Source: Candidatus Melainabacteria bacterium (lineage in GTDB: Bacteria; Cyanobacteriota; Vampirovibrionia; 2-02-FULL-35-15). From it: DNA of 42,728 nt. The stretch is from NCBI GenBank assembly GCA_016193285.1, contig JACPSL010000033.1, positions 1 through 42,728 of the forward strand, in the 5' to 3' direction. How positions within the stretch are numbered: position 1 is the first letter of the stretch; every line of letters begins with the position of its first letter. Shown piece after piece: positions 1 to 42,728 of the stretch. The translations under genes were made by a program, and so were the position numbers. The notes beneath the pieces are model-generated. The model saw only the letters and a list, made by a program, of their open reading frames with translations, searched no databases and was not told the DNA's origin.

Positions 1-64
1 AAGTTTGTTTTTTCTTTGATTTCTCTAAATATTTTGTATATGTTTCCAGTATTTTATCTTGCAT
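1..64 (-). CDS. 5' end of an unidentified gene (partial)
   Basis: The minus strand opens at an ATG whose complement lies at 62-64 and stays open to the window edge, giving 21 visible residues (MQDKILETYTKYLEKSKKKQ, then T). A strong Shine-Dalgarno, GGGGGAG, sits about six bases upstream on the same strand, which makes this a credible start and not a chance frame. The visible peptide is basic and probably helical. Too little is present to name a family. It diverges from the biotin ligase gene. Confidence 0.55.
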   Translation of the reverse strand, partial: MQDKILETYTKYLEKSKKKQT

Positions 65-69
65 TTTTA

Positions 70-90
70 TCTCCCCCTGAAAAAGGGAGA
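70..90 (-). promoter_or_regulatory. Short hairpin over the ribosome-binding site of the edge gene
   Basis: TCTCCC at 70-75 pairs with GGGAGA at 85-90 around a nine-base loop. On the minus strand the first-listed arm contains the GGGGGAG ribosome-binding site of the partial gene at 1-64, so folding would partly hide it. Six pairs is weak, and the regulatory role is inference. Confidence 0.3.
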
Positions 91-168
91 CTGTATTACC
101 TTTGTTTTTGTGGCCTATTACCCGGAAAAATTAACACACCCCATGGCAGGAGGTTACAATAATCACAT

Positions 169-747
169 ATGAATGTAACAATGCTACAAGCCTTTTACTA
201 TGACACCATAGATTCAACAATAGATGAGGCTAAGCGTTTAATACAAGCTGGAAAGATTAATGATATTGCTTTTATAGTTGCAAATGAACAAACCAAAGGA
301 AGAGGAACTAGAGGTAGAAAATGGGAATCTCCTTACAGCGCAGGGATTTACTTATCAATTATTCATTTACCAAAAGATAAAAATTTTTTAAAACGAACAA
401 CTTTATATACACAAGCAGCAGGAATAGCTTGTGTAGAAGCTATTAAAGATGTTTGCAGCATCCAAACTCAAATTAAACCAATAAATGATATTTATTTTAA
501 TGGTAAGAAATTAGGTGGAATACTTGTAGAAAGCAAATTACATGAGAAAGGAATTTCTTCATTAATAACTGGTATAGGAATTAATACTCATAAGATTCAA
601 AGAGAGTTGGACAGGAAAGTTGTCGAACCAATATCTTTAGAAGAAATAATGAAAGATAACTTTAAAAACTTTTCAAAAGAAGAACTTATAAAAAAAATTG
701 TGAATGAGGTTTGCTTTTGGTATTCAAAGCTTACAACTTACATCTAA
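169..747 (+). CDS. birA: Biotin--[acetyl-CoA carboxylase] ligase, catalytic domain only
   Basis: A class I-type biotin protein ligase, which activates biotin with ATP and attaches it to carboxylase carrier domains. The biotinyl-AMP loop reads GRGTRGRKW (about residues 44-52), and the second signature is KPINDIYFNGKKLGGILVE where the usual form is KWPND; Trp is replaced by Pro-Ile here. At 192 aa there is no N-terminal helix-turn-helix, so it should not act as a biotin-operon repressor, and the C-terminal SH3-like domain is short or absent. The start is the first in-frame ATG after a stop at 160. AGGAGG at 148-153 is 15 bases away, which is long. The 3' end overlaps the convergent YceI-like gene by 24 bases. 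Confidence 0.85.
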   Translation: MNVTMLQAFYYDTIDSTIDEAKRLIQAGKINDIAFIVANEQTKGRGTRGRKWESPYSAGIYLSIIHLPKDKNFLKRTTLYTQAAGIACVEAIKDVCSIQTQIKPINDIYFNGKKLGGILVESKLHEKGISSLITGIGINTHKIQRELDRKVVEPISLEEIMKDNFKNFSKEELIKKIVNEVCFWYSKLTTYI

Positions 748-1287
748 ATATAGTTCAATTTTAGTTCTAATTAAGTCATCTATTGAAATAAAGAAAATCT
801 TAGGTGGTTCAATTCCAAAATCTGTCATTCTTACATTTAAATATCCAACTAATGAAACAGAATGATTGTCTGATTTGTGTTTAAGTTCAACTAAAACTTT
901 TTCTGTAGTTCCATGGAAGGTCACATAACCAGGTAACTGAACAAATTCAGAATTACTAAGTATAATTGGCTGAGTTAGGTCACTAGAGAACAAAAAATAA
1001 GGATATCTATCATAATCAATAGCTTTTCTAAACAAAGCATTCCTTGAAGTAAAGTTTGTTTTTAAATCAACACCACGGAGCAATGTGTAGTTATTTAGAC
1101 TGCTAAGATCTTTATCTAAATAAATTTGTCCTTCAGCTTTTAAGGCTTTTATTTTAAAAGGAATTCCAAATTTGCTTAAAGAATATATTATTTTACTTCT
1201 GTCTTTATCTAGTTGAAAAGTTTCTGCATATGCATTAGTGGTAAAAATTAAGATGAGAAGAATTAAAACTATGGTTTTTAAAAACAT
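724..1287 (-). CDS. YceI-like exported protein
   Basis: This 187-aa protein begins with a clear signal peptide (MFLKTIVLILLILIFTTNAYA, then ETF). The mature part follows the YceI lipocalin-like pattern: an opening strand FQLDKDRSKIIYSLSKFG, a central PGYVTFHGTTEKVLVEL strand pair, and a closing TDFGIEPPKIFFISIDD segment, which resembles the family's DFGI-P motif. YceI-family proteins bind polyisoprenoid or other lipids in the periplasm and often associate with electron carriers. The substrate here is unknown. It converges on the biotin ligase gene and diverges from the EEP gene with only 33 bases between start codons, so both promoters must lie in or near the coding ends. Confidence 0.75.
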   Translation of the reverse strand: MFLKTIVLILLILIFTTNAYAETFQLDKDRSKIIYSLSKFGIPFKIKALKAEGQIYLDKDLSSLNNYTLLRGVDLKTNFTSRNALFRKAIDYDRYPYFLFSSDLTQPIILSNSEFVQLPGYVTFHGTTEKVLVELKHKSDNHSVSLVGYLNVRMTDFGIEPPKIFFISIDDLIRTKIELYLDVSCKL

Positions 1288-1320
1288 AATATAATTCTAT
1301 TTGAAAGATTATAATTTGAA

Positions 1321-2736
1321 GTGAAAAAAAACAATACAACTCTAACATTTGTTTTATTAATTATCATTATAGTTGGATTTGTTTTCTTATTCTTTAAAGA
1401 TAAGATTCTAGAGCTAAGAATAGAAAAGAAGCTAATTAGCTTCTTGACTTATAGTGACGTAGTAAAACTTGCCAGTGGAAAACAATTTGAAGGTAACCTT
1501 TATAATAAGTTAAACAAACAATTAAATACACCGCATGTAGTTAATCGCCATGTAAAATTTCCTTTCCAGTCTCCTTATTTAAGAATTGCAAGTTGGAATA
1601 TTGAAAGAGGAAATAATTTAAATGCAATAAAAAATGTTTTGTTAAATCCAACAAACAATGAAGCAAGAGCACTTGCAAAGAGTGACATTGTTTCATTAAA
1701 TGAAGTTGACATTGGAATTCCAAGAACTAATTATAAAAATGTAATAGCTGAACTAGCTGATTCATTGGATTACAATTATGCTTTTGTTACTGAGTTTATT
1801 GAACTTGGACCTATAATAAGTATGGTAACTGTAGATTCAAGTCGTTATCTAGGTTTGCACGGGAATGCAATACTTTCCAGGTACCCTATAAAATCAGCTA
1901 GAATAATAAGACTTCCAGAATGTTACAAGTGGTATGAAGCTGAAATTACTAGAAAATCTCCACTTGAACATGTTAGAAGATTTAGTGCAAAAACAGTCTT
2001 TGAAGAAAATATACTACTTAGTGAAGTTAGACGTGGCGGTAGATGTGCATTAGTTTCTGACATTGAACTTCCTAATAGAGAGATTGTTACTGTAGTTTCA
2101 ACACATTTGGAAGACAGATGTTATCCTGATTGTAGATTAAAACAAATTGAGTATCTGTTTGGGAATTTAAGATCTTTAACAAGACCAATAGTTATTGCTG
2201 GGGATTTTAATACTTCAACAACAGATGCAGCACCAACTTCTGTTAAAAAAGAAATAATTAAAAGGGTTAGAGATCCACATTTTATTGCACGTCAAATTGC
2301 ATTTGCTGCAATTCCTGGAGCGCCACTTCTAGGAAGCTTTATTTCAGCTGGAGTAAGCAAGTTATTTCAATATAAAGATCCAGCAGTCCCGAGTATTCCA
2401 ATACTTTTTCCAAACCAGGAAAGAAAACTTTTTAATTTTATAAAAGGATTTCGTTTTGCAGATGGTGAAAGAATTGATGTAAGTGGAAATAGAAGTTCAA
2501 ATAATAAGAGAGGCTTTTTAGCAAGTTCTAATGAAAGACAATTAAAAGGTTTTGAAAGTACCTTTAAATATGAAGAGCCAAGAGTAATTGGATATTATAA
2601 ACTTGACTGGTTTTTTGTAAAACCAAAAGGAAACAGGTTCAAGCCTTTTAATGGCCAAACATTAAAACTTGCAAACTTATTTTACAATGGCAGGATTTCT
2701 GATCATGATCCAATAACTGTTGATTTAAAACTTTAA
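1321..2736 (+). CDS. Membrane-anchored endonuclease/exonuclease/phosphatase (EEP) family protein
   Basis: The N-terminus (residues 8-26) is one hydrophobic helix followed by a basic linker, giving an inner-membrane anchor or uncleaved signal. The rest carries the EEP fold: LRIASWNIERG near residue 88, SLNEVDIG with the metal-binding Glu, HGNAILSRYPI, STHLEDRC with the catalytic His, VIAGDFNTS with the catalytic Asp and Asn, and a terminal SDHDPI. All metal and catalytic positions look intact, so it should be an active phosphodiesterase. Members cleave DNA, inositol phosphates or sphingomyelin, and the sequence does not tell which. The start is GTG. An insertion of about 150 residues separates GDFN from the final motif. 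Confidence 0.8.
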   Translation: MKKNNTTLTFVLLIIIIVGFVFLFFKDKILELRIEKKLISFLTYSDVVKLASGKQFEGNLYNKLNKQLNTPHVVNRHVKFPFQSPYLRIASWNIERGNNLNAIKNVLLNPTNNEARALAKSDIVSLNEVDIGIPRTNYKNVIAELADSLDYNYAFVTEFIELGPIISMVTVDSSRYLGLHGNAILSRYPIKSARIIRLPECYKWYEAEITRKSPLEHVRRFSAKTVFEENILLSEVRRGGRCALVSDIELPNREIVTVVSTHLEDRCYPDCRLKQIEYLFGNLRSLTRPIVIAGDFNTSTTDAAPTSVKKEIIKRVRDPHFIARQIAFAAIPGAPLLGSFISAGVSKLFQYKDPAVPSIPILFPNQERKLFNFIKGFRFADGERIDVSGNRSSNNKRGFLASSNERQLKGFESTFKYEEPRVIGYYKLDWFFVKPKGNRFKPFNGQTLKLANLFYNGRISDHDPITVDLKL

Positions 2737-2737
2737 A

Positions 2738-4186
2738 TTATCCTTTTACAACTCCTATTGGATGAAGCTTGGCTACAATTTTTGCAAGTCCTGCACCTTC
2801 TACAACACCCACAACATCTTTCACATCTTTATAAGCATCAGAAATTTCTTCTGTAAGTCCGGTTTTTGTAGTTGATTTTACAATTATTCCTTTTGACTTT
2901 AAGTTTTCTTTAATTTCTTCTGCACTTGATATTTTTTTTGCTTGTGTTCTGCTAAGCATTCGTCCAGCTCCATGACAAACACTGCCGAAGCTCTCATCCA
3001 TAGCTCCTTCCTGACCTGTAAGTAGGTATGAATATCTTCCCATGTCTCCAGGTATTAAAACAGGTTGGCCGGTTTTTTGGAATTTTTCATCAAGTTCTTC
3101 ATTCCCTGGTGCAAATGCTCTTGTTGCTCCTTTTCTATGAACTAATACTTTTTGTTCAATTCCATTTATTTTATGCATTTCTTCCTTAGCTATGTTATGT
3201 GCTACATCATAAAGTTGTTCAATTTTAATATCCCCAAATAATTTTTTAAGCACTTTTCTTACAGCATGTGCGATACATTGTCTGTTTGCCCAAGCAAAAT
3301 TTGCTGCTGCATTCATTGCAGCAAGATAATTTTTCCCTTCAGGCGACTCTATAAAAGTACAAGCAAGTTCTCTGTCTAGAATTTCAATTCCATATTTTTT
3401 CATAGCTTCTTGCATAATATGTACATAATCAGTACAAACCTGATGTCCAAGCCCACGGGAGCCACAGTGGATTAAAATTACAATTTGATCTTTTGAAATT
3501 CCAAGAAGACTTGCAATTTCTTCATTGTGAATTTTTTCAACGTATTGTACTTCTAAAAAGTGGTTTCCAGATCCAAGCGTTCCAAGCTGATCAAATCCTC
3601 TCTTCTTTGCTTTGTTACTAACTCTTGATGGATCTGCTCCATTTAAGCAACCATATGCTTCAGTATTTTTTAAATCTTCTTTAGTTGCAAAACCTTTTTT
3701 TAATGTCCACTTTGCACCACTTAAAAGAATTTCATCCATGTCATTAGTTGTAATTTTTATGTTTCCCTTAGAACCTGTTCCTGCCGGGATAGCATTAAAT
3801 AATTCATTTACCAGTAGAGACAACCGTCCAGTTGTCTCTACAACATCATTTAATGTCAATGGTGTTGTTAATAACCTTACCCCACAATTTATATCAAAGC
3901 CAACTCCACCAGGAGAAACAACTCCTTTTTTTAAATCCATAGCAGCAACTCCACCAATAGGGAAACCATATCCCTGATGGCAATCAGGCATAACAAGTGC
4001 TTTTCCAACTATTCCAGGTAATGTTGCAACATTAATTGCTTGTTTTAATGAGAGGTCTTTTGTTATTTGATCAAGCATTTGAGTAGAGCTGTAAACCAAA
4101 ACATCAACTTTCATTCTTGGATCAAATGATTTTGGAATTAGATATCGGTTTGATCCTATCTCTTGTAATATATCTTTAAACATCAA
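2738..4186 (-). CDS. rtcB: RNA-splicing ligase RtcB
   Basis: RtcB joins RNA 2',3'-cyclic phosphate or 3'-phosphate ends to 5'-OH ends using GTP and Mn2+, in tRNA repair or splicing. At 482 aa it is of family length. Seen motifs: MPDCHQGYGFPIGG (66-79), GGVGFDINCGVR with metal-binding Cys101, GSGNHFLEVQ, HCGSRGLGHQV, HRKGATRAF and CHGAGRMLSR, where His405 matches the guanylylated histidine. It lies behind the archease gene with an 11-base overlap, the classic partner pair, so the two are probably translationally coupled. Residues 116-124 (VETTGRLSL) are encoded by a 28-bp palindromic repeat, and the loop there seems about three residues longer than I expect for the family. Confidence 0.95.
   Translation of the reverse strand: MMFKDILQEIGSNRYLIPKSFDPRMKVDVLVYSSTQMLDQITKDLSLKQAINVATLPGIVGKALVMPDCHQGYGFPIGGVAAMDLKKGVVSPGGVGFDINCGVRLLTTPLTLNDVVETTGRLSLLVNELFNAIPAGTGSKGNIKITTNDMDEILLSGAKWTLKKGFATKEDLKNTEAYGCLNGADPSRVSNKAKKRGFDQLGTLGSGNHFLEVQYVEKIHNEEIASLLGISKDQIVILIHCGSRGLGHQVCTDYVHIMQEAMKKYGIEILDRELACTFIESPEGKNYLAAMNAAANFAWANRQCIAHAVRKVLKKLFGDIKIEQLYDVAHNIAKEEMHKINGIEQKVLVHRKGATRAFAPGNEELDEKFQKTGQPVLIPGDMGRYSYLLTGQEGAMDESFGSVCHGAGRMLSRTQAKKISSAEEIKENLKSKGIIVKSTTKTGLTEEISDAYKDVKDVVGVVEGAGLAKIVAKLHPIGVVKG
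3814..3841. repeat. 28-bp palindromic repeat, copy A (inside rtcB)
   Basis: Arms GTAGAGACAAC and GTTGTCTCTAC, perfectly complementary over 11 bp, enclose a six-base loop. The total is exactly 28 bp, the same as copies B-E. It lies inside rtcB and is translated on the minus strand as VETTGRLSL in the phase GTA-GAG. Confidence 0.9.
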
Positions 4187-4595
4187 AATAAACTCTTGCC
4201 TCCCAGTCTTTATTTTCTAATTGTTTAACTTCTAACTGATGATACGTAACAGCCTTCAAATATAATTTTATCTCGTGTTTATCTTTATTAAATATTTCAC
4301 CTTCAATGTTTGCATGTAGAAACGCTCCATGAAACGTTTCTACAACAATATTTTTTGCAAGAAACCCTTCTGTATCAAATAAATAAATAACTTCATCCAG
4401 CCAATTTATAAAAAGTTCTTCTATACTTTTTTCTTTAACAATAATTTCTTTTTTTAATTTTGTTGAAATTGAGTCAAGATCAGTTATTAAAGATGTGGTT
4501 CCTAATGCTGCATTTATAAAAAGTTCTTCAATTGTTTTTCCATAAACCTTTATCCCAATATCAGCAGGATGATCTAAAATTTCATAGCCAAGCAT
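4176..4595 (-). CDS. Archease, RtcB cofactor
   Basis: A small acidic protein (139 aa) with the archease opening GYEILDHPADIGIKVYGKTIEELF, in which the metal-binding Asp of the family's DH-AD-G motif is present, and a closing YHQLEVKQLENKDWEARVYFDV. Archease speeds guanylylation and turnover of RtcB and broadens its nucleotide use. It is the first gene of a two-gene unit, its 3' end overlapping the rtcB start by 11 bases. The start is the ATG at 4595, close to the divergent phosphoribosyltransferase start at 4613, leaving only 17 bases between them. Confidence 0.9.
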   Translation of the reverse strand: MLGYEILDHPADIGIKVYGKTIEELFINAALGTTSLITDLDSISTKLKKEIIVKEKSIEELFINWLDEVIYLFDTEGFLAKNIVVETFHGAFLHANIEGEIFNKDKHEIKLYLKAVTYHQLEVKQLENKDWEARVYFDV

Positions 4596-4612
4596 AATAT
4601 AATAGTATCCTA

Positions 4613-5251
4613 GTGATAAAGTACTTAAATACAGACTTAATTTTTAAAGATAGAGCAAATGCGGGCAGACAACTTGCAGAGAAGTTAATCTTCTATAAAC
4701 TCTCAAACCCGATTGTTATTGGATTGCCGCGAGGTGGTGTAGTAGTAGCAAAACCAATTGCAGATTTACTTAATGGGGAATTAGATATTATAGTTTCTAA
4801 GAAAATTGGTGCTCTAAATAATCCTGAACTAGCTGTTGGAGCAGTAACATCTCATGGAGATTATGTCATTTCTCCTCATGCAGAAATGTTTCATGAAAGC
4901 CCTTTACAAGAAATACCCTCTTTGGTTGAAGATTGTAAGGAGAGAGAAAGAATTTACCGTAGGGACAGGTTTCAAACCTGCTCCTGTGAAGGACAGAATG
5001 TTATTTTGGTTGATGATGGTACAGCAACGGGGATGACTGCTCTTGCTGCAATTAAATCAATAAAAAAACAAAATCCTGCCTCTTTAACTTTAGCTGTTCC
5101 TGTAATTAGCCTTGATGCTTATGACGAGTTAAAAAGTCAGGTTAATAAGATTGAAACATTAAAAATACCCAGAGAATTTATAGCCGTAGGATTACATTAT
5201 GAAAATTTTAATCCTGTTACAGATGATGAAATTAAAAACATGTTAGTGTAA
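4613..5251 (+). CDS. Phosphoribosyltransferase-family protein
   Basis: The start is GTG and the product 212 aa. The PRPP-binding loop VILVDDGTATGMTALAAI (about residues 129-146) and the flexible-loop region IGLPRGGVVVAKPIA near residue 37 place it in the type I PRTase family, in the stand-alone group often annotated as predicted phosphoribosyltransferase. The real substrate of this group is not established. Residues 116-125 (RRDRFQTCSC) replace the usual acidic or proline-rich stretch after ERERIYR and are encoded by a decayed palindromic repeat. The gene is divergent from archease-rtcB. A shared promoter region of under 20 bases hints that regulation sits inside the coding ends. Confidence 0.75.
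   Translation: MIKYLNTDLIFKDRANAGRQLAEKLIFYKLSNPIVIGLPRGGVVVAKPIADLLNGELDIIVSKKIGALNNPELAVGAVTSHGDYVISPHAEMFHESPLQEIPSLVEDCKERERIYRRDRFQTCSCEGQNVILVDDGTATGMTALAAIKSIKKQNPASLTLAVPVISLDAYDELKSQVNKIETLKIPREFIAVGLHYENFNPVTDDEIKNMLV
4959..4988. repeat. Decayed palindromic repeat in the phosphoribosyltransferase gene
   Basis: GTAGGGACAGGTTT is followed after one base by AAACCTG and then CTCCTGT. The inner AGGTTT/AAACCT arms still pair, but the outer right arm has decayed from the expected TCCCTAC. It resembles the 28-bp family in its GTAG end and general size but is not a clean member. It is translated in frame as RRDRFQTCSC. Confidence 0.5.
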
Positions 5252-5263
5252 AATGTTTTTACT

Positions 5264-5749
5264 ATGATAGTTTTAATTGCATTGACACCATTAGGCCGGA
5301 GTTTATTTACAGAACCTACTCAAAAGCTTAATCAGAAAGAAATCAGAGGGTTTCATAAAGAGCAGCAAAAGCCAGTTGTTGTAAGTATTAAAGTGAAAGC
5401 TCCAGCTCAAGATCGTGATAATGAATTGCAGACTGCAGAAGAATTTTTACAGCATCATGAAAATTACTCAGTGGCATGGAAACAATTAGCTTTAGTACAC
5501 ATTAAAAGAGGTTTTTTTGAAGAAGCTCTTGAACTAGCTGAGCATGCTGTTAATTTAGAAAAAATGAAACCAGTGGATGAAAGAGATGTTTCTTGCTATT
5601 TAGCATTGGCATTAGCTTATGACTCCTTAAAAATGACTGATGAATCTAACAGGGTTTTGCAAGAAATTTTAGAAAACCTACCCACCAGAGGAAGAAATAA
5701 CGGGTGGACTATTGGTGACTTAATTACTGAAATGAAGTGTTTAGTATAA
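5264..5749 (+). CDS. TPR-type repeat protein, N-terminally anchored
   Basis: A 161-aa protein with a short hydrophobic start (MIVLIALTPLGRSLF), a polar linker, then helix pairs of tetratricopeptide type: HHENYSVAWKQLALVHIKRGFFEEALELAEHAVNLE and DVSCYLALALAYDSLKMTDESNRVLQEILENLP match the W-LG-Y-G-A-P pattern loosely. It is therefore likely a protein-interaction module at the membrane. The partner is unknown. It follows the phosphoribosyltransferase by 12 bases and probably shares its transcript. The upstream ATG at 5254 runs into a stop after four codons, so 5264 is the start. The 3' end overlaps the convergent acyl-CoA synthetase by nine bases. Confidence 0.6.
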   Translation: MIVLIALTPLGRSLFTEPTQKLNQKEIRGFHKEQQKPVVVSIKVKAPAQDRDNELQTAEEFLQHHENYSVAWKQLALVHIKRGFFEEALELAEHAVNLEKMKPVDERDVSCYLALALAYDSLKMTDESNRVLQEILENLPTRGRNNGWTIGDLITEMKCLV

Positions 5750-7306
5750 AACAGATTGTAACATTTCTCTTAATTTATATTTTTGTATTTTTCCATTTGC
5801 AGTCATTGGAAATTCATTTACAAATTTTACATAGTAAGGAATTTTATAGTTTGCGATTTTTCCTTTACACCAGTCTTTTACTTCTTGTTCTGTCCATATT
5901 TCTTGTGGTTTTAGTTTGACGGCTGCTGCAACTTGTTCTCCAAACTTTTCATCTGGTACTCCAACTATTTGAACCATTTCTACTTTTGGATTAGTCATTA
6001 AAAACTCTTCTATTTCAGCTGGATAAATATTTTCACCGCCACGAATTATTAAATCCTTTATTCTGCCAACAATTTTATAAACCCCGTTTTCATCTACTGT
6101 TGCAAGATCCCCGGTATGCATCCAGCCTTCCTGATCTATTACTTCTTTTGTTTTATCTGGCATATTGTAATAGCCTTTCATTGCATTGTATCCATAAACA
6201 CAAAGTTCACTATTAACAATTTTTACTTTTACATTTTGATGAGCTCTTCCTACTGTTCCAACTTTAACCTCAAGTGGATCATTAAATCTTGTTTGTGTAA
6301 TTAATGGTGATGCTTCTGTAAAACCATAGCCAATAGTAATTTCACTTAAGTTCATTTTTTCAATTAATTGTTTCATTAATTCCATTGGGCATGGTGCACC
6401 TGCAATAACCCCTGTTCTAAGTGAAGAGAGATCATATTGATTAAAATTTTCTAGGGCTAATTCAGATATAAACATTGTTGGCACGCCATAAAGTGCGGTG
6501 CATTTTTCTTTTTGAACTGCTTCAAGTGCTTTCTTAGGATCAAATACTTCTGATGGAAAAACCATTTTTATTCCAAAGTTTACAGCTACTAATGTTCCAA
6601 GCACACATCCAAAACAATGATAAAGTGGTACAGGTATACAAATAGAATCTTTTTCTAAAAGATTCATGTTAACACCACAAAAGTAAGCATTGTTTAGTAT
6701 TCCATAGTGAGTTAACTGAGCTCCTTTTGGAAAGCCAGTAGTTCCTGAAGTATATTGAATATTTACTATGTCACTTGGGCTTAAGTTGCTTTCACATTCA
6801 ATTAAATCTTCACAAGAAATGCTTTTTGAAAGTTGTGTTAAATCTTCCCATCTTATGTATTCTGGATGATTTTTTGCACGTATGGTAATTACCTTTCGTA
6901 GAGATGTTGGATGTGACGCTTCTACATTTTTTAAAACTTCAATCATGCTTTGACCTTTAAAATATTCAGTTATGAACAAAGTTGTAATATCTCCTTGTTT
7001 TAAAATATATTCAAGCTCATGACTTTTTAATGCAGGGTTAATGTTTACAAGAACTGCTCCAGCTTTTGCGCATGCAAATTGTAAAACTACCCACTCAGGG
7101 CAATTTACTGCAAATATACCAATGTGTTCTCCTTTTTTTATATGAAGTGATAAAAGTCCTTTAGCAATTTCATCTGTTACACTTTTAAATTCTTTATAAG
7201 TTAGTCTGTAGTTAAGATCAGTAAAAACAATTGCATCTTTATCAGGGTGTTTCAAGGCAGTACTATCCAGTAACTGACCAAGTGTTTTATTAATTAATTC
7301 AGACAT
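5741..7306 (-). CDS. Acyl-CoA synthetase (AMP-forming, FadD-like)
   Basis: ANL-superfamily adenylating enzyme of 521 aa. The P-loop-like A3 motif reads YTSGTTGFPKGAQLTH, A5 is GYGFTEASP, A7-A8 reads MHTGDLATVDENGVYKIVGRIKDLIIRGGENIYPAEIE, and the catalytic A10 lysine lies in NGKIQKYKLR. The domain order and length match medium/long-chain fatty acyl-CoA ligases more than acetyl-CoA synthetase, which is longer. The chain length of the substrate cannot be read from sequence. It lies 15 bases from the divergent aldolase gene. Its presence about 2 kb from a propionate cycle operon leaves open a role in activating short acids, but no direct link is visible. Confidence 0.9.
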   Translation of the reverse strand: MSELINKTLGQLLDSTALKHPDKDAIVFTDLNYRLTYKEFKSVTDEIAKGLLSLHIKKGEHIGIFAVNCPEWVVLQFACAKAGAVLVNINPALKSHELEYILKQGDITTLFITEYFKGQSMIEVLKNVEASHPTSLRKVITIRAKNHPEYIRWEDLTQLSKSISCEDLIECESNLSPSDIVNIQYTSGTTGFPKGAQLTHYGILNNAYFCGVNMNLLEKDSICIPVPLYHCFGCVLGTLVAVNFGIKMVFPSEVFDPKKALEAVQKEKCTALYGVPTMFISELALENFNQYDLSSLRTGVIAGAPCPMELMKQLIEKMNLSEITIGYGFTEASPLITQTRFNDPLEVKVGTVGRAHQNVKVKIVNSELCVYGYNAMKGYYNMPDKTKEVIDQEGWMHTGDLATVDENGVYKIVGRIKDLIIRGGENIYPAEIEEFLMTNPKVEMVQIVGVPDEKFGEQVAAAVKLKPQEIWTEQEVKDWCKGKIANYKIPYYVKFVNEFPMTANGKIQKYKLREMLQSVLY

Positions 7307-7321
7307 GTTAGTATTATCTCA

Positions 7322-8200
7322 TTGATTAAAAAAAAACCAAACTATTTAAACTTTCGCCTTGTTGGTATCCTTCGTACAAAACCAGCTACACCTGCAATTA
7401 ATGCAATAACTGCCATACAAACTGCATTTGATGCAGGACTAGAAGCAGTTGAAATTACATCTAACTCAGATTTCTGGCAAGAAATATTAGACGTGTGTGT
7501 AAAAAAGAACTTAAACATTGGTGCAGGTTCAATAAAAAATAAAGAAAAAGCTTGTGAAGCAATTAATCATGGTGCAAAGTTTCTTGTAAGCCCTGGGTTT
7601 TTTGAAGATACAATTGAAATAGCAAATCAATACAACATCCCGATTCTTCCTGGTGTTTTTACTGAATCTGATTTAAAAAAAACAATTGATTTTAGAGTTG
7701 CTGACATAAAATTTTTTCCAGCAAATGTAAAAACTCATGAAGAACTATTTAAAGCCATTAAAGAACCGTTTAGGGATGAATTTGAAGAACTAAATAAAAA
7801 AATTTGGGAGATTTTAGCTTTCAGCAATCAGCTTTCAGCAATCAGTACTGTAGTTAAAAGTCCAACACAGTTTTATAAATTTTATTTAAAAGCAAAAAGT
7901 AAAAAGCCAGGTGGTGAGGTTGTGATAAAACTTCCTGATGGTAGGCTAGGTTTTGAAAGGCTGAAAGAATTTGCAGATGAGTTATTTAGTTATCAAATAA
8001 GAACCTATGCAGTCGGTGGAGTGAATGATAAAAACATGAAAGAGGTTTTAACAAGATATGGTACTTATGGAGTTTGTCTAGGAAGTGGAATATTTAATGC
8101 TGATGCAATTTTTAATGGAGACTTTAAGAGAGTAAGAGCTGATGTTAAGAGGCATGTAGAGGTTATGAGGTTACAAGGTTTCGAGGTCGTGAAGTTGTGA
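7322..8200 (+). CDS. eda: KDPG/KHG-type aldolase with an internal insertion
   Basis: Class I aldolase of the 2-keto-3-deoxy-6-phosphogluconate / 4-hydroxy-2-oxoglutarate family. Seen: the opening RLVGILRTKPATPAINAI, catalytic Glu in GLEAVEIT, VSPGFFEDTIEIANQYNIPILPGV, the Schiff-base Lys in IKFFPAN, and a closing AVGGVNDKNMKEVLTRYGTYGVCLGSGIF. At 292 aa it is some 80 residues longer than usual. The extra length follows the Schiff-base strand, roughly residues 142-210, and contains a duplicated 14-bp repeat (LAFSNQLSAIS). The start is TTG with no evident upstream alternative. The 3' end (GAGGT-rich) also looks repeat-derived. The active site seems intact. What the insertion does is unknown. 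Confidence 0.75.
   Translation: MIKKKPNYLNFRLVGILRTKPATPAINAITAIQTAFDAGLEAVEITSNSDFWQEILDVCVKKNLNIGAGSIKNKEKACEAINHGAKFLVSPGFFEDTIEIANQYNIPILPGVFTESDLKKTIDFRVADIKFFPANVKTHEELFKAIKEPFRDEFEELNKKIWEILAFSNQLSAISTVVKSPTQFYKFYLKAKSKKPGGEVVIKLPDGRLGFERLKEFADELFSYQIRTYAVGGVNDKNMKEVLTRYGTYGVCLGSGIFNADAIFNGDFKRVRADVKRHVEVMRLQGFEVVKL
7816..7845 (+). repeat. Tandem 14-bp repeat inside the aldolase gene
   Basis: AGCTTTCAGCAATC occurs twice in direct tandem, followed by AG. It is translated as part of AFSNQLSAIS within the non-family insertion of the aldolase. It appears to be a simple duplication that was kept in frame, though 14 is not a multiple of three. Confidence 0.85.
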
Positions 8201-8202
8201 GG

Positions 8203-8589
8203 TCATTTTGGAAACTCTTCAATTTGGCTTGGGTAGAGCATTTGAAAGTCTTTTGTGTTTTTAGTAACTAAAACAAGATGATAGATTTTTGCTGTGACAC
8301 CAATTATCACATCATTAGTTTGTATAGTTTTCCCAAATCTTGCAAACTTATAAATTAATTTTCCTGCCTCTTTTGCTGTATATCTACTTAAAGGAATAAC
8401 CTGTAATCTATTTATTAGTTCCTCAGTTTCCTTGAATTCTTTCTCTCTGCACCCAGCATAAATTTCAGTAACCGTTATAGCTGAAATATAAAGTTTCCCA
8501 AGCTTACGCAATTCATCTAGTTTTTCAATAAAAACTATTTTTTTTCGCAGGAATCCAATTAAAAAGTTTGTATCGAGTAAATAATTCAA
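8203..8589 (-). CDS. vapC: PIN-domain ribonuclease toxin, VapC type
   Basis: PIN-domain protein of 128 aa with the four acidic residues expected: Asp6 (LLDTNFLI), Glu42 (TVTEIYAG), Asp93 (TNDVIIGVTA) and Asp114 (TKDF). VapC toxins are Mg2+-dependent RNases that usually cut tRNA or rRNA and are held inactive by VapB. It is separated by one base from the upstream antitoxin gene, the normal vapB-vapC order. Its stop lies two bases from the convergent aldolase stop. Confidence 0.85.
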   Translation of the reverse strand: MNYLLDTNFLIGFLRKKIVFIEKLDELRKLGKLYISAITVTEIYAGCREKEFKETEELINRLQVIPLSRYTAKEAGKLIYKFARFGKTIQTNDVIIGVTAKIYHLVLVTKNTKDFQMLYPSQIEEFPK

Positions 8590-8590
8590 T

Positions 8591-8854
8591 TTACCACTCT
8601 TCTATTTTTTTCCACTTTAATGGTCTATAGTTTGCAATATCTTCTTCTGTCATAAGATCGGGATGATTTTCATCTGTCCAAATAGGCTTATTTCTTTTTT
8701 TATACTTCTCTATAAATTCTGCCAAGTCATTACTTTTGATATCTTTAATTATTAACTCATCTATGTATTTGCTTCTTTGGCCAGCCGGTATTTTTTTCAA
8801 TGCCTTAAGAGCTTTATTTGATAATGTAAAGTTTATTCTTTCATTGTTTGCCAT
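8591..8854 (-). CDS. vapB: VapB-type antitoxin
   Basis: An 87-aa polar protein encoded directly before vapC. Residues 5-40 (RINFTLSNKALKALKKIPAGQRSKYIDELIIKD) look like a ribbon-helix-helix DNA-binding unit: a beta strand with alternating hydrophobics, then two helices. The charged C-terminal tail with two Trp would be the part that wraps the PIN toxin. As in other modules it should repress its own promoter in the 229-base gap at 8855-9083. The assignment rests on position and fold pattern more than on a diagnostic motif. Confidence 0.7.
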   Translation of the reverse strand: MANNERINFTLSNKALKALKKIPAGQRSKYIDELIIKDIKSNDLAEFIEKYKKRNKPIWTDENHPDLMTEEDIANYRPLKWKKIEEW

Positions 8855-9000
8855 ACCTACTTACCTCATTTATACTTACTATTATACACACCTTTAGACA
8901 AAATCAAAATTAAGTTACTGCCTATCTAGAGTAACATTTTAGAGCAATCTATTTACACAGTAAGATTTTATCCAATTTATTTGGTAAAATCTGAAGCACG

Positions 9001-9072
9001 TTAGGTACAGCATACCGACAGCACTTTGCAAAGCCTGACGAGCGAAGAATGAGCAAGGAAGGCGGTAGGTAA
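9001..9072 (+). other. Locally GC-richer block, possible structured leader of the prp operon
   Basis: This block stands out from the AT-rich gap before prpD. TACCG at 9013-9017 can pair with CGGTA at 9063-9067, and between them lie CTTTGCAAAG and a GCC...GGC enclosure. The right arm overlaps the only ribosome-binding-site-like sequence (AGGT, 9067-9070), 13 bases before the prpD ATG. It matches no riboswitch class that I can recognise. A leader function is inference. Confidence 0.3.
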
Positions 9073-9083
9073 AACCAAAATTA

Positions 9084-10448
9084 ATGTCAGAAACCCTAAC
9101 AAAGCAAATTACTAAATCAAATCAAATTGCAAATTATGTTTTATCAGTAAAAAAAGAATCTCTGGAAAAAGAAGTTATTCATGAAGTAAAAAGAAGGGTA
9201 TTAGATAGCTTGGCTTGTGCAGTTGGTGCTTATGATTCAAAGGTTTATAGGATTCTTTTAAAAACATGTTCAAAAGTAAAAGGGAAATATAATGCACTTT
9301 TATTTGGAAAGAAAAAAAAAGTTTTTTATGAAGAAGCAGCTTTTGCCAATGGATCACTTGTTCGTTATCTAGATTTTAATGATACTTATTTATCACTTGA
9401 GCCAGCACATCCATCTGATAATATTGCACCATTAATCGCAACTGCTCAAGCTTATGGAAAAACTGGACTTGATTTAATTTTAGCTATTGCAGTTGCATAT
9501 GAAATTCAGTGCAGGTTATGTGATGGAGCTTCGCTTCGAGCTAAAGGGATAGATCATGTAACATATGGGGCATTTTCTTGTGCTTGTGGGACTGCTATTT
9601 TAATGGACTTAAATCAAGAACAATTAGAAAATGCACTTGGCATTGCTGGTGTATGTAATATTGCTACTCGCCAGACACGTGTAGGTGAAATGTCTATGTG
9701 GAAAGCATGTGCATTTGCAAATGCTGCACGTGGAGGGCTTTTTGCAGCTAGACTTGCTAAGGAAGGAATGACGGGACCATCACCAATTTTTGAAGGACTA
9801 AAAGGCTTCGAAGCTTTAATTTCAGGTCCAATAAATCTAACACTTCCAAATATTGGCATGCCACCAAGGAAAATTTTAGAGACATATATAAAACCTTATC
9901 CTGTTGAATACCATGCTCAAAGCGCAGTTGAAGCAGGGATTGAGTTACACAAAGAAGGATTAAAATTAGAGCAAATTCAAGGCATGACGATTTTTACTCA
10001 CAAAGCAGCTTATGAAATTATTGGTTCTGAAGCAGAAAAATGGAAGCCAACCTCTAAGGAAACTGCAGACCATAGCTTGCCATATTGTACTGCTATTGCA
10101 CTTAGGGATGGCAATGTTACAGCTAAGAGCTTTCACGGGAAAAATTTTCGTGATTCTGGTCTTTTAAAGTTTATGAAAAAAATTAAAGTGGTTGAAGATT
10201 TAAAATACTCAGATGATTACCCAAAAAGTTTTGGAAACAGACTTGAAATAAATTCATATATTGGGAGAAAATTTGTAAAAGAAGTACTTCATCCTTTTGG
10301 ACATCCAAAGAATCCAATGAGAGATGAAGATATATTTAATAAGTGGAGAAATCTTGCAGCACCTCATTTGCAAAAAGAAGAGATTGAAAACCAAATAGAA
10401 AAGGTAATGGAATTAGATAAGCAAAATAGTTTAATAGATATACTATGA
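9084..10448 (+). CDS. prpD: 2-methylcitrate dehydratase, MmgE/PrpD family
   Basis: PrpD-family enzyme of 454 aa, expected to dehydrate 2-methylcitrate to 2-methyl-cis-aconitate. Typical segments: VKRRVLDSLACAVGAYDS, ANGSLVRYLDFNDTYLSLEPAHPSDNIAPLIATAQ, GAFSCACGTAILMDL, MSMWKACAFANAARGGLFAARLAKEGMTGP and KPYPVEYHAQSAVEAGIEL. It is the first gene of prpD-prpB-prpC and overlaps prpB by four bases (ATGA). The family also holds cis-aconitate and iminodisuccinate-related enzymes, but the operon makes the methylcitrate role most likely. No [4Fe-4S] AcnD-type dehydratase lies nearby. Confidence 0.88.
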   Translation: MSETLTKQITKSNQIANYVLSVKKESLEKEVIHEVKRRVLDSLACAVGAYDSKVYRILLKTCSKVKGKYNALLFGKKKKVFYEEAAFANGSLVRYLDFNDTYLSLEPAHPSDNIAPLIATAQAYGKTGLDLILAIAVAYEIQCRLCDGASLRAKGIDHVTYGAFSCACGTAILMDLNQEQLENALGIAGVCNIATRQTRVGEMSMWKACAFANAARGGLFAARLAKEGMTGPSPIFEGLKGFEALISGPINLTLPNIGMPPRKILETYIKPYPVEYHAQSAVEAGIELHKEGLKLEQIQGMTIFTHKAAYEIIGSEAEKWKPTSKETADHSLPYCTAIALRDGNVTAKSFHGKNFRDSGLLKFMKKIKVVEDLKYSDDYPKSFGNRLEINSYIGRKFVKEVLHPFGHPKNPMRDEDIFNKWRNLAAPHLQKEEIENQIEKVMELDKQNSLIDIL

Positions 10449-11299
10449 AACCATTTCACCAACTTTTAAAAGAAAATAAGATCTTGGTTTTGCCAGGTGT
10501 TTTTAATGCAGCATCTGCACTGGTTGCAAAAAATGTTGGGTTTCAAGCCTTGTATTTGTCTGGTTCAGGAATTGCAACAGGATGTTTTGGCCTGCCGGAT
10601 TTAGGAATTACAACATTAAATGATGTGTGTGAAGAGACAAGAAGGATTGTAAATGTAGAGGCGTTGCGCGCAACGCCTCTACTGGTAGATGCAGACACAG
10701 GGTTTAATGATGTAGAACAAACGGTTAGAAAATTAGAATCTGTAGGTGCAGCAGGTATACATTTAGAAGATCAGGTTTTTCCAAAACGTTGTGGTCATAG
10801 GCCTGGTAAAGAAGTTATACCAGCTAGTGAGATGGTTTTAAAAATAAAAAGTGCTTGTCAGGCAAGGACTAATCCTGATTTTTTTATAATTGCAAGGGTG
10901 GATTCTAGAAATGTAATTGGTCTGGATGACGCCCTTGAACGTGCAAAGAAATATCAAGAAGCAGGTGCAGATGCAATATTTGCTGAAGCACTAGAAAGTA
11001 AGGATGAATACAAGAAGTTTGTAGACAGCTTAAAGATTCCTGTATTAGCTAATATGACTGAGTTTGGGAGAACTCCTTATATATCTGTATTTGAGTTTGA
11101 AGCTCTTGGAATAAGAATGATTATTTTCCCTCTGACAGCATTTAGAAGAATGATGAGAGCAATTGAGGAAGTATATCAAATTATAAAGAAGGAAGGCACT
11201 CAAAAGTCAATTTTAAATAGCTTGCAGTCTCGCGAAGAGTTATATAGGTTGTTGAACTATTACGAAAAAGAGAAAGACCCAGGGTGCAATAAAGATTGA
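10445..11299 (+). CDS. prpB: 2-methylisocitrate lyase
   Basis: Isocitrate lyase/PEP mutase-superfamily enzyme of 284 aa that cleaves 2-methylisocitrate to pyruvate and succinate. Seen: LVLPGVFNAASALVA, the metal-binding VDADTGFND (Asp82, Asp84), IHLEDQVFPKRCGHRPGKEV with catalytic Cys116 in the KRCGH motif, ARVDSRNVIGLDDALERAKKYQEAGADAIFAE and ANMTEFGRTP. Its ATG overlaps the prpD stop. Residues 71-79 (VEALRATPL) come from a perfect 28-bp palindrome. Compared with my recollection of the family, the loop between RRI and PLLVDADTG is about three residues too long, so the repeat probably inserted here and the enzyme tolerated it. Confidence 0.93.
   Translation: MKPFHQLLKENKILVLPGVFNAASALVAKNVGFQALYLSGSGIATGCFGLPDLGITTLNDVCEETRRIVNVEALRATPLLVDADTGFNDVEQTVRKLESVGAAGIHLEDQVFPKRCGHRPGKEVIPASEMVLKIKSACQARTNPDFFIIARVDSRNVIGLDDALERAKKYQEAGADAIFAEALESKDEYKKFVDSLKIPVLANMTEFGRTPYISVFEFEALGIRMIIFPLTAFRRMMRAIEEVYQIIKKEGTQKSILNSLQSREELYRLLNYYEKEKDPGCNKD
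10655..10682. repeat. 28-bp palindromic repeat, copy B (inside prpB)
   Basis: A perfect palindrome: GTAGAGGCGTTGCG followed by its exact reverse complement CGCAACGCCTCTAC. It is translated as VEALRATPL in the same GTA-GAG phase as copy A in rtcB. It is far more GC-rich than the surrounding prpB sequence. Confidence 0.92.
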
Positions 11300-11332
11300 T
11301 AAAAAATGATAAATGCTTTATTATAGGTTCAA

Positions 11333-12466
11333 ATGCCAACAGTACTGACAGAACAATTTACTAAAGGACTGGAAGATGTAGTTGCTGGAAGTACATCAAT
11401 TTGTACAATAAACCCAGAAAATGAAAATTTACTTTACAGGGGTTACAGCGCTATTGAGCTTTCTCTTAAAGCAAGTTATGAAGAAGTTGCACATTTACTA
11501 ATTGATGGAAGACTTCCAAAGAGAAGAGAACTAAAAAGAATTACTAAATATTTTATTAAAGACAGAAAAATTCCTAAGCCTCTAATTAAAGTATTAAAAC
11601 AAATTCCCCAAAACTCAAATTACATGGATGTTTTAAGGACATCTGTTTCTTTCATTGGTGCTCTAGAGCCTGATAGAAAATATTCAATTGAAGAAACCAA
11701 ACAAATTGCATACTCATTAATTGCAAAATTGCCAACTGTACTAATGACCTGGTACTATTTAACAAAAAATCAACCTCTGCCAAAAATCTCAAAGGAAATT
11801 TCATTTGCTGGAAGATTTTTACAGCTTGTAACTGGTAAAATTCCTGACCAACTTGAAGAAAAAGTTATGAACTCAAGTTTTATACTTTATGCTGAACATG
11901 AGTATAATGCATCTACTTTTTGTGCAAGAGTAACTGCATCCACCCTCTCAGATATTTATTCAGCAATTACCTCAGGTATTTGTGCTTTAAAAGGACCACT
12001 TCATGGAGGTGCCAATGAAGCAGCAATGGAATTAATATTAAGAATTTCAAACCCACAAGATGCTGAAAAGTATATAGTAGATATGTTAAATAAAAAAGAA
12101 AAAATTATGGGCTTTGGGCACAGAGTTTATAAAAAATCAGATGGCAGAGCACATGTTATGAAAAGATATGTTCGGGAACTTGTAGCTAGAACAGGAAACA
12201 CAAAATATTTTGACGTTGCTCAAACTATTGAAAGAGTAATGAGAGAAAAGAAAGGTCTTTTCCCAAATGTTGATTTTTATTCTTCGCTTGCATACTATTC
12301 ACTTGGCATACCAATCCCTCTTTACACACCGATTTTTGTTTTAAGCCGGCTTGCTGGTTGGTCAGCACATGTGATTGAACAATTATCAGACAATAGATTA
12401 ATTAGGCCAAGGGCAATTTACAATGGTCCTCCACAAAGAGAAGTTATACCGCTGGAACACAGATAA
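11333..12466 (+). CDS. prpC: Citrate synthase family enzyme, probably 2-methylcitrate synthase
   Basis: Small-form citrate synthase fold, 377 aa. Catalytic and substrate residues: His189 (AEHEYNAST), His224 (PLHGGANEAAM), His263 (GFGHRVYKKSDGR) and Asp314 (FPNVDFYSS). It ends with GWSAHVIEQLSDNRLIRPRAIYNGP, as usual for the type II-like/PrpC group. It should condense propionyl-CoA with oxaloacetate, inferred from its place 33 bases after prpB. Many such enzymes also make citrate, and no second citrate synthase is visible here, so a dual role is possible. The stop codon directly abuts the stop of the convergent cdsA. Confidence 0.85.
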   Translation: MPTVLTEQFTKGLEDVVAGSTSICTINPENENLLYRGYSAIELSLKASYEEVAHLLIDGRLPKRRELKRITKYFIKDRKIPKPLIKVLKQIPQNSNYMDVLRTSVSFIGALEPDRKYSIEETKQIAYSLIAKLPTVLMTWYYLTKNQPLPKISKEISFAGRFLQLVTGKIPDQLEEKVMNSSFILYAEHEYNASTFCARVTASTLSDIYSAITSGICALKGPLHGGANEAAMELILRISNPQDAEKYIVDMLNKKEKIMGFGHRVYKKSDGRAHVMKRYVRELVARTGNTKYFDVAQTIERVMREKKGLFPNVDFYSSLAYYSLGIPIPLYTPIFVLSRLAGWSAHVIEQLSDNRLIRPRAIYNGPPQREVIPLEHR

Positions 12467-13321
12467 TTATATAAACCAGCTTACATAAAAATAAATTGCC
12501 CAGATGACAAAAATATAACTATCGATTCTATCTAAAATTCCACCATGAGAAAGTAAAACCTTTCCTGAATCTTTTAAGCCTGCATCCCTTTTTAAAAGTG
12601 ATTCAAACAAATCACCAAACTGACTGAACACACCTGAGAATAAACCAATCATAACTCCATGAAGAAGATTATAATTAAATTCGCTTCTTGTAAAATAAAC
12701 TAATATAAGTGCAATGATCATACTTGCTGAAAAACCACTAATTGCACCCTCAAAAGTCTTTTTAGCACTAATTTCTGGTTTTAATACAGTCTTGCCAAAA
12801 AGTTTTCCTCCATAGTATGCACCAATATCACAAGCAGCAGTACAAAGTATTGGAATAATTACATATATAAATCCTAAGTCTCTTAAAAGGATTACAAAAC
12901 TTGGTAACAAACCAGTGTAAACAAAACCTAAAACAGAAGCTCCAACATCAGATATCGTTGCAATAGGTTCTTTTTTATTCCCTCGGAAAATTAATCTAAA
13001 AAAACAACCAATTACACCAAAGATAAATATAAAAGTAAATAATTTAATGGGTAAATTTTTCGGTAGTCCAAATATTGGCAGTGAGGCAATTATAAAAAAT
13101 AAGATACTAACAAATCTAATCCATTTGTTCGATGGATTAATACCTTTTGTCCGAACTATATTTATAAACTCTGTATTAACTTGCCAAAAAACAAATAACA
13201 AGACTAAACTTAAGACCCAACTTCCAAAATACAAACAAAAAAGTGCTATTGAAAAAATAAAGATACTTACAATTATTCTTGAAACTTGTTCATTTGATAA
13301 AATTTTATTTTTGCTTGTCAT
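12467..13321 (-). CDS. cdsA: Phosphatidate cytidylyltransferase (CDP-diglyceride synthase)
   Basis: A polytopic membrane enzyme of 284 aa with about eight hydrophobic helices, making CDP-diacylglycerol from phosphatidate and CTP. The family signature is at the C-terminus: SAKKTFEGAISG, then GDLFESLLKRDAGLKDSGKVLLSHGGILDRIDS, with the metal-binding Asp residues present. LLSHGG replaces the commoner LPGHGG. DIGAYYGGKLFGKT is also typical. It is the only lipid-synthesis gene nearby. It converges on prpC with no spacer and diverges from the FixC-like gene with 35 bases between starts. Confidence 0.92.
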   Translation of the reverse strand: MTSKNKILSNEQVSRIIVSIFIFSIALFCLYFGSWVLSLVLLFVFWQVNTEFINIVRTKGINPSNKWIRFVSILFFIIASLPIFGLPKNLPIKLFTFIFIFGVIGCFFRLIFRGNKKEPIATISDVGASVLGFVYTGLLPSFVILLRDLGFIYVIIPILCTAACDIGAYYGGKLFGKTVLKPEISAKKTFEGAISGFSASMIIALILVYFTRSEFNYNLLHGVMIGLFSGVFSQFGDLFESLLKRDAGLKDSGKVLLSHGGILDRIDSYIFVIWAIYFYVSWFI

Positions 13322-13356
13322 ATCGCTTTATTTTACTAGGTGTTATTATTAAAAGT

Positions 13357-14607
13357 ATGAATTCATCAAAGAAAAGCATTGAAGTAATTATAGTTGGTGC
13401 TGGTCCAAGCGGGCTTGTAGCAGCCAAAGTTTTGGCTGATGCAGGTATAACAACAATTGTATTTGAAAAAGAGATAAATTCAAGCTCAAGAAATTTTTAC
13501 AGTAGTGTAATATACTCAAAACCTTTAGAGGATATTTTTGGAAAGTTTTGGGAAAGTCAAGATGGAATAGCTCCTATAGAAAGATTTGTAAGTGATTACA
13601 GAGCTTACTTAATGGTAGATGAGTCCTTAGCATCAATTAATTTAAGAAGTAATCACAAACTAAATTCAGGTACATTGCTAGCTTTTAATATTTTACGAGG
13701 ACCATTTACTGGCTGGATGGCAAATAAAGCTAAAAAAGAAGGAGCATTTATAAAATACAAAACTCTGATTAAAGAATTAATAGTAGAAAATGGGAAAGTG
13801 CTTGGAGTTAGAACAGATGACAATGAAGAGATTTATGCAAATGTAGTTATAGTTGCTGAAGGTATAAATTCTGTTTTAACTAAAACATTTGGTCTTCGTA
13901 AGGGAGAATTAACACCCAGGCAAACTCTTGTATTTGTTGAAGAAAATATCTACCTGTCAAAAGAATTAATTCAGGAAATGTTTAGCTTAGATGAAGATAA
14001 AGGCATAGCTATAAGATTGTTTACAGATTACTCATTTGGAAATGAAGGAAATAAAATTCATGGACTAGGTTATTTACATACAAACAAAGATTCAATCTCA
14101 TTAGGCATTGGTGTATTACTTTCTGATTTAATTACAAATAAAATTAATATAAATGAATACATGGAAAGACTAAAACAACACTCTGCAATAAAACCTTATA
14201 TTTCAAAAGGAATTGTGAATAATTACTCATCTTATATTTTGCCTTGCTTTAAACATATAAACAGTAAAATACCAATGCCAACTTTTTATGTCGATGGTTG
14301 TTTACTTATTGGTGGTGCTGGTTTATTTGTAAATCCTTTTAATCTTAATTTCTCAACCTTAGCAGTACTTTCTGGAAAGTATGCAGCTCAAACAGTTATA
14401 AGAGCAAAGTCATTTAATGATTATTCAAAAAAACCACTTTCTCATTACAAGGAATTGTTGGAACAAAATACACTGTACTTAAATTTTAGAAATCAAAATA
14501 TTGCATGGAAGAATTATTCTTCTTTGTATGAACGAGATTGTTTTTCCATTAAGCATTTAGATACTTTGGATTATTTGGGTCATTCAGTTTTTGATGGTGT
14601 TGCTTAA
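13357..14607 (+). CDS. FixC-like FAD-dependent oxidoreductase (ETF-quinone oxidoreductase type)
   Basis: The Rossmann FAD-binding motif VIIVGAGPSGLVAAKVLADAGITTIVFEK lies right at the N-terminus when the ATG at 13357 is used (416 aa). The frame is open further upstream to 13279 but that part overlaps cdsA and has no family resemblance. A second FAD signature, ANVVIVAEGINSVL, and GGAGLFVNPFNLNFSTLA follow. FixC/geranylgeranyl-reductase-family flavoproteins pass electrons from ETF or ferredoxin to quinone or reduce isoprenoids. The FixX-type ferredoxin directly downstream favours the electron-transfer role. No fixAB (ETF) genes are in the window. Confidence 0.78.
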   Translation: MNSSKKSIEVIIVGAGPSGLVAAKVLADAGITTIVFEKEINSSSRNFYSSVIYSKPLEDIFGKFWESQDGIAPIERFVSDYRAYLMVDESLASINLRSNHKLNSGTLLAFNILRGPFTGWMANKAKKEGAFIKYKTLIKELIVENGKVLGVRTDDNEEIYANVVIVAEGINSVLTKTFGLRKGELTPRQTLVFVEENIYLSKELIQEMFSLDEDKGIAIRLFTDYSFGNEGNKIHGLGYLHTNKDSISLGIGVLLSDLITNKININEYMERLKQHSAIKPYISKGIVNNYSSYILPCFKHINSKIPMPTFYVDGCLLIGGAGLFVNPFNLNFSTLAVLSGKYAAQTVIRAKSFNDYSKKPLSHYKELLEQNTLYLNFRNQNIAWKNYSSLYERDCFSIKHLDTLDYLGHSVFDGVA

Positions 14608-14613
14608 CAAGAA

Positions 14614-14892
14614 ATGAGAAGTAAGATTACAACAATTGAAGAAAAGTTGTATATAACAAGGTTACAACCAGATATAGAATCTCATATTAAGGTTAACCAT
14701 GACATTTGTTTAATTTGCAAAAATAAAGAATGTACACAATTTTGCCCGGCAAATGTTTTTGCTTGGTCAAGAATTGATGATAGGTTAATTATTAGCTATG
14801 AAAACTGTATAGAATGTGGTGCATGTAAGATTGGGTGTCCATATGAATCCATAAAGTATAATCATCCTAAAGCAGGATATGGGTTGGTTTAA
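14614..14892 (+). CDS. FixX-type ferredoxin-like protein
   Basis: A 92-aa protein with a C-terminal [4Fe-4S] motif ENCIECGACKIGCPYESIKYNHPKAGYGL (Cys-x2-Cys-x2-Cys-x3-Cys-Pro) and a partial N-terminal cluster CLICKNKECTQFCP. This arrangement and the closing tail are typical of FixX, the ferredoxin subunit or partner of FixC in electron-bifurcating or ETF-dependent quinone reduction. It lies six bases after the FixC-like gene and its last codons overlap the start of the UbiB-family gene, so the three are one transcription unit. Confidence 0.85.
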   Translation: MRSKITTIEEKLYITRLQPDIESHIKVNHDICLICKNKECTQFCPANVFAWSRIDDRLIISYENCIECGACKIGCPYESIKYNHPKAGYGLV

Positions 14893-16423
14893 AGTGTCTT
14901 TAAAAATCTTAAAAAGTATTTTTGTTATTTATCGTGAGGTTTTTTCAGAGTATGGACTTAGCGGGATTGGAAGATTAACTTCATTTTTAAAGTTTGCTCT
15001 ACAAATTAGCTTTTATATCTGGCTGGATCATAAAGATTTTAGAAACGATGGTTTTTTATTTTATATTTGTACAAAAATTGATCCCTTACTTTTAGTTTCT
15101 AAAGAAGAAAGAGATTCAAAGAGAGCAAAGTGGCTTTTAGGACAAATACTTATACATGGAACTACTTTCATAAAGCTAGGGCAGATTTTAGCAACAAGAG
15201 CTGATTTCATTCCACTAGTCTATATGAAAGAACTTGCAAAGTTACAAGATGAGGTACCACCATTTGATAATGATTTGGCATTTGACATTATTAGAGCCGA
15301 ATTAAAAAGGCCACTTACAAGTATTTTTTCTGAAATTGATTCTTACCCTCTTGCAAGTGCGAGTTTAGGACAGGTTTACAGAGGGACTCTTTTAGATACA
15401 AACAAAGAAGTAATTATCAAGGTTCAAAGACCAAACTTAAAAAATGAAATTGAAAAGGATGTTTTTGTATTAAAAGCTTGTGCTAAAGAAATTATGAAAT
15501 ATTTGTCTATTGCGAGGGGAAATGATTACGTAGGTTTGTTAGATGAGTTTTTAAGAGTTATCAATGAAGAGATTGATTATATACAAGAGGGGAAAAATTG
15601 TGATCACTTCAGGAAAAACTTTAAAGGATTCCATCAGATTTATGTACCAAGAGTTTACTGGCAATACACAACTAGAAGAGTTATTACCTTAGAGCATGTT
15701 CATGGTTGGAAAGTAAATGAAAAAGAAGAGATGGTGTCAGGTGGAATAAATTTAAAAGAAATTACAAGAGAAGGTTGTAATGTTTATTTAAAACAACTTT
15801 TAACAGATGGGTTTTTTCATGCAGATCCACATCCAGGGAATTTAAGAGTTATGAAAGACGGGAGACTAGCATTTTTTGATTTTGGTATGGTGGGACATGT
15901 TTCACGTGACACACAAATCAAACTTACAAATACAATTTTAAATTTAATAAACAGGAACTACAAAGAAGTAGTAAATAATTTTGTCTCATTAGGTTTATTA
16001 GAAAAAGATTCATGTGATCTAAATGAATTAGCAAGAGTATTACAGCCAGTCTACGATATACGTTTTGGTCATACGGGTGATATTAGTACAACATTTAAAC
16101 AAATAATAGAAGATCTTGCACATATTATTTATAAATATCCTTTTAGAATTCCTGTTGAACTTGCTTTAATTATTCGTGCCTTGCTTACCTTAGAAGGTTT
16201 AGGGCATACTTTAGATCCTGGATTTAATGTTATAAAAGCATTGATTCCATTTGTTCAAAAATATATTTTTGGAAAGGAAGGAGCTTGGCTTAGGGAACAT
16301 TTAGTAGGTCAAGTTACAGAAAACAATTTAATTTTTAATGGTGCAAAGGAATTACGGGCCTATAGCTCAGTTGGTAGAGCACTTGCATGGCATGCAAGGG
16401 GTCAGGAGTTCAAGTCTCCTTAG
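14879..16423 (+). CDS. ubiB: ABC1/UbiB-family atypical kinase, C-terminus read from tRNA sequence
   Basis: Atypical protein-kinase-like ATPase linked to quinone or isoprenoid-lipid metabolism. Seen: the KxGQ motif FIKLGQILATRADFIP, the Ala-rich loop variant PLASASLGQVYRG, VIIKVQRP with the ATP lysine, EIDYIQEGKN, FHADPHPGNLR and DFGMVGH. The start overlaps fixX by 14 bases, suggesting a quinone-linked operon. Residues 493-514 (RAYSSVGRALAWHARGQEFK, then SP) are encoded by the tRNA-Ala gene, and the stop TAG lies within the tRNA acceptor stem. The family's hydrophobic C-terminal tail is missing, so the protein is probably truncated but keeps the whole kinase core. Confidence 0.87.
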   Translation: MGWFKVSLKILKSIFVIYREVFSEYGLSGIGRLTSFLKFALQISFYIWLDHKDFRNDGFLFYICTKIDPLLLVSKEERDSKRAKWLLGQILIHGTTFIKLGQILATRADFIPLVYMKELAKLQDEVPPFDNDLAFDIIRAELKRPLTSIFSEIDSYPLASASLGQVYRGTLLDTNKEVIIKVQRPNLKNEIEKDVFVLKACAKEIMKYLSIARGNDYVGLLDEFLRVINEEIDYIQEGKNCDHFRKNFKGFHQIYVPRVYWQYTTRRVITLEHVHGWKVNEKEEMVSGGINLKEITREGCNVYLKQLLTDGFFHADPHPGNLRVMKDGRLAFFDFGMVGHVSRDTQIKLTNTILNLINRNYKEVVNNFVSLGLLEKDSCDLNELARVLQPVYDIRFGHTGDISTTFKQIIEDLAHIIYKYPFRIPVELALIIRALLTLEGLGHTLDPGFNVIKALIPFVQKYIFGKEGAWLREHLVGQVTENNLIFNGAKELRAYSSVGRALAWHARGQEFKSP

Positions 16424-16428
16424 GTCCA
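16356..16428 (+). tRNA. tRNA-Ala (anticodon GGC)
   Basis: A full cloverleaf: acceptor GGGCCTA pairs with TAGGTCC, D-arm GCTC-AGTTGGTA-GAGC, anticodon stem CTTGC/GCAAG around ATGGCAT with anticodon GGC, T-arm AGGAG-TTCAAGT-CTCCT, discriminator A. The G3-U70 wobble pair, the alanine identity element, is present. CCA is not encoded. The gene overlaps the 3' end of the UbiB reading frame by 68 bases on the same strand. Confidence 0.97.
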
Positions 16429-16443
16429 AAATTCAAATAAACT

Positions 16444-16704
16444 TTAAACTACTTTAATATCATTTCTAATAAATTCAGCAGGAAATAAATTACATAAAGC
16501 TACTTGAGCAAGTTGTTTCAAATAATAGGTTGGCGAACTACCTGTTAATTTATATCCACTATCGGTTACAAAAATTTTCAATGAAGGTAATCTTGTCTGT
16601 CCACCGATTTTCTTATAAACTGCATCATAAATGCCCAGTGAAGCTTCTTGTTCTCTAGGAATTACTATTCCTGTTAGCTTAGGTTGTACCTGTTGTGTTT
16701 TCAT
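16444..16704 (-). CDS. Small protein with a BON-like domain
   Basis: An 86-aa protein without a signal peptide. The middle and end fit the BON pattern: SLKIFVTDSGYKLTGSSPTYYLKQLAQVALCNLFPAEFIRNDIKVV matches the strand-Gly-hydrophobic-Gly-x2-Pro-helix-Asn-x-hydrophobic order of BON domains, which bind phospholipid surfaces or act in periplasmic and mechanosensitive-channel proteins. A ribosome-binding site AGGG lies ten bases before the ATG. It is followed, head to tail on the minus strand, by the tRNA-Ala/ubiB end and preceded by a TM-helix channel-like gene. The BON call is from pattern only. Confidence 0.5.
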   Translation of the reverse strand: MKTQQVQPKLTGIVIPREQEASLGIYDAVYKKIGGQTRLPSLKIFVTDSGYKLTGSSPTYYLKQLAQVALCNLFPAEFIRNDIKVV

Positions 16705-16813
16705 TTCTTAAATCCCTTTTTAAAAATAGCATCTTTGCAGGATCTTCAATTATATAGATCCAGAATAAAATCTAAATTATTCTTTATAAAAAATTAATCT
16801 CGTATTTATGAAA

Positions 16814-17500
16814 TTATCTGCGTTTTCTGGTTTGAAAATCGTCGTAAATCTTTTTAACTATATCACCAGCTACATCTTTTCCGCCTAGTCCAAATGCAAG
16901 TACACCAGTTGCAACAATGCCAGTAAAAAGAATTTCAACAAGAGGTCTTGAGATTTGAAGCTGGTTTAGGGCAGCTAAGATTGCAAAAGTAAATATTGCA
17001 ACTTTTGCAATGCCAGATAAATAACCAAGTTCATCTTTAAATGAAGTAGTAATAAGGTTTGCAACAAAGTTAGCTAAGAGTGAAGCTACAAGCAATATAA
17101 TTACTGCTACAAAAACATTTGGCAGATAAAGTAAAACTTCATTAAAAAAGTCAGTTACTTGGGTAAGATTTGCAATATCAGCAGCAGCAATAAAAACAAT
17201 AATTAAAACAAACCATTTTACTAGCTCACTAAAAAGCCTGGATGTATTTAATTTTATTCCAAGATTTTCAGAGACAGGATATAAAAGTGTTTTTTCAAGT
17301 GCTATATCTAATTTAAGTTTTTTAATCCCTGTACCAACCAGTCCACTTAAAAGCATTGCTACTAAAGAACCTAAAATTAAAATAATCAATGCTCCAAGAA
17401 GATTTGGCAGCACAAAAGAAATCTTTTGCAAAAGAGTTGTAAGAGCTGTTTGTAAAGCTGAAGTCCAGTCTAGTATCATGTGTTTTGTTCCTTCCATCAT
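16814..17500 (-). CDS. Mechanosensitive-channel-like membrane protein (TM_helix family)
   Basis: A 228-aa protein with about five hydrophobic helices arranged as repeats of the conserved TM_helix unit (LPNLLGALIILILGSLVAMLLSGLV, and LPNVFVAVIILLVASLLANFVANLI), ending in LVATGVLAFGLGGKDVAGDIVKKIYDDF after a pore-helix-like segment. The AFGLGGKDVA motif recalls MscS pore-lining and beta-entry sequences, but the soluble MscS vestibule is absent. It is probably a short stress or osmolyte channel, or a membrane scaffold. Two adjacent ATG codons follow GAGGGA and either may start translation. The BON-like gene lies 109 bases downstream. Confidence 0.7.
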   Translation of the reverse strand: MMEGTKHMILDWTSALQTALTTLLQKISFVLPNLLGALIILILGSLVAMLLSGLVGTGIKKLKLDIALEKTLLYPVSENLGIKLNTSRLFSELVKWFVLIIVFIAAADIANLTQVTDFFNEVLLYLPNVFVAVIILLVASLLANFVANLITTSFKDELGYLSGIAKVAIFTFAILAALNQLQISRPLVEILFTGIVATGVLAFGLGGKDVAGDIVKKIYDDFQTRKRR

Positions 17501-17591
17501 GGTTTTAATCCCTCGATAAGAAGAAGAGCTGCAACATGATATGTTCCTTAAAAGGTTATTTGGATAAATATATTAAAGATAATATTTAAAA

Positions 17592-19391
17592 TTAAGGAGT
17601 GGGGAGTCTGATTTCTAATTTTATTCTGCCTTCAGAGTCAGGATTTATGCTTCCATCTCTACCAGTTCGAGTTCTGGTCACACGTCCTCTTGTAAGAATT
17701 TCAATGTCCTTATCAGTGTCAGCATGTGAAAAAATATTAACTCCTCTTATAGTCATAGAGTTACCACCTAGTTTAAGTGCTCTCATACCTGAAGGCTCGC
17801 CATTACGGGTCCTTTCAGGGGATACTATTTCAAGAACAATGCCAGCTTCTTCTAAGTATCCTATCATTTTTTGTTGCATAAATGGATGAAAATCCCTGCC
17901 ATGTTCTGTATAAGTTAGAATTCCACTTGCAATATTTAGCTCTATTTCTTTTGAATCTAGTTTTAACTGGGCAAGCTTCTTTCCTAAGTTAGCTAATTCA
18001 CCTTTTTTAGTTGCAATTTCTTTTTTTATTGCTCCTTCATCTTTAAGATCATTTATTTCTTTTTCAGCATCAGCTAGTTTTTTCTTAGCTTCTTTAAGCA
18101 ATTTTTCTGCTGTATTTTCTGCCTCCGATGCATCATTCTTACTTTTCTCATTTTTCTTATGTACTTTATCTGTAGCTGTCAAATCATTTTCTTTTTTTGT
18201 TAAGTCTACCCTTGCACTTACAAGATTAGCTTTAGCATCATTTAATTCTTGCTTTGAATTATTTAAATCAGCTAATTTCTTTTGAAGTTCTGGATCGGGT
18301 GCTGCAATGCCTCTAGCTGGATTACCATTAATTACATCTCTATATTCAATCTCTCTACTAGCTCTAGCTGTATTAAAAGCTGCTTGTTTTATAATTACTT
18401 CTTGTTCAGCTCTTCGTAACTTTTCTATTGCATTTATTTTTTGAGTTGCAAGAGTAGCTAATTCTCCTTTTAAGACATTATTAGTTGGATCATCCTTCAG
18501 TTCTTTTGCTTTGTCTCTAAATTTTCCTTCTATATCTGCTCGCTCTGACTTAGCATTATCTCTTTCAGTAGTTTTAGTTTCTAACTGGCCTTTGGCTGCT
18601 TGATACTTATTTACTGCTTGCTGGAGAGAATTTTGAACTAGAGCTGGAAGGGTACCACTATCTAACTTATCTTTTATAGCCTTATCTAAGGCTTCTGTGT
18701 ATGCTTCTACTTCAGCTTCTTTTTGAATTACAGTTAACTCTGCATCTTTAACTTTATCTTTTGCTTTGTTATGATCATTTGTTTTATTTGCTAACTCTTG
18801 TTCAGAAGTCTTTGTTTTTTTATCTAGTGCCTCAAATTTTTCTTTTTCCTCATCAAAAGTTTTCTGCCAAGCATCTACTTCTTGTTGTAATTTTGGTATT
18901 TCTTTTTCTTTCATGGGTACTAAAAAAGATCTTGTAGCAAGTCTTAGCCCAAGATTTGAAATCTCATCTTTTACTTTCTTAATTTTGTCTTCAGTTTCAA
19001 AAAATCCTTCCGGATTAATTTTTAGTGTAAAATAATTTAAGCGTGAAGAAGAAAGATCTACATATGCTCTTTCAACAACGTCAGCATCCCCTCTGTATCC
19101 ATAACTACTCCTTACTTGTATAATTGGTCGCCCATCTGATGTATGGCCTACTACAGTTCCTCCAGTAGGTGGTTTTACTTGTCTGCCTGTAATAAGAGTG
19201 CCAGACCTTAAAGGTGGAGCTGTGGCTGGAGCTCCATGATGAGAAGGTTCTGGTTGGGCTGCTACAAATTGATCTCCACTTAATGTAGGTTGACTTGAAT
19301 GATCTTTATATACCCTTGGTTGTGGCAGAGATTCTAAACGAGAAGGTGCATTAATAGGAGTATGAATGTGAAAAGTTGTTGTATATGACAT
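17592..19391 (-). CDS. Long coiled-coil protein of unknown function
   Basis: Not recognised. A 599-aa protein with three parts. Residues 1-115 are Pro/Gly/Ser/His-rich and disordered-looking (SQPTLSGDQFVAAQPEPSHH), ending in a short strand segment VGHTSDGRPIIQVRSSYGYRG. Residues about 130-480 are Lys/Glu/Ala/Asp-rich heptad helices, a long coiled coil broken by NPARGIAAPDPEL. The last 120 residues are a globular domain (YTEHGRDFHPFMQQKMIGYLEEAGIVLEIV ... GRIKLEIRLPTP). No signal peptide or membrane segment. AGGAAA precedes the ATG. It is the last of five minus-strand genes, and by analogy of build it could be a filament, tether or secreted structural protein, which is inference. Confidence 0.7.
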   Translation of the reverse strand: MSYTTTFHIHTPINAPSRLESLPQPRVYKDHSSQPTLSGDQFVAAQPEPSHHGAPATAPPLRSGTLITGRQVKPPTGGTVVGHTSDGRPIIQVRSSYGYRGDADVVERAYVDLSSSRLNYFTLKINPEGFFETEDKIKKVKDEISNLGLRLATRSFLVPMKEKEIPKLQQEVDAWQKTFDEEKEKFEALDKKTKTSEQELANKTNDHNKAKDKVKDAELTVIQKEAEVEAYTEALDKAIKDKLDSGTLPALVQNSLQQAVNKYQAAKGQLETKTTERDNAKSERADIEGKFRDKAKELKDDPTNNVLKGELATLATQKINAIEKLRRAEQEVIIKQAAFNTARASREIEYRDVINGNPARGIAAPDPELQKKLADLNNSKQELNDAKANLVSARVDLTKKENDLTATDKVHKKNEKSKNDASEAENTAEKLLKEAKKKLADAEKEINDLKDEGAIKKEIATKKGELANLGKKLAQLKLDSKEIELNIASGILTYTEHGRDFHPFMQQKMIGYLEEAGIVLEIVSPERTRNGEPSGMRALKLGGNSMTIRGVNIFSHADTDKDIEILTRGRVTRTRTGRDGSINPDSEGRIKLEIRLPTP

Positions 19392-19489
19392 TTTAAATTT
19401 CCTTTCCCTAGTGAATATAAAGTTTAAAGATAAGTAGATTTGATATGTATTAGCTTAAATTTTTTTAATGTAAACCTTTGTTTAAGAAT

Positions 19490-20275
19490 CTATCTAATAG
19501 GATCAAAATAATTTATTTGTACAACAGGCTTTGGATAAATTCTCAAATCATCTTCAATTCCTGATCTAGAGTAAATCTGAGTAAACCCTCTATTCATTCT
19601 TAAACCTTGATAAAAGCTACACTGTACACCATATCTTTCAAGCAGTGCTTCATTTAAATTTATAAAAGGATTCTTTTTACATTGCCCAGCACCATCCAGG
19701 TTTAGCTGTAAAGTAATAGGCTTTGGTTTTTTTCCTTGTGTTTCTTCATCCCAAAACGGAAAATCAATTACTAAAAATTCATTTGTCTTTCCTGCTAAGT
19801 CAATTGTTTCATGATTAATAAATCTCCCTCTGCCATTGAATCCTAACTTACGTAAACCAGCCATATCAAGAATTGAATTTGGATTCCTCCCTTGGTAATA
19901 TGCTCTGTATAAAGTATCATCATCTGAATCAACCGAACTCCACCTATTATTTCTTATCCAGCCATAGCCTTTAGGATTATAAAAAAGTTCTGCACCAACT
20001 TTTTCACCTCCTTCATAAAAAGCAATGGCAGTGAACACTACAGAGTCGCCATTAATATTTTGTGCACTAAAAATTGAACCAGGAGAACTTGAGTGAAAAG
20101 CTTCTACACTACTTTCTTTAAAAAATAATCTATCTTCTTCTTTGCCAATTTGAACATATCCAGAAAGACAATTAATTCTAGGTGGTGGCAAAGCATGCCC
20201 AGAAGTTTGTGAAGTAAATCGTCTAACTGGAAGTTGTGGATTATAACTCCTTGTTGGGGATATTTGCTCTGGCAT
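19490..20275 (-). CDS. Unknown protein of the 17.6-22.9 kb cluster
   Basis: Not recognised. A 261-aa protein with a Pro/Arg-rich N-terminus (MPEQISPTRSYNPQLPVRRF), then a mixed strand-rich region with many aromatic and Gly residues (EDRLFFKESSVEAFHS, AIAFYEGGEKVGAELFYNPKGYGWIRNNRW), and a C-terminal FITLQLNLDGAGQCKKNP-like stretch. No signal peptide or membrane helix. The start is supported by AGGAG five to nine bases upstream. The open N-terminal tail resembles that of its neighbours, as if all share an export or docking signal of similar character. That is only an impression from composition. Confidence 0.65.
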   Translation of the reverse strand: MPEQISPTRSYNPQLPVRRFTSQTSGHALPPPRINCLSGYVQIGKEEDRLFFKESSVEAFHSSSPGSIFSAQNINGDSVVFTAIAFYEGGEKVGAELFYNPKGYGWIRNNRWSSVDSDDDTLYRAYYQGRNPNSILDMAGLRKLGFNGRGRFINHETIDLAGKTNEFLVIDFPFWDEETQGKKPKPITLQLNLDGAGQCKKNPFINLNEALLERYGVQCSFYQGLRMNRGFTQIYSRSGIEDDLRIYPKPVVQINYFDPIR

Positions 20276-20286
20276 TCTTTTCTCCT

Positions 20287-20715
20287 TTAACCCCAGGCAA
20301 TGTTTCTAGGTCTTCGTGGGTTTGACATTCTTGGCATATCTATATCTTGTCCTTGTTCCATTTCAACTCTGGGTGTATAAGACTGTCTATATGCTATAGG
20401 TGGTCTACTAGCAAACCACTCATCTGAACCAATAACATTTTGCATAGGAATAGGTTGAATGTATAAACTACTTACAAAATTAGATTGATTAACCATTCTT
20501 TCATAGTGGTTTCTTGCCATGTTTTGAGCAATAGAGCTTTGAAAATCTGCAATATTCATCAGTCTTCCAAATTGATCATCTAATTGTTGTGAATAAAATC
20601 TGTGGTTATATGCAGCACCTCTACTCGTAAAAGTTCCACGACTTCTTCTATCAGCAAAGGAAGGTGGAAACGGTGGTATATTTCTATAATAATTTATTTC
20701 CCATGGGTTTGACAT
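20287..20715 (-). CDS. Arg/Asn/Tyr-rich unknown protein of the cluster
   Basis: Not recognised. With the ATG at 20715, preceded by AAGGAG, the product is 142 aa (MSNPWEINYYRNIPPFPPSF...). The frame extends upstream to 20751 but without a ribosome-binding site. Composition is unusual: rich in Arg, Asn, Tyr, Pro and Met with almost no Lys, which contrasts with the Lys-rich proteome around it. A central helix (QLDDQFGRLMNIADFQSSIAQNMARNHYERMVN) is flanked by disordered ends. It is basic, so it might bind a polyanion. It lies 11 bases from the following gene of the set, likely the same transcript. Confidence 0.6.
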   Translation of the reverse strand: MSNPWEINYYRNIPPFPPSFADRRSRGTFTSRGAAYNHRFYSQQLDDQFGRLMNIADFQSSIAQNMARNHYERMVNQSNFVSSLYIQPIPMQNVIGSDEWFASRPPIAYRQSYTPRVEMEQGQDIDMPRMSNPRRPRNIAWG

Positions 20716-20943
20716 TTTTAAATTCTCCTTACTTAAAAAACCTACAAGCATACAAGTAATTCTAGAAAAAGAAATTTACATAGTGACAAGATAAAATTTA
20801 TTTAATCTTAAGGATTTGATAACTTTAACGTGATCTTAAATCTTATGTGAGATGCTGTTTACTTATTATGTGCCAAACGAGAAATTTGGTAGGTTTGTTT
20901 TTGTAGTAAGTTAATCTGACTTTAGTTAAAAAGAAATAATCCT

Positions 20944-21774
20944 CTAATCTTGATTCTGTGGTTTGTATTGTATTTCCGGTAGTGTGTAAAGCTGATCAGT
21001 TTGTAAACGAGATGGTTTACTCTGCTGTTGTGTAATATGCTCCTTTATTAGTTTTGGAGATTGACTTTGAGTAGGAATTGTTATCGTTGCTTTAGGTATT
21101 GTATCTTCTTTTGCTTCAGGTGTCCACTCATGCCACATATGGTCTTTTATATAGTAAGCTTGTTTTATTAGCCTCGCTCCAGAAATATGACCATTTCCTT
21201 CCGGTTCAAAAGTAATGCCACCATCTCTTCTTGCAGTGTAAGTTCCTGTGTAACCTTTTCTTGTAAAAGTATCACCAGGTTTTATTTTTCCATCTTTAAG
21301 CCTTTGAGCAATTTCATCGTTAGCTGCTTCTAGGTCAAGTTCAGTTGCAGCCTGAGTTAGAGTCTTTGAAACATTCTCATCTGTTGTACCTTTTGGCAAT
21401 GATAAGCTTGGATCATAAGCTAGAATTCCTACCGGTACAAATCTTCCCCTACTAAAGTATCCTTGTGGTGCTAATCTTGGACCACCAAATTCTTTTGAGA
21501 AAACGGTACCCGAATTATATGAAAGTCTGTAATTATCTTTGTCTCCTGAAACAAAAAATACTCTTCCTGGTACACCATGGGGATTACTTGCATTAAGTTT
21601 AATGCCACGACCTGTTACTCCTTGAGAGATAAGCTGGTTAACTACTGCTAGTTGTGCCTGTTGTTTTAAAGTCTCCTGCAAGTATGAGATTTGCTCTGTA
21701 TATTCCATACTATGTGGATCAAACCACCTGCTTTGTTGCGGTCCCATTGGCCATTGTATAGAAAGCATAAACAT
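20944..21774 (-). CDS. Unknown protein of the cluster, coupled to the EF-hand gene
   Basis: Not recognised. A 276-aa protein whose ATG shares a base with the upstream stop (TAATG), so it is translationally coupled to the EF-hand gene. The N-terminus forms an amphipathic helix (EYTEQISYLQETLKQQAQLAVVNQLI); the centre is strand-rich with many Gly (GVPGRVFFVSGDKDNYRLSYNSGTVF, GDTFTRKGYTGTYTARRDGGITFEPEG), and the C-terminal 65 residues are Gln/Pro/Ser/Lys-rich and disordered. No signal peptide or membrane segment. Translation could also begin at Met3. Confidence 0.65.
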   Translation of the reverse strand: MFMLSIQWPMGPQQSRWFDPHSMEYTEQISYLQETLKQQAQLAVVNQLISQGVTGRGIKLNASNPHGVPGRVFFVSGDKDNYRLSYNSGTVFSKEFGGPRLAPQGYFSRGRFVPVGILAYDPSLSLPKGTTDENVSKTLTQAATELDLEAANDEIAQRLKDGKIKPGDTFTRKGYTGTYTARRDGGITFEPEGNGHISGARLIKQAYYIKDHMWHEWTPEAKEDTIPKATITIPTQSQSPKLIKEHITQQQSKPSRLQTDQLYTLPEIQYKPQNQD

Positions 21775-22913
21775 TAGTGCTGCCCACCAAATGCAGGTAA
21801 TTGACGACCAGGAATATTCCCTGCTCTAGGTGTTTCTCCTTCCCTTGCAAAATTAATCCTTAGCTTTTTTACATCAGGAGCTGTTTTATGTTCTATATAT
21901 CTGTACTGATAGTCATTACCATGTGCTATTTTCCTCCCTTCAGACTCTTGTGGATCATAAAGGAGTAACGCTGCACCGAAGTCATCGTCATCAAAATTAC
22001 CTAAAATTATCTTTCCACTAGCCAGCTTTATATAATCCTCGCCTGCTGTACCATTCTTTAGTAAATATTTAGCGAAGCTTATTCCAAAGCGGTCAATGTT
22101 ATTCTTGAAATTTGTTAATTGTTCATTGTTACTATCCGTATGCCAGTCTGTTGAAGTTCTAATTGCAAGTAACTGATGCATCATCATCTTTGCACTAAAT
22201 CCAAGCTCCACTCCTTTATTAATAGCCTTTTCATAGAACTTATTCATAAACTCTTTTTTAAGATTTCCATCTTGGATATTTTTATCAGCCCAGTGTTGTA
22301 CTGCATAGATTTCAAATGCACTGAGAAATTTTTGATTGTCATTTGTCCAGAGGTTATGAACAAGCTTATCAAGTGCTCCTTCATTTATTTTTCCATTATC
22401 AATCAACTTCTCACTAGAAGGCAAATGCCTGTTTATAAGATCCATAGTAGCTGAATTATTGAAATCAAAGGTTCTTCCTCTGTGTGCTTTTCTCCAAGCC
22501 GTCTGGGCATTTAAAATTGTTTTATGTTCAGGTTTTAAATTATTTTCAACAAATTTTATTGGCTCTTTTACAATTGTTGATTTTTTAATTTCATCATCAA
22601 TAACTTCTGCGGCTCTTCGTAAACCTTCATTAGAAGTAGTTTTCAAAAGTTCAAAAAGCTTATCCCTAAACTCTTTAATATCTTTCTTATCCTCTCCTAT
22701 TTCACTGATAAATAAATCTATTGCTCCTTTGCTTTCAGTCAAATTTAATTTACCATCACCATTCGTATCTAATGTTTTAAGGAGTTCTTTCTCAGCTTTT
22801 GTTCTATCTATATTATTTCCGTTTTCAATTACAGAGGCTTTGAGCTTGTTTAGTCTTTCTAAATTTTCAGCACTAATCGTTGGTAATGCTCTTGATATTG
22901 CTCCATCTGTCAT
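21774..22913 (-). CDS. EF-hand-containing unknown protein, first gene of the cluster
   Basis: A 379-aa protein with one clear canonical EF-hand calcium loop, DTNGDGKLNLTE at about residues 50-61, flanked by helices (KAEKELLKTL before, SKGAIDLFISEI after). The rest is mostly helical and not recognised. The C-terminal part contains NFDDDDFGAALLLYDPQ and a Gly-rich end. There is no signal peptide, which is unusual for a Ca2+-binding bacterial protein unless it is exported by a non-Sec route or senses cytosolic calcium. GGGGGG precedes the ATG. Its stop overlaps the next start (TAATG). It heads a likely five-gene unit running down to 17592. Confidence 0.7.
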   Translation of the reverse strand: MTDGAISRALPTISAENLERLNKLKASVIENGNNIDRTKAEKELLKTLDTNGDGKLNLTESKGAIDLFISEIGEDKKDIKEFRDKLFELLKTTSNEGLRRAAEVIDDEIKKSTIVKEPIKFVENNLKPEHKTILNAQTAWRKAHRGRTFDFNNSATMDLINRHLPSSEKLIDNGKINEGALDKLVHNLWTNDNQKFLSAFEIYAVQHWADKNIQDGNLKKEFMNKFYEKAINKGVELGFSAKMMMHQLLAIRTSTDWHTDSNNEQLTNFKNNIDRFGISFAKYLLKNGTAGEDYIKLASGKIILGNFDDDDFGAALLLYDPQESEGRKIAHGNDYQYRYIEHKTAPDVKKLRINFAREGETPRAGNIPGRQLPAFGGQH

Positions 22914-23073
22914 ATATTAAATTCCCCCCTAATTTATTTCCCACATATTAAATTCCTAACTCGGCAATGTTATCTTTTTATTAAAAGTGGTTAAACTTTT
23001 CTTACCCTTACTAAATATTTATTAAACAGATTTAATGTGATATCCACCATTTGTACTAGTAATAGGTTGATTT

Positions 23074-23475
23074 TCAGGATTTAAAGGAATATTCCTTTAT
23101 ATACAGCATGATTTCTTTTAGGTCTTTTATATTATTTGGCTTCCTAATAAATAAATCTGCTCCATTTTGATAACAATACTTCATGTCAGAGATGGAATCA
23201 GAACTTGTAAAAATTACAACAGGAACGTGAGATGTAATTGTTTTAGATTTTATTTTATTTAAAACTTCAAGACCACTCATTTTAGGGAGATTAATGTCAA
23301 TAAGAATAATATCTGGCAACTTGCTTTGAGATTCTACGATATTATTTAATAAGTCTAATGCAGCTTTGCCATTATTTGCAACTAATAAATTTGAATTAAT
23401 CTTTGAATCTTCCAGTGCAAGTTTAATTAGTACTATGTCATCGTTATTGTCTTCTACAAGTAATATCTTTCTCAT
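23074..23475 (-). CDS. Single-domain response regulator, Rcp/CheY-like
   Basis: A 133-aa stand-alone receiver. Acidic pair ED at residues 8-9 (LLVEDNNDD), phosphoacceptor Asp60 (IILIDINLPKMSG), Thr/Ser switch in VVIFTSS, and Lys in FIRKPNN. The longer alpha2-beta3 loop and LPKMSG are usual for the Rcp1-type regulators that follow phytochrome-like kinases. Its ATG overlaps the upstream kinase stop by four bases, so it is very probably the cognate partner. It has no output domain and must act by protein contact or phosphotransfer. Confidence 0.92.
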   Translation of the reverse strand: MRKILLVEDNNDDIVLIKLALEDSKINSNLLVANNGKAALDLLNNIVESQSKLPDIILIDINLPKMSGLEVLNKIKSKTITSHVPVVIFTSSDSISDMKYCYQNGADLFIRKPNNIKDLKEIMLYIKEYSFKS

Positions 23476-24791
23476 GTTGCTCTATTTAAGGTAAAGTAAA
23501 ACCTGCTTCCTTTATTTTCTTGTGATTCTAACCAGATTTCACAATTATATTTTTCTAAAATCTTTTTAACTATAGCAAGACCTGCTCCTGTCCCTTCATA
23601 TTCTTCCTGAGTATGTAATCTTTGAAACAACCCAAATATTTTTTTATGATATTCACTCTCTATTCCAATACCATTATCTTCAGTGCAAATACAAACTTTC
23701 TCTGGGTCAAAATTTAAGTCTTCTGCAAGAGATATTTTTACATGTGGCTCTTTTGATTTGTTAAATTTAATTCCGTTTGTAATTAGATTTTTAAATATTG
23801 AAGAAACTTTTTCCTTGTTTCCAATTACTGGTGGCAACCTGTCTACAACTAACACGTTAGCATTTTGATTTTTTATAAATGCAGTTAATTCAAACTGTAC
23901 TTCAGTAAGGAGCAGATTTAAATCTACTTTTTCATTTTCTTTGTTGCTTCTTGATGCCTGGGAAAGATTTGTTAGATCTTCTATTAGCCTTCTCATCTTT
24001 TGTGTTGCACAAACTATTCGCAAGAAATAATTTTCTTTTTCTTCATTAAGATTTTCTTTTAATTTATCCTGGAGAATGCTTACAAAACTTTCAATTGTTC
24101 TTAATGGTTCTCTTAAATCATGGGATGCAATATATACAAATGAATCAAGCTCTTTGTTTACTTGCCTTAAGATCTCGTTAGCATTAGTAAGTTCTCTTTC
24201 AGTTCTTCTTGAGAGTTCTAAAAGATGATTTCTTTCCATAGTATTTCTAATCATATTTGCTGTAGTTTTCATAAACGACATTTCTTCATTATCAAAGTTA
24301 TGTGGTTTTACATAATACTTGGCAATTGCTCCAACAGATTTATCATTAACAATAATTGGAACTGCTGCTGCTGAAATAATTTTATTTGGTTTTATGATTT
24401 CAGTAAAAAATTTTGAAAAGCTCATATTTACCTTTTCTAGATTTTTTATAACTACAATTCGTTTTTCAAGCATTGATCTTATAGAAGGCCAGTTGTCATC
24501 TACACCATTTAATCCTATGGTGAGAATTTTTTCTTTATTCCTTACTTCCTGATATTTATCAGGCAACCCATACGCAGCTTCAACATAGAGCTTGTTCTTT
24601 GTGTTTTTCAACAAGAAAAATAATCCATAGTCTGCTTCTGTTAGTTCACAAAATGCCTTTAATACTCCTTTTGCAACAGCTGAAAGATCGAGTGTAAAGA
24701 AATTTGAACAAGCTTCAGATATGTCTTCAATAGCTTGTAATCGCTTTAAAGTCTTTTCAAGGTTTGTTTCTTTTGTAATTAAAGAAGACAC
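23472..24791 (-). CDS. GAF-domain sensor histidine kinase
   Basis: A 439-aa cytosolic kinase with no membrane segment. Residues about 20-185 form a GAF-like sensor (LTEADYGLFFLLKN, AAAVPIIVNDKSVGAIAKY). The H-box is ASHDLREPLRTIESF with His224, of the phytochrome-associated HisKA type. The ATPase has N-box LITNGIKFNKS, G1 CTEDNGIGI, F-box FGLFQRLH and G2 GTGAGLAIVKKI. No chromophore-binding Cys is obvious in GAF, so light sensing cannot be assumed; a small ligand or redox cue is equally possible. The start appears to be GTG with no clear ribosome-binding site. It is coupled to the receiver gene downstream. Confidence 0.92.
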   Translation of the reverse strand: MSSLITKETNLEKTLKRLQAIEDISEACSNFFTLDLSAVAKGVLKAFCELTEADYGLFFLLKNTKNKLYVEAAYGLPDKYQEVRNKEKILTIGLNGVDDNWPSIRSMLEKRIVVIKNLEKVNMSFSKFFTEIIKPNKIISAAAVPIIVNDKSVGAIAKYYVKPHNFDNEEMSFMKTTANMIRNTMERNHLLELSRRTERELTNANEILRQVNKELDSFVYIASHDLREPLRTIESFVSILQDKLKENLNEEKENYFLRIVCATQKMRRLIEDLTNLSQASRSNKENEKVDLNLLLTEVQFELTAFIKNQNANVLVVDRLPPVIGNKEKVSSIFKNLITNGIKFNKSKEPHVKISLAEDLNFDPEKVCICTEDNGIGIESEYHKKIFGLFQRLHTQEEYEGTGAGLAIVKKILEKYNCEIWLESQENKGSRFYFTLNRAT

Positions 24792-25071
24792 AATAAATTG
24801 TAATTTTACTTACAAAAAAGAATAATATAAGAAAAAATATTTTGGGTTAAATTCCTTTAATTGATATACAGTAAAAGTATTAGGCTCATATAAAAATTCT
24901 TACAATTTAGTGCTAATGAGCTAAAAATTTTTAAAACTTAACTTTTTAAATTTAATAATCAACTAAAAAGGACTTGCTTTCGGAATCCTAAAGATTTATA
25001 CTCAACTCAAAAGAAAAATTTTAAATAATTTAAGAGCTTTCATTTTGAGATTTCTGGAGATTGAAGCAACA

Positions 25072-26259
25072 ATGAAAGAATCTCGGCCAACTACAAAAAA
25101 AACAAAATTACTTGTTGTAGATGACTCAAGCAACAACAGAGCAGCAATTAGTTATTGGCTTGAAGGTGAAAACTATGAGATACTACATGCTTCATGTGGA
25201 ATAAGTGCATTAAAAATTGTGGAAGCATTTGTTCCAGATATTATTCTGCTTGATTATAATCTTCCAGGAATTGATGGTATTGAAGTTTGCCAGAAAATCA
25301 GAACAAATTCAAAGCTCCCTTTTATTCCTATCATTATGATGAGCTCTTATGCACCAGAAGTAAACGTTATAGCTTTAGAACAAGGTGTAGATGAATTCAT
25401 TATTATGCCAATAAAGCCAAATGAATTAAAATCCCGTTTAAGAGCAATGCTAAGACTCAAGAATGCAATAGCAAAATCAATTGAGCTTGTTAAAGAAAAC
25501 AAAAAGTTACAGGAGTTAGACAAGATAAAATCAAATTTTGTTTCAAAAGTTTCACATGAATTAAGGACACCTTTACAAGCTATCCTTGGTTACTCGGATA
25601 TTTTAATGCAAGGCTTACAAGGAGAATTAAACTACCCTCAGAAATTAATGGTAAAACAGGTTAGAGAAGGTGGAGCTCAGCTATTAAGTTTAATAAACCA
25701 GTTGTTAGATTTTGCAACTGTTGAACAAGAGAAAATACACATAAGTGTTGAAATATTTAGTGTTGAAAATGTGTTTAATTATTTATCTCAAGCAGTTACC
25801 CCTCTTGCATTAAAAAAGAAAATAGATTTAAAGTTTATTTTAGAAGACAAGAACATACAATTAGAATCCAGCAGGGAATTCATTGAGAAGATATTATTAA
25901 ATATTATTTCTAATTCCATTAAATTCTCAAGTGAAAAGAGCAAAGTTCTTGTATCAGCAAAGGAATATTCTGGTGAGTATATTGAATTTAAGATTCAAGA
26001 TGAAGGTATCGGTATTTCTAAGTCAAACATTACTTACATTTTTGATAAGTTTTGGCAAGTAGATGATTCAATTACCAGGTCACAAGGTGGCTTGGGAATT
26101 GGACTAGCTTTATCAAAAAAACTTGTAACAATTTTAGGCGGGCATATTTCAGTAAATAGCAAACCAAATCAAGGTTCTGTATTTGTTGTTAAATTACCTA
26201 AAGAATTTAAACAATACGTTCCAATAGTTGAAGATCACACTCTAGAAAATGTTGTTTAA
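25072..26259 (+). CDS. Receiver-histidine kinase hybrid (REC-HisKA-HATPase)
   Basis: The product is 395 aa from the ATG at 25072 (GGAGA twelve bases before it); the frame also allows a TTG at 25045. The order is reversed relative to classic hybrids: an N-terminal receiver with Asp61 (IILLDYNLPGID) and VVDDSS, a coiled linker, then HisKA with His162 (KVSHELRTPLQAILGY) and an ATPase with N-box NIISNSIKFSS, G1 DEGIGIS and G2 GLGIGLALSKKL. Such proteins take a phosphoryl input on the receiver, which controls the kinase, so it may sit downstream of another kinase, perhaps the divergent GAF kinase. One oddity is MPIKP, where FIxKP is usual at the receiver lysine. The 3' end overlaps yqeK by 18 bases. 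Confidence 0.9.
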   Translation: MKESRPTTKKTKLLVVDDSSNNRAAISYWLEGENYEILHASCGISALKIVEAFVPDIILLDYNLPGIDGIEVCQKIRTNSKLPFIPIIMMSSYAPEVNVIALEQGVDEFIIMPIKPNELKSRLRAMLRLKNAIAKSIELVKENKKLQELDKIKSNFVSKVSHELRTPLQAILGYSDILMQGLQGELNYPQKLMVKQVREGGAQLLSLINQLLDFATVEQEKIHISVEIFSVENVFNYLSQAVTPLALKKKIDLKFILEDKNIQLESSREFIEKILLNIISNSIKFSSEKSKVLVSAKEYSGEYIEFKIQDEGIGISKSNITYIFDKFWQVDDSITRSQGGLGIGLALSKKLVTILGGHISVNSKPNQGSVFVVKLPKEFKQYVPIVEDHTLENVV

Positions 26260-26844
26260 TAACCAATTTCTTGCTTTTATTGTAAGTGGATGAACTTTTT
26301 TATTTCTTTCAATGACATCTAATATTTTTTTATCTATAGCTAGCAGTATTGCTGCTTTTAATCCTTTCTCCTTAAATATTTTTCTAACAGGTGCAGCAAA
26401 TTTTTTTTCTCTACCTGGCTCAGTTGCATCTGCAAGATATATAAGCATGCCTATTTTACCCATATCTGGCTCAGCCAAAGTATGACATCTAATGCCACTT
26501 AGTACATCTTCATCATTAATCCCAAATTTTTCTTTAGCTATTTCTGCTCCAACTCTTGCATGTAAAATGTGAGGCATATTATAATCTACTTCATCTAAAT
26601 CAATGTTTTTTTGCTTAGCAATTTCTAAAAGTTTTTCATCTGGCAATTCTTTTGCTATATCATGAAGCCATGCAGACAATTCTGCTTTGTAACGATCAAG
26701 CTCTAGTTTCTTAGCATATCTTTTTGCTGTTTTTACAACTCGAACGATGTGACTAAATCTATCTTCGCTAACATTTTGTTTTAACCAAGATTCAATTTCA
26801 GGTTTTAATTTTTTTAATTCGTGTTTTATGTTTGAATCATACAT
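26242..26844 (-). CDS. yqeK: HD-domain hydrolase YqeK (probable Ap4A hydrolase)
   Basis: A 200-aa HD-superfamily protein: HIVRVVKTAKRYAKKL supplies the first His, AWLHDIAKELP the HD pair, HILHARVGAEIA and GIRCHTLAEPDMGKIGMLIYLADATEP the remaining metal ligands. YqeK proteins hydrolyse diadenosine tetraphosphate symmetrically to ADP and so limit this alarmone. The start shares a base with the pheS stop (TAATG), so synthesis is coupled to the tRNA synthetase subunit. That coupling is sensible, because aminoacyl-tRNA synthetases are the main source of Ap4A. Confidence 0.9.
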   Translation of the reverse strand: MYDSNIKHELKKLKPEIESWLKQNVSEDRFSHIVRVVKTAKRYAKKLELDRYKAELSAWLHDIAKELPDEKLLEIAKQKNIDLDEVDYNMPHILHARVGAEIAKEKFGINDEDVLSGIRCHTLAEPDMGKIGMLIYLADATEPGREKKFAAPVRKIFKEKGLKAAILLAIDKKILDVIERNKKVHPLTIKARNWLLNNIF

Positions 26845-27881
26845 TAAAATTGTTTTAAAAACCTTATATCTCCAGTAAAGAAGTATCTGATGTCTGGAAT
26901 CTTATACTTTAGCATTGTAAATCTTTCTAATCCTAATCCAGCAGCAAATCCAATCCACTCATTAGGATTAATATCTACTGCAAGTAAAACATTTGGATCT
27001 ACCATTCCACAGCCAAGCAATTCTAAGAAGCCTCTATTTCCACAAGTAGTACACCCAGCTCCATCACAAAATGGACACTCTGCATCAAGCTCAGCACTTG
27101 GCTCTGTAAAAGGGAAGAAGTCAGGCCTAAATCTTGTTTTAATTTCTTTTCCAAAAAATTTATTTGTAAACTCATTTAAAACCCATTTCATATTTCCAAA
27201 AGTTAGTTCTTTTTCTACTGCTAATATTTCAAGCTGATGAAAAAATGGCATTTTTCTAGCGTTAATTTCTTCATTTCTATAAACTCTTCCATGAGCTAGA
27301 ACTCTGAGTGGCGGCTTCATTTTTTCCATTGTTCTGATTTGAACAGTAGATGTGTGACTACGTAAGAGAACATGTGGTGCAACATTTGTGTAAAAAGTAT
27401 CTTGTTCATCTCTTGCAGGGTGATCAGGAGGAGTATTTAAAGCAGTAAAATTATAAAAATCTGTTTCTACTTCTGGTCCCTGAACTGTACTAAATCCCAT
27501 TCCATGAAAGATGTCTATAATTTCCTCTGTAACTAAACTTAGTGGATGTTCATGTCCTGCTTCATGAGGGATGCCTGGTAAAGTTATATCAAACGTATGT
27601 TTTGAAAGTTTTTCCTCAAGTTCCTTATCTTCAATAAATTGTTTTTTGTTGTCATATAAGTTTTTAATATATTCAGTTAAATCATTTAAAAGTTTTCCAT
27701 AGCCTGGTCTTTCGTCTTGTGGAATATTTTTAAGATTTTTTCTTTCAGTAGTAATAAAGCTCTTCTCTCCTAAATATTTAATTCGGAATGATTCAAGGGT
27801 TTTTGAGTCAATAACTTTTACTAAGTCTGATTCAATTTCACCTTTAAGTTTTTTAATTGCATCTTCTAAAGTGTTAATCAT
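26844..27881 (-). CDS. pheS: Phenylalanyl-tRNA synthetase alpha subunit
   Basis: Class II synthetase subunit of 345 aa with an N-terminal coiled coil for tRNA contact. Motif 2 region LLRSHTSTVQIRTM, GFSTVQGPEVETDFYNFTALNTPPDHPARDEQDTFY and motif 3 GFAAGLGLERFTML are clear. An insertion CPFCDGAGCTTCGNRGFLELLGCGMV carries four cysteines in a zinc-knuckle arrangement, a known variant in many bacteria. pheT is not adjacent in this window; the next gene upstream is a divergent nurA, so the alpha and beta subunits are split here or pheT lies elsewhere. Confidence 0.96.
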   Translation of the reverse strand: MINTLEDAIKKLKGEIESDLVKVIDSKTLESFRIKYLGEKSFITTERKNLKNIPQDERPGYGKLLNDLTEYIKNLYDNKKQFIEDKELEEKLSKHTFDITLPGIPHEAGHEHPLSLVTEEIIDIFHGMGFSTVQGPEVETDFYNFTALNTPPDHPARDEQDTFYTNVAPHVLLRSHTSTVQIRTMEKMKPPLRVLAHGRVYRNEEINARKMPFFHQLEILAVEKELTFGNMKWVLNEFTNKFFGKEIKTRFRPDFFPFTEPSAELDAECPFCDGAGCTTCGNRGFLELLGCGMVDPNVLLAVDINPNEWIGFAAGLGLERFTMLKYKIPDIRYFFTGDIRFLKQF

Positions 27882-27913
27882 AGTATTTATTAATTATAGA
27901 ATATAATAAAGAA

Positions 27914-29143
27914 ATGCCATTAGATTTAAAAAAACTCATAACTCAAGTTAAAAATATTGAAAGACAAGACTCAAGGGATTTAAATCAACAAAGGCTTGAT
28001 TCCACCTTTAAGGTTTTTCAGTCAGCTTTAGAAAGTGGAGAACACTTGATTTCCAAGCTTCTTGAAACACAAAGTTCTAAGAAGTCTGTTTTTTTCTTCG
28101 CTGTTCCTGAGTCTAGATCTAAGAAGCTAGATCATATATATGAATGCGATAAAAATTTTTCATTATCTCATATAGTGGTAGCTACTGATGGCTCACAAAT
28201 AGTTCCTTCTGCACATGAGTTTACTAGTGCTTCACTAATAAATATAGGAATAGTAAGTATCCCTTATTTTAATAAGAATATTGCAGTGGTTTTAAACTCA
28301 GAACCAACAATTTACAATTCACTAGATGAAATTAATTCATTTAGTAATTCAGAAAATGTTCAAGAAGAAGATCTTATTTCATATGAACGTACTTTAAAAG
28401 AAATAGAAGAATTGGTTTTACAAGTAAAAAAATATAAGTCATATGACACCCCAGTTATTGCTCTTTTAGATGGAACATTCATTCATTGGCATTTAGAAAA
28501 GTTTAGTAATGCTTTTATTGAAAGTTTTATTAAGAGATTTTCAGATGCTTTGTTTGAACTTAAATCATTAAATATTCCTGTTGCTAGTTTTTTAAGTAAT
28601 TCAAGATCAAACGATTTAATTAATATGCTTAAGATTTATAAGTGTCCTTATGAATTAGTTGACTGTAAAAAACATTGCTCGGATATAAATTCAAAAAATT
28701 TACCGTGTAATCCAATGCCTGACTACAAGCCAGTTCTAGATAGGAGACTTGTTGAAAAATTTCTACCAGTAAATCAAAGTAACTTAGGGAATCGGACTGT
28801 TGCTTTTAAATCAAATAGCAAAATATTAAATTACTATCCTAACGATTTAAAGGTTTTATTCTTTTATATGAATACTGGCACTGAAATTGCAAGGGTAGAA
28901 CTTCCTTATTATGTAGCTAGTGATGATAAGCTCATGAATTTATTGCACAACGTTTTAGCTCTCCAATGCAAGGTAGGTTTTGGTTATCCTATCGTTCTGG
29001 GTGAAGCTCACTTACAGGCAGTAGTAAGTAAAAATGATCGCAGGGTGTTTTATGATCTTATTCGTGAACAATTGCTAAAAAATTCTCAAAGACCTGTGGC
29101 TTTATCAAGTAAGGAACTAAAAAAAAGAATTAGTTTTGTTTAG
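27914..29143 (+). CDS. NurA-domain nuclease
   Basis: A 409-aa protein with the NurA motifs: VVATDGSQIVPSAHE supplies the first catalytic Asp (about residue 94), VIALLDGTFIHWHLEKF the second, and a C-terminal YPIVLGEAHLQAVVSKNDRRVFY matches the conserved end with an Asp in NDR. NurA is a 5'-3' nuclease that works with the HerA ATPase in DNA end resection. No herA is seen in the window. The Cys-containing stretch KCPYELVDCKKHCSDINSKNLPC in the middle is not typical and could bind metal. It diverges from pheS by 32 bases. Confidence 0.78.
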   Translation: MPLDLKKLITQVKNIERQDSRDLNQQRLDSTFKVFQSALESGEHLISKLLETQSSKKSVFFFAVPESRSKKLDHIYECDKNFSLSHIVVATDGSQIVPSAHEFTSASLINIGIVSIPYFNKNIAVVLNSEPTIYNSLDEINSFSNSENVQEEDLISYERTLKEIEELVLQVKKYKSYDTPVIALLDGTFIHWHLEKFSNAFIESFIKRFSDALFELKSLNIPVASFLSNSRSNDLINMLKIYKCPYELVDCKKHCSDINSKNLPCNPMPDYKPVLDRRLVEKFLPVNQSNLGNRTVAFKSNSKILNYYPNDLKVLFFYMNTGTEIARVELPYYVASDDKLMNLLHNVLALQCKVGFGYPIVLGEAHLQAVVSKNDRRVFYDLIREQLLKNSQRPVALSSKELKKRISFV

Positions 29144-30137
29144 TTGATTCACTGACTTTTGTTGTTGCTTCTCTTGCTTTGTGAACAATTTCTTTTAACA
29201 CTGGAGAGACACGGTTAATCGCGTCTCTCCGAACATTTTTTTGATTTAATTCCTCATATCTGGTATTTAATCTTGTTAGATTATCATTAAAATCTTTAAT
29301 CTTTTGTTTTAATTCTAAAGTTTTAACCATGCTATCAAGTTGAGTTAGAGAAGCATTGATTTGATTTAAATGATCTAAAATCATAGTTTTAAAATCATCC
29401 AGATTTGTAATAAATTCTGGCTTTAAAACATTGTTTGATATTTCTGTTAAATTTTCTGAAAAGATTTTAAATTGAGGTTTAAAAGTAGTAGGAAAATCTT
29501 TGTCAGTTACTATTTCCCTTAAAGAAGATATTGGCTTTTGAAGTTTGAATAAAAGTTCATTAAAGTTATCTTTTACTAATCTTAAATTTTGCTCATACTG
29601 ACTAAGTCTTACAGCTATTTCATCAAGTGCATCTTTTGAATTAGCTAAAGTTAGTCTAGCTTGTTCAAAATTTTCAGGTGTAATTTTTTTTATAATCACT
29701 TCTGAGAAATTTTTCAGATTTTGTAAAAGATCTAAAGAAGCCTGCATCCAGCTTTCAGTTGTAATTGGTTCTTGGACTATAAATGCTTTTATATCATTTG
29801 AAGTGTCTTCTCTTGGTGGAATTATTTCTAGAATCCTGCCTTTATTTGGTCTAAATGAAGTAACTTTAAGTTCAGAACCAGCTTGTGGTATTGGAAAGGA
29901 TTTGTTTGTAATTTTTATTTTTACAATAATTCCATCTTTAACTGGTTTTGTTTTTATTACTTTTCCTACTTTTACACCAAGAGCAGTAACAGGAGCTCCT
30001 TTTGGAAGCCCATCAATGTTTTTAAATTTTGCTTCAAAGGTTCTTTGGGAGTTTTGATAAACAAAAAAACTAACTCCAAGAAAAAGTGCAATAAGAAAAT
30101 ATGACATCAAACGCAGCATAGTTAAAATGTTAACCAA
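29130..30137 (-). CDS. MCE/MlaD-family lipid transport protein
   Basis: One N-terminal membrane anchor (LMSYFLIALFLGVSFFVYQ), followed by an MCE domain (RTFEAKFKNIDGLPKGAPVTALGVKVGKVIKTKP ... GRILEIIPP) and a long helical, coiled-coil tail. MCE proteins form hexameric rings or tunnels that carry phospholipid between membranes with an ABC transporter, here implying a diderm envelope. No mlaE or mlaF genes are next to it. Residues 303-312 (RRDAINRVSP) near the C-terminus are encoded by a copy of the 28-bp palindromic repeat, within the non-conserved tail. The 3' end overlaps nurA by 14 bases. Confidence 0.85.
   Translation of the reverse strand: MVNILTMLRLMSYFLIALFLGVSFFVYQNSQRTFEAKFKNIDGLPKGAPVTALGVKVGKVIKTKPVKDGIIVKIKITNKSFPIPQAGSELKVTSFRPNKGRILEIIPPREDTSNDIKAFIVQEPITTESWMQASLDLLQNLKNFSEVIIKKITPENFEQARLTLANSKDALDEIAVRLSQYEQNLRLVKDNFNELLFKLQKPISSLREIVTDKDFPTTFKPQFKIFSENLTEISNNVLKPEFITNLDDFKTMILDHLNQINASLTQLDSMVKTLELKQKIKDFNDNLTRLNTRYEELNQKNVRRDAINRVSPVLKEIVHKAREATTKVSESTKQN
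29203..29230. repeat. 28-bp palindromic repeat, copy C (inside the MCE gene)
   Basis: Ends GGAGAGAC and GTCTCTCC, inner ACG/CGC with one mismatch, around GTTAAT-type centre bases; 28 bp in all. The outermost pair changed together, GGAGAG/CTCTCC instead of GTAGAG/CTCTAC, which keeps the stem. Translated on the minus strand as RRDAINRVSP in the MCE protein tail. Confidence 0.88.
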
Positions 30138-30452
30138 TAAGGTTATAAAAAATCAATCGCTTTGCGTAAGATACTTGGATAAAGTATCAAGCTACCAACC
30201 AACAGGAAGTAATGCAAATTAGTCTTACCAAGACTGTAAAAAAGTTGTAGCAATAGCTTTGCTTCACAATACTTAAAAGAAATTTTTAATCTATGTATGA
30301 AATTGGGGGAATAGTTAAAACTTAGGATTGATTTAGTAATAGTTTTTAAAGAACATAATTACTATTTTGATTACTGTCTTGAATTTTATTTTACATGTAG
30401 TACAATTATCATCAAGCTAAAAGAACTGGCAATTTAAAAACAGTGTAAAGCA
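30138..30452. other. Intergenic region between the MCE gene and the OmpR-type regulator
   Basis: This 315-base gap separates two divergent genes. Apart from a sigma70-like promoter at 30379-30406, nothing firm is visible: no reading frame of useful length, no tRNA and no clear long inverted repeat. It probably holds both promoters. Confidence 0.6.
30379..30406 (+). promoter_or_regulatory. Sigma70-type promoter of the OmpR-type regulator gene
   Basis: TTGAAT at 30379-30384 and TACAAT at 30401-30406 are separated by 16 bases. The -10 end lies about 47 bases before the regulator ATG. Matches to consensus are four of six (TTGACA) and five of six (TATAAT). It is the best promoter candidate in this gap. 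Confidence 0.5.
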
Positions 30453-31136
30453 ATGAGCACAAAGATCCTTATCGTCGATGAAGACGATAGTACTTTTGTA
30501 CAATTACAGAACTTCTTATCAAAGAATGGGCTGATACTACTGAGTGCTAAAAATGGCAAAGAAGGACTTGAATTAGCCCTAAAAGAAAAACCAAATCTTG
30601 TCATACTAGAGACTATCCTTCCCGAAATGGATGGTTTTTCTGTTTGTAAATCGCTTAGAGCTTTTGGTTTTAAAAATCCAATTATATTTCTAACTAAAAA
30701 ATCATCTGAAATTGATGCTGTAATTGGACTAGAACTCGGTGCACAAGATTATATTAGAAAACCTTTTCAGCCTAATGAACTTCTTGCGCGCATTGAAGTT
30801 CAGCTTAAACAAAATCAGCTTGAAAATTTTGACAAGAAAATAATTGTAAAGGATTTGGAAATTGATCTTGAAAGAAGAAAAGTAAAATACAGAGGTGAAG
30901 TAAAAGATCTTACCCATAAAGAATTTCAGCTCTTATATGCACTGGCTCAATGTCCAAATAAAGTCTTTTCAAGAAATGAACTTTTAAACAATGTTTGGGG
31001 CTGGCAACAATTTGGGCAAACAAGAACAGTAGATATTCACATTGGATATCTAAGAAAAAAATTTGAACCTAACCCAAGAAGGCCCATACTTCTACAAACT
31101 ATAAGAGGTGTTGGATATACATTAAATACTGAGTAG
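30453..31136 (+). CDS. OmpR/PhoB-type response regulator with Glu at the phosphorylation site
   Basis: A 227-aa receiver plus winged-helix protein. The receiver keeps the acidic cluster (VDEDD), Thr81 and Lys103 (YIRKPF), but the phosphoacceptor position in LVILETILPEMDG is Glu53 (codon GAG), not Asp. Glu at this site can mimic the phosphorylated state, so it may bind DNA without a kinase; no kinase gene is adjacent. The C-terminal domain is a standard OmpR winged helix (KDLTHKEFQLLYAL, SRNELLNNVWG, TVDIHIGYLRKKFE, TIRGVGYTL). The stop codon TAG is supplied by a 28-bp palindromic repeat that starts one base before it. Confidence 0.9.
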   Translation: MSTKILIVDEDDSTFVQLQNFLSKNGLILLSAKNGKEGLELALKEKPNLVILETILPEMDGFSVCKSLRAFGFKNPIIFLTKKSSEIDAVIGLELGAQDYIRKPFQPNELLARIEVQLKQNQLENFDKKIIVKDLEIDLERRKVKYRGEVKDLTHKEFQLLYALAQCPNKVFSRNELLNNVWGWQQFGQTRTVDIHIGYLRKKFEPNPRRPILLQTIRGVGYTLNTE

Positions 31137-31160
31137 AGATGCCCTATTGGGCGTCTCTAC
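31133..31160. repeat. 28-bp palindromic repeat, copy D (at the regulator stop codon)
   Basis: GTAGAGATGCCC and GGGCGTCTCTAC pair with one mismatch around TATT, 28 bp in all. Its second to fourth bases (31134-31136) are the TAG stop of the regulator gene. It may also act as a transcript-end hairpin, though no T-run follows. Confidence 0.9.
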
Positions 31161-31163
31161 TCA

Positions 31164-31181
31164 GACATGCCACGACATGTC
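31164..31181. repeat. Short inverted repeat next to copy D
   Basis: GACATG (31164-31169) and CATGTC (31176-31181) surround a six-base loop. It stands three bases after copy D, making two hairpins in a row between the regulator and the DUF2721 gene. Function is unknown. Confidence 0.5.
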
Positions 31182-31201
31182 CCTGGTAAAATATATTAAT
31201 T

Positions 31202-31651
31202 GTGAATGAAACAGCAACATTTACTTCACTAATTACAATGGCTATTTTAATTTCCGCATGTGGGAATCTTATTTCTTCAACAAGTACACGATTAATTAAG
31301 GTTACAGACATTTGTAGAGCCTACTGTGAAAAGGCAAAGAAAGAAACAAATAAAGATGAACTTGAACAATTATTTATCAAGCTTGAAAAAGTTGGGCCAA
31401 GAATAAGGCTTTTAGAAACTGCACTTACAATGTTTTATTCTTCATTAAGCTGTTTTGCTCTTACAACGTTATTTATGTCACTTGATCAAATCATCTCAAA
31501 AGATTTACGCTTACTTACTTTAGCAAGCGGTATTGTAGGTGTTATAATTTTGCCAATAGCAAGCATTATACTTGTATTAGAAAGACAATTTACTATGAAA
31601 TCAATTTGGCAAGAAATTGATTATGTAAACAAAATATTTAAAAAAAATTAG
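31202..31651 (+). CDS. DUF2721-family membrane protein
   Basis: A 149-aa protein with an N-terminal hydrophobic helix (SLITMAILISACGNLISST), a soluble helical stretch, and two C-terminal membrane helices (LTMFYSSLSCFALTTLFMSL and LLTLASGIVGVIILPIASIILVLE). This layout and the TRLI...IRLLETAL pattern fit the DUF2721 family, common in Cyanobacteria and proteobacteria and of unknown function. The start is GTG at 31202, with no obvious ribosome-binding site. It lies close behind the OmpR-type regulator, so the two could share a transcript if the hairpins between them do not stop it. Confidence 0.65.
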   Translation: MNETATFTSLITMAILISACGNLISSTSTRLIKVTDICRAYCEKAKKETNKDELEQLFIKLEKVGPRIRLLETALTMFYSSLSCFALTTLFMSLDQIISKDLRLLTLASGIVGVIILPIASIILVLERQFTMKSIWQEIDYVNKIFKKN

Positions 31652-31658
31652 TCTGTGT

Positions 31659-31973
31659 TTAGTAGTTATTGTTATAGCTTCTTCTGTTTTGATAACCACC
31701 TGAGTATCCACCTCGTTCTCCCTCAGATTGTTCTCTTGCAAAACTAACATTAATTGGTCTGCCTTTTACATCAGCACCATTTAATGCTTCTATAGCCTGC
31801 TCAGCATTTGATTCTGCCTTCATTTCAACAAAACCAAATCCTCTGGAGCGGCCTGTTCTTCTATCAACTATTACTTTAGCTGATGCTACTTCTCCATATT
31901 CTTTAAACAGATCTTCTAATTCAACATCAGTAATCTGAAACGATAAATTGCCAACAAAAATTTTCTTTGCCAT
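31659..31973 (-). CDS. RRM RNA-binding protein, cyanobacterial Rbp type
   Basis: One RRM domain of about 80 residues with RNP2 IFVGNLSF and RNP1 RSRGFGFVEM, followed by a short Gly/Tyr/Asn/Arg tail (GGYSGGYQNRRSYNNNY), 104 aa in all from the ATG at 31973. The frame is open to 32036, but that extension is the leader, not protein. Such small glycine-tailed RRM proteins are typical of Cyanobacteria, where several are cold-induced RNA chaperones or mRNA-localising factors. The ribosome-binding site AGAGGA is locked inside a perfect 13-bp leader hairpin, suggesting translational control, possibly by temperature or by the protein itself. Confidence 0.93.
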   Translation of the reverse strand: MAKKIFVGNLSFQITDVELEDLFKEYGEVASAKVIVDRRTGRSRGFGFVEMKAESNAEQAIEALNGADVKGRPINVSFAREQSEGERGGYSGGYQNRRSYNNNY

Positions 31974-31975
31974 TT

Positions 31976-32024
31976 TTAATCCTCTTTCTTTTACTAACAG
32001 TGATAACTTTCGAAAGAGGATTAA
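31976..32024 (-). promoter_or_regulatory. Leader hairpin hiding the rbp ribosome-binding site
   Basis: Positions 32012-32024 and 31976-31988 are perfectly complementary over 13 bp with a 23-base loop. On the minus-strand mRNA the 3' arm is GAAAGAGGATTAA, and the start codon follows after two bases. The whole Shine-Dalgarno AGAGGA is in the stem. The structure is seen directly. The regulatory role is inference. Confidence 0.75.
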
Positions 32025-32119
32025 GGAAAAGATCAAACTAAAGACCAGAACCCAACACTCTTCTCAAGATCACAAACTAATCCTACTTTTACACAGTGGA
32101 TGTAAACATTGTACCACGC

Positions 32120-32626
32120 CTACTTCTTTTTTAACTTACAATTTGATTTGTTATAGTAACAAGTTCTCTTTTTAACCATCTTTTCATAAATCTCTCTTAA
32201 CTTCTTTTCAGCAAAATCATTATGTAACAGTGGATTTAAAACCTTTGTTGCTGCCAGGTTATCAATAATTGTTTTAAACACTTGATAGCCAACAATTACT
32301 TCTCCAGTAGGAGTTACCATATGAACATCCCTTTCACATGCTTCTTTAGTTAAATTGGGAAATAGTTTATAAACAGTATCATCTCTATAGGATAAAAATT
32401 GAAATTTACTTTCCCAATCCAAGAGCTTGATATTTTTTTTAGCATCTCTACAATATGGACAAATACTGTCATAAATTACCCAATAATATTTATTAACTTT
32501 GTAAATTTCTCTTAGAGTTTGTTTATCTAAAGTTTTTGAATGAGGAAACTTTTCTTTTGCAATTGAATCTTGAACATATGCACTAAGAATAATTAGTAAA
32601 ACAAATAAACTTATTTTTTTTAACAT
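32120..32626 (-). CDS. Exported thioredoxin-like DCC (DUF393) protein
   Basis: A 168-aa protein from the ATG at 32626; the frame extends to 32728 but only this start gives a proper signal peptide (LKKISLFVLLIILSAYVQDSIA). The mature part contains WVIYDSICPYCRDAKKNIKLLDWESKFQFLSYRDD, the DCC/DUF393 pattern with a CPYC redox pair in place of DxxCxxC, and HMVTPTGEVIVGYQVFKTI, the family's second block. It is probably a periplasmic thiol-disulfide oxidoreductase. It lies at the edge of a group of exported proteins, two of them Cys-rich, for which it could handle disulfides; that link is inference. Confidence 0.75.
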   Translation of the reverse strand: MLKKISLFVLLIILSAYVQDSIAKEKFPHSKTLDKQTLREIYKVNKYYWVIYDSICPYCRDAKKNIKLLDWESKFQFLSYRDDTVYKLFPNLTKEACERDVHMVTPTGEVIVGYQVFKTIIDNLAATKVLNPLLHNDFAEKKLREIYEKMVKKRTCYYNKSNCKLKKK

Positions 32627-32872
32627 GTTAGAAAGCGTTTTCTTTTTCCCTCTAAGTTCCTTTTGCTCCCAAAGAATAATAATACACAATATGTGAAAAC
32701 AAGATAATTGTTTTAACCCTAATAACATTTGTTATACTTTGAAAAAAATATGAAGAAACATCTCTCCTTAGGGTAAGTATTACAAGGTGACATAAATCAC
32801 AAACAAAAGTAAACTTTCTTAATCGGCTCTTAATTATATAGTGAGAGAAGTTTTAGTAGGTTTAATCTACCA

Positions 32873-35281
32873 GTGAATAAGAAAATGAAAAAATTATATT
32901 TAAGTTTTCTTATCCTGATTATGTTCTTAATGAGTCAGGGTAATTCACTTGCATTATATATTCATGCAGCAAAAAGCAAAAGTCTAAAAGCACAAGAAAA
33001 CTTATCTAGTATATTGCTTCCAACATTTAGATATGACAGAAATAATATAGAACTAAATCAAAAGCTGGCTATAGATTTAATCTTAGAACCAAATTCAAAA
33101 ACCGTGAAAGTTGAAGTAATAGGTGCAGAAAGTATTGGTTTAGGCATTGATAGTAACACACTTATAGAGAAGGGGTTAAAAATATTTAAACCAAGTGAGC
33201 TTAGGCCTTCAAAAGAAAAAAAACAGAATTTCCGCATCAATTCATTTGTTATTTTTAACTTAAAAAAAATACAGAACCAAAACTTACTGATACAAGCAAT
33301 TGATTTTAAAGTGCTTAAAGTGTATGTTAAAGGCATACTACCAGGTGCTTATACTTTAAGAGCCACTGTAGATGATGACAGAACTACTACTACTACAATC
33401 TTTACTAAGCCTGATTTTAGATTAGATGCTGTAACTCCCTCTGTTGTTAATCCAGGAGCTACGACAGTTCTTACACTTATTGGTAAGGGACTTGACTCAC
33501 TAACAGAGATATTTATAGAAAGTAATAAAGTAGATATAGAAATAAAAGATATCTTAAGTTTTGGTGATGATATTTTAAAAGCAAATATAGTTACAAAAGA
33601 TAATGCTTCACCAGGATTTAGAGATGTAACTATTTCAAGTCCTCTTCTAGGGAGATCTGTAACTTTAGTAAATGGTTTACTAATTAGTTCAACAAATCTA
33701 AGTACAGATAGTTTAGGAATAGACATTGCTCCTGGGATGGATGGCATAGATGGTATGGATGGAATGGATGGATTAGCTGGCATGGATGGCATGAGTATTT
33801 GTGAAAATCCAAACGATAATCTAATGATCTTTACAAATAATCTTCCACCAGGAAGGCAAGCTACTTCATTTTTTGATCCTGTTTTATGTAATCTTACTTT
33901 TGGGATTCCAGTAGGTTTTAATGGAGTAACAGGAAATACTGGTGCAATAGGTGTAACGGGTATAACAGGAGCTACAGGTGCTACAGGTGCTACAGGTGCT
34001 ACAGGCGCTACTGGTGCAACAGGTGCTACAGGAGCTACAGGCGCTACTGGTGCAACAGGTGCTACAGGAGCTACAGGCGCTACTGGTGCAAGTGGCACAA
34101 ATGGAATTAACTGCTGGGACTTAAATGGAAATGGAATCAACAATTCAAATGAAGACATAAATATGGATGGCTCATTTAATACTCTTGATTGTCAAGGGCC
34201 AGAGCTTAGAACAATAGAAGAAGTAATTGCAAACTGGTCTACTTTATCAGATGAGCAAGATTTTACAACTAGCTCAAGCAATATGACAAGGATGATAAAA
34301 ATACCTTTCTTTATACACGACGGTGTAGTGTATGGTGGATTTTGGATAGATAAATATGAAGCAGCAAGAGCTGATGCAACAGCAACAGCTGAAGGCACAT
34401 CCACTGTTCCAATAAGTAAAAGAAATGTTGTTCCATGGACAAGTATAAATCTTGCAACAGCAAAACTAAATGCAAGTGCTACAGGAAGACAAATATCCGG
34501 ACTTGGAAGTTGTAAATTAATTGGGATGAGGGAATGGTATTCACTTTATTTACTTGGAAGATATGCTAAAGAAAATGGTATTTTTGGTGCTACAGCAAAT
34601 GGTGGTTGGAATGAGAGAGGAAATACTAGGACTGGAAAAGACGGAAGAAATAATGCTGGTTTTATTTGTACTGATGATCCTGTAGAAAATGGTGGTGCTA
34701 GCGGTAGATGTTTAACAGGAACTGGATTTAAAAGTTGGGGCCATTTGCTAGATTCTACTGCAACAACAAATCCCAATGGTTCAGCCATAGGAGCTTCAGC
34801 AGACAGTGCTACAAATTCAACAAACGCATTTGATGGTGACTTGCAAGTTTATGACTTAGTGGGAAATGTTAGAGAGTGGATTGATTACACTATAACAAAA
34901 AGTGCAAGTGGATTTATTGTAGATTCAGGATATCAAGGTGCAGGAATTCCACTTTCTTTTACAACCAACAATAAATTTTTTAGTTTTGTTGATATTGCAG
35001 GGAATACAAATAATTCAACAAGCTCAGATGAAATTGAATTTAGAGGGTTAGGACTTCCACGCACAGGTGCTAATGGTAATCAAAGCGATCTAAATGAAGG
35101 AGTAAATGACGGGAAGTTTCTTACAAACTCAACAAATGCACAATATGGAACTGTTCGTGGAGGTTCATGGACAACAGGAGTTGATTCTAGATCACCTTTG
35201 TATTTAAACATTAGTACTGCACCAACTACAACAGAATCTGAAAGAGGTTTTCGAGTTATTTGTGATTTTTCAAACCCATAA
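32873..35281 (+). CDS. Secreted collagen-like protein with TIG and SUMF/FGE-type domains
   Basis: An 802-aa surface or secreted protein. The order is: signal peptide ([22 protein letters not shown]); a domain of about 130 residues; an IPT/TIG-like domain near 180-275 ([23 protein letters not shown]); a first Gly-Met-Asp triplet run ([13 protein letters not shown]) at 287-308; a Gly-x-Thr collagen run at 351-409, mostly GAT; a Ca2+-binding-like [18 protein letters not shown] at about 414-431; and a C-terminal SUMF1/formylglycine-enzyme-like fold ([46 protein letters not shown]). The last is usually a binding or structural fold in such proteins. GTG at 32873 or ATG at 32885 may start it. It is probably a trimeric fibre with globular tips. 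Confidence 0.85.
33986..34093 (+). repeat. Three 36-bp direct repeats encoding collagen triplets
   Basis: Units at 33986, 34022 and 34058 are nearly identical (GGTGCTACAGGAGCTACAGG, then CGCTACTGGTGCAACA) and encode four GAT triplets each. Flanking GGTGCTACA repeats extend the array to the left. Near-identity at the DNA level means the collagen stalk can lengthen or shorten by slippage or recombination in frame. Confidence 0.9.
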
Positions 35282-35282
35282 A

Positions 35283-35299
35283 TGTAACCAAAGGTTACA
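35283..35299. repeat. 17-bp palindrome TGTAACC-AAA-GGTTACA, copy 1
   Basis: A perfect 7-bp inverted repeat with a three-base centre, one base after the stop of the collagen-like gene. It is the same form as the copies at 35334 and 36968. It could be a regulator-binding site or a small repeat. Confidence 0.85.
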
Positions 35300-35333
35300 T
35301 TCTCACGAACATTAAAAAAAATTTATCATTTCA

Positions 35334-35350
35334 TGTAACCATTGGTTACA
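35334..35350. repeat. 17-bp palindrome TGTAACC-ATT-GGTTACA, copy 2
   Basis: The arms are identical to copy 1, with a different centre, spaced 51 bases from it, start to start. It lies 99 bases before the basic mini-protein start. A spacing near five helical turns would place both sites on the same face of the DNA. Confidence 0.85.
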
Positions 35351-35448
35351 AAAACATAAAGGATTTACAAGATCGCATATTGAAATTAAGGAAGCTAAAT
35401 CTTTATACTCTTTCTTCCAACTAAAAATTTGTTGGGGAAGGAGACAAA

Positions 35449-35661
35449 ATGAAAAACATAAAATTAACAATTCTTGCAGTTCTTTGCATGGGCATACTTT
35501 CAAATAACCTTGCATTTGCTTTAGAAGAAAAAACTTCAAAGCCATTAAGCACAGGTATTCAAGAGGTACAAGCTGCCGTTTTGAGTGAAGATGGTAATGA
35601 AAAACCAAAGAAAAAGAAGGCAACAAAAGCAAAGAAAAGCAAAAAAGCAAAAAAACAATAA
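35449..35661 (+). CDS. Small exported protein with a Lys-rich tail
   Basis: A 70-aa protein: signal peptide (IKLTILAVLCMGILSNNLAFA), a short acidic-polar middle, and a C-terminal KPKKKKATKAKKSKKAKKQ. GGAGACAAA gives a good ribosome-binding site. The mature part is under 50 residues and very basic, so it should bind polyanions such as LPS, polysaccharide or nucleic acid outside the membrane; histone-H1-like tails have similar composition. The function is not known. A pair of 17-bp palindromes lies just upstream and a 28-bp palindromic repeat follows at once. Confidence 0.65.
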   Translation: MKNIKLTILAVLCMGILSNNLAFALEEKTSKPLSTGIQEVQAAVLSEDGNEKPKKKKATKAKKSKKAKKQ

Positions 35662-35667
35662 ATGTTT

Positions 35668-35695
35668 GTAGAGGCGAGATTATCTCGCCTCTATT
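35668..35695. repeat. 28-bp palindromic repeat, copy E (between the basic mini-protein and ssb)
   Basis: GTAGAGGCGAGAT with its near-complement ATCTCGCCTCTAT; the last two bases have decayed. It lies six bases after a stop codon and is followed by TTTCATT, so it could serve as a weak terminator, as well as being a family member. Confidence 0.85.
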
Positions 35696-35721
35696 TCATT
35701 AAAATATGAAAGGAGAAAATC

Positions 35722-36099
35722 ATGTCAGCACAGAATCAGGTTACTCTAATTGGTCGTCTAGCAAGGGATCCAGAAGTTGATGAGGTAGGAAAAGATAAAA
35801 AATATAAAAAGGTAAACTTATGTCTTGCGATAAGAAATATAAGAAAGAAATTTAAGGGAGGAGAGGATGGAGTAGATGCAGATTTTATTGATGGAATTAT
35901 TGCATGGGGAAAACAAGCTGAGTTTGCTGAAAATTATTTAGTAAAAGGGCGGATGGTTGTTGTCCATGGTGAGTTACGTCCAGATCGCTGGAAAGACAAA
36001 GACAATAACAAACGTTATAGACTTACTGTCATTGCTAATTCCATTCAATCACTAGACTCTAATAAGAAGAAGAATAATGGTGTAGATCCAGATCTGTAG
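35722..36099 (+). CDS. ssb: Single-stranded DNA-binding protein
   Basis: A 125-aa OB-fold SSB: NQVTLIGRLARDPEVD, VNLCLAIRNIRKKF, DFIDGIIAWGKQAEFAENYLVKGRMVVVHGELRPDRWKDKDNNKRYRLTVIANSIQSL. GGAGAAAATC precedes the ATG. The usual disordered linker and acidic DDxPF tip are almost absent; the protein ends KKKNNGVDPDL, with only a faint acidic end. It may therefore be an accessory SSB or one with altered partner binding. The tRNA-Cys gene lies nine bases downstream on the opposite strand. Confidence 0.9.
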   Translation: MSAQNQVTLIGRLARDPEVDEVGKDKKYKKVNLCLAIRNIRKKFKGGEDGVDADFIDGIIAWGKQAEFAENYLVKGRMVVVHGELRPDRWKDKDNNKRYRLTVIANSIQSLDSNKKKNNGVDPDL

Positions 36100-36107
36100 A
36101 TCCCCAA

Positions 36108-36179
36108 AGGCGGCAGGCGGATTTGAACCGCCGCATAGAGGTTTTGCAGACCTCGGCCTTACCGCTTGGCTATGCCGCC
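36108..36179 (-). tRNA. tRNA-Cys (anticodon GCA)
   Basis: On the minus strand: acceptor GGCGGCA/TGCCGCC, D-arm GCCAAGCGGTAAGGC, anticodon stem GAGGT/ACCTC with loop CTGCAAA (GCA), T-arm GGCGG-TTCAAAT-CCGCC, discriminator T (U73), the cysteine identity base. CCA is not encoded. Its 3' neighbour is the end of ssb. Confidence 0.97.
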
Positions 36180-36260
36180 GTTTCAGAGAATCAGAGGATC
36201 AGAAATCAGAGAATTAGAATAAAAAACCAATTCAAATAATATAATATCTCAAAACCGAAT

Positions 36261-36626
36261 TTAATTGTCAATTTCCTTACACCCAATAGTTTCCCTATTT
36301 AAAGTGTAAGTTTCCCCACCCCCAATTATGTTAACCATAAGAGATGGTGGCATGTTTGCAGGAAATAGATTAAGATCAACTTTTTTAATTCCAATAAACT
36401 CCCAACATCCTGCAATATATTTCTGACCTAAAAGTATACATTTAGGTTCTGCATTGTTTACACTTTTGTCTGAACATGCTGCTTCAAAACCATCGGGACA
36501 TACAATTAAACCATCTTGGGTACATAGTGGGCATAGATAAAATTGCTCCTGGTTAGCTCTAGCATAACTACAATAAAAAAACAAATTAAATAAAGTTGAA
36601 AACAAAATTAAAAAAAACAAATTCAA
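36261..36626 (-). CDS. Exported Cys-rich small protein, paralogue B
   Basis: The frame is open from 36701, but the first part overlaps the upstream gene by 71 bases. A TTG at 36626, just after that gene's stop, has AGGT 11 bases before it and yields a clean signal peptide (NLFFLILFSTLFNLFFYCSYARA) and a 121-aa product. The mature part reads CPLCTQDGLIVCPDGFEAACSDKS...PKCILLGQKYIAGC, matching paralogue A (CTQIGEIHCPKGFKPTC...PSCVFVGNMQLPAC). Function is unknown; a disulfide-knotted extracellular module is likely. The TTG choice is inference. Confidence 0.6.
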   Translation of the reverse strand: MNLFFLILFSTLFNLFFYCSYARANQEQFYLCPLCTQDGLIVCPDGFEAACSDKSVNNAEPKCILLGQKYIAGCWEFIGIKKVDLNLFPANMPPSLMVNIIGGGETYTLNRETIGCKEIDN

Positions 36627-36630
36627 ATTT

Positions 36631-36891
36631 TTATTTACCTTTTTGACACGAAATTTTGTCGAGATGAAAGTCAAATGCTGTATCATCATAGCTATCAGCA
36701 AGACATGCAGGTAACTGCATATTACCTACAAAGACGCAAGATGGCTTATATTGTTTTGGACAAGTAGGCTTGAAACCTTTTGGGCAATGAATCTCACCTA
36801 TCTGTGTACAAACAGGGAGTTGTGTTTTTGCAAAACATCTAGGTGCTATTAGTAGTATTAGTGCTAATGAGATGAGTAAATTCTTATTCAT
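36631..36891 (-). CDS. Exported Cys-rich small protein, paralogue A
   Basis: An 86-aa protein with signal peptide (MNKNLLISLALILLIAPRCFA) and a mature part with Cys in the pattern C-TQxG-x-I-x-CPxGFxxxC-x5/6-P-S-C-x3-G-x4-PAC. The same order recurs in paralogue B directly downstream, so they arose by tandem duplication. No known family is recognised. It diverges from the 350-aa exported gene, with a 17-bp palindrome in the gap. Confidence 0.65.
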   Translation of the reverse strand: MNKNLLISLALILLIAPRCFAKTQLPVCTQIGEIHCPKGFKPTCPKQYKPSCVFVGNMQLPACLADSYDDTAFDFHLDKISCQKGK

Positions 36892-36967
36892 ATTTTAAAT
36901 CTCTACTATTAAAGCATATTTTAAATCTAGACCAGAAGAGCTGCAAATTCCTAATTTTTTTCATGGA

Positions 36968-36984
36968 TGTAACCTTTGGTTACG
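36968..36984. repeat. 17-bp palindrome TGTAACC-TTT-GGTTACG, copy 3
   Basis: It is in the gap between divergent exported-protein genes (starts at 36891 and 37063). The outer base of the right arm is G instead of A, otherwise it matches copies 1 and 2. Confidence 0.8.
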
Positions 36985-37062
36985 TTAGTACAAATCTAAA
37001 CCTGCTAGTATATTTTTAACATGCTGTAAGGTAAAAATATTGAATAAGTAAAAACACCTGAT

Positions 37063-38115
37063 ATGAAAAATAGTACTTTAAATAGTAGCTTGGCTTTAGC
37101 AATTATCCTAAATTTTTTTTCTTTGATCTTAGCACCATCTTTTGCTTTTCACAAATTTTCTAAGAAGCAAGAAGAAATATTAAATAAGCTGATTGAAACA
37201 ACAAAACCAACACTTCCAATTTTTGACAAGTTAGACAAACCTATTAAAGGCTATGTATCATTTTCTAAATATCTTCCTAGTGAGCATCACTTAAAAGAAA
37301 CTACTTTAAGCAGTAATGAAAATTTAATTAAACTTGAAAAAGAAACTAGTAAAAGTTCACTTTCTGAACTTGAATTAAGACGCAAAGAACTTCAAAAAGC
37401 AGAAGAACAAGGATTAAATTTTATTCAACCATCAATACAACTAACACCTGAAGAACAAGTAGCAATTGATGAATTCTTTTCAAGAAATGAACAAGAACAG
37501 CTTTTAAATCTCTGGAAAGCAACAATTGAAAGAAATAAAACAATTCAATTTATTATCCAAAAATTAAGCCCTGCAAATTCTCCTCAACAAGCCAGTTCAT
37601 TTTTATCACGGACTCTTGGTGCTGCTATATTTTTACCATTTTATGCCTTGCAGGCTTTAACTAATAATGCTGGTGCATATTATGGGAGCCAAGTTGGTGG
37701 AAGAGTTTTAGGTAGTGTTATTGAAGGAAAAATGCAAAAAGATAAAAGCTTAATTCAACTTTCTCAAACTGAAACTATTATTTTATTTATGATGATTGAT
37801 GAAGTGGCTGAAAGGTTAAGGCAAAGATATCACAATTATAAAAGATTGATGGTGGAAAGATCACTAGCAACTAATGAACTAGAAGAAGCTAAGAAAGATA
37901 TCTTAGATGCTCATGAAACCAATTCACAAGAAACACAAGTATTAACAAGCATTCAGAGAAGAGCAGTTGAAAGAGAAATTAGGAGACTTGATGCAGGAGT
38001 AAGGGCAGAGAAAAATGCATTAATTGAACTTGCTGGTCTACAGGCAGTAAGTGAACTGGATGAGCAGTTACAATTAGAGTTAGCTGCTACGCAAAATACC
38101 CCTCTTGACTTTTAG
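37063..38115 (+). CDS. Exported or membrane-linked helical protein of unknown function
   Basis: Not recognised. A 350-aa protein starting with a signal peptide or anchor ([20 protein letters not shown]). The middle, about residues 180-220, holds a moderately hydrophobic Gly-rich stretch ([39 protein letters not shown]) that may insert in a membrane. Helical, charged regions lie on both sides; the C-terminal 120 residues look coiled-coil ([20 protein letters not shown]). It ends 28 bases before recA and may share its transcript. The Gly-zipper-like core recalls membrane-inserting proteins, but no family can be claimed. Confidence 0.6.
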
Positions 38116-38143
38116 GTGTAGGAAAATAAAAAGGAGACATGCC

Positions 38144-39277
38144 ATGGTGAAGACAATAACAAAAGAAGAAGTAAAAGAAAAAGGTCGTGATAAGTCAGAG
38201 GTAAAACCTGATGAAAGAAGTGAAAAACTTAAAGCTCTTAGTTTAACTCTTGAGAAAATTGAGAAAGATTTTGGCAAAGGCTCTGTAATGCGTCTTGGGG
38301 AAGCACGTTATGGAGTAATTGATGCAATTCCAACTGGTGCTATTTCTCTTGATTTAGCTCTTGGAGTAGGTGGCGTTCCTCGTGGAAGAGTAATTGAAAT
38401 TTTTGGACCAGAGTCAAGCGGTAAAACAACTGTTGCCATGCACATTTGTGCTCAAGCACAAAAACTTGGTGGCATTGCAGCAATTGTTGATGCAGAACAT
38501 GCCCTTGATCCGGATTATGCAAGAGCACTTGGGGTTAATACAGATGATCTTTTAATTAGCCAACCTGACACTGGCGAACAAGCACTTGAAATTACTGAAC
38601 AACTAGTTAGATCTGGTGCTATTGATGTAGTGGTAATAGATTCAGTTGCTGCACTTGTACCAAAAGCAGAAATTGAAGGTGAAATGGGTGACTCACACAT
38701 GGGACTTCAAGCAAGACTTATGTCCCAGGCACTTAGAAAACTTACAGGAATTGTAAGTAAGACAAAAAGTGTAATTATTTTTATAAATCAAATGCGTCAA
38801 AAAATTGGTGTTATGTATGGCCCAACTGAAACTACCACTGGTGGAAATGCTCTTAAATACTATGCTTCACTTCGACTTGATGTTAGAAAGATTGAAACAT
38901 TAAAAAAAGATAATGTTGAATATGGGAACAGAATTAAAGTCAAAGTAGTAAAAAATAAAGTTGCACCACCGTTTAGAGTAGCTGAGTTTGATCTTTTGTA
39001 CGGAAAAGGAATTAGCTTTGAAAGCTCACTTCTTGATGTAGCATGTAATCTTGATGTAGTTCAAAAATCAGGCACATGGTTTACATACAATTCTGACAAG
39101 CTTGGACAAGGACGTGAAAAAGCAGTAGAAGCTTTATCATCTAATCAAAAGATGATGAAAGAAATTGAATCAAAAGTTAGAACTAAGATCCAGGAACTCA
39201 GAGCACAGCATAGTGGAGCTATCGATTCAAGTACTGAATCTGGCTGGGCAAAAGACTTTAAAGAAAATGACGAATGA
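38144..39277 (+). CDS. recA: RecA recombinase
   Basis: A 377-aa RecA from the ATG at 38144 (AAGGAG about eight bases before); the frame extends upstream to 38105 into the previous gene without support. Walker [10 protein letters not shown], Walker [26 protein letters not shown], the L2 loop region [26 protein letters not shown] and the MAW-type segment are all present. It forms the filament for homologous recombination and SOS induction. The N-terminal extension of about 30 charged residues ([21 protein letters not shown]) is longer than in E. coli RecA. No LexA-box-like motif is recognised upstream by eye. Confidence 0.98.
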
Positions 39278-39284
39278 CGAGATT

Positions 39285-39701
39285 CTACAAGCTTTTTAAT
39301 TTTTCCACAAGATTTTTAAGTATCTTTAAGAAATCTGGAAGCTTACTATAAATTTCTTCAAATTGTTTTTGATCGTAAATATGCGAAAGTTTATTTCTGG
39401 CTTCAATCATTTCAAATAAAGTCTCATAAATTTTGTCATTTATAATATTGTTGTTCAAAGCAGCTTTTATTGCTGGCTTTGGGCCATTGATGTCTTCTCC
39501 TATTTTTTCATTAATATAAGATTGCAGTACTTTCCACATTAATTCTGCACAGTATTCAAACTTTTGAATCTGTCCGTTTTTTATTGCATCAAGTTCTACT
39601 TTTGAAAACTGATCAAGATTTATTTTAAGTACTTCTTCAAATCCATTTACAGCAATTTCAAATAAACTTAATTTATGTCTATAGATTCCACTTTGTTCCA
39701 T
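39285..39701 (-). CDS. HEPN-type nucleotidyltransferase partner (HI0074 family)
   Basis: A 138-aa all-helical protein with the HEPN RNase motif R-x4-H in ARNKLSHIYD and the family's NGFEEVLKINLDQ / RVEYCAELMWKVLQSYINEKIG blocks. HEPN/MNT pairs are two-gene modules in which the MNT enzyme modifies and silences the HEPN RNase, or act in unknown nucleotide transfer. The gene overlaps the upstream MNT gene by 34 bases, a strong sign of co-translation. It ends seven bases from the convergent recA stop. Confidence 0.82.
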   Translation of the reverse strand: MEQSGIYRHKLSLFEIAVNGFEEVLKINLDQFSKVELDAIKNGQIQKFEYCAELMWKVLQSYINEKIGEDINGPKPAIKAALNNNIINDKIYETLFEMIEARNKLSHIYDQKQFEEIYSKLPDFLKILKNLVEKLKSL

Positions 39702-39982
39702 ATTTTAATGTCCTTTAAAGCTTCTTCCTTAAACTCAGGATTTACATCTACAAAATCAATAATATCAACTTTGTAAGGTACAATTGATTCTTCGATTGTA
39801 TCTTTTATTTCCCAAATTATTTTTTTGTCTAGTTTTGTGTTTCCTTTTACACCAATGTCTATATCTGCTCTTTGCCTGTGTTTTTCTCTAACTCTACTCC
39901 CAAAAAGAAAAATATTAAACTTGTCTTTTGGAATATTTTCAAGGACTATTTTTTTTACAATATCTATATAATCATTTTCCAT
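39668..39982 (-). CDS. Minimal nucleotidyltransferase (MNT) domain protein
   Basis: A 104-aa protein of the minimal DNA polymerase-beta-like fold. The catalytic motif is FLFGSRVREKHRQRADIDIGV: Gly-Ser, then the paired Asp in ADIDIG, and a third acidic residue in YKVDIIDF. MNTs of MNT/HEPN modules add AMP to the partner HEPN RNase and block it. It is the first gene of the pair and runs into the HEPN gene. Such modules are mobile and act as defence or persistence elements; here it lies directly next to recA. Confidence 0.85.
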   Translation of the reverse strand: MENDYIDIVKKIVLENIPKDKFNIFLFGSRVREKHRQRADIDIGVKGNTKLDKKIIWEIKDTIEESIVPYKVDIIDFVDVNPEFKEEALKDIKIWNKVESIDIN

Positions 39983-39997
39983 ATCTAAATAATTATA

Positions 39998-40969
39998 TTA
40001 TACATTGATGCTGTCTTCTTGTAGTGTCTTATACCACTCTACAAACTTTTTAATTCCTTCTTCTGGTTTTGTTCTTGGTTTATAACCTAATAACTTTTCT
40101 GCTTTACTTACATCAGCATAAGTCAGTGGCACATCACCAGGCTGTGCCGGTTGCCAGTCTATGACTGCTTTTTTGCTAAGAGCATCTTCTAAAAGTTTAA
40201 CCAGTTCTATAACCGATGTAGTATGTGATTCACCTAAATTAAGAATTTCAAAACTTGTTTTGTTGTAGTTCATTGAACTAGTTATTCCATCTATAATTTC
40301 AGTAATATATGTAAAATCTCTTTTGTACTGGCCGTCTCCAAAGACAGGAATTGGTTTTCCTTCATCAATTAATTTTGTAAACTTATAAATAGCTAAATCT
40401 GGTCTTTGTCTTGGACCATAAACTGTAAAAAATCTACAACAAACAATCTGCATTTTGTATAAATAGCTGTAAGTGTAACAATATCTTTCAGCAGTTAACT
40501 TGCTTACTCCATATGGTGAAATTGGTTTTAGATCTAATTCACTTTCGTTAAAAGGAATATTTTTACATTCACCATAAACTGAACTACTTGATCCAAAAAT
40601 GAATTTCTTACAATTATTATTTTTTGCTGCTTCTAGTAAGTTTAAAGTTCCACCTACATTTACTTCTTCATATAAGAGCGGCAGTTTTAATGACGGCCTT
40701 ACACCAGCTCTGGCTGCTAAATGAATTATAATATCAGGTTTATGTTTTGAAAATATTTCATCTATTAAATTTTTATCTCTTATATCACCCTTAGTAAAAA
40801 TAAAACCTAGAGCATTTTTAAAGTGGCTTATATTTCTTTCTTTTATTTTTGGATCATAATAATCATTAAAGTCATCTACTCCAGCAACTAAATATCCTTC
40901 ACTTAAAAGTCTTTCAGTTAAGTGACTACCTATGAAGCCAGCAAAACCAGTTACTAAGCACTTAAGCAT
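39998..40969 (-). CDS. NAD-dependent epimerase/dehydratase, UDP-glucuronate 4-epimerase-like
   Basis: A short-chain dehydrogenase-type nucleotide-sugar enzyme, 323 aa from the ATG at 40969 (the upstream extension is the previous gene's end). NAD motif CLVTGFAGFIGSHLTERLL, active-site SSSSVYG and Tyr-x3-Lys in SPYGVSKLTAE, FFTVYGPRQRPDLAIYKF, and VFGDGQYKRDFTYITEIIDGI. PRQRPDLAI and DFNDYYDPKIKERNI favour UDP-glucuronate 4-epimerase over GalE, so it may supply galacturonate for capsule or LPS. The ATG lies inside the previous gene's end (ATGCTTAA), implying coupling. Confidence 0.85.
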   Translation of the reverse strand: MLKCLVTGFAGFIGSHLTERLLSEGYLVAGVDDFNDYYDPKIKERNISHFKNALGFIFTKGDIRDKNLIDEIFSKHKPDIIIHLAARAGVRPSLKLPLLYEEVNVGGTLNLLEAAKNNNCKKFIFGSSSSVYGECKNIPFNESELDLKPISPYGVSKLTAERYCYTYSYLYKMQIVCCRFFTVYGPRQRPDLAIYKFTKLIDEGKPIPVFGDGQYKRDFTYITEIIDGITSSMNYNKTSFEILNLGESHTTSVIELVKLLEDALSKKAVIDWQPAQPGDVPLTYADVSKAEKLLGYKPRTKPEEGIKKFVEWYKTLQEDSINV

Positions 40970-41267
40970 GTAAAAAGTCCTTTGGCTTGACAGTACTAAC
41001 CCAACTTTCAAATTCTTTTTCTTCAAGAATTCCTGTAATTCTAATTAATGAGTTTAATAAATTTTCACCTTGCTTATTTTTAGAAACAATACTTTCATCA
41101 CAAGTTAAAGTTAGTTCTTTATGTAAAACCTTTTGATAATTTTTACTTGGTATTGACTTAAGTTCTTTTTTTAACCAGGATAAGAGTAATTCTTTTATCT
41201 GTTTTTTTGTATCTTTGTTTTTGTGATAGTAGTTAATAAATTCTTCTAGTATCATTGTTTCTGACAT
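40962..41267 (-). CDS. Small helical protein of unknown function
   Basis: Not recognised. A 101-aa charged, helical protein (ILEEFINYYHKNKDTKKQIKELLLSWLKKELKSIP ... LLNSLIRITGILEEKEFESWVSTVKP) without signal peptide or membrane segment. It overlaps the epimerase start by eight bases, so both are one translational unit. The reading frame is credible because of the coupling and the Lys/Glu-rich composition like other genes here. Confidence 0.55.
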   Translation of the reverse strand: MSETMILEEFINYYHKNKDTKKQIKELLLSWLKKELKSIPSKNYQKVLHKELTLTCDESIVSKNKQGENLLNSLIRITGILEEKEFESWVSTVKPKDFLHA

Positions 41268-41466
41268 TTCTTAGGCTATATTGTAACCTTTCATAACAAC
41301 CACATGTCAAGAAGATGTTAGTTTTATGAGCATAACTTTTTTGTAAACAAGAAAACCCTAGATTTTTCATGCGATACAAAAAGTTCCCAGCTTGTCAAGA
41401 ATTGTTTTTTACCTTACTAATTTGTACTCTAATTAAGAGAGCAATTAGCACAGGGTAGGTGTGAAA

Positions 41467-41652
41467 ATGAGTGTTATACAGGATCTAGAACTTAAAGAGT
41501 CAAAGTTATTACCAATTTTTATTGTTATAGAAAGAAGTAATGAAAAAAAAATAAAGATTCCATGTTCTAATGAGGTTGTAGCAAAAAAAGTTTTAGCATC
41601 TTTTGCAGGACTAAAGACTAATATTCCGGAGCCCTCATACCAATTACAATAG
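41467..41652 (+). CDS. Short hypothetical protein
   Basis: A 61-aa product from the ATG at 41467 (a GTG two codons earlier is also possible), with GGTAGGT upstream. The sequence (LLPIFIVIERSNEKKIKIPCSNEVVAKKVLASFAGLK) suggests a small beta-alpha domain. No family is recognised. Its end overlaps the convergent acpS by 35 bases. Confidence 0.45.
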   Translation: MSVIQDLELKESKLLPIFIVIERSNEKKIKIPCSNEVVAKKVLASFAGLKTNIPEPSYQLQ

Positions 41653-42034
41653 CTATTGCAAAATCTTTTTCATGTGATATAGAAACTTCGAAATTACTAA
41701 GTCTTTTTTTTCTTGCAACTTCTTTTGCTCTTTTGTGCAAAACAATTTTTGGTGAGCCTGAGTTTTCTCTTAAAATTTCAATTTCTTTAAAATAAACCCC
41801 ATCTAATCCTGTGCCTAAAACTTTTAATGTAGCTTCTTTAGCTGCAAATCTACCAGCAAGTTTGTGAATAAAATTTTTTTTATTTGAAGTAACGTACTTG
41901 ATTTCATTTTTTGTTAAAATTTTCTCTAAAAATTTCTTGCCTAGTTTTTCATAAGTCGACTTAATACGATTTATTTGACAGATGTCGGTGCCGATTTTTA
42001 CTTGAGGTGGCTTTAGTTTAGATATCTTTTTCAT
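41618..42034 (-). CDS. acpS: Holo-[acyl-carrier-protein] synthase
   Basis: AcpS moves 4'-phosphopantetheine from CoA to acyl carrier protein. From the ATG at 42034 the product is 138 aa, close to family length; the frame extends to 42100 but without support. Motifs: IGTDICQINRIKSTYEKLG with metal-binding Asp, FIHKLAGRFAAKEATLKVLGTGLDGVYFKEIEI with Glu and Lys of the active site, and VSISHEKDFAIAIVI at the end. It diverges from the small gene at 42090 by 55 bases. Confidence 0.93.
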   Translation of the reverse strand: MKKISKLKPPQVKIGTDICQINRIKSTYEKLGKKFLEKILTKNEIKYVTSNKKNFIHKLAGRFAAKEATLKVLGTGLDGVYFKEIEILRENSGSPKIVLHKRAKEVARKKRLSNFEVSISHEKDFAIAIVIGMRAPEY

Positions 42035-42089
42035 TGCTTTTTGATAGAATAAACTTATTCTAGCTAATAATATATCAAGAGGAGATACA

Positions 42090-42275
42090 ATGACAAACAC
42101 AAAAGCTATCGAAAAGGGCTATTTACAGTTAAGACCAACTGGCAGAAATGAATCAAGACAGCAAAGGACAAAATTAGAAAAAGAATTAGAACCTTGGATG
42201 AGAGAAGCACAATCCAGAACAGGTCATAATCTACCAATTGTTCCACCTAAATCTGAGCACACTACTAGAAAATAG
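42090..42275 (+). CDS. Short basic hypothetical protein
   Basis: A 61-aa protein with a near-ideal ribosome-binding site (AGGAG, five bases before ATG), which is the main argument for it. The sequence is polar and rich in Arg, Glu, Thr and Pro (LRPTGRNESRQQRTKLEKEL), probably disordered with one helix. No family is recognised. Confidence 0.55.
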   Translation: MTNTKAIEKGYLQLRPTGRNESRQQRTKLEKELEPWMREAQSRTGHNLPIVPPKSEHTTRK

Positions 42276-42391
42276 ATACCAATACCACCTTAGTAAAAAC
42301 TTCTAGCTTACAAAAAATAAATGCGGTATTATAAACTCTGTTAATTGACAATTGATAATAGGTAATTAGAGATAAAATTTATTTGATTTTT

Positions 42392-42416
42392 AATTCTCAA
42401 TTTTCAATTCTCAATT
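42392..42416. repeat. Tandem AATTCTCAATT repeat upstream of tRNA-Asn
   Basis: AATTCTCAATT occurs at 42392 and 42406, with TTC between, giving a 14-bp period. It is low-complexity AT-rich sequence in the gap before the tRNA gene. Confidence 0.75.
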
Positions 42417-42433
42417 AGTTTGTAATCTGATAT

Positions 42434-42508
42434 TCCCAGGTAGCTCAGCGGTAGAGCGGTCGGCTGTTAACCGATTGGTCGGTGGTTCGATCCCACTCCT
42501 GGGAGCCA
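42434..42508 (+). tRNA. tRNA-Asn (anticodon GTT), CCA encoded
   Basis: Acceptor TCCCAGG/CCTGGGA, D-arm GCTCAGCGGTAGAGC, anticodon stem GTCGG/CCGAT with loop CTGTTAA (GTT), T-arm GGTGG-TTCGATC-CCACT, discriminator G and an encoded CCA at 42506-42508. The other two tRNA genes of the window lack CCA. Confidence 0.97.
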
Positions 42509-42598
42509 TAATGAACGGTTCGCATGTTCAAAAATGAAATTGTAAGGTTCTTGCAGGGTAATACTTAGTTTCTTGCCACTTAAGGTGAGGTTTAACTA

Positions 42599-42618
42599 CT
42601 CGGGGGCAAGCCCCCGAG
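42599..42618. repeat. GC-rich perfect hairpin next to the edge gene
   Basis: CTCGGGGGC and GCCCCCGAG pair perfectly over nine bp around AA. On the minus strand it comes one base after the stop of the partial gene, as a terminator would, but there is no T-run after it. It is very GC-rich for this genome. Confidence 0.8.
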
Positions 42619-42619
42619 A

Positions 42620-42728
42620 TTAGAACCTTTCCCCACTAAACAATCCTAATTGCCTTGCTGCTTTTTCCTCCCTATCCATCTCTCTAACCTGTTCTTGTAC
42701 ATATTTTCTTACTGCTTTCTCATCTCCA
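42620..42728 (-). CDS. 3' end of a gene running in from beyond the window (partial)
   Basis: One minus-strand frame is open from the edge to a TAA at 42620-42622, giving 35 residues: GDEKAVRKYVQEQVREMDRE, then EKAARQLGLFSGERF. They are strongly charged and helical, like a true C-terminus, and a strong hairpin follows the stop. No family can be named from this piece. Confidence 0.4.
   Translation of the reverse strand, partial: GDEKAVRKYVQEQVREMDREEKAARQLGLFSGERF

What the first reader, a model, noticed from the sequence alone, without database searches (positions are those of the whole stretch)
17592..22913. Five unrecognised genes in a row: EF-hand, strand-rich, Arg/Tyr-rich and giant coiled-coil proteins
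None has a signal peptide or membrane helix, and none matches a family that I know. They lie on one strand, two coupled by TAATG, mostly with good ribosome-binding sites. Several have disordered Pro/Gln/Arg-rich ends and strand-rich Gly/Tyr segments; one has a clean Ca2+ loop (DTNGDGKLNLTE), one a coiled coil of some 350 residues with a globular C-terminus. This mix suits a structural assembly: a cytoskeletal filament, an intracellular compartment, or secreted effectors/appendage parts exported by a non-Sec system. A GAF-kinase/receiver pair follows directly upstream on the same strand and may control them. It is the best candidate for an undescribed system.
Basis: inference. Interest (0 to 1): 0.65.

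Follow-up and report, generated by a model that had tools for sequence, protein, structure and literature searches.

The report
Fast-changing modular protein locus in Caenarcanales
A fixed spot in the genomes of an uncultured, non-photosynthetic branch of the Cyanobacteria holds rapidly changing, mix-and-match proteins of unknown family that share a stress-type promoter and are probably exported to act on the cell surface or on neighbouring organisms.

Summary
The five genes are real and match no family in Pfam, NCBIfam, PHROGs or PADLOC; models of A and B match no PDB fold. They are not a conserved five-gene system. Only gene A's domain (EF-hand N-terminus plus helical core) and gene B's beta domain recur: A in 11/11 genomes of its Caenarcanales family and, beyond one marginal EF-hand-only hit, in none of 371 others of the class; B's domain in 9/11 and 0/183. 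D is found only here; C and E showed no relatives.

The genes fill a fixed slot between a GAF-kinase/receiver pair and a MscS-like gene. Its content turns over: within one genus flanking proteins are 66-92% identical, slot proteins 19-49%, and slot and kinase trees conflict. Modules are reshuffled (EF-hand, A, G and W domains, Pro-rich, collagen-like, caspase-like).

The proteins lack signal peptides and are cysteine-poor. All 11 genomes keep the type III export gate FlhA but show no flagellin match.

Best reading: a variable, SigB/SigF-type-controlled repertoire of non-Sec-exported surface or effector proteins. Export is unproven.

The parts
21774..22913 (-). Gene A (379 aa): N-terminal EF-hand stretch plus A domain; founding member here of a family found in all 11 genomes of the taxonomic family
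   Evidence: ORF; EF-hand below cut-off; family; model, core residues about 130-325
20944..21774 (-). Gene B (276 aa): contains one G domain (about residues 144-220); translationally coupled to A (TAATG)
20287..20751 (-). Gene C (154 aa as listed; better start at the second ATG, residue 13): Arg/Asn/Met-rich, probably disordered; no relative found
19490..20275 (-). Gene D (261 aa): strand-rich, marginal likeness to the W domain; no relative in the 11 family genomes
17592..19391 (-). Gene E (599 aa): Pro-rich N-terminus, long coiled coil, globular C-terminus; single copy, no relative found
23001..23027 (-). SigB/SigF-type promoter-like element GTTTAA-N14-GGGTAAG, 88 bases or more before the start codon of A
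   Evidence: consensus from PMC9847131 and PMC2758279
23074..23475 (-). Receiver-only response regulator at one border of the slot
23472..24791 (-). GAF histidine kinase at one border of the slot
16814..17500 (-). MscS-like membrane protein (conserved TM helix only) at the other border of the slot

Best explanation
The block is the resident version of a hypervariable cassette at a fixed chromosomal slot, between the GAF-kinase/receiver and MscS-like genes, conserved through this Caenarcanales family. Its genes encode modular proteins built from a shared, family-specific set of parts: an EF-hand plus A-domain 'head', then interchangeable parts (G domains, W domains, Pro-rich or collagen-like linkers, a coiled coil, a caspase-like protease). 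Transcription, at least of A, starts from a SigB/SigF-type promoter that family genes at other places share, so the family behaves as a regulon. The proteins most likely leave the cell by a route that needs no Sec signal and act outside, as surface or effector proteins against prey, hosts or competitors, which drives their fast turnover. The retained flagellar-type III export gate in genomes without a flagellin match is the leading candidate route; a TolC-dependent type I system is the alternative. Shown: locus, family, restriction to one lineage, module sharing, turnover, shared promoter motif. Inferred: use of a SigB/SigF-type sigma factor, export, export route, function outside. The EF-hand may act as a calcium-triggered folding switch outside the cell (inference).
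For: A family 11/11 in the taxonomic family and essentially absent outside it; G domain 9/11 and 0/183; fixed slot with changing content; same-genus identity 19-49% against 66-92% for flanks; A tree and kinase tree conflict with strong support; domain fusions; shared promoter element, leave-one-out 7/34 family genes above 18 bits versus 0/347 others; no signal peptide or membrane helix and cysteine 0.24% versus 1.26%; FlhA 11/11, flagellin 0/11, VirB4 0/11, TolC-type proteins in all.
Against: No export signal or machinery was linked to these proteins; FlhA/FliI are not near the slot. Other flagellar and type III genes could not be searched, so a flagellum with divergent filament is possible. 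Low cysteine is partly due to low-complexity tails. C, D and E have no relatives, so their place in the family rests on position only. Two A genes next to the receiver (L014, L007:13715) lack a clear copy of the promoter element.
Confidence: 0.5

Rival explanations
1. An intracellular structural assembly (filament, scaffold or compartment) whose subunits stay in the cytoplasm, as the first reader also proposed.
For: No export signals; coiled coil in E; disordered Pro-rich linkers; calcium-type loop.
Against: Same-genus A proteins are 19-49% identical and the slot can hold one to five different genes or be empty, unlike a machine with fixed subunits; cysteine depletion; caspase-like and collagen-like fusions.
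Confidence: 0.15
2. Surface or matrix proteins (adhesins, biofilm or sheath) exported by a TolC-dependent type I system with a C-terminal signal, no effector role.
For: TolC-type proteins are numerous in all 11 genomes; no N-terminal signal, calcium-type loops, collagen-like and Pro-rich repeats; SigF controls surface pili in Synechocystis (PMC2758279).
Against: No RTX repeat match in Pfam; no ABC exporter or adaptor gene near the slot.
Confidence: 0.25
3. Diversity driven by phage or competitor pressure: a polymorphic toxin or defence locus.
For: Fixed slot with fast turnover and exchangeable C-terminal parts; caspase-like domain in one protein.
Against: No PADLOC match above noise for A-D; no recognised toxin domain; no small immunity-like gene paired with each protein.
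Confidence: 0.06
4. No system at all: unrelated orphan genes gathered by chance in an insertion-prone place.
For: C, D and E have no relatives found; D is unique to this genome.
Against: A and G domains recur in the same slot, are fused in single proteins (L016:4330-6336, L118:8174-10048), are confined to one lineage, and share a promoter element.
Confidence: 0.04

Closest known systems
Polymorphic toxin and effector loci (conserved head, variable C-terminal modules)
   Same: Conserved N-terminal part, exchangeable C-terminal modules, fixed locus with fast turnover.
   Different: No known trafficking domain, toxin domain or immunity gene recognised; the modules belong to no described family.
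XopAW family (NF041410), EF-hand type III effectors
   Same: An EF-hand in a protein without Sec signal; gene A's best NCBIfam match.
   Different: 18.5 bits against a cut-off of 120, and only over the EF-hand; not a member.
SigB regulon of Bacillus subtilis / SigF-type (group 3) promoters of Cyanobacteria
   Same: Promoter pattern GTTTAA-N14-GGGTAA; SigF controls surface structures in Synechocystis (PMC9847131, PMC2758279).
   Different: No sigma factor of that type was searched for in these genomes; -32 TAGGC of SigF is not present.
Flagellar-type III export apparatus retained without a flagellum
   Same: FlhA with a FliI-type ATPase in the family, no flagellin match; incomplete flagella sets are reported in the class (PMC4040986).
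   Different: Link to the slot proteins is conjecture; remaining components unknown.

Membership tests
EF-hand proteins (gene A) | Canonical 12-residue loop with acidic or polar ligands at 1, 3, 5, 12 and Gly at 6 | tested here: met
   DTNGDGKLNLTE in A
EF-hand proteins (gene A) | Pfam EF-hand match over the curated cut-off | tested here: not met
   EF-hand_7 21.3 bits against 30
XopAW type III effector family | NCBIfam NF041410 over cut-off | tested here: not met
   18.5 bits against 120, EF-hand part only
Type III secretion substrates | Export dependent on the type III apparatus through an N-terminal signal | not testable with these tools
   FlhA 11/11 and no flagellin match 11/11 are compatible only
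Sec or Tat substrates | N-terminal signal peptide | tested here: not met
   No hydrophobic N-terminal stretch in A-E (hydropathy scan, not a trained predictor)
Type I (RTX) secreted proteins | Calcium-binding nonapeptide repeats | tested here: not met
   No such Pfam match in A-E or in ten relatives
SigB/SigF-type promoter | GTTTAA, spacer of 13-17, GGGTAT-like -10 | tested here: met
   GTTTAA-N14-GGGTAA at 23027-23002; leave-one-out enrichment; function untested
Caspase (Peptidase_C14) in a relative, L007:13715-16264 | Pfam PF00656 over cut-off, His-Gly and Cys-Ser-Gly motifs | tested here: inconclusive
   21.0 bits against 21.4; SGHGS and DACYSG present
Known anti-phage defence systems | Match to a PADLOC-DB model | tested here: not met
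   None for A-D; only weak coiled-coil matches for E

The most novel reading that the evidence does not exclude
Caenarcanales have kept a flagellar-type III export apparatus without flagellin and turned it into a secretion system for a lineage-specific, SigB/SigF-controlled repertoire of modular effectors whose sorting head is the EF-hand/A domain, used in predation or symbiosis by non-photosynthetic Cyanobacteria.
Probability: 0.2. Interest if true: 0.85.

Novelty: new variant of a known kind. Interest (0 to 1): 0.58.

Why it matters
It defines two domain families (A and G) that no library scanned here names and that are confined, as far as searched, to one family of non-photosynthetic Cyanobacteria, plus a shared promoter that makes them a testable regulon. 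If the proteins are exported, they would point to how these uncultured groundwater bacteria interact with other cells, and would offer a reason why a type III gate is kept in genomes that appear to lack flagellin.

Tried and rejected
Family libraries gave nothing above cut-off for the five genes. Plasmid and phage records gave no match to a relative carrying A and G domains. Foldseek of the A and B models against PDB, and of A against viral structures, gave no match with E <= 0.001. A link between E's C-terminus and the C-terminal domain of L015/L007 proteins, seen by eye, was not significant (14-15 of 500 shuffles as good or better). Gene D as a W-domain protein stayed marginal. A type IV secretion route was rejected on VirB4 0/11. 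The single hit outside the family (G075) covers only the EF-hand part of the profile. Sigma-70 and terminator scans did not exceed shuffles. Rfam shows only the tRNA. Searches of contig collections with the A1 and A4 alignments could not be run because no stretch was conserved enough. Reading about 190 kb more around FlhA in five genomes showed FlhA with FliI but, by eye, no further type III genes.

Full report
Observation. The five ORFs exist at the stated places on the minus strand. Start sites: A has GGGGGG, D has AAAGGAG and E has AGGGAAAGG before the ATG; B is coupled to A by TAATG; C is better started at residue 13 after AGGAG. A carries one canonical EF loop. E has a coiled coil and a globular-looking end. 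None has a hydrophobic N-terminus or membrane helix. Pfam, NCBIfam, PHROGs and PADLOC give no match above a cut-off.

Where it comes from. The window is a contig of a 1.81 Mb assembly. Its closest relatives in the named collection are Candidatus Melainabacteria / Caenarcanales MAGs, several of them from groundwater by their names: RIFCSPLOWO2_02_FULL_35_15, RIFCSPHIGHO2_02_FULL_34_12, nzgw190-193, SSGW_16, NC_groundwater_50, SW_12. Eleven genomes in eight genera form its family.

Conservation. A profile of the A family hits 11 of 11 family genomes. Of 371 other genomes of the class, 370 have no match and one (G075) has a marginal match (E 3.7e-4) over the EF-hand part only. The domain in gene B ('G domain', consensus GxFxRxGxxGxYxxQxDGSIFYxGG) is in 9 of 11 and in none of 183 others. 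Gene D is in no other family genome even at E <= 1. E has no paralogue in its genome, and C and E have no BLAST relative among the slot proteins read.

The slot. In the relatives the same place, between the GAF-kinase/receiver pair and a MscS-like gene, holds different genes of the same kind. G002 has five and G003 three. G005 has four, G006 one and G010 three. G009 has one. G004 and G007 have an A gene next to the receiver, with contigs broken in PNPGVN or PADAKPP repeats. G001 has an A-like fragment that runs into what looks like a transposase reading frame at the contig end, and a second A gene elsewhere (the transposase call is by eye). G008 has an empty slot and its A gene elsewhere. So the place is conserved and its content is not.

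Turnover. Within one genus (G006, G009, G010) identities are 84-88% for PheS, 89-92% for the MscS-like protein, 77-82% for the kinase and 66% for the receiver (one pair), but 23%, 19% and 49% for the A proteins. The A tree puts G006 with G008 and G004 (100/100), while the kinase tree puts it with G009 and G010 (100/99). This is gene replacement or birth and death, not slow drift alone.

Modularity. A heads are fused to G domains (three copies in L016:4330-6336, two in L118:8174-10048), W domains (L007, L016:2175-4310), collagen-like GPTGPTG (L009:8911-11226) and a caspase-like end (L007:13715-16264; Peptidase_C14 21.0 bits against a cut-off of 21.4). G genes also occur away from the slot, for example four in a row on G005:C58, and one next to a caspase-like gene on G008:C3. 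AlphaFold models give a confident core for A (residues about 130-325) and for the G domain of B, and neither matches a solved structure.

Promoter. Aligning the gaps between receiver and slot showed a shared element. In the window it is GTTTAA-N14-GGGTAAG at 23027-23001. Close copies stand upstream of A-family genes in six other genomes: in L116, L019, L009 and L012 before the first slot gene, in L016 and L007 inside the slot, and in L118 at a dispersed locus. With each site left out of its own matrix, 7 of 34 family genes score above 18 bits against 0 of 347 other genes. One of the seven is an independent G gene on another contig (L145). The eight training sites were picked from A-family upstream regions, so the leave-one-out result shows that the sites resemble each other beyond background; it is not a blind discovery. 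The pattern fits the SigB consensus GTTTAA-N15(+/-2)-GGGTAT (PMC9847131) and the GGTAA -12 box of Synechocystis SigF, a SigB-related factor that controls surface pili (PMC2758279). The kinase's receiver has no DNA-binding part, and no receiver was found after the kinase in G006, so direct transcriptional control by that pair is unlikely.

Export. 38 family proteins have 0.24% cysteine against 1.26% in 22 control proteins of the window, which is usual for proteins that work outside the cell (general knowledge), though low-complexity tails contribute. FlhA is present once in each genome (split in two draft assemblies), next to a FliI-type ATPase in the six loci read; it scores higher with FlhA than with SctV but below both cut-offs. 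Flagellin_N has no match in 11/11, VirB4 none in 11/11, and TolC-type proteins are plentiful. Soo et al. 2014 reported flagella genes common to Caenarcaniphilales and Gastranaerophilales and incomplete flagella sets in several Gastranaerophilales (PMC4040986); the predator Vampirovibrio of the same class is proposed to use a type IV system (PMC4451040), which these genomes lack. A type III gate without flagellin is therefore a plausible but unproven route.

Verdict. The finding is real and undescribed as far as I could search, but it is a variable repertoire rather than a five-part machine. Most likely it is an exported surface or effector repertoire under SigB/SigF-type control. Type I exported surface proteins and a cytoplasmic scaffold are the main rivals.

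Noticed in passing
G006:C13 around 159998-160453: A TolC-type (OEP) match lies in an open frame reported as 24,216 aa, which would be a giant gene.
   Followed up: no
G000:C25 (L154:12994-16471) and the same place in relatives: FlhA with a FliI-type ATPase in a conserved housekeeping neighbourhood in genomes with no flagellin match; FlhA scores between flagellar and non-flagellar models, below both cut-offs.
   Followed up: partly
L007:13715-16264 and L146:2-1543: Two related caspase-like C-terminal domains (GHG ... CYSG/CQSG) attached to Pro-rich proteins of the family or beside a G-domain gene.
   Followed up: partly
L143:1-4414 (G005:C58): Four tandem G-domain paralogues that begin MFILQ..., away from the main slot and without the promoter element.
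   Followed up: partly
L019:8950-9550 (G001:C4): The slot's A-like gene in G001 is cut short by what looks like the start of a transposase frame at the contig end.
   Followed up: no
L009:14068-16029 and L019:6566-8524: In G003 and G001 the slot's GAF kinase has an extra N-terminal region of about 200 residues that the others lack, possibly a V4R-like sensor domain (by eye).
   Followed up: no
window 32873-35281: A predicted exported protein with a long Gly-Ala-Thr collagen-like tract and a C-terminal region resembling formylglycine-generating-enzyme domains (by eye); the tract also gives a long antisense open frame (33349-34158).
   Followed up: no
window 16356-16428: A tRNA-Ala(GGC) gene overlaps the 3' end of the ABC1-kinase ORF 14879-16423.
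   Followed up: no
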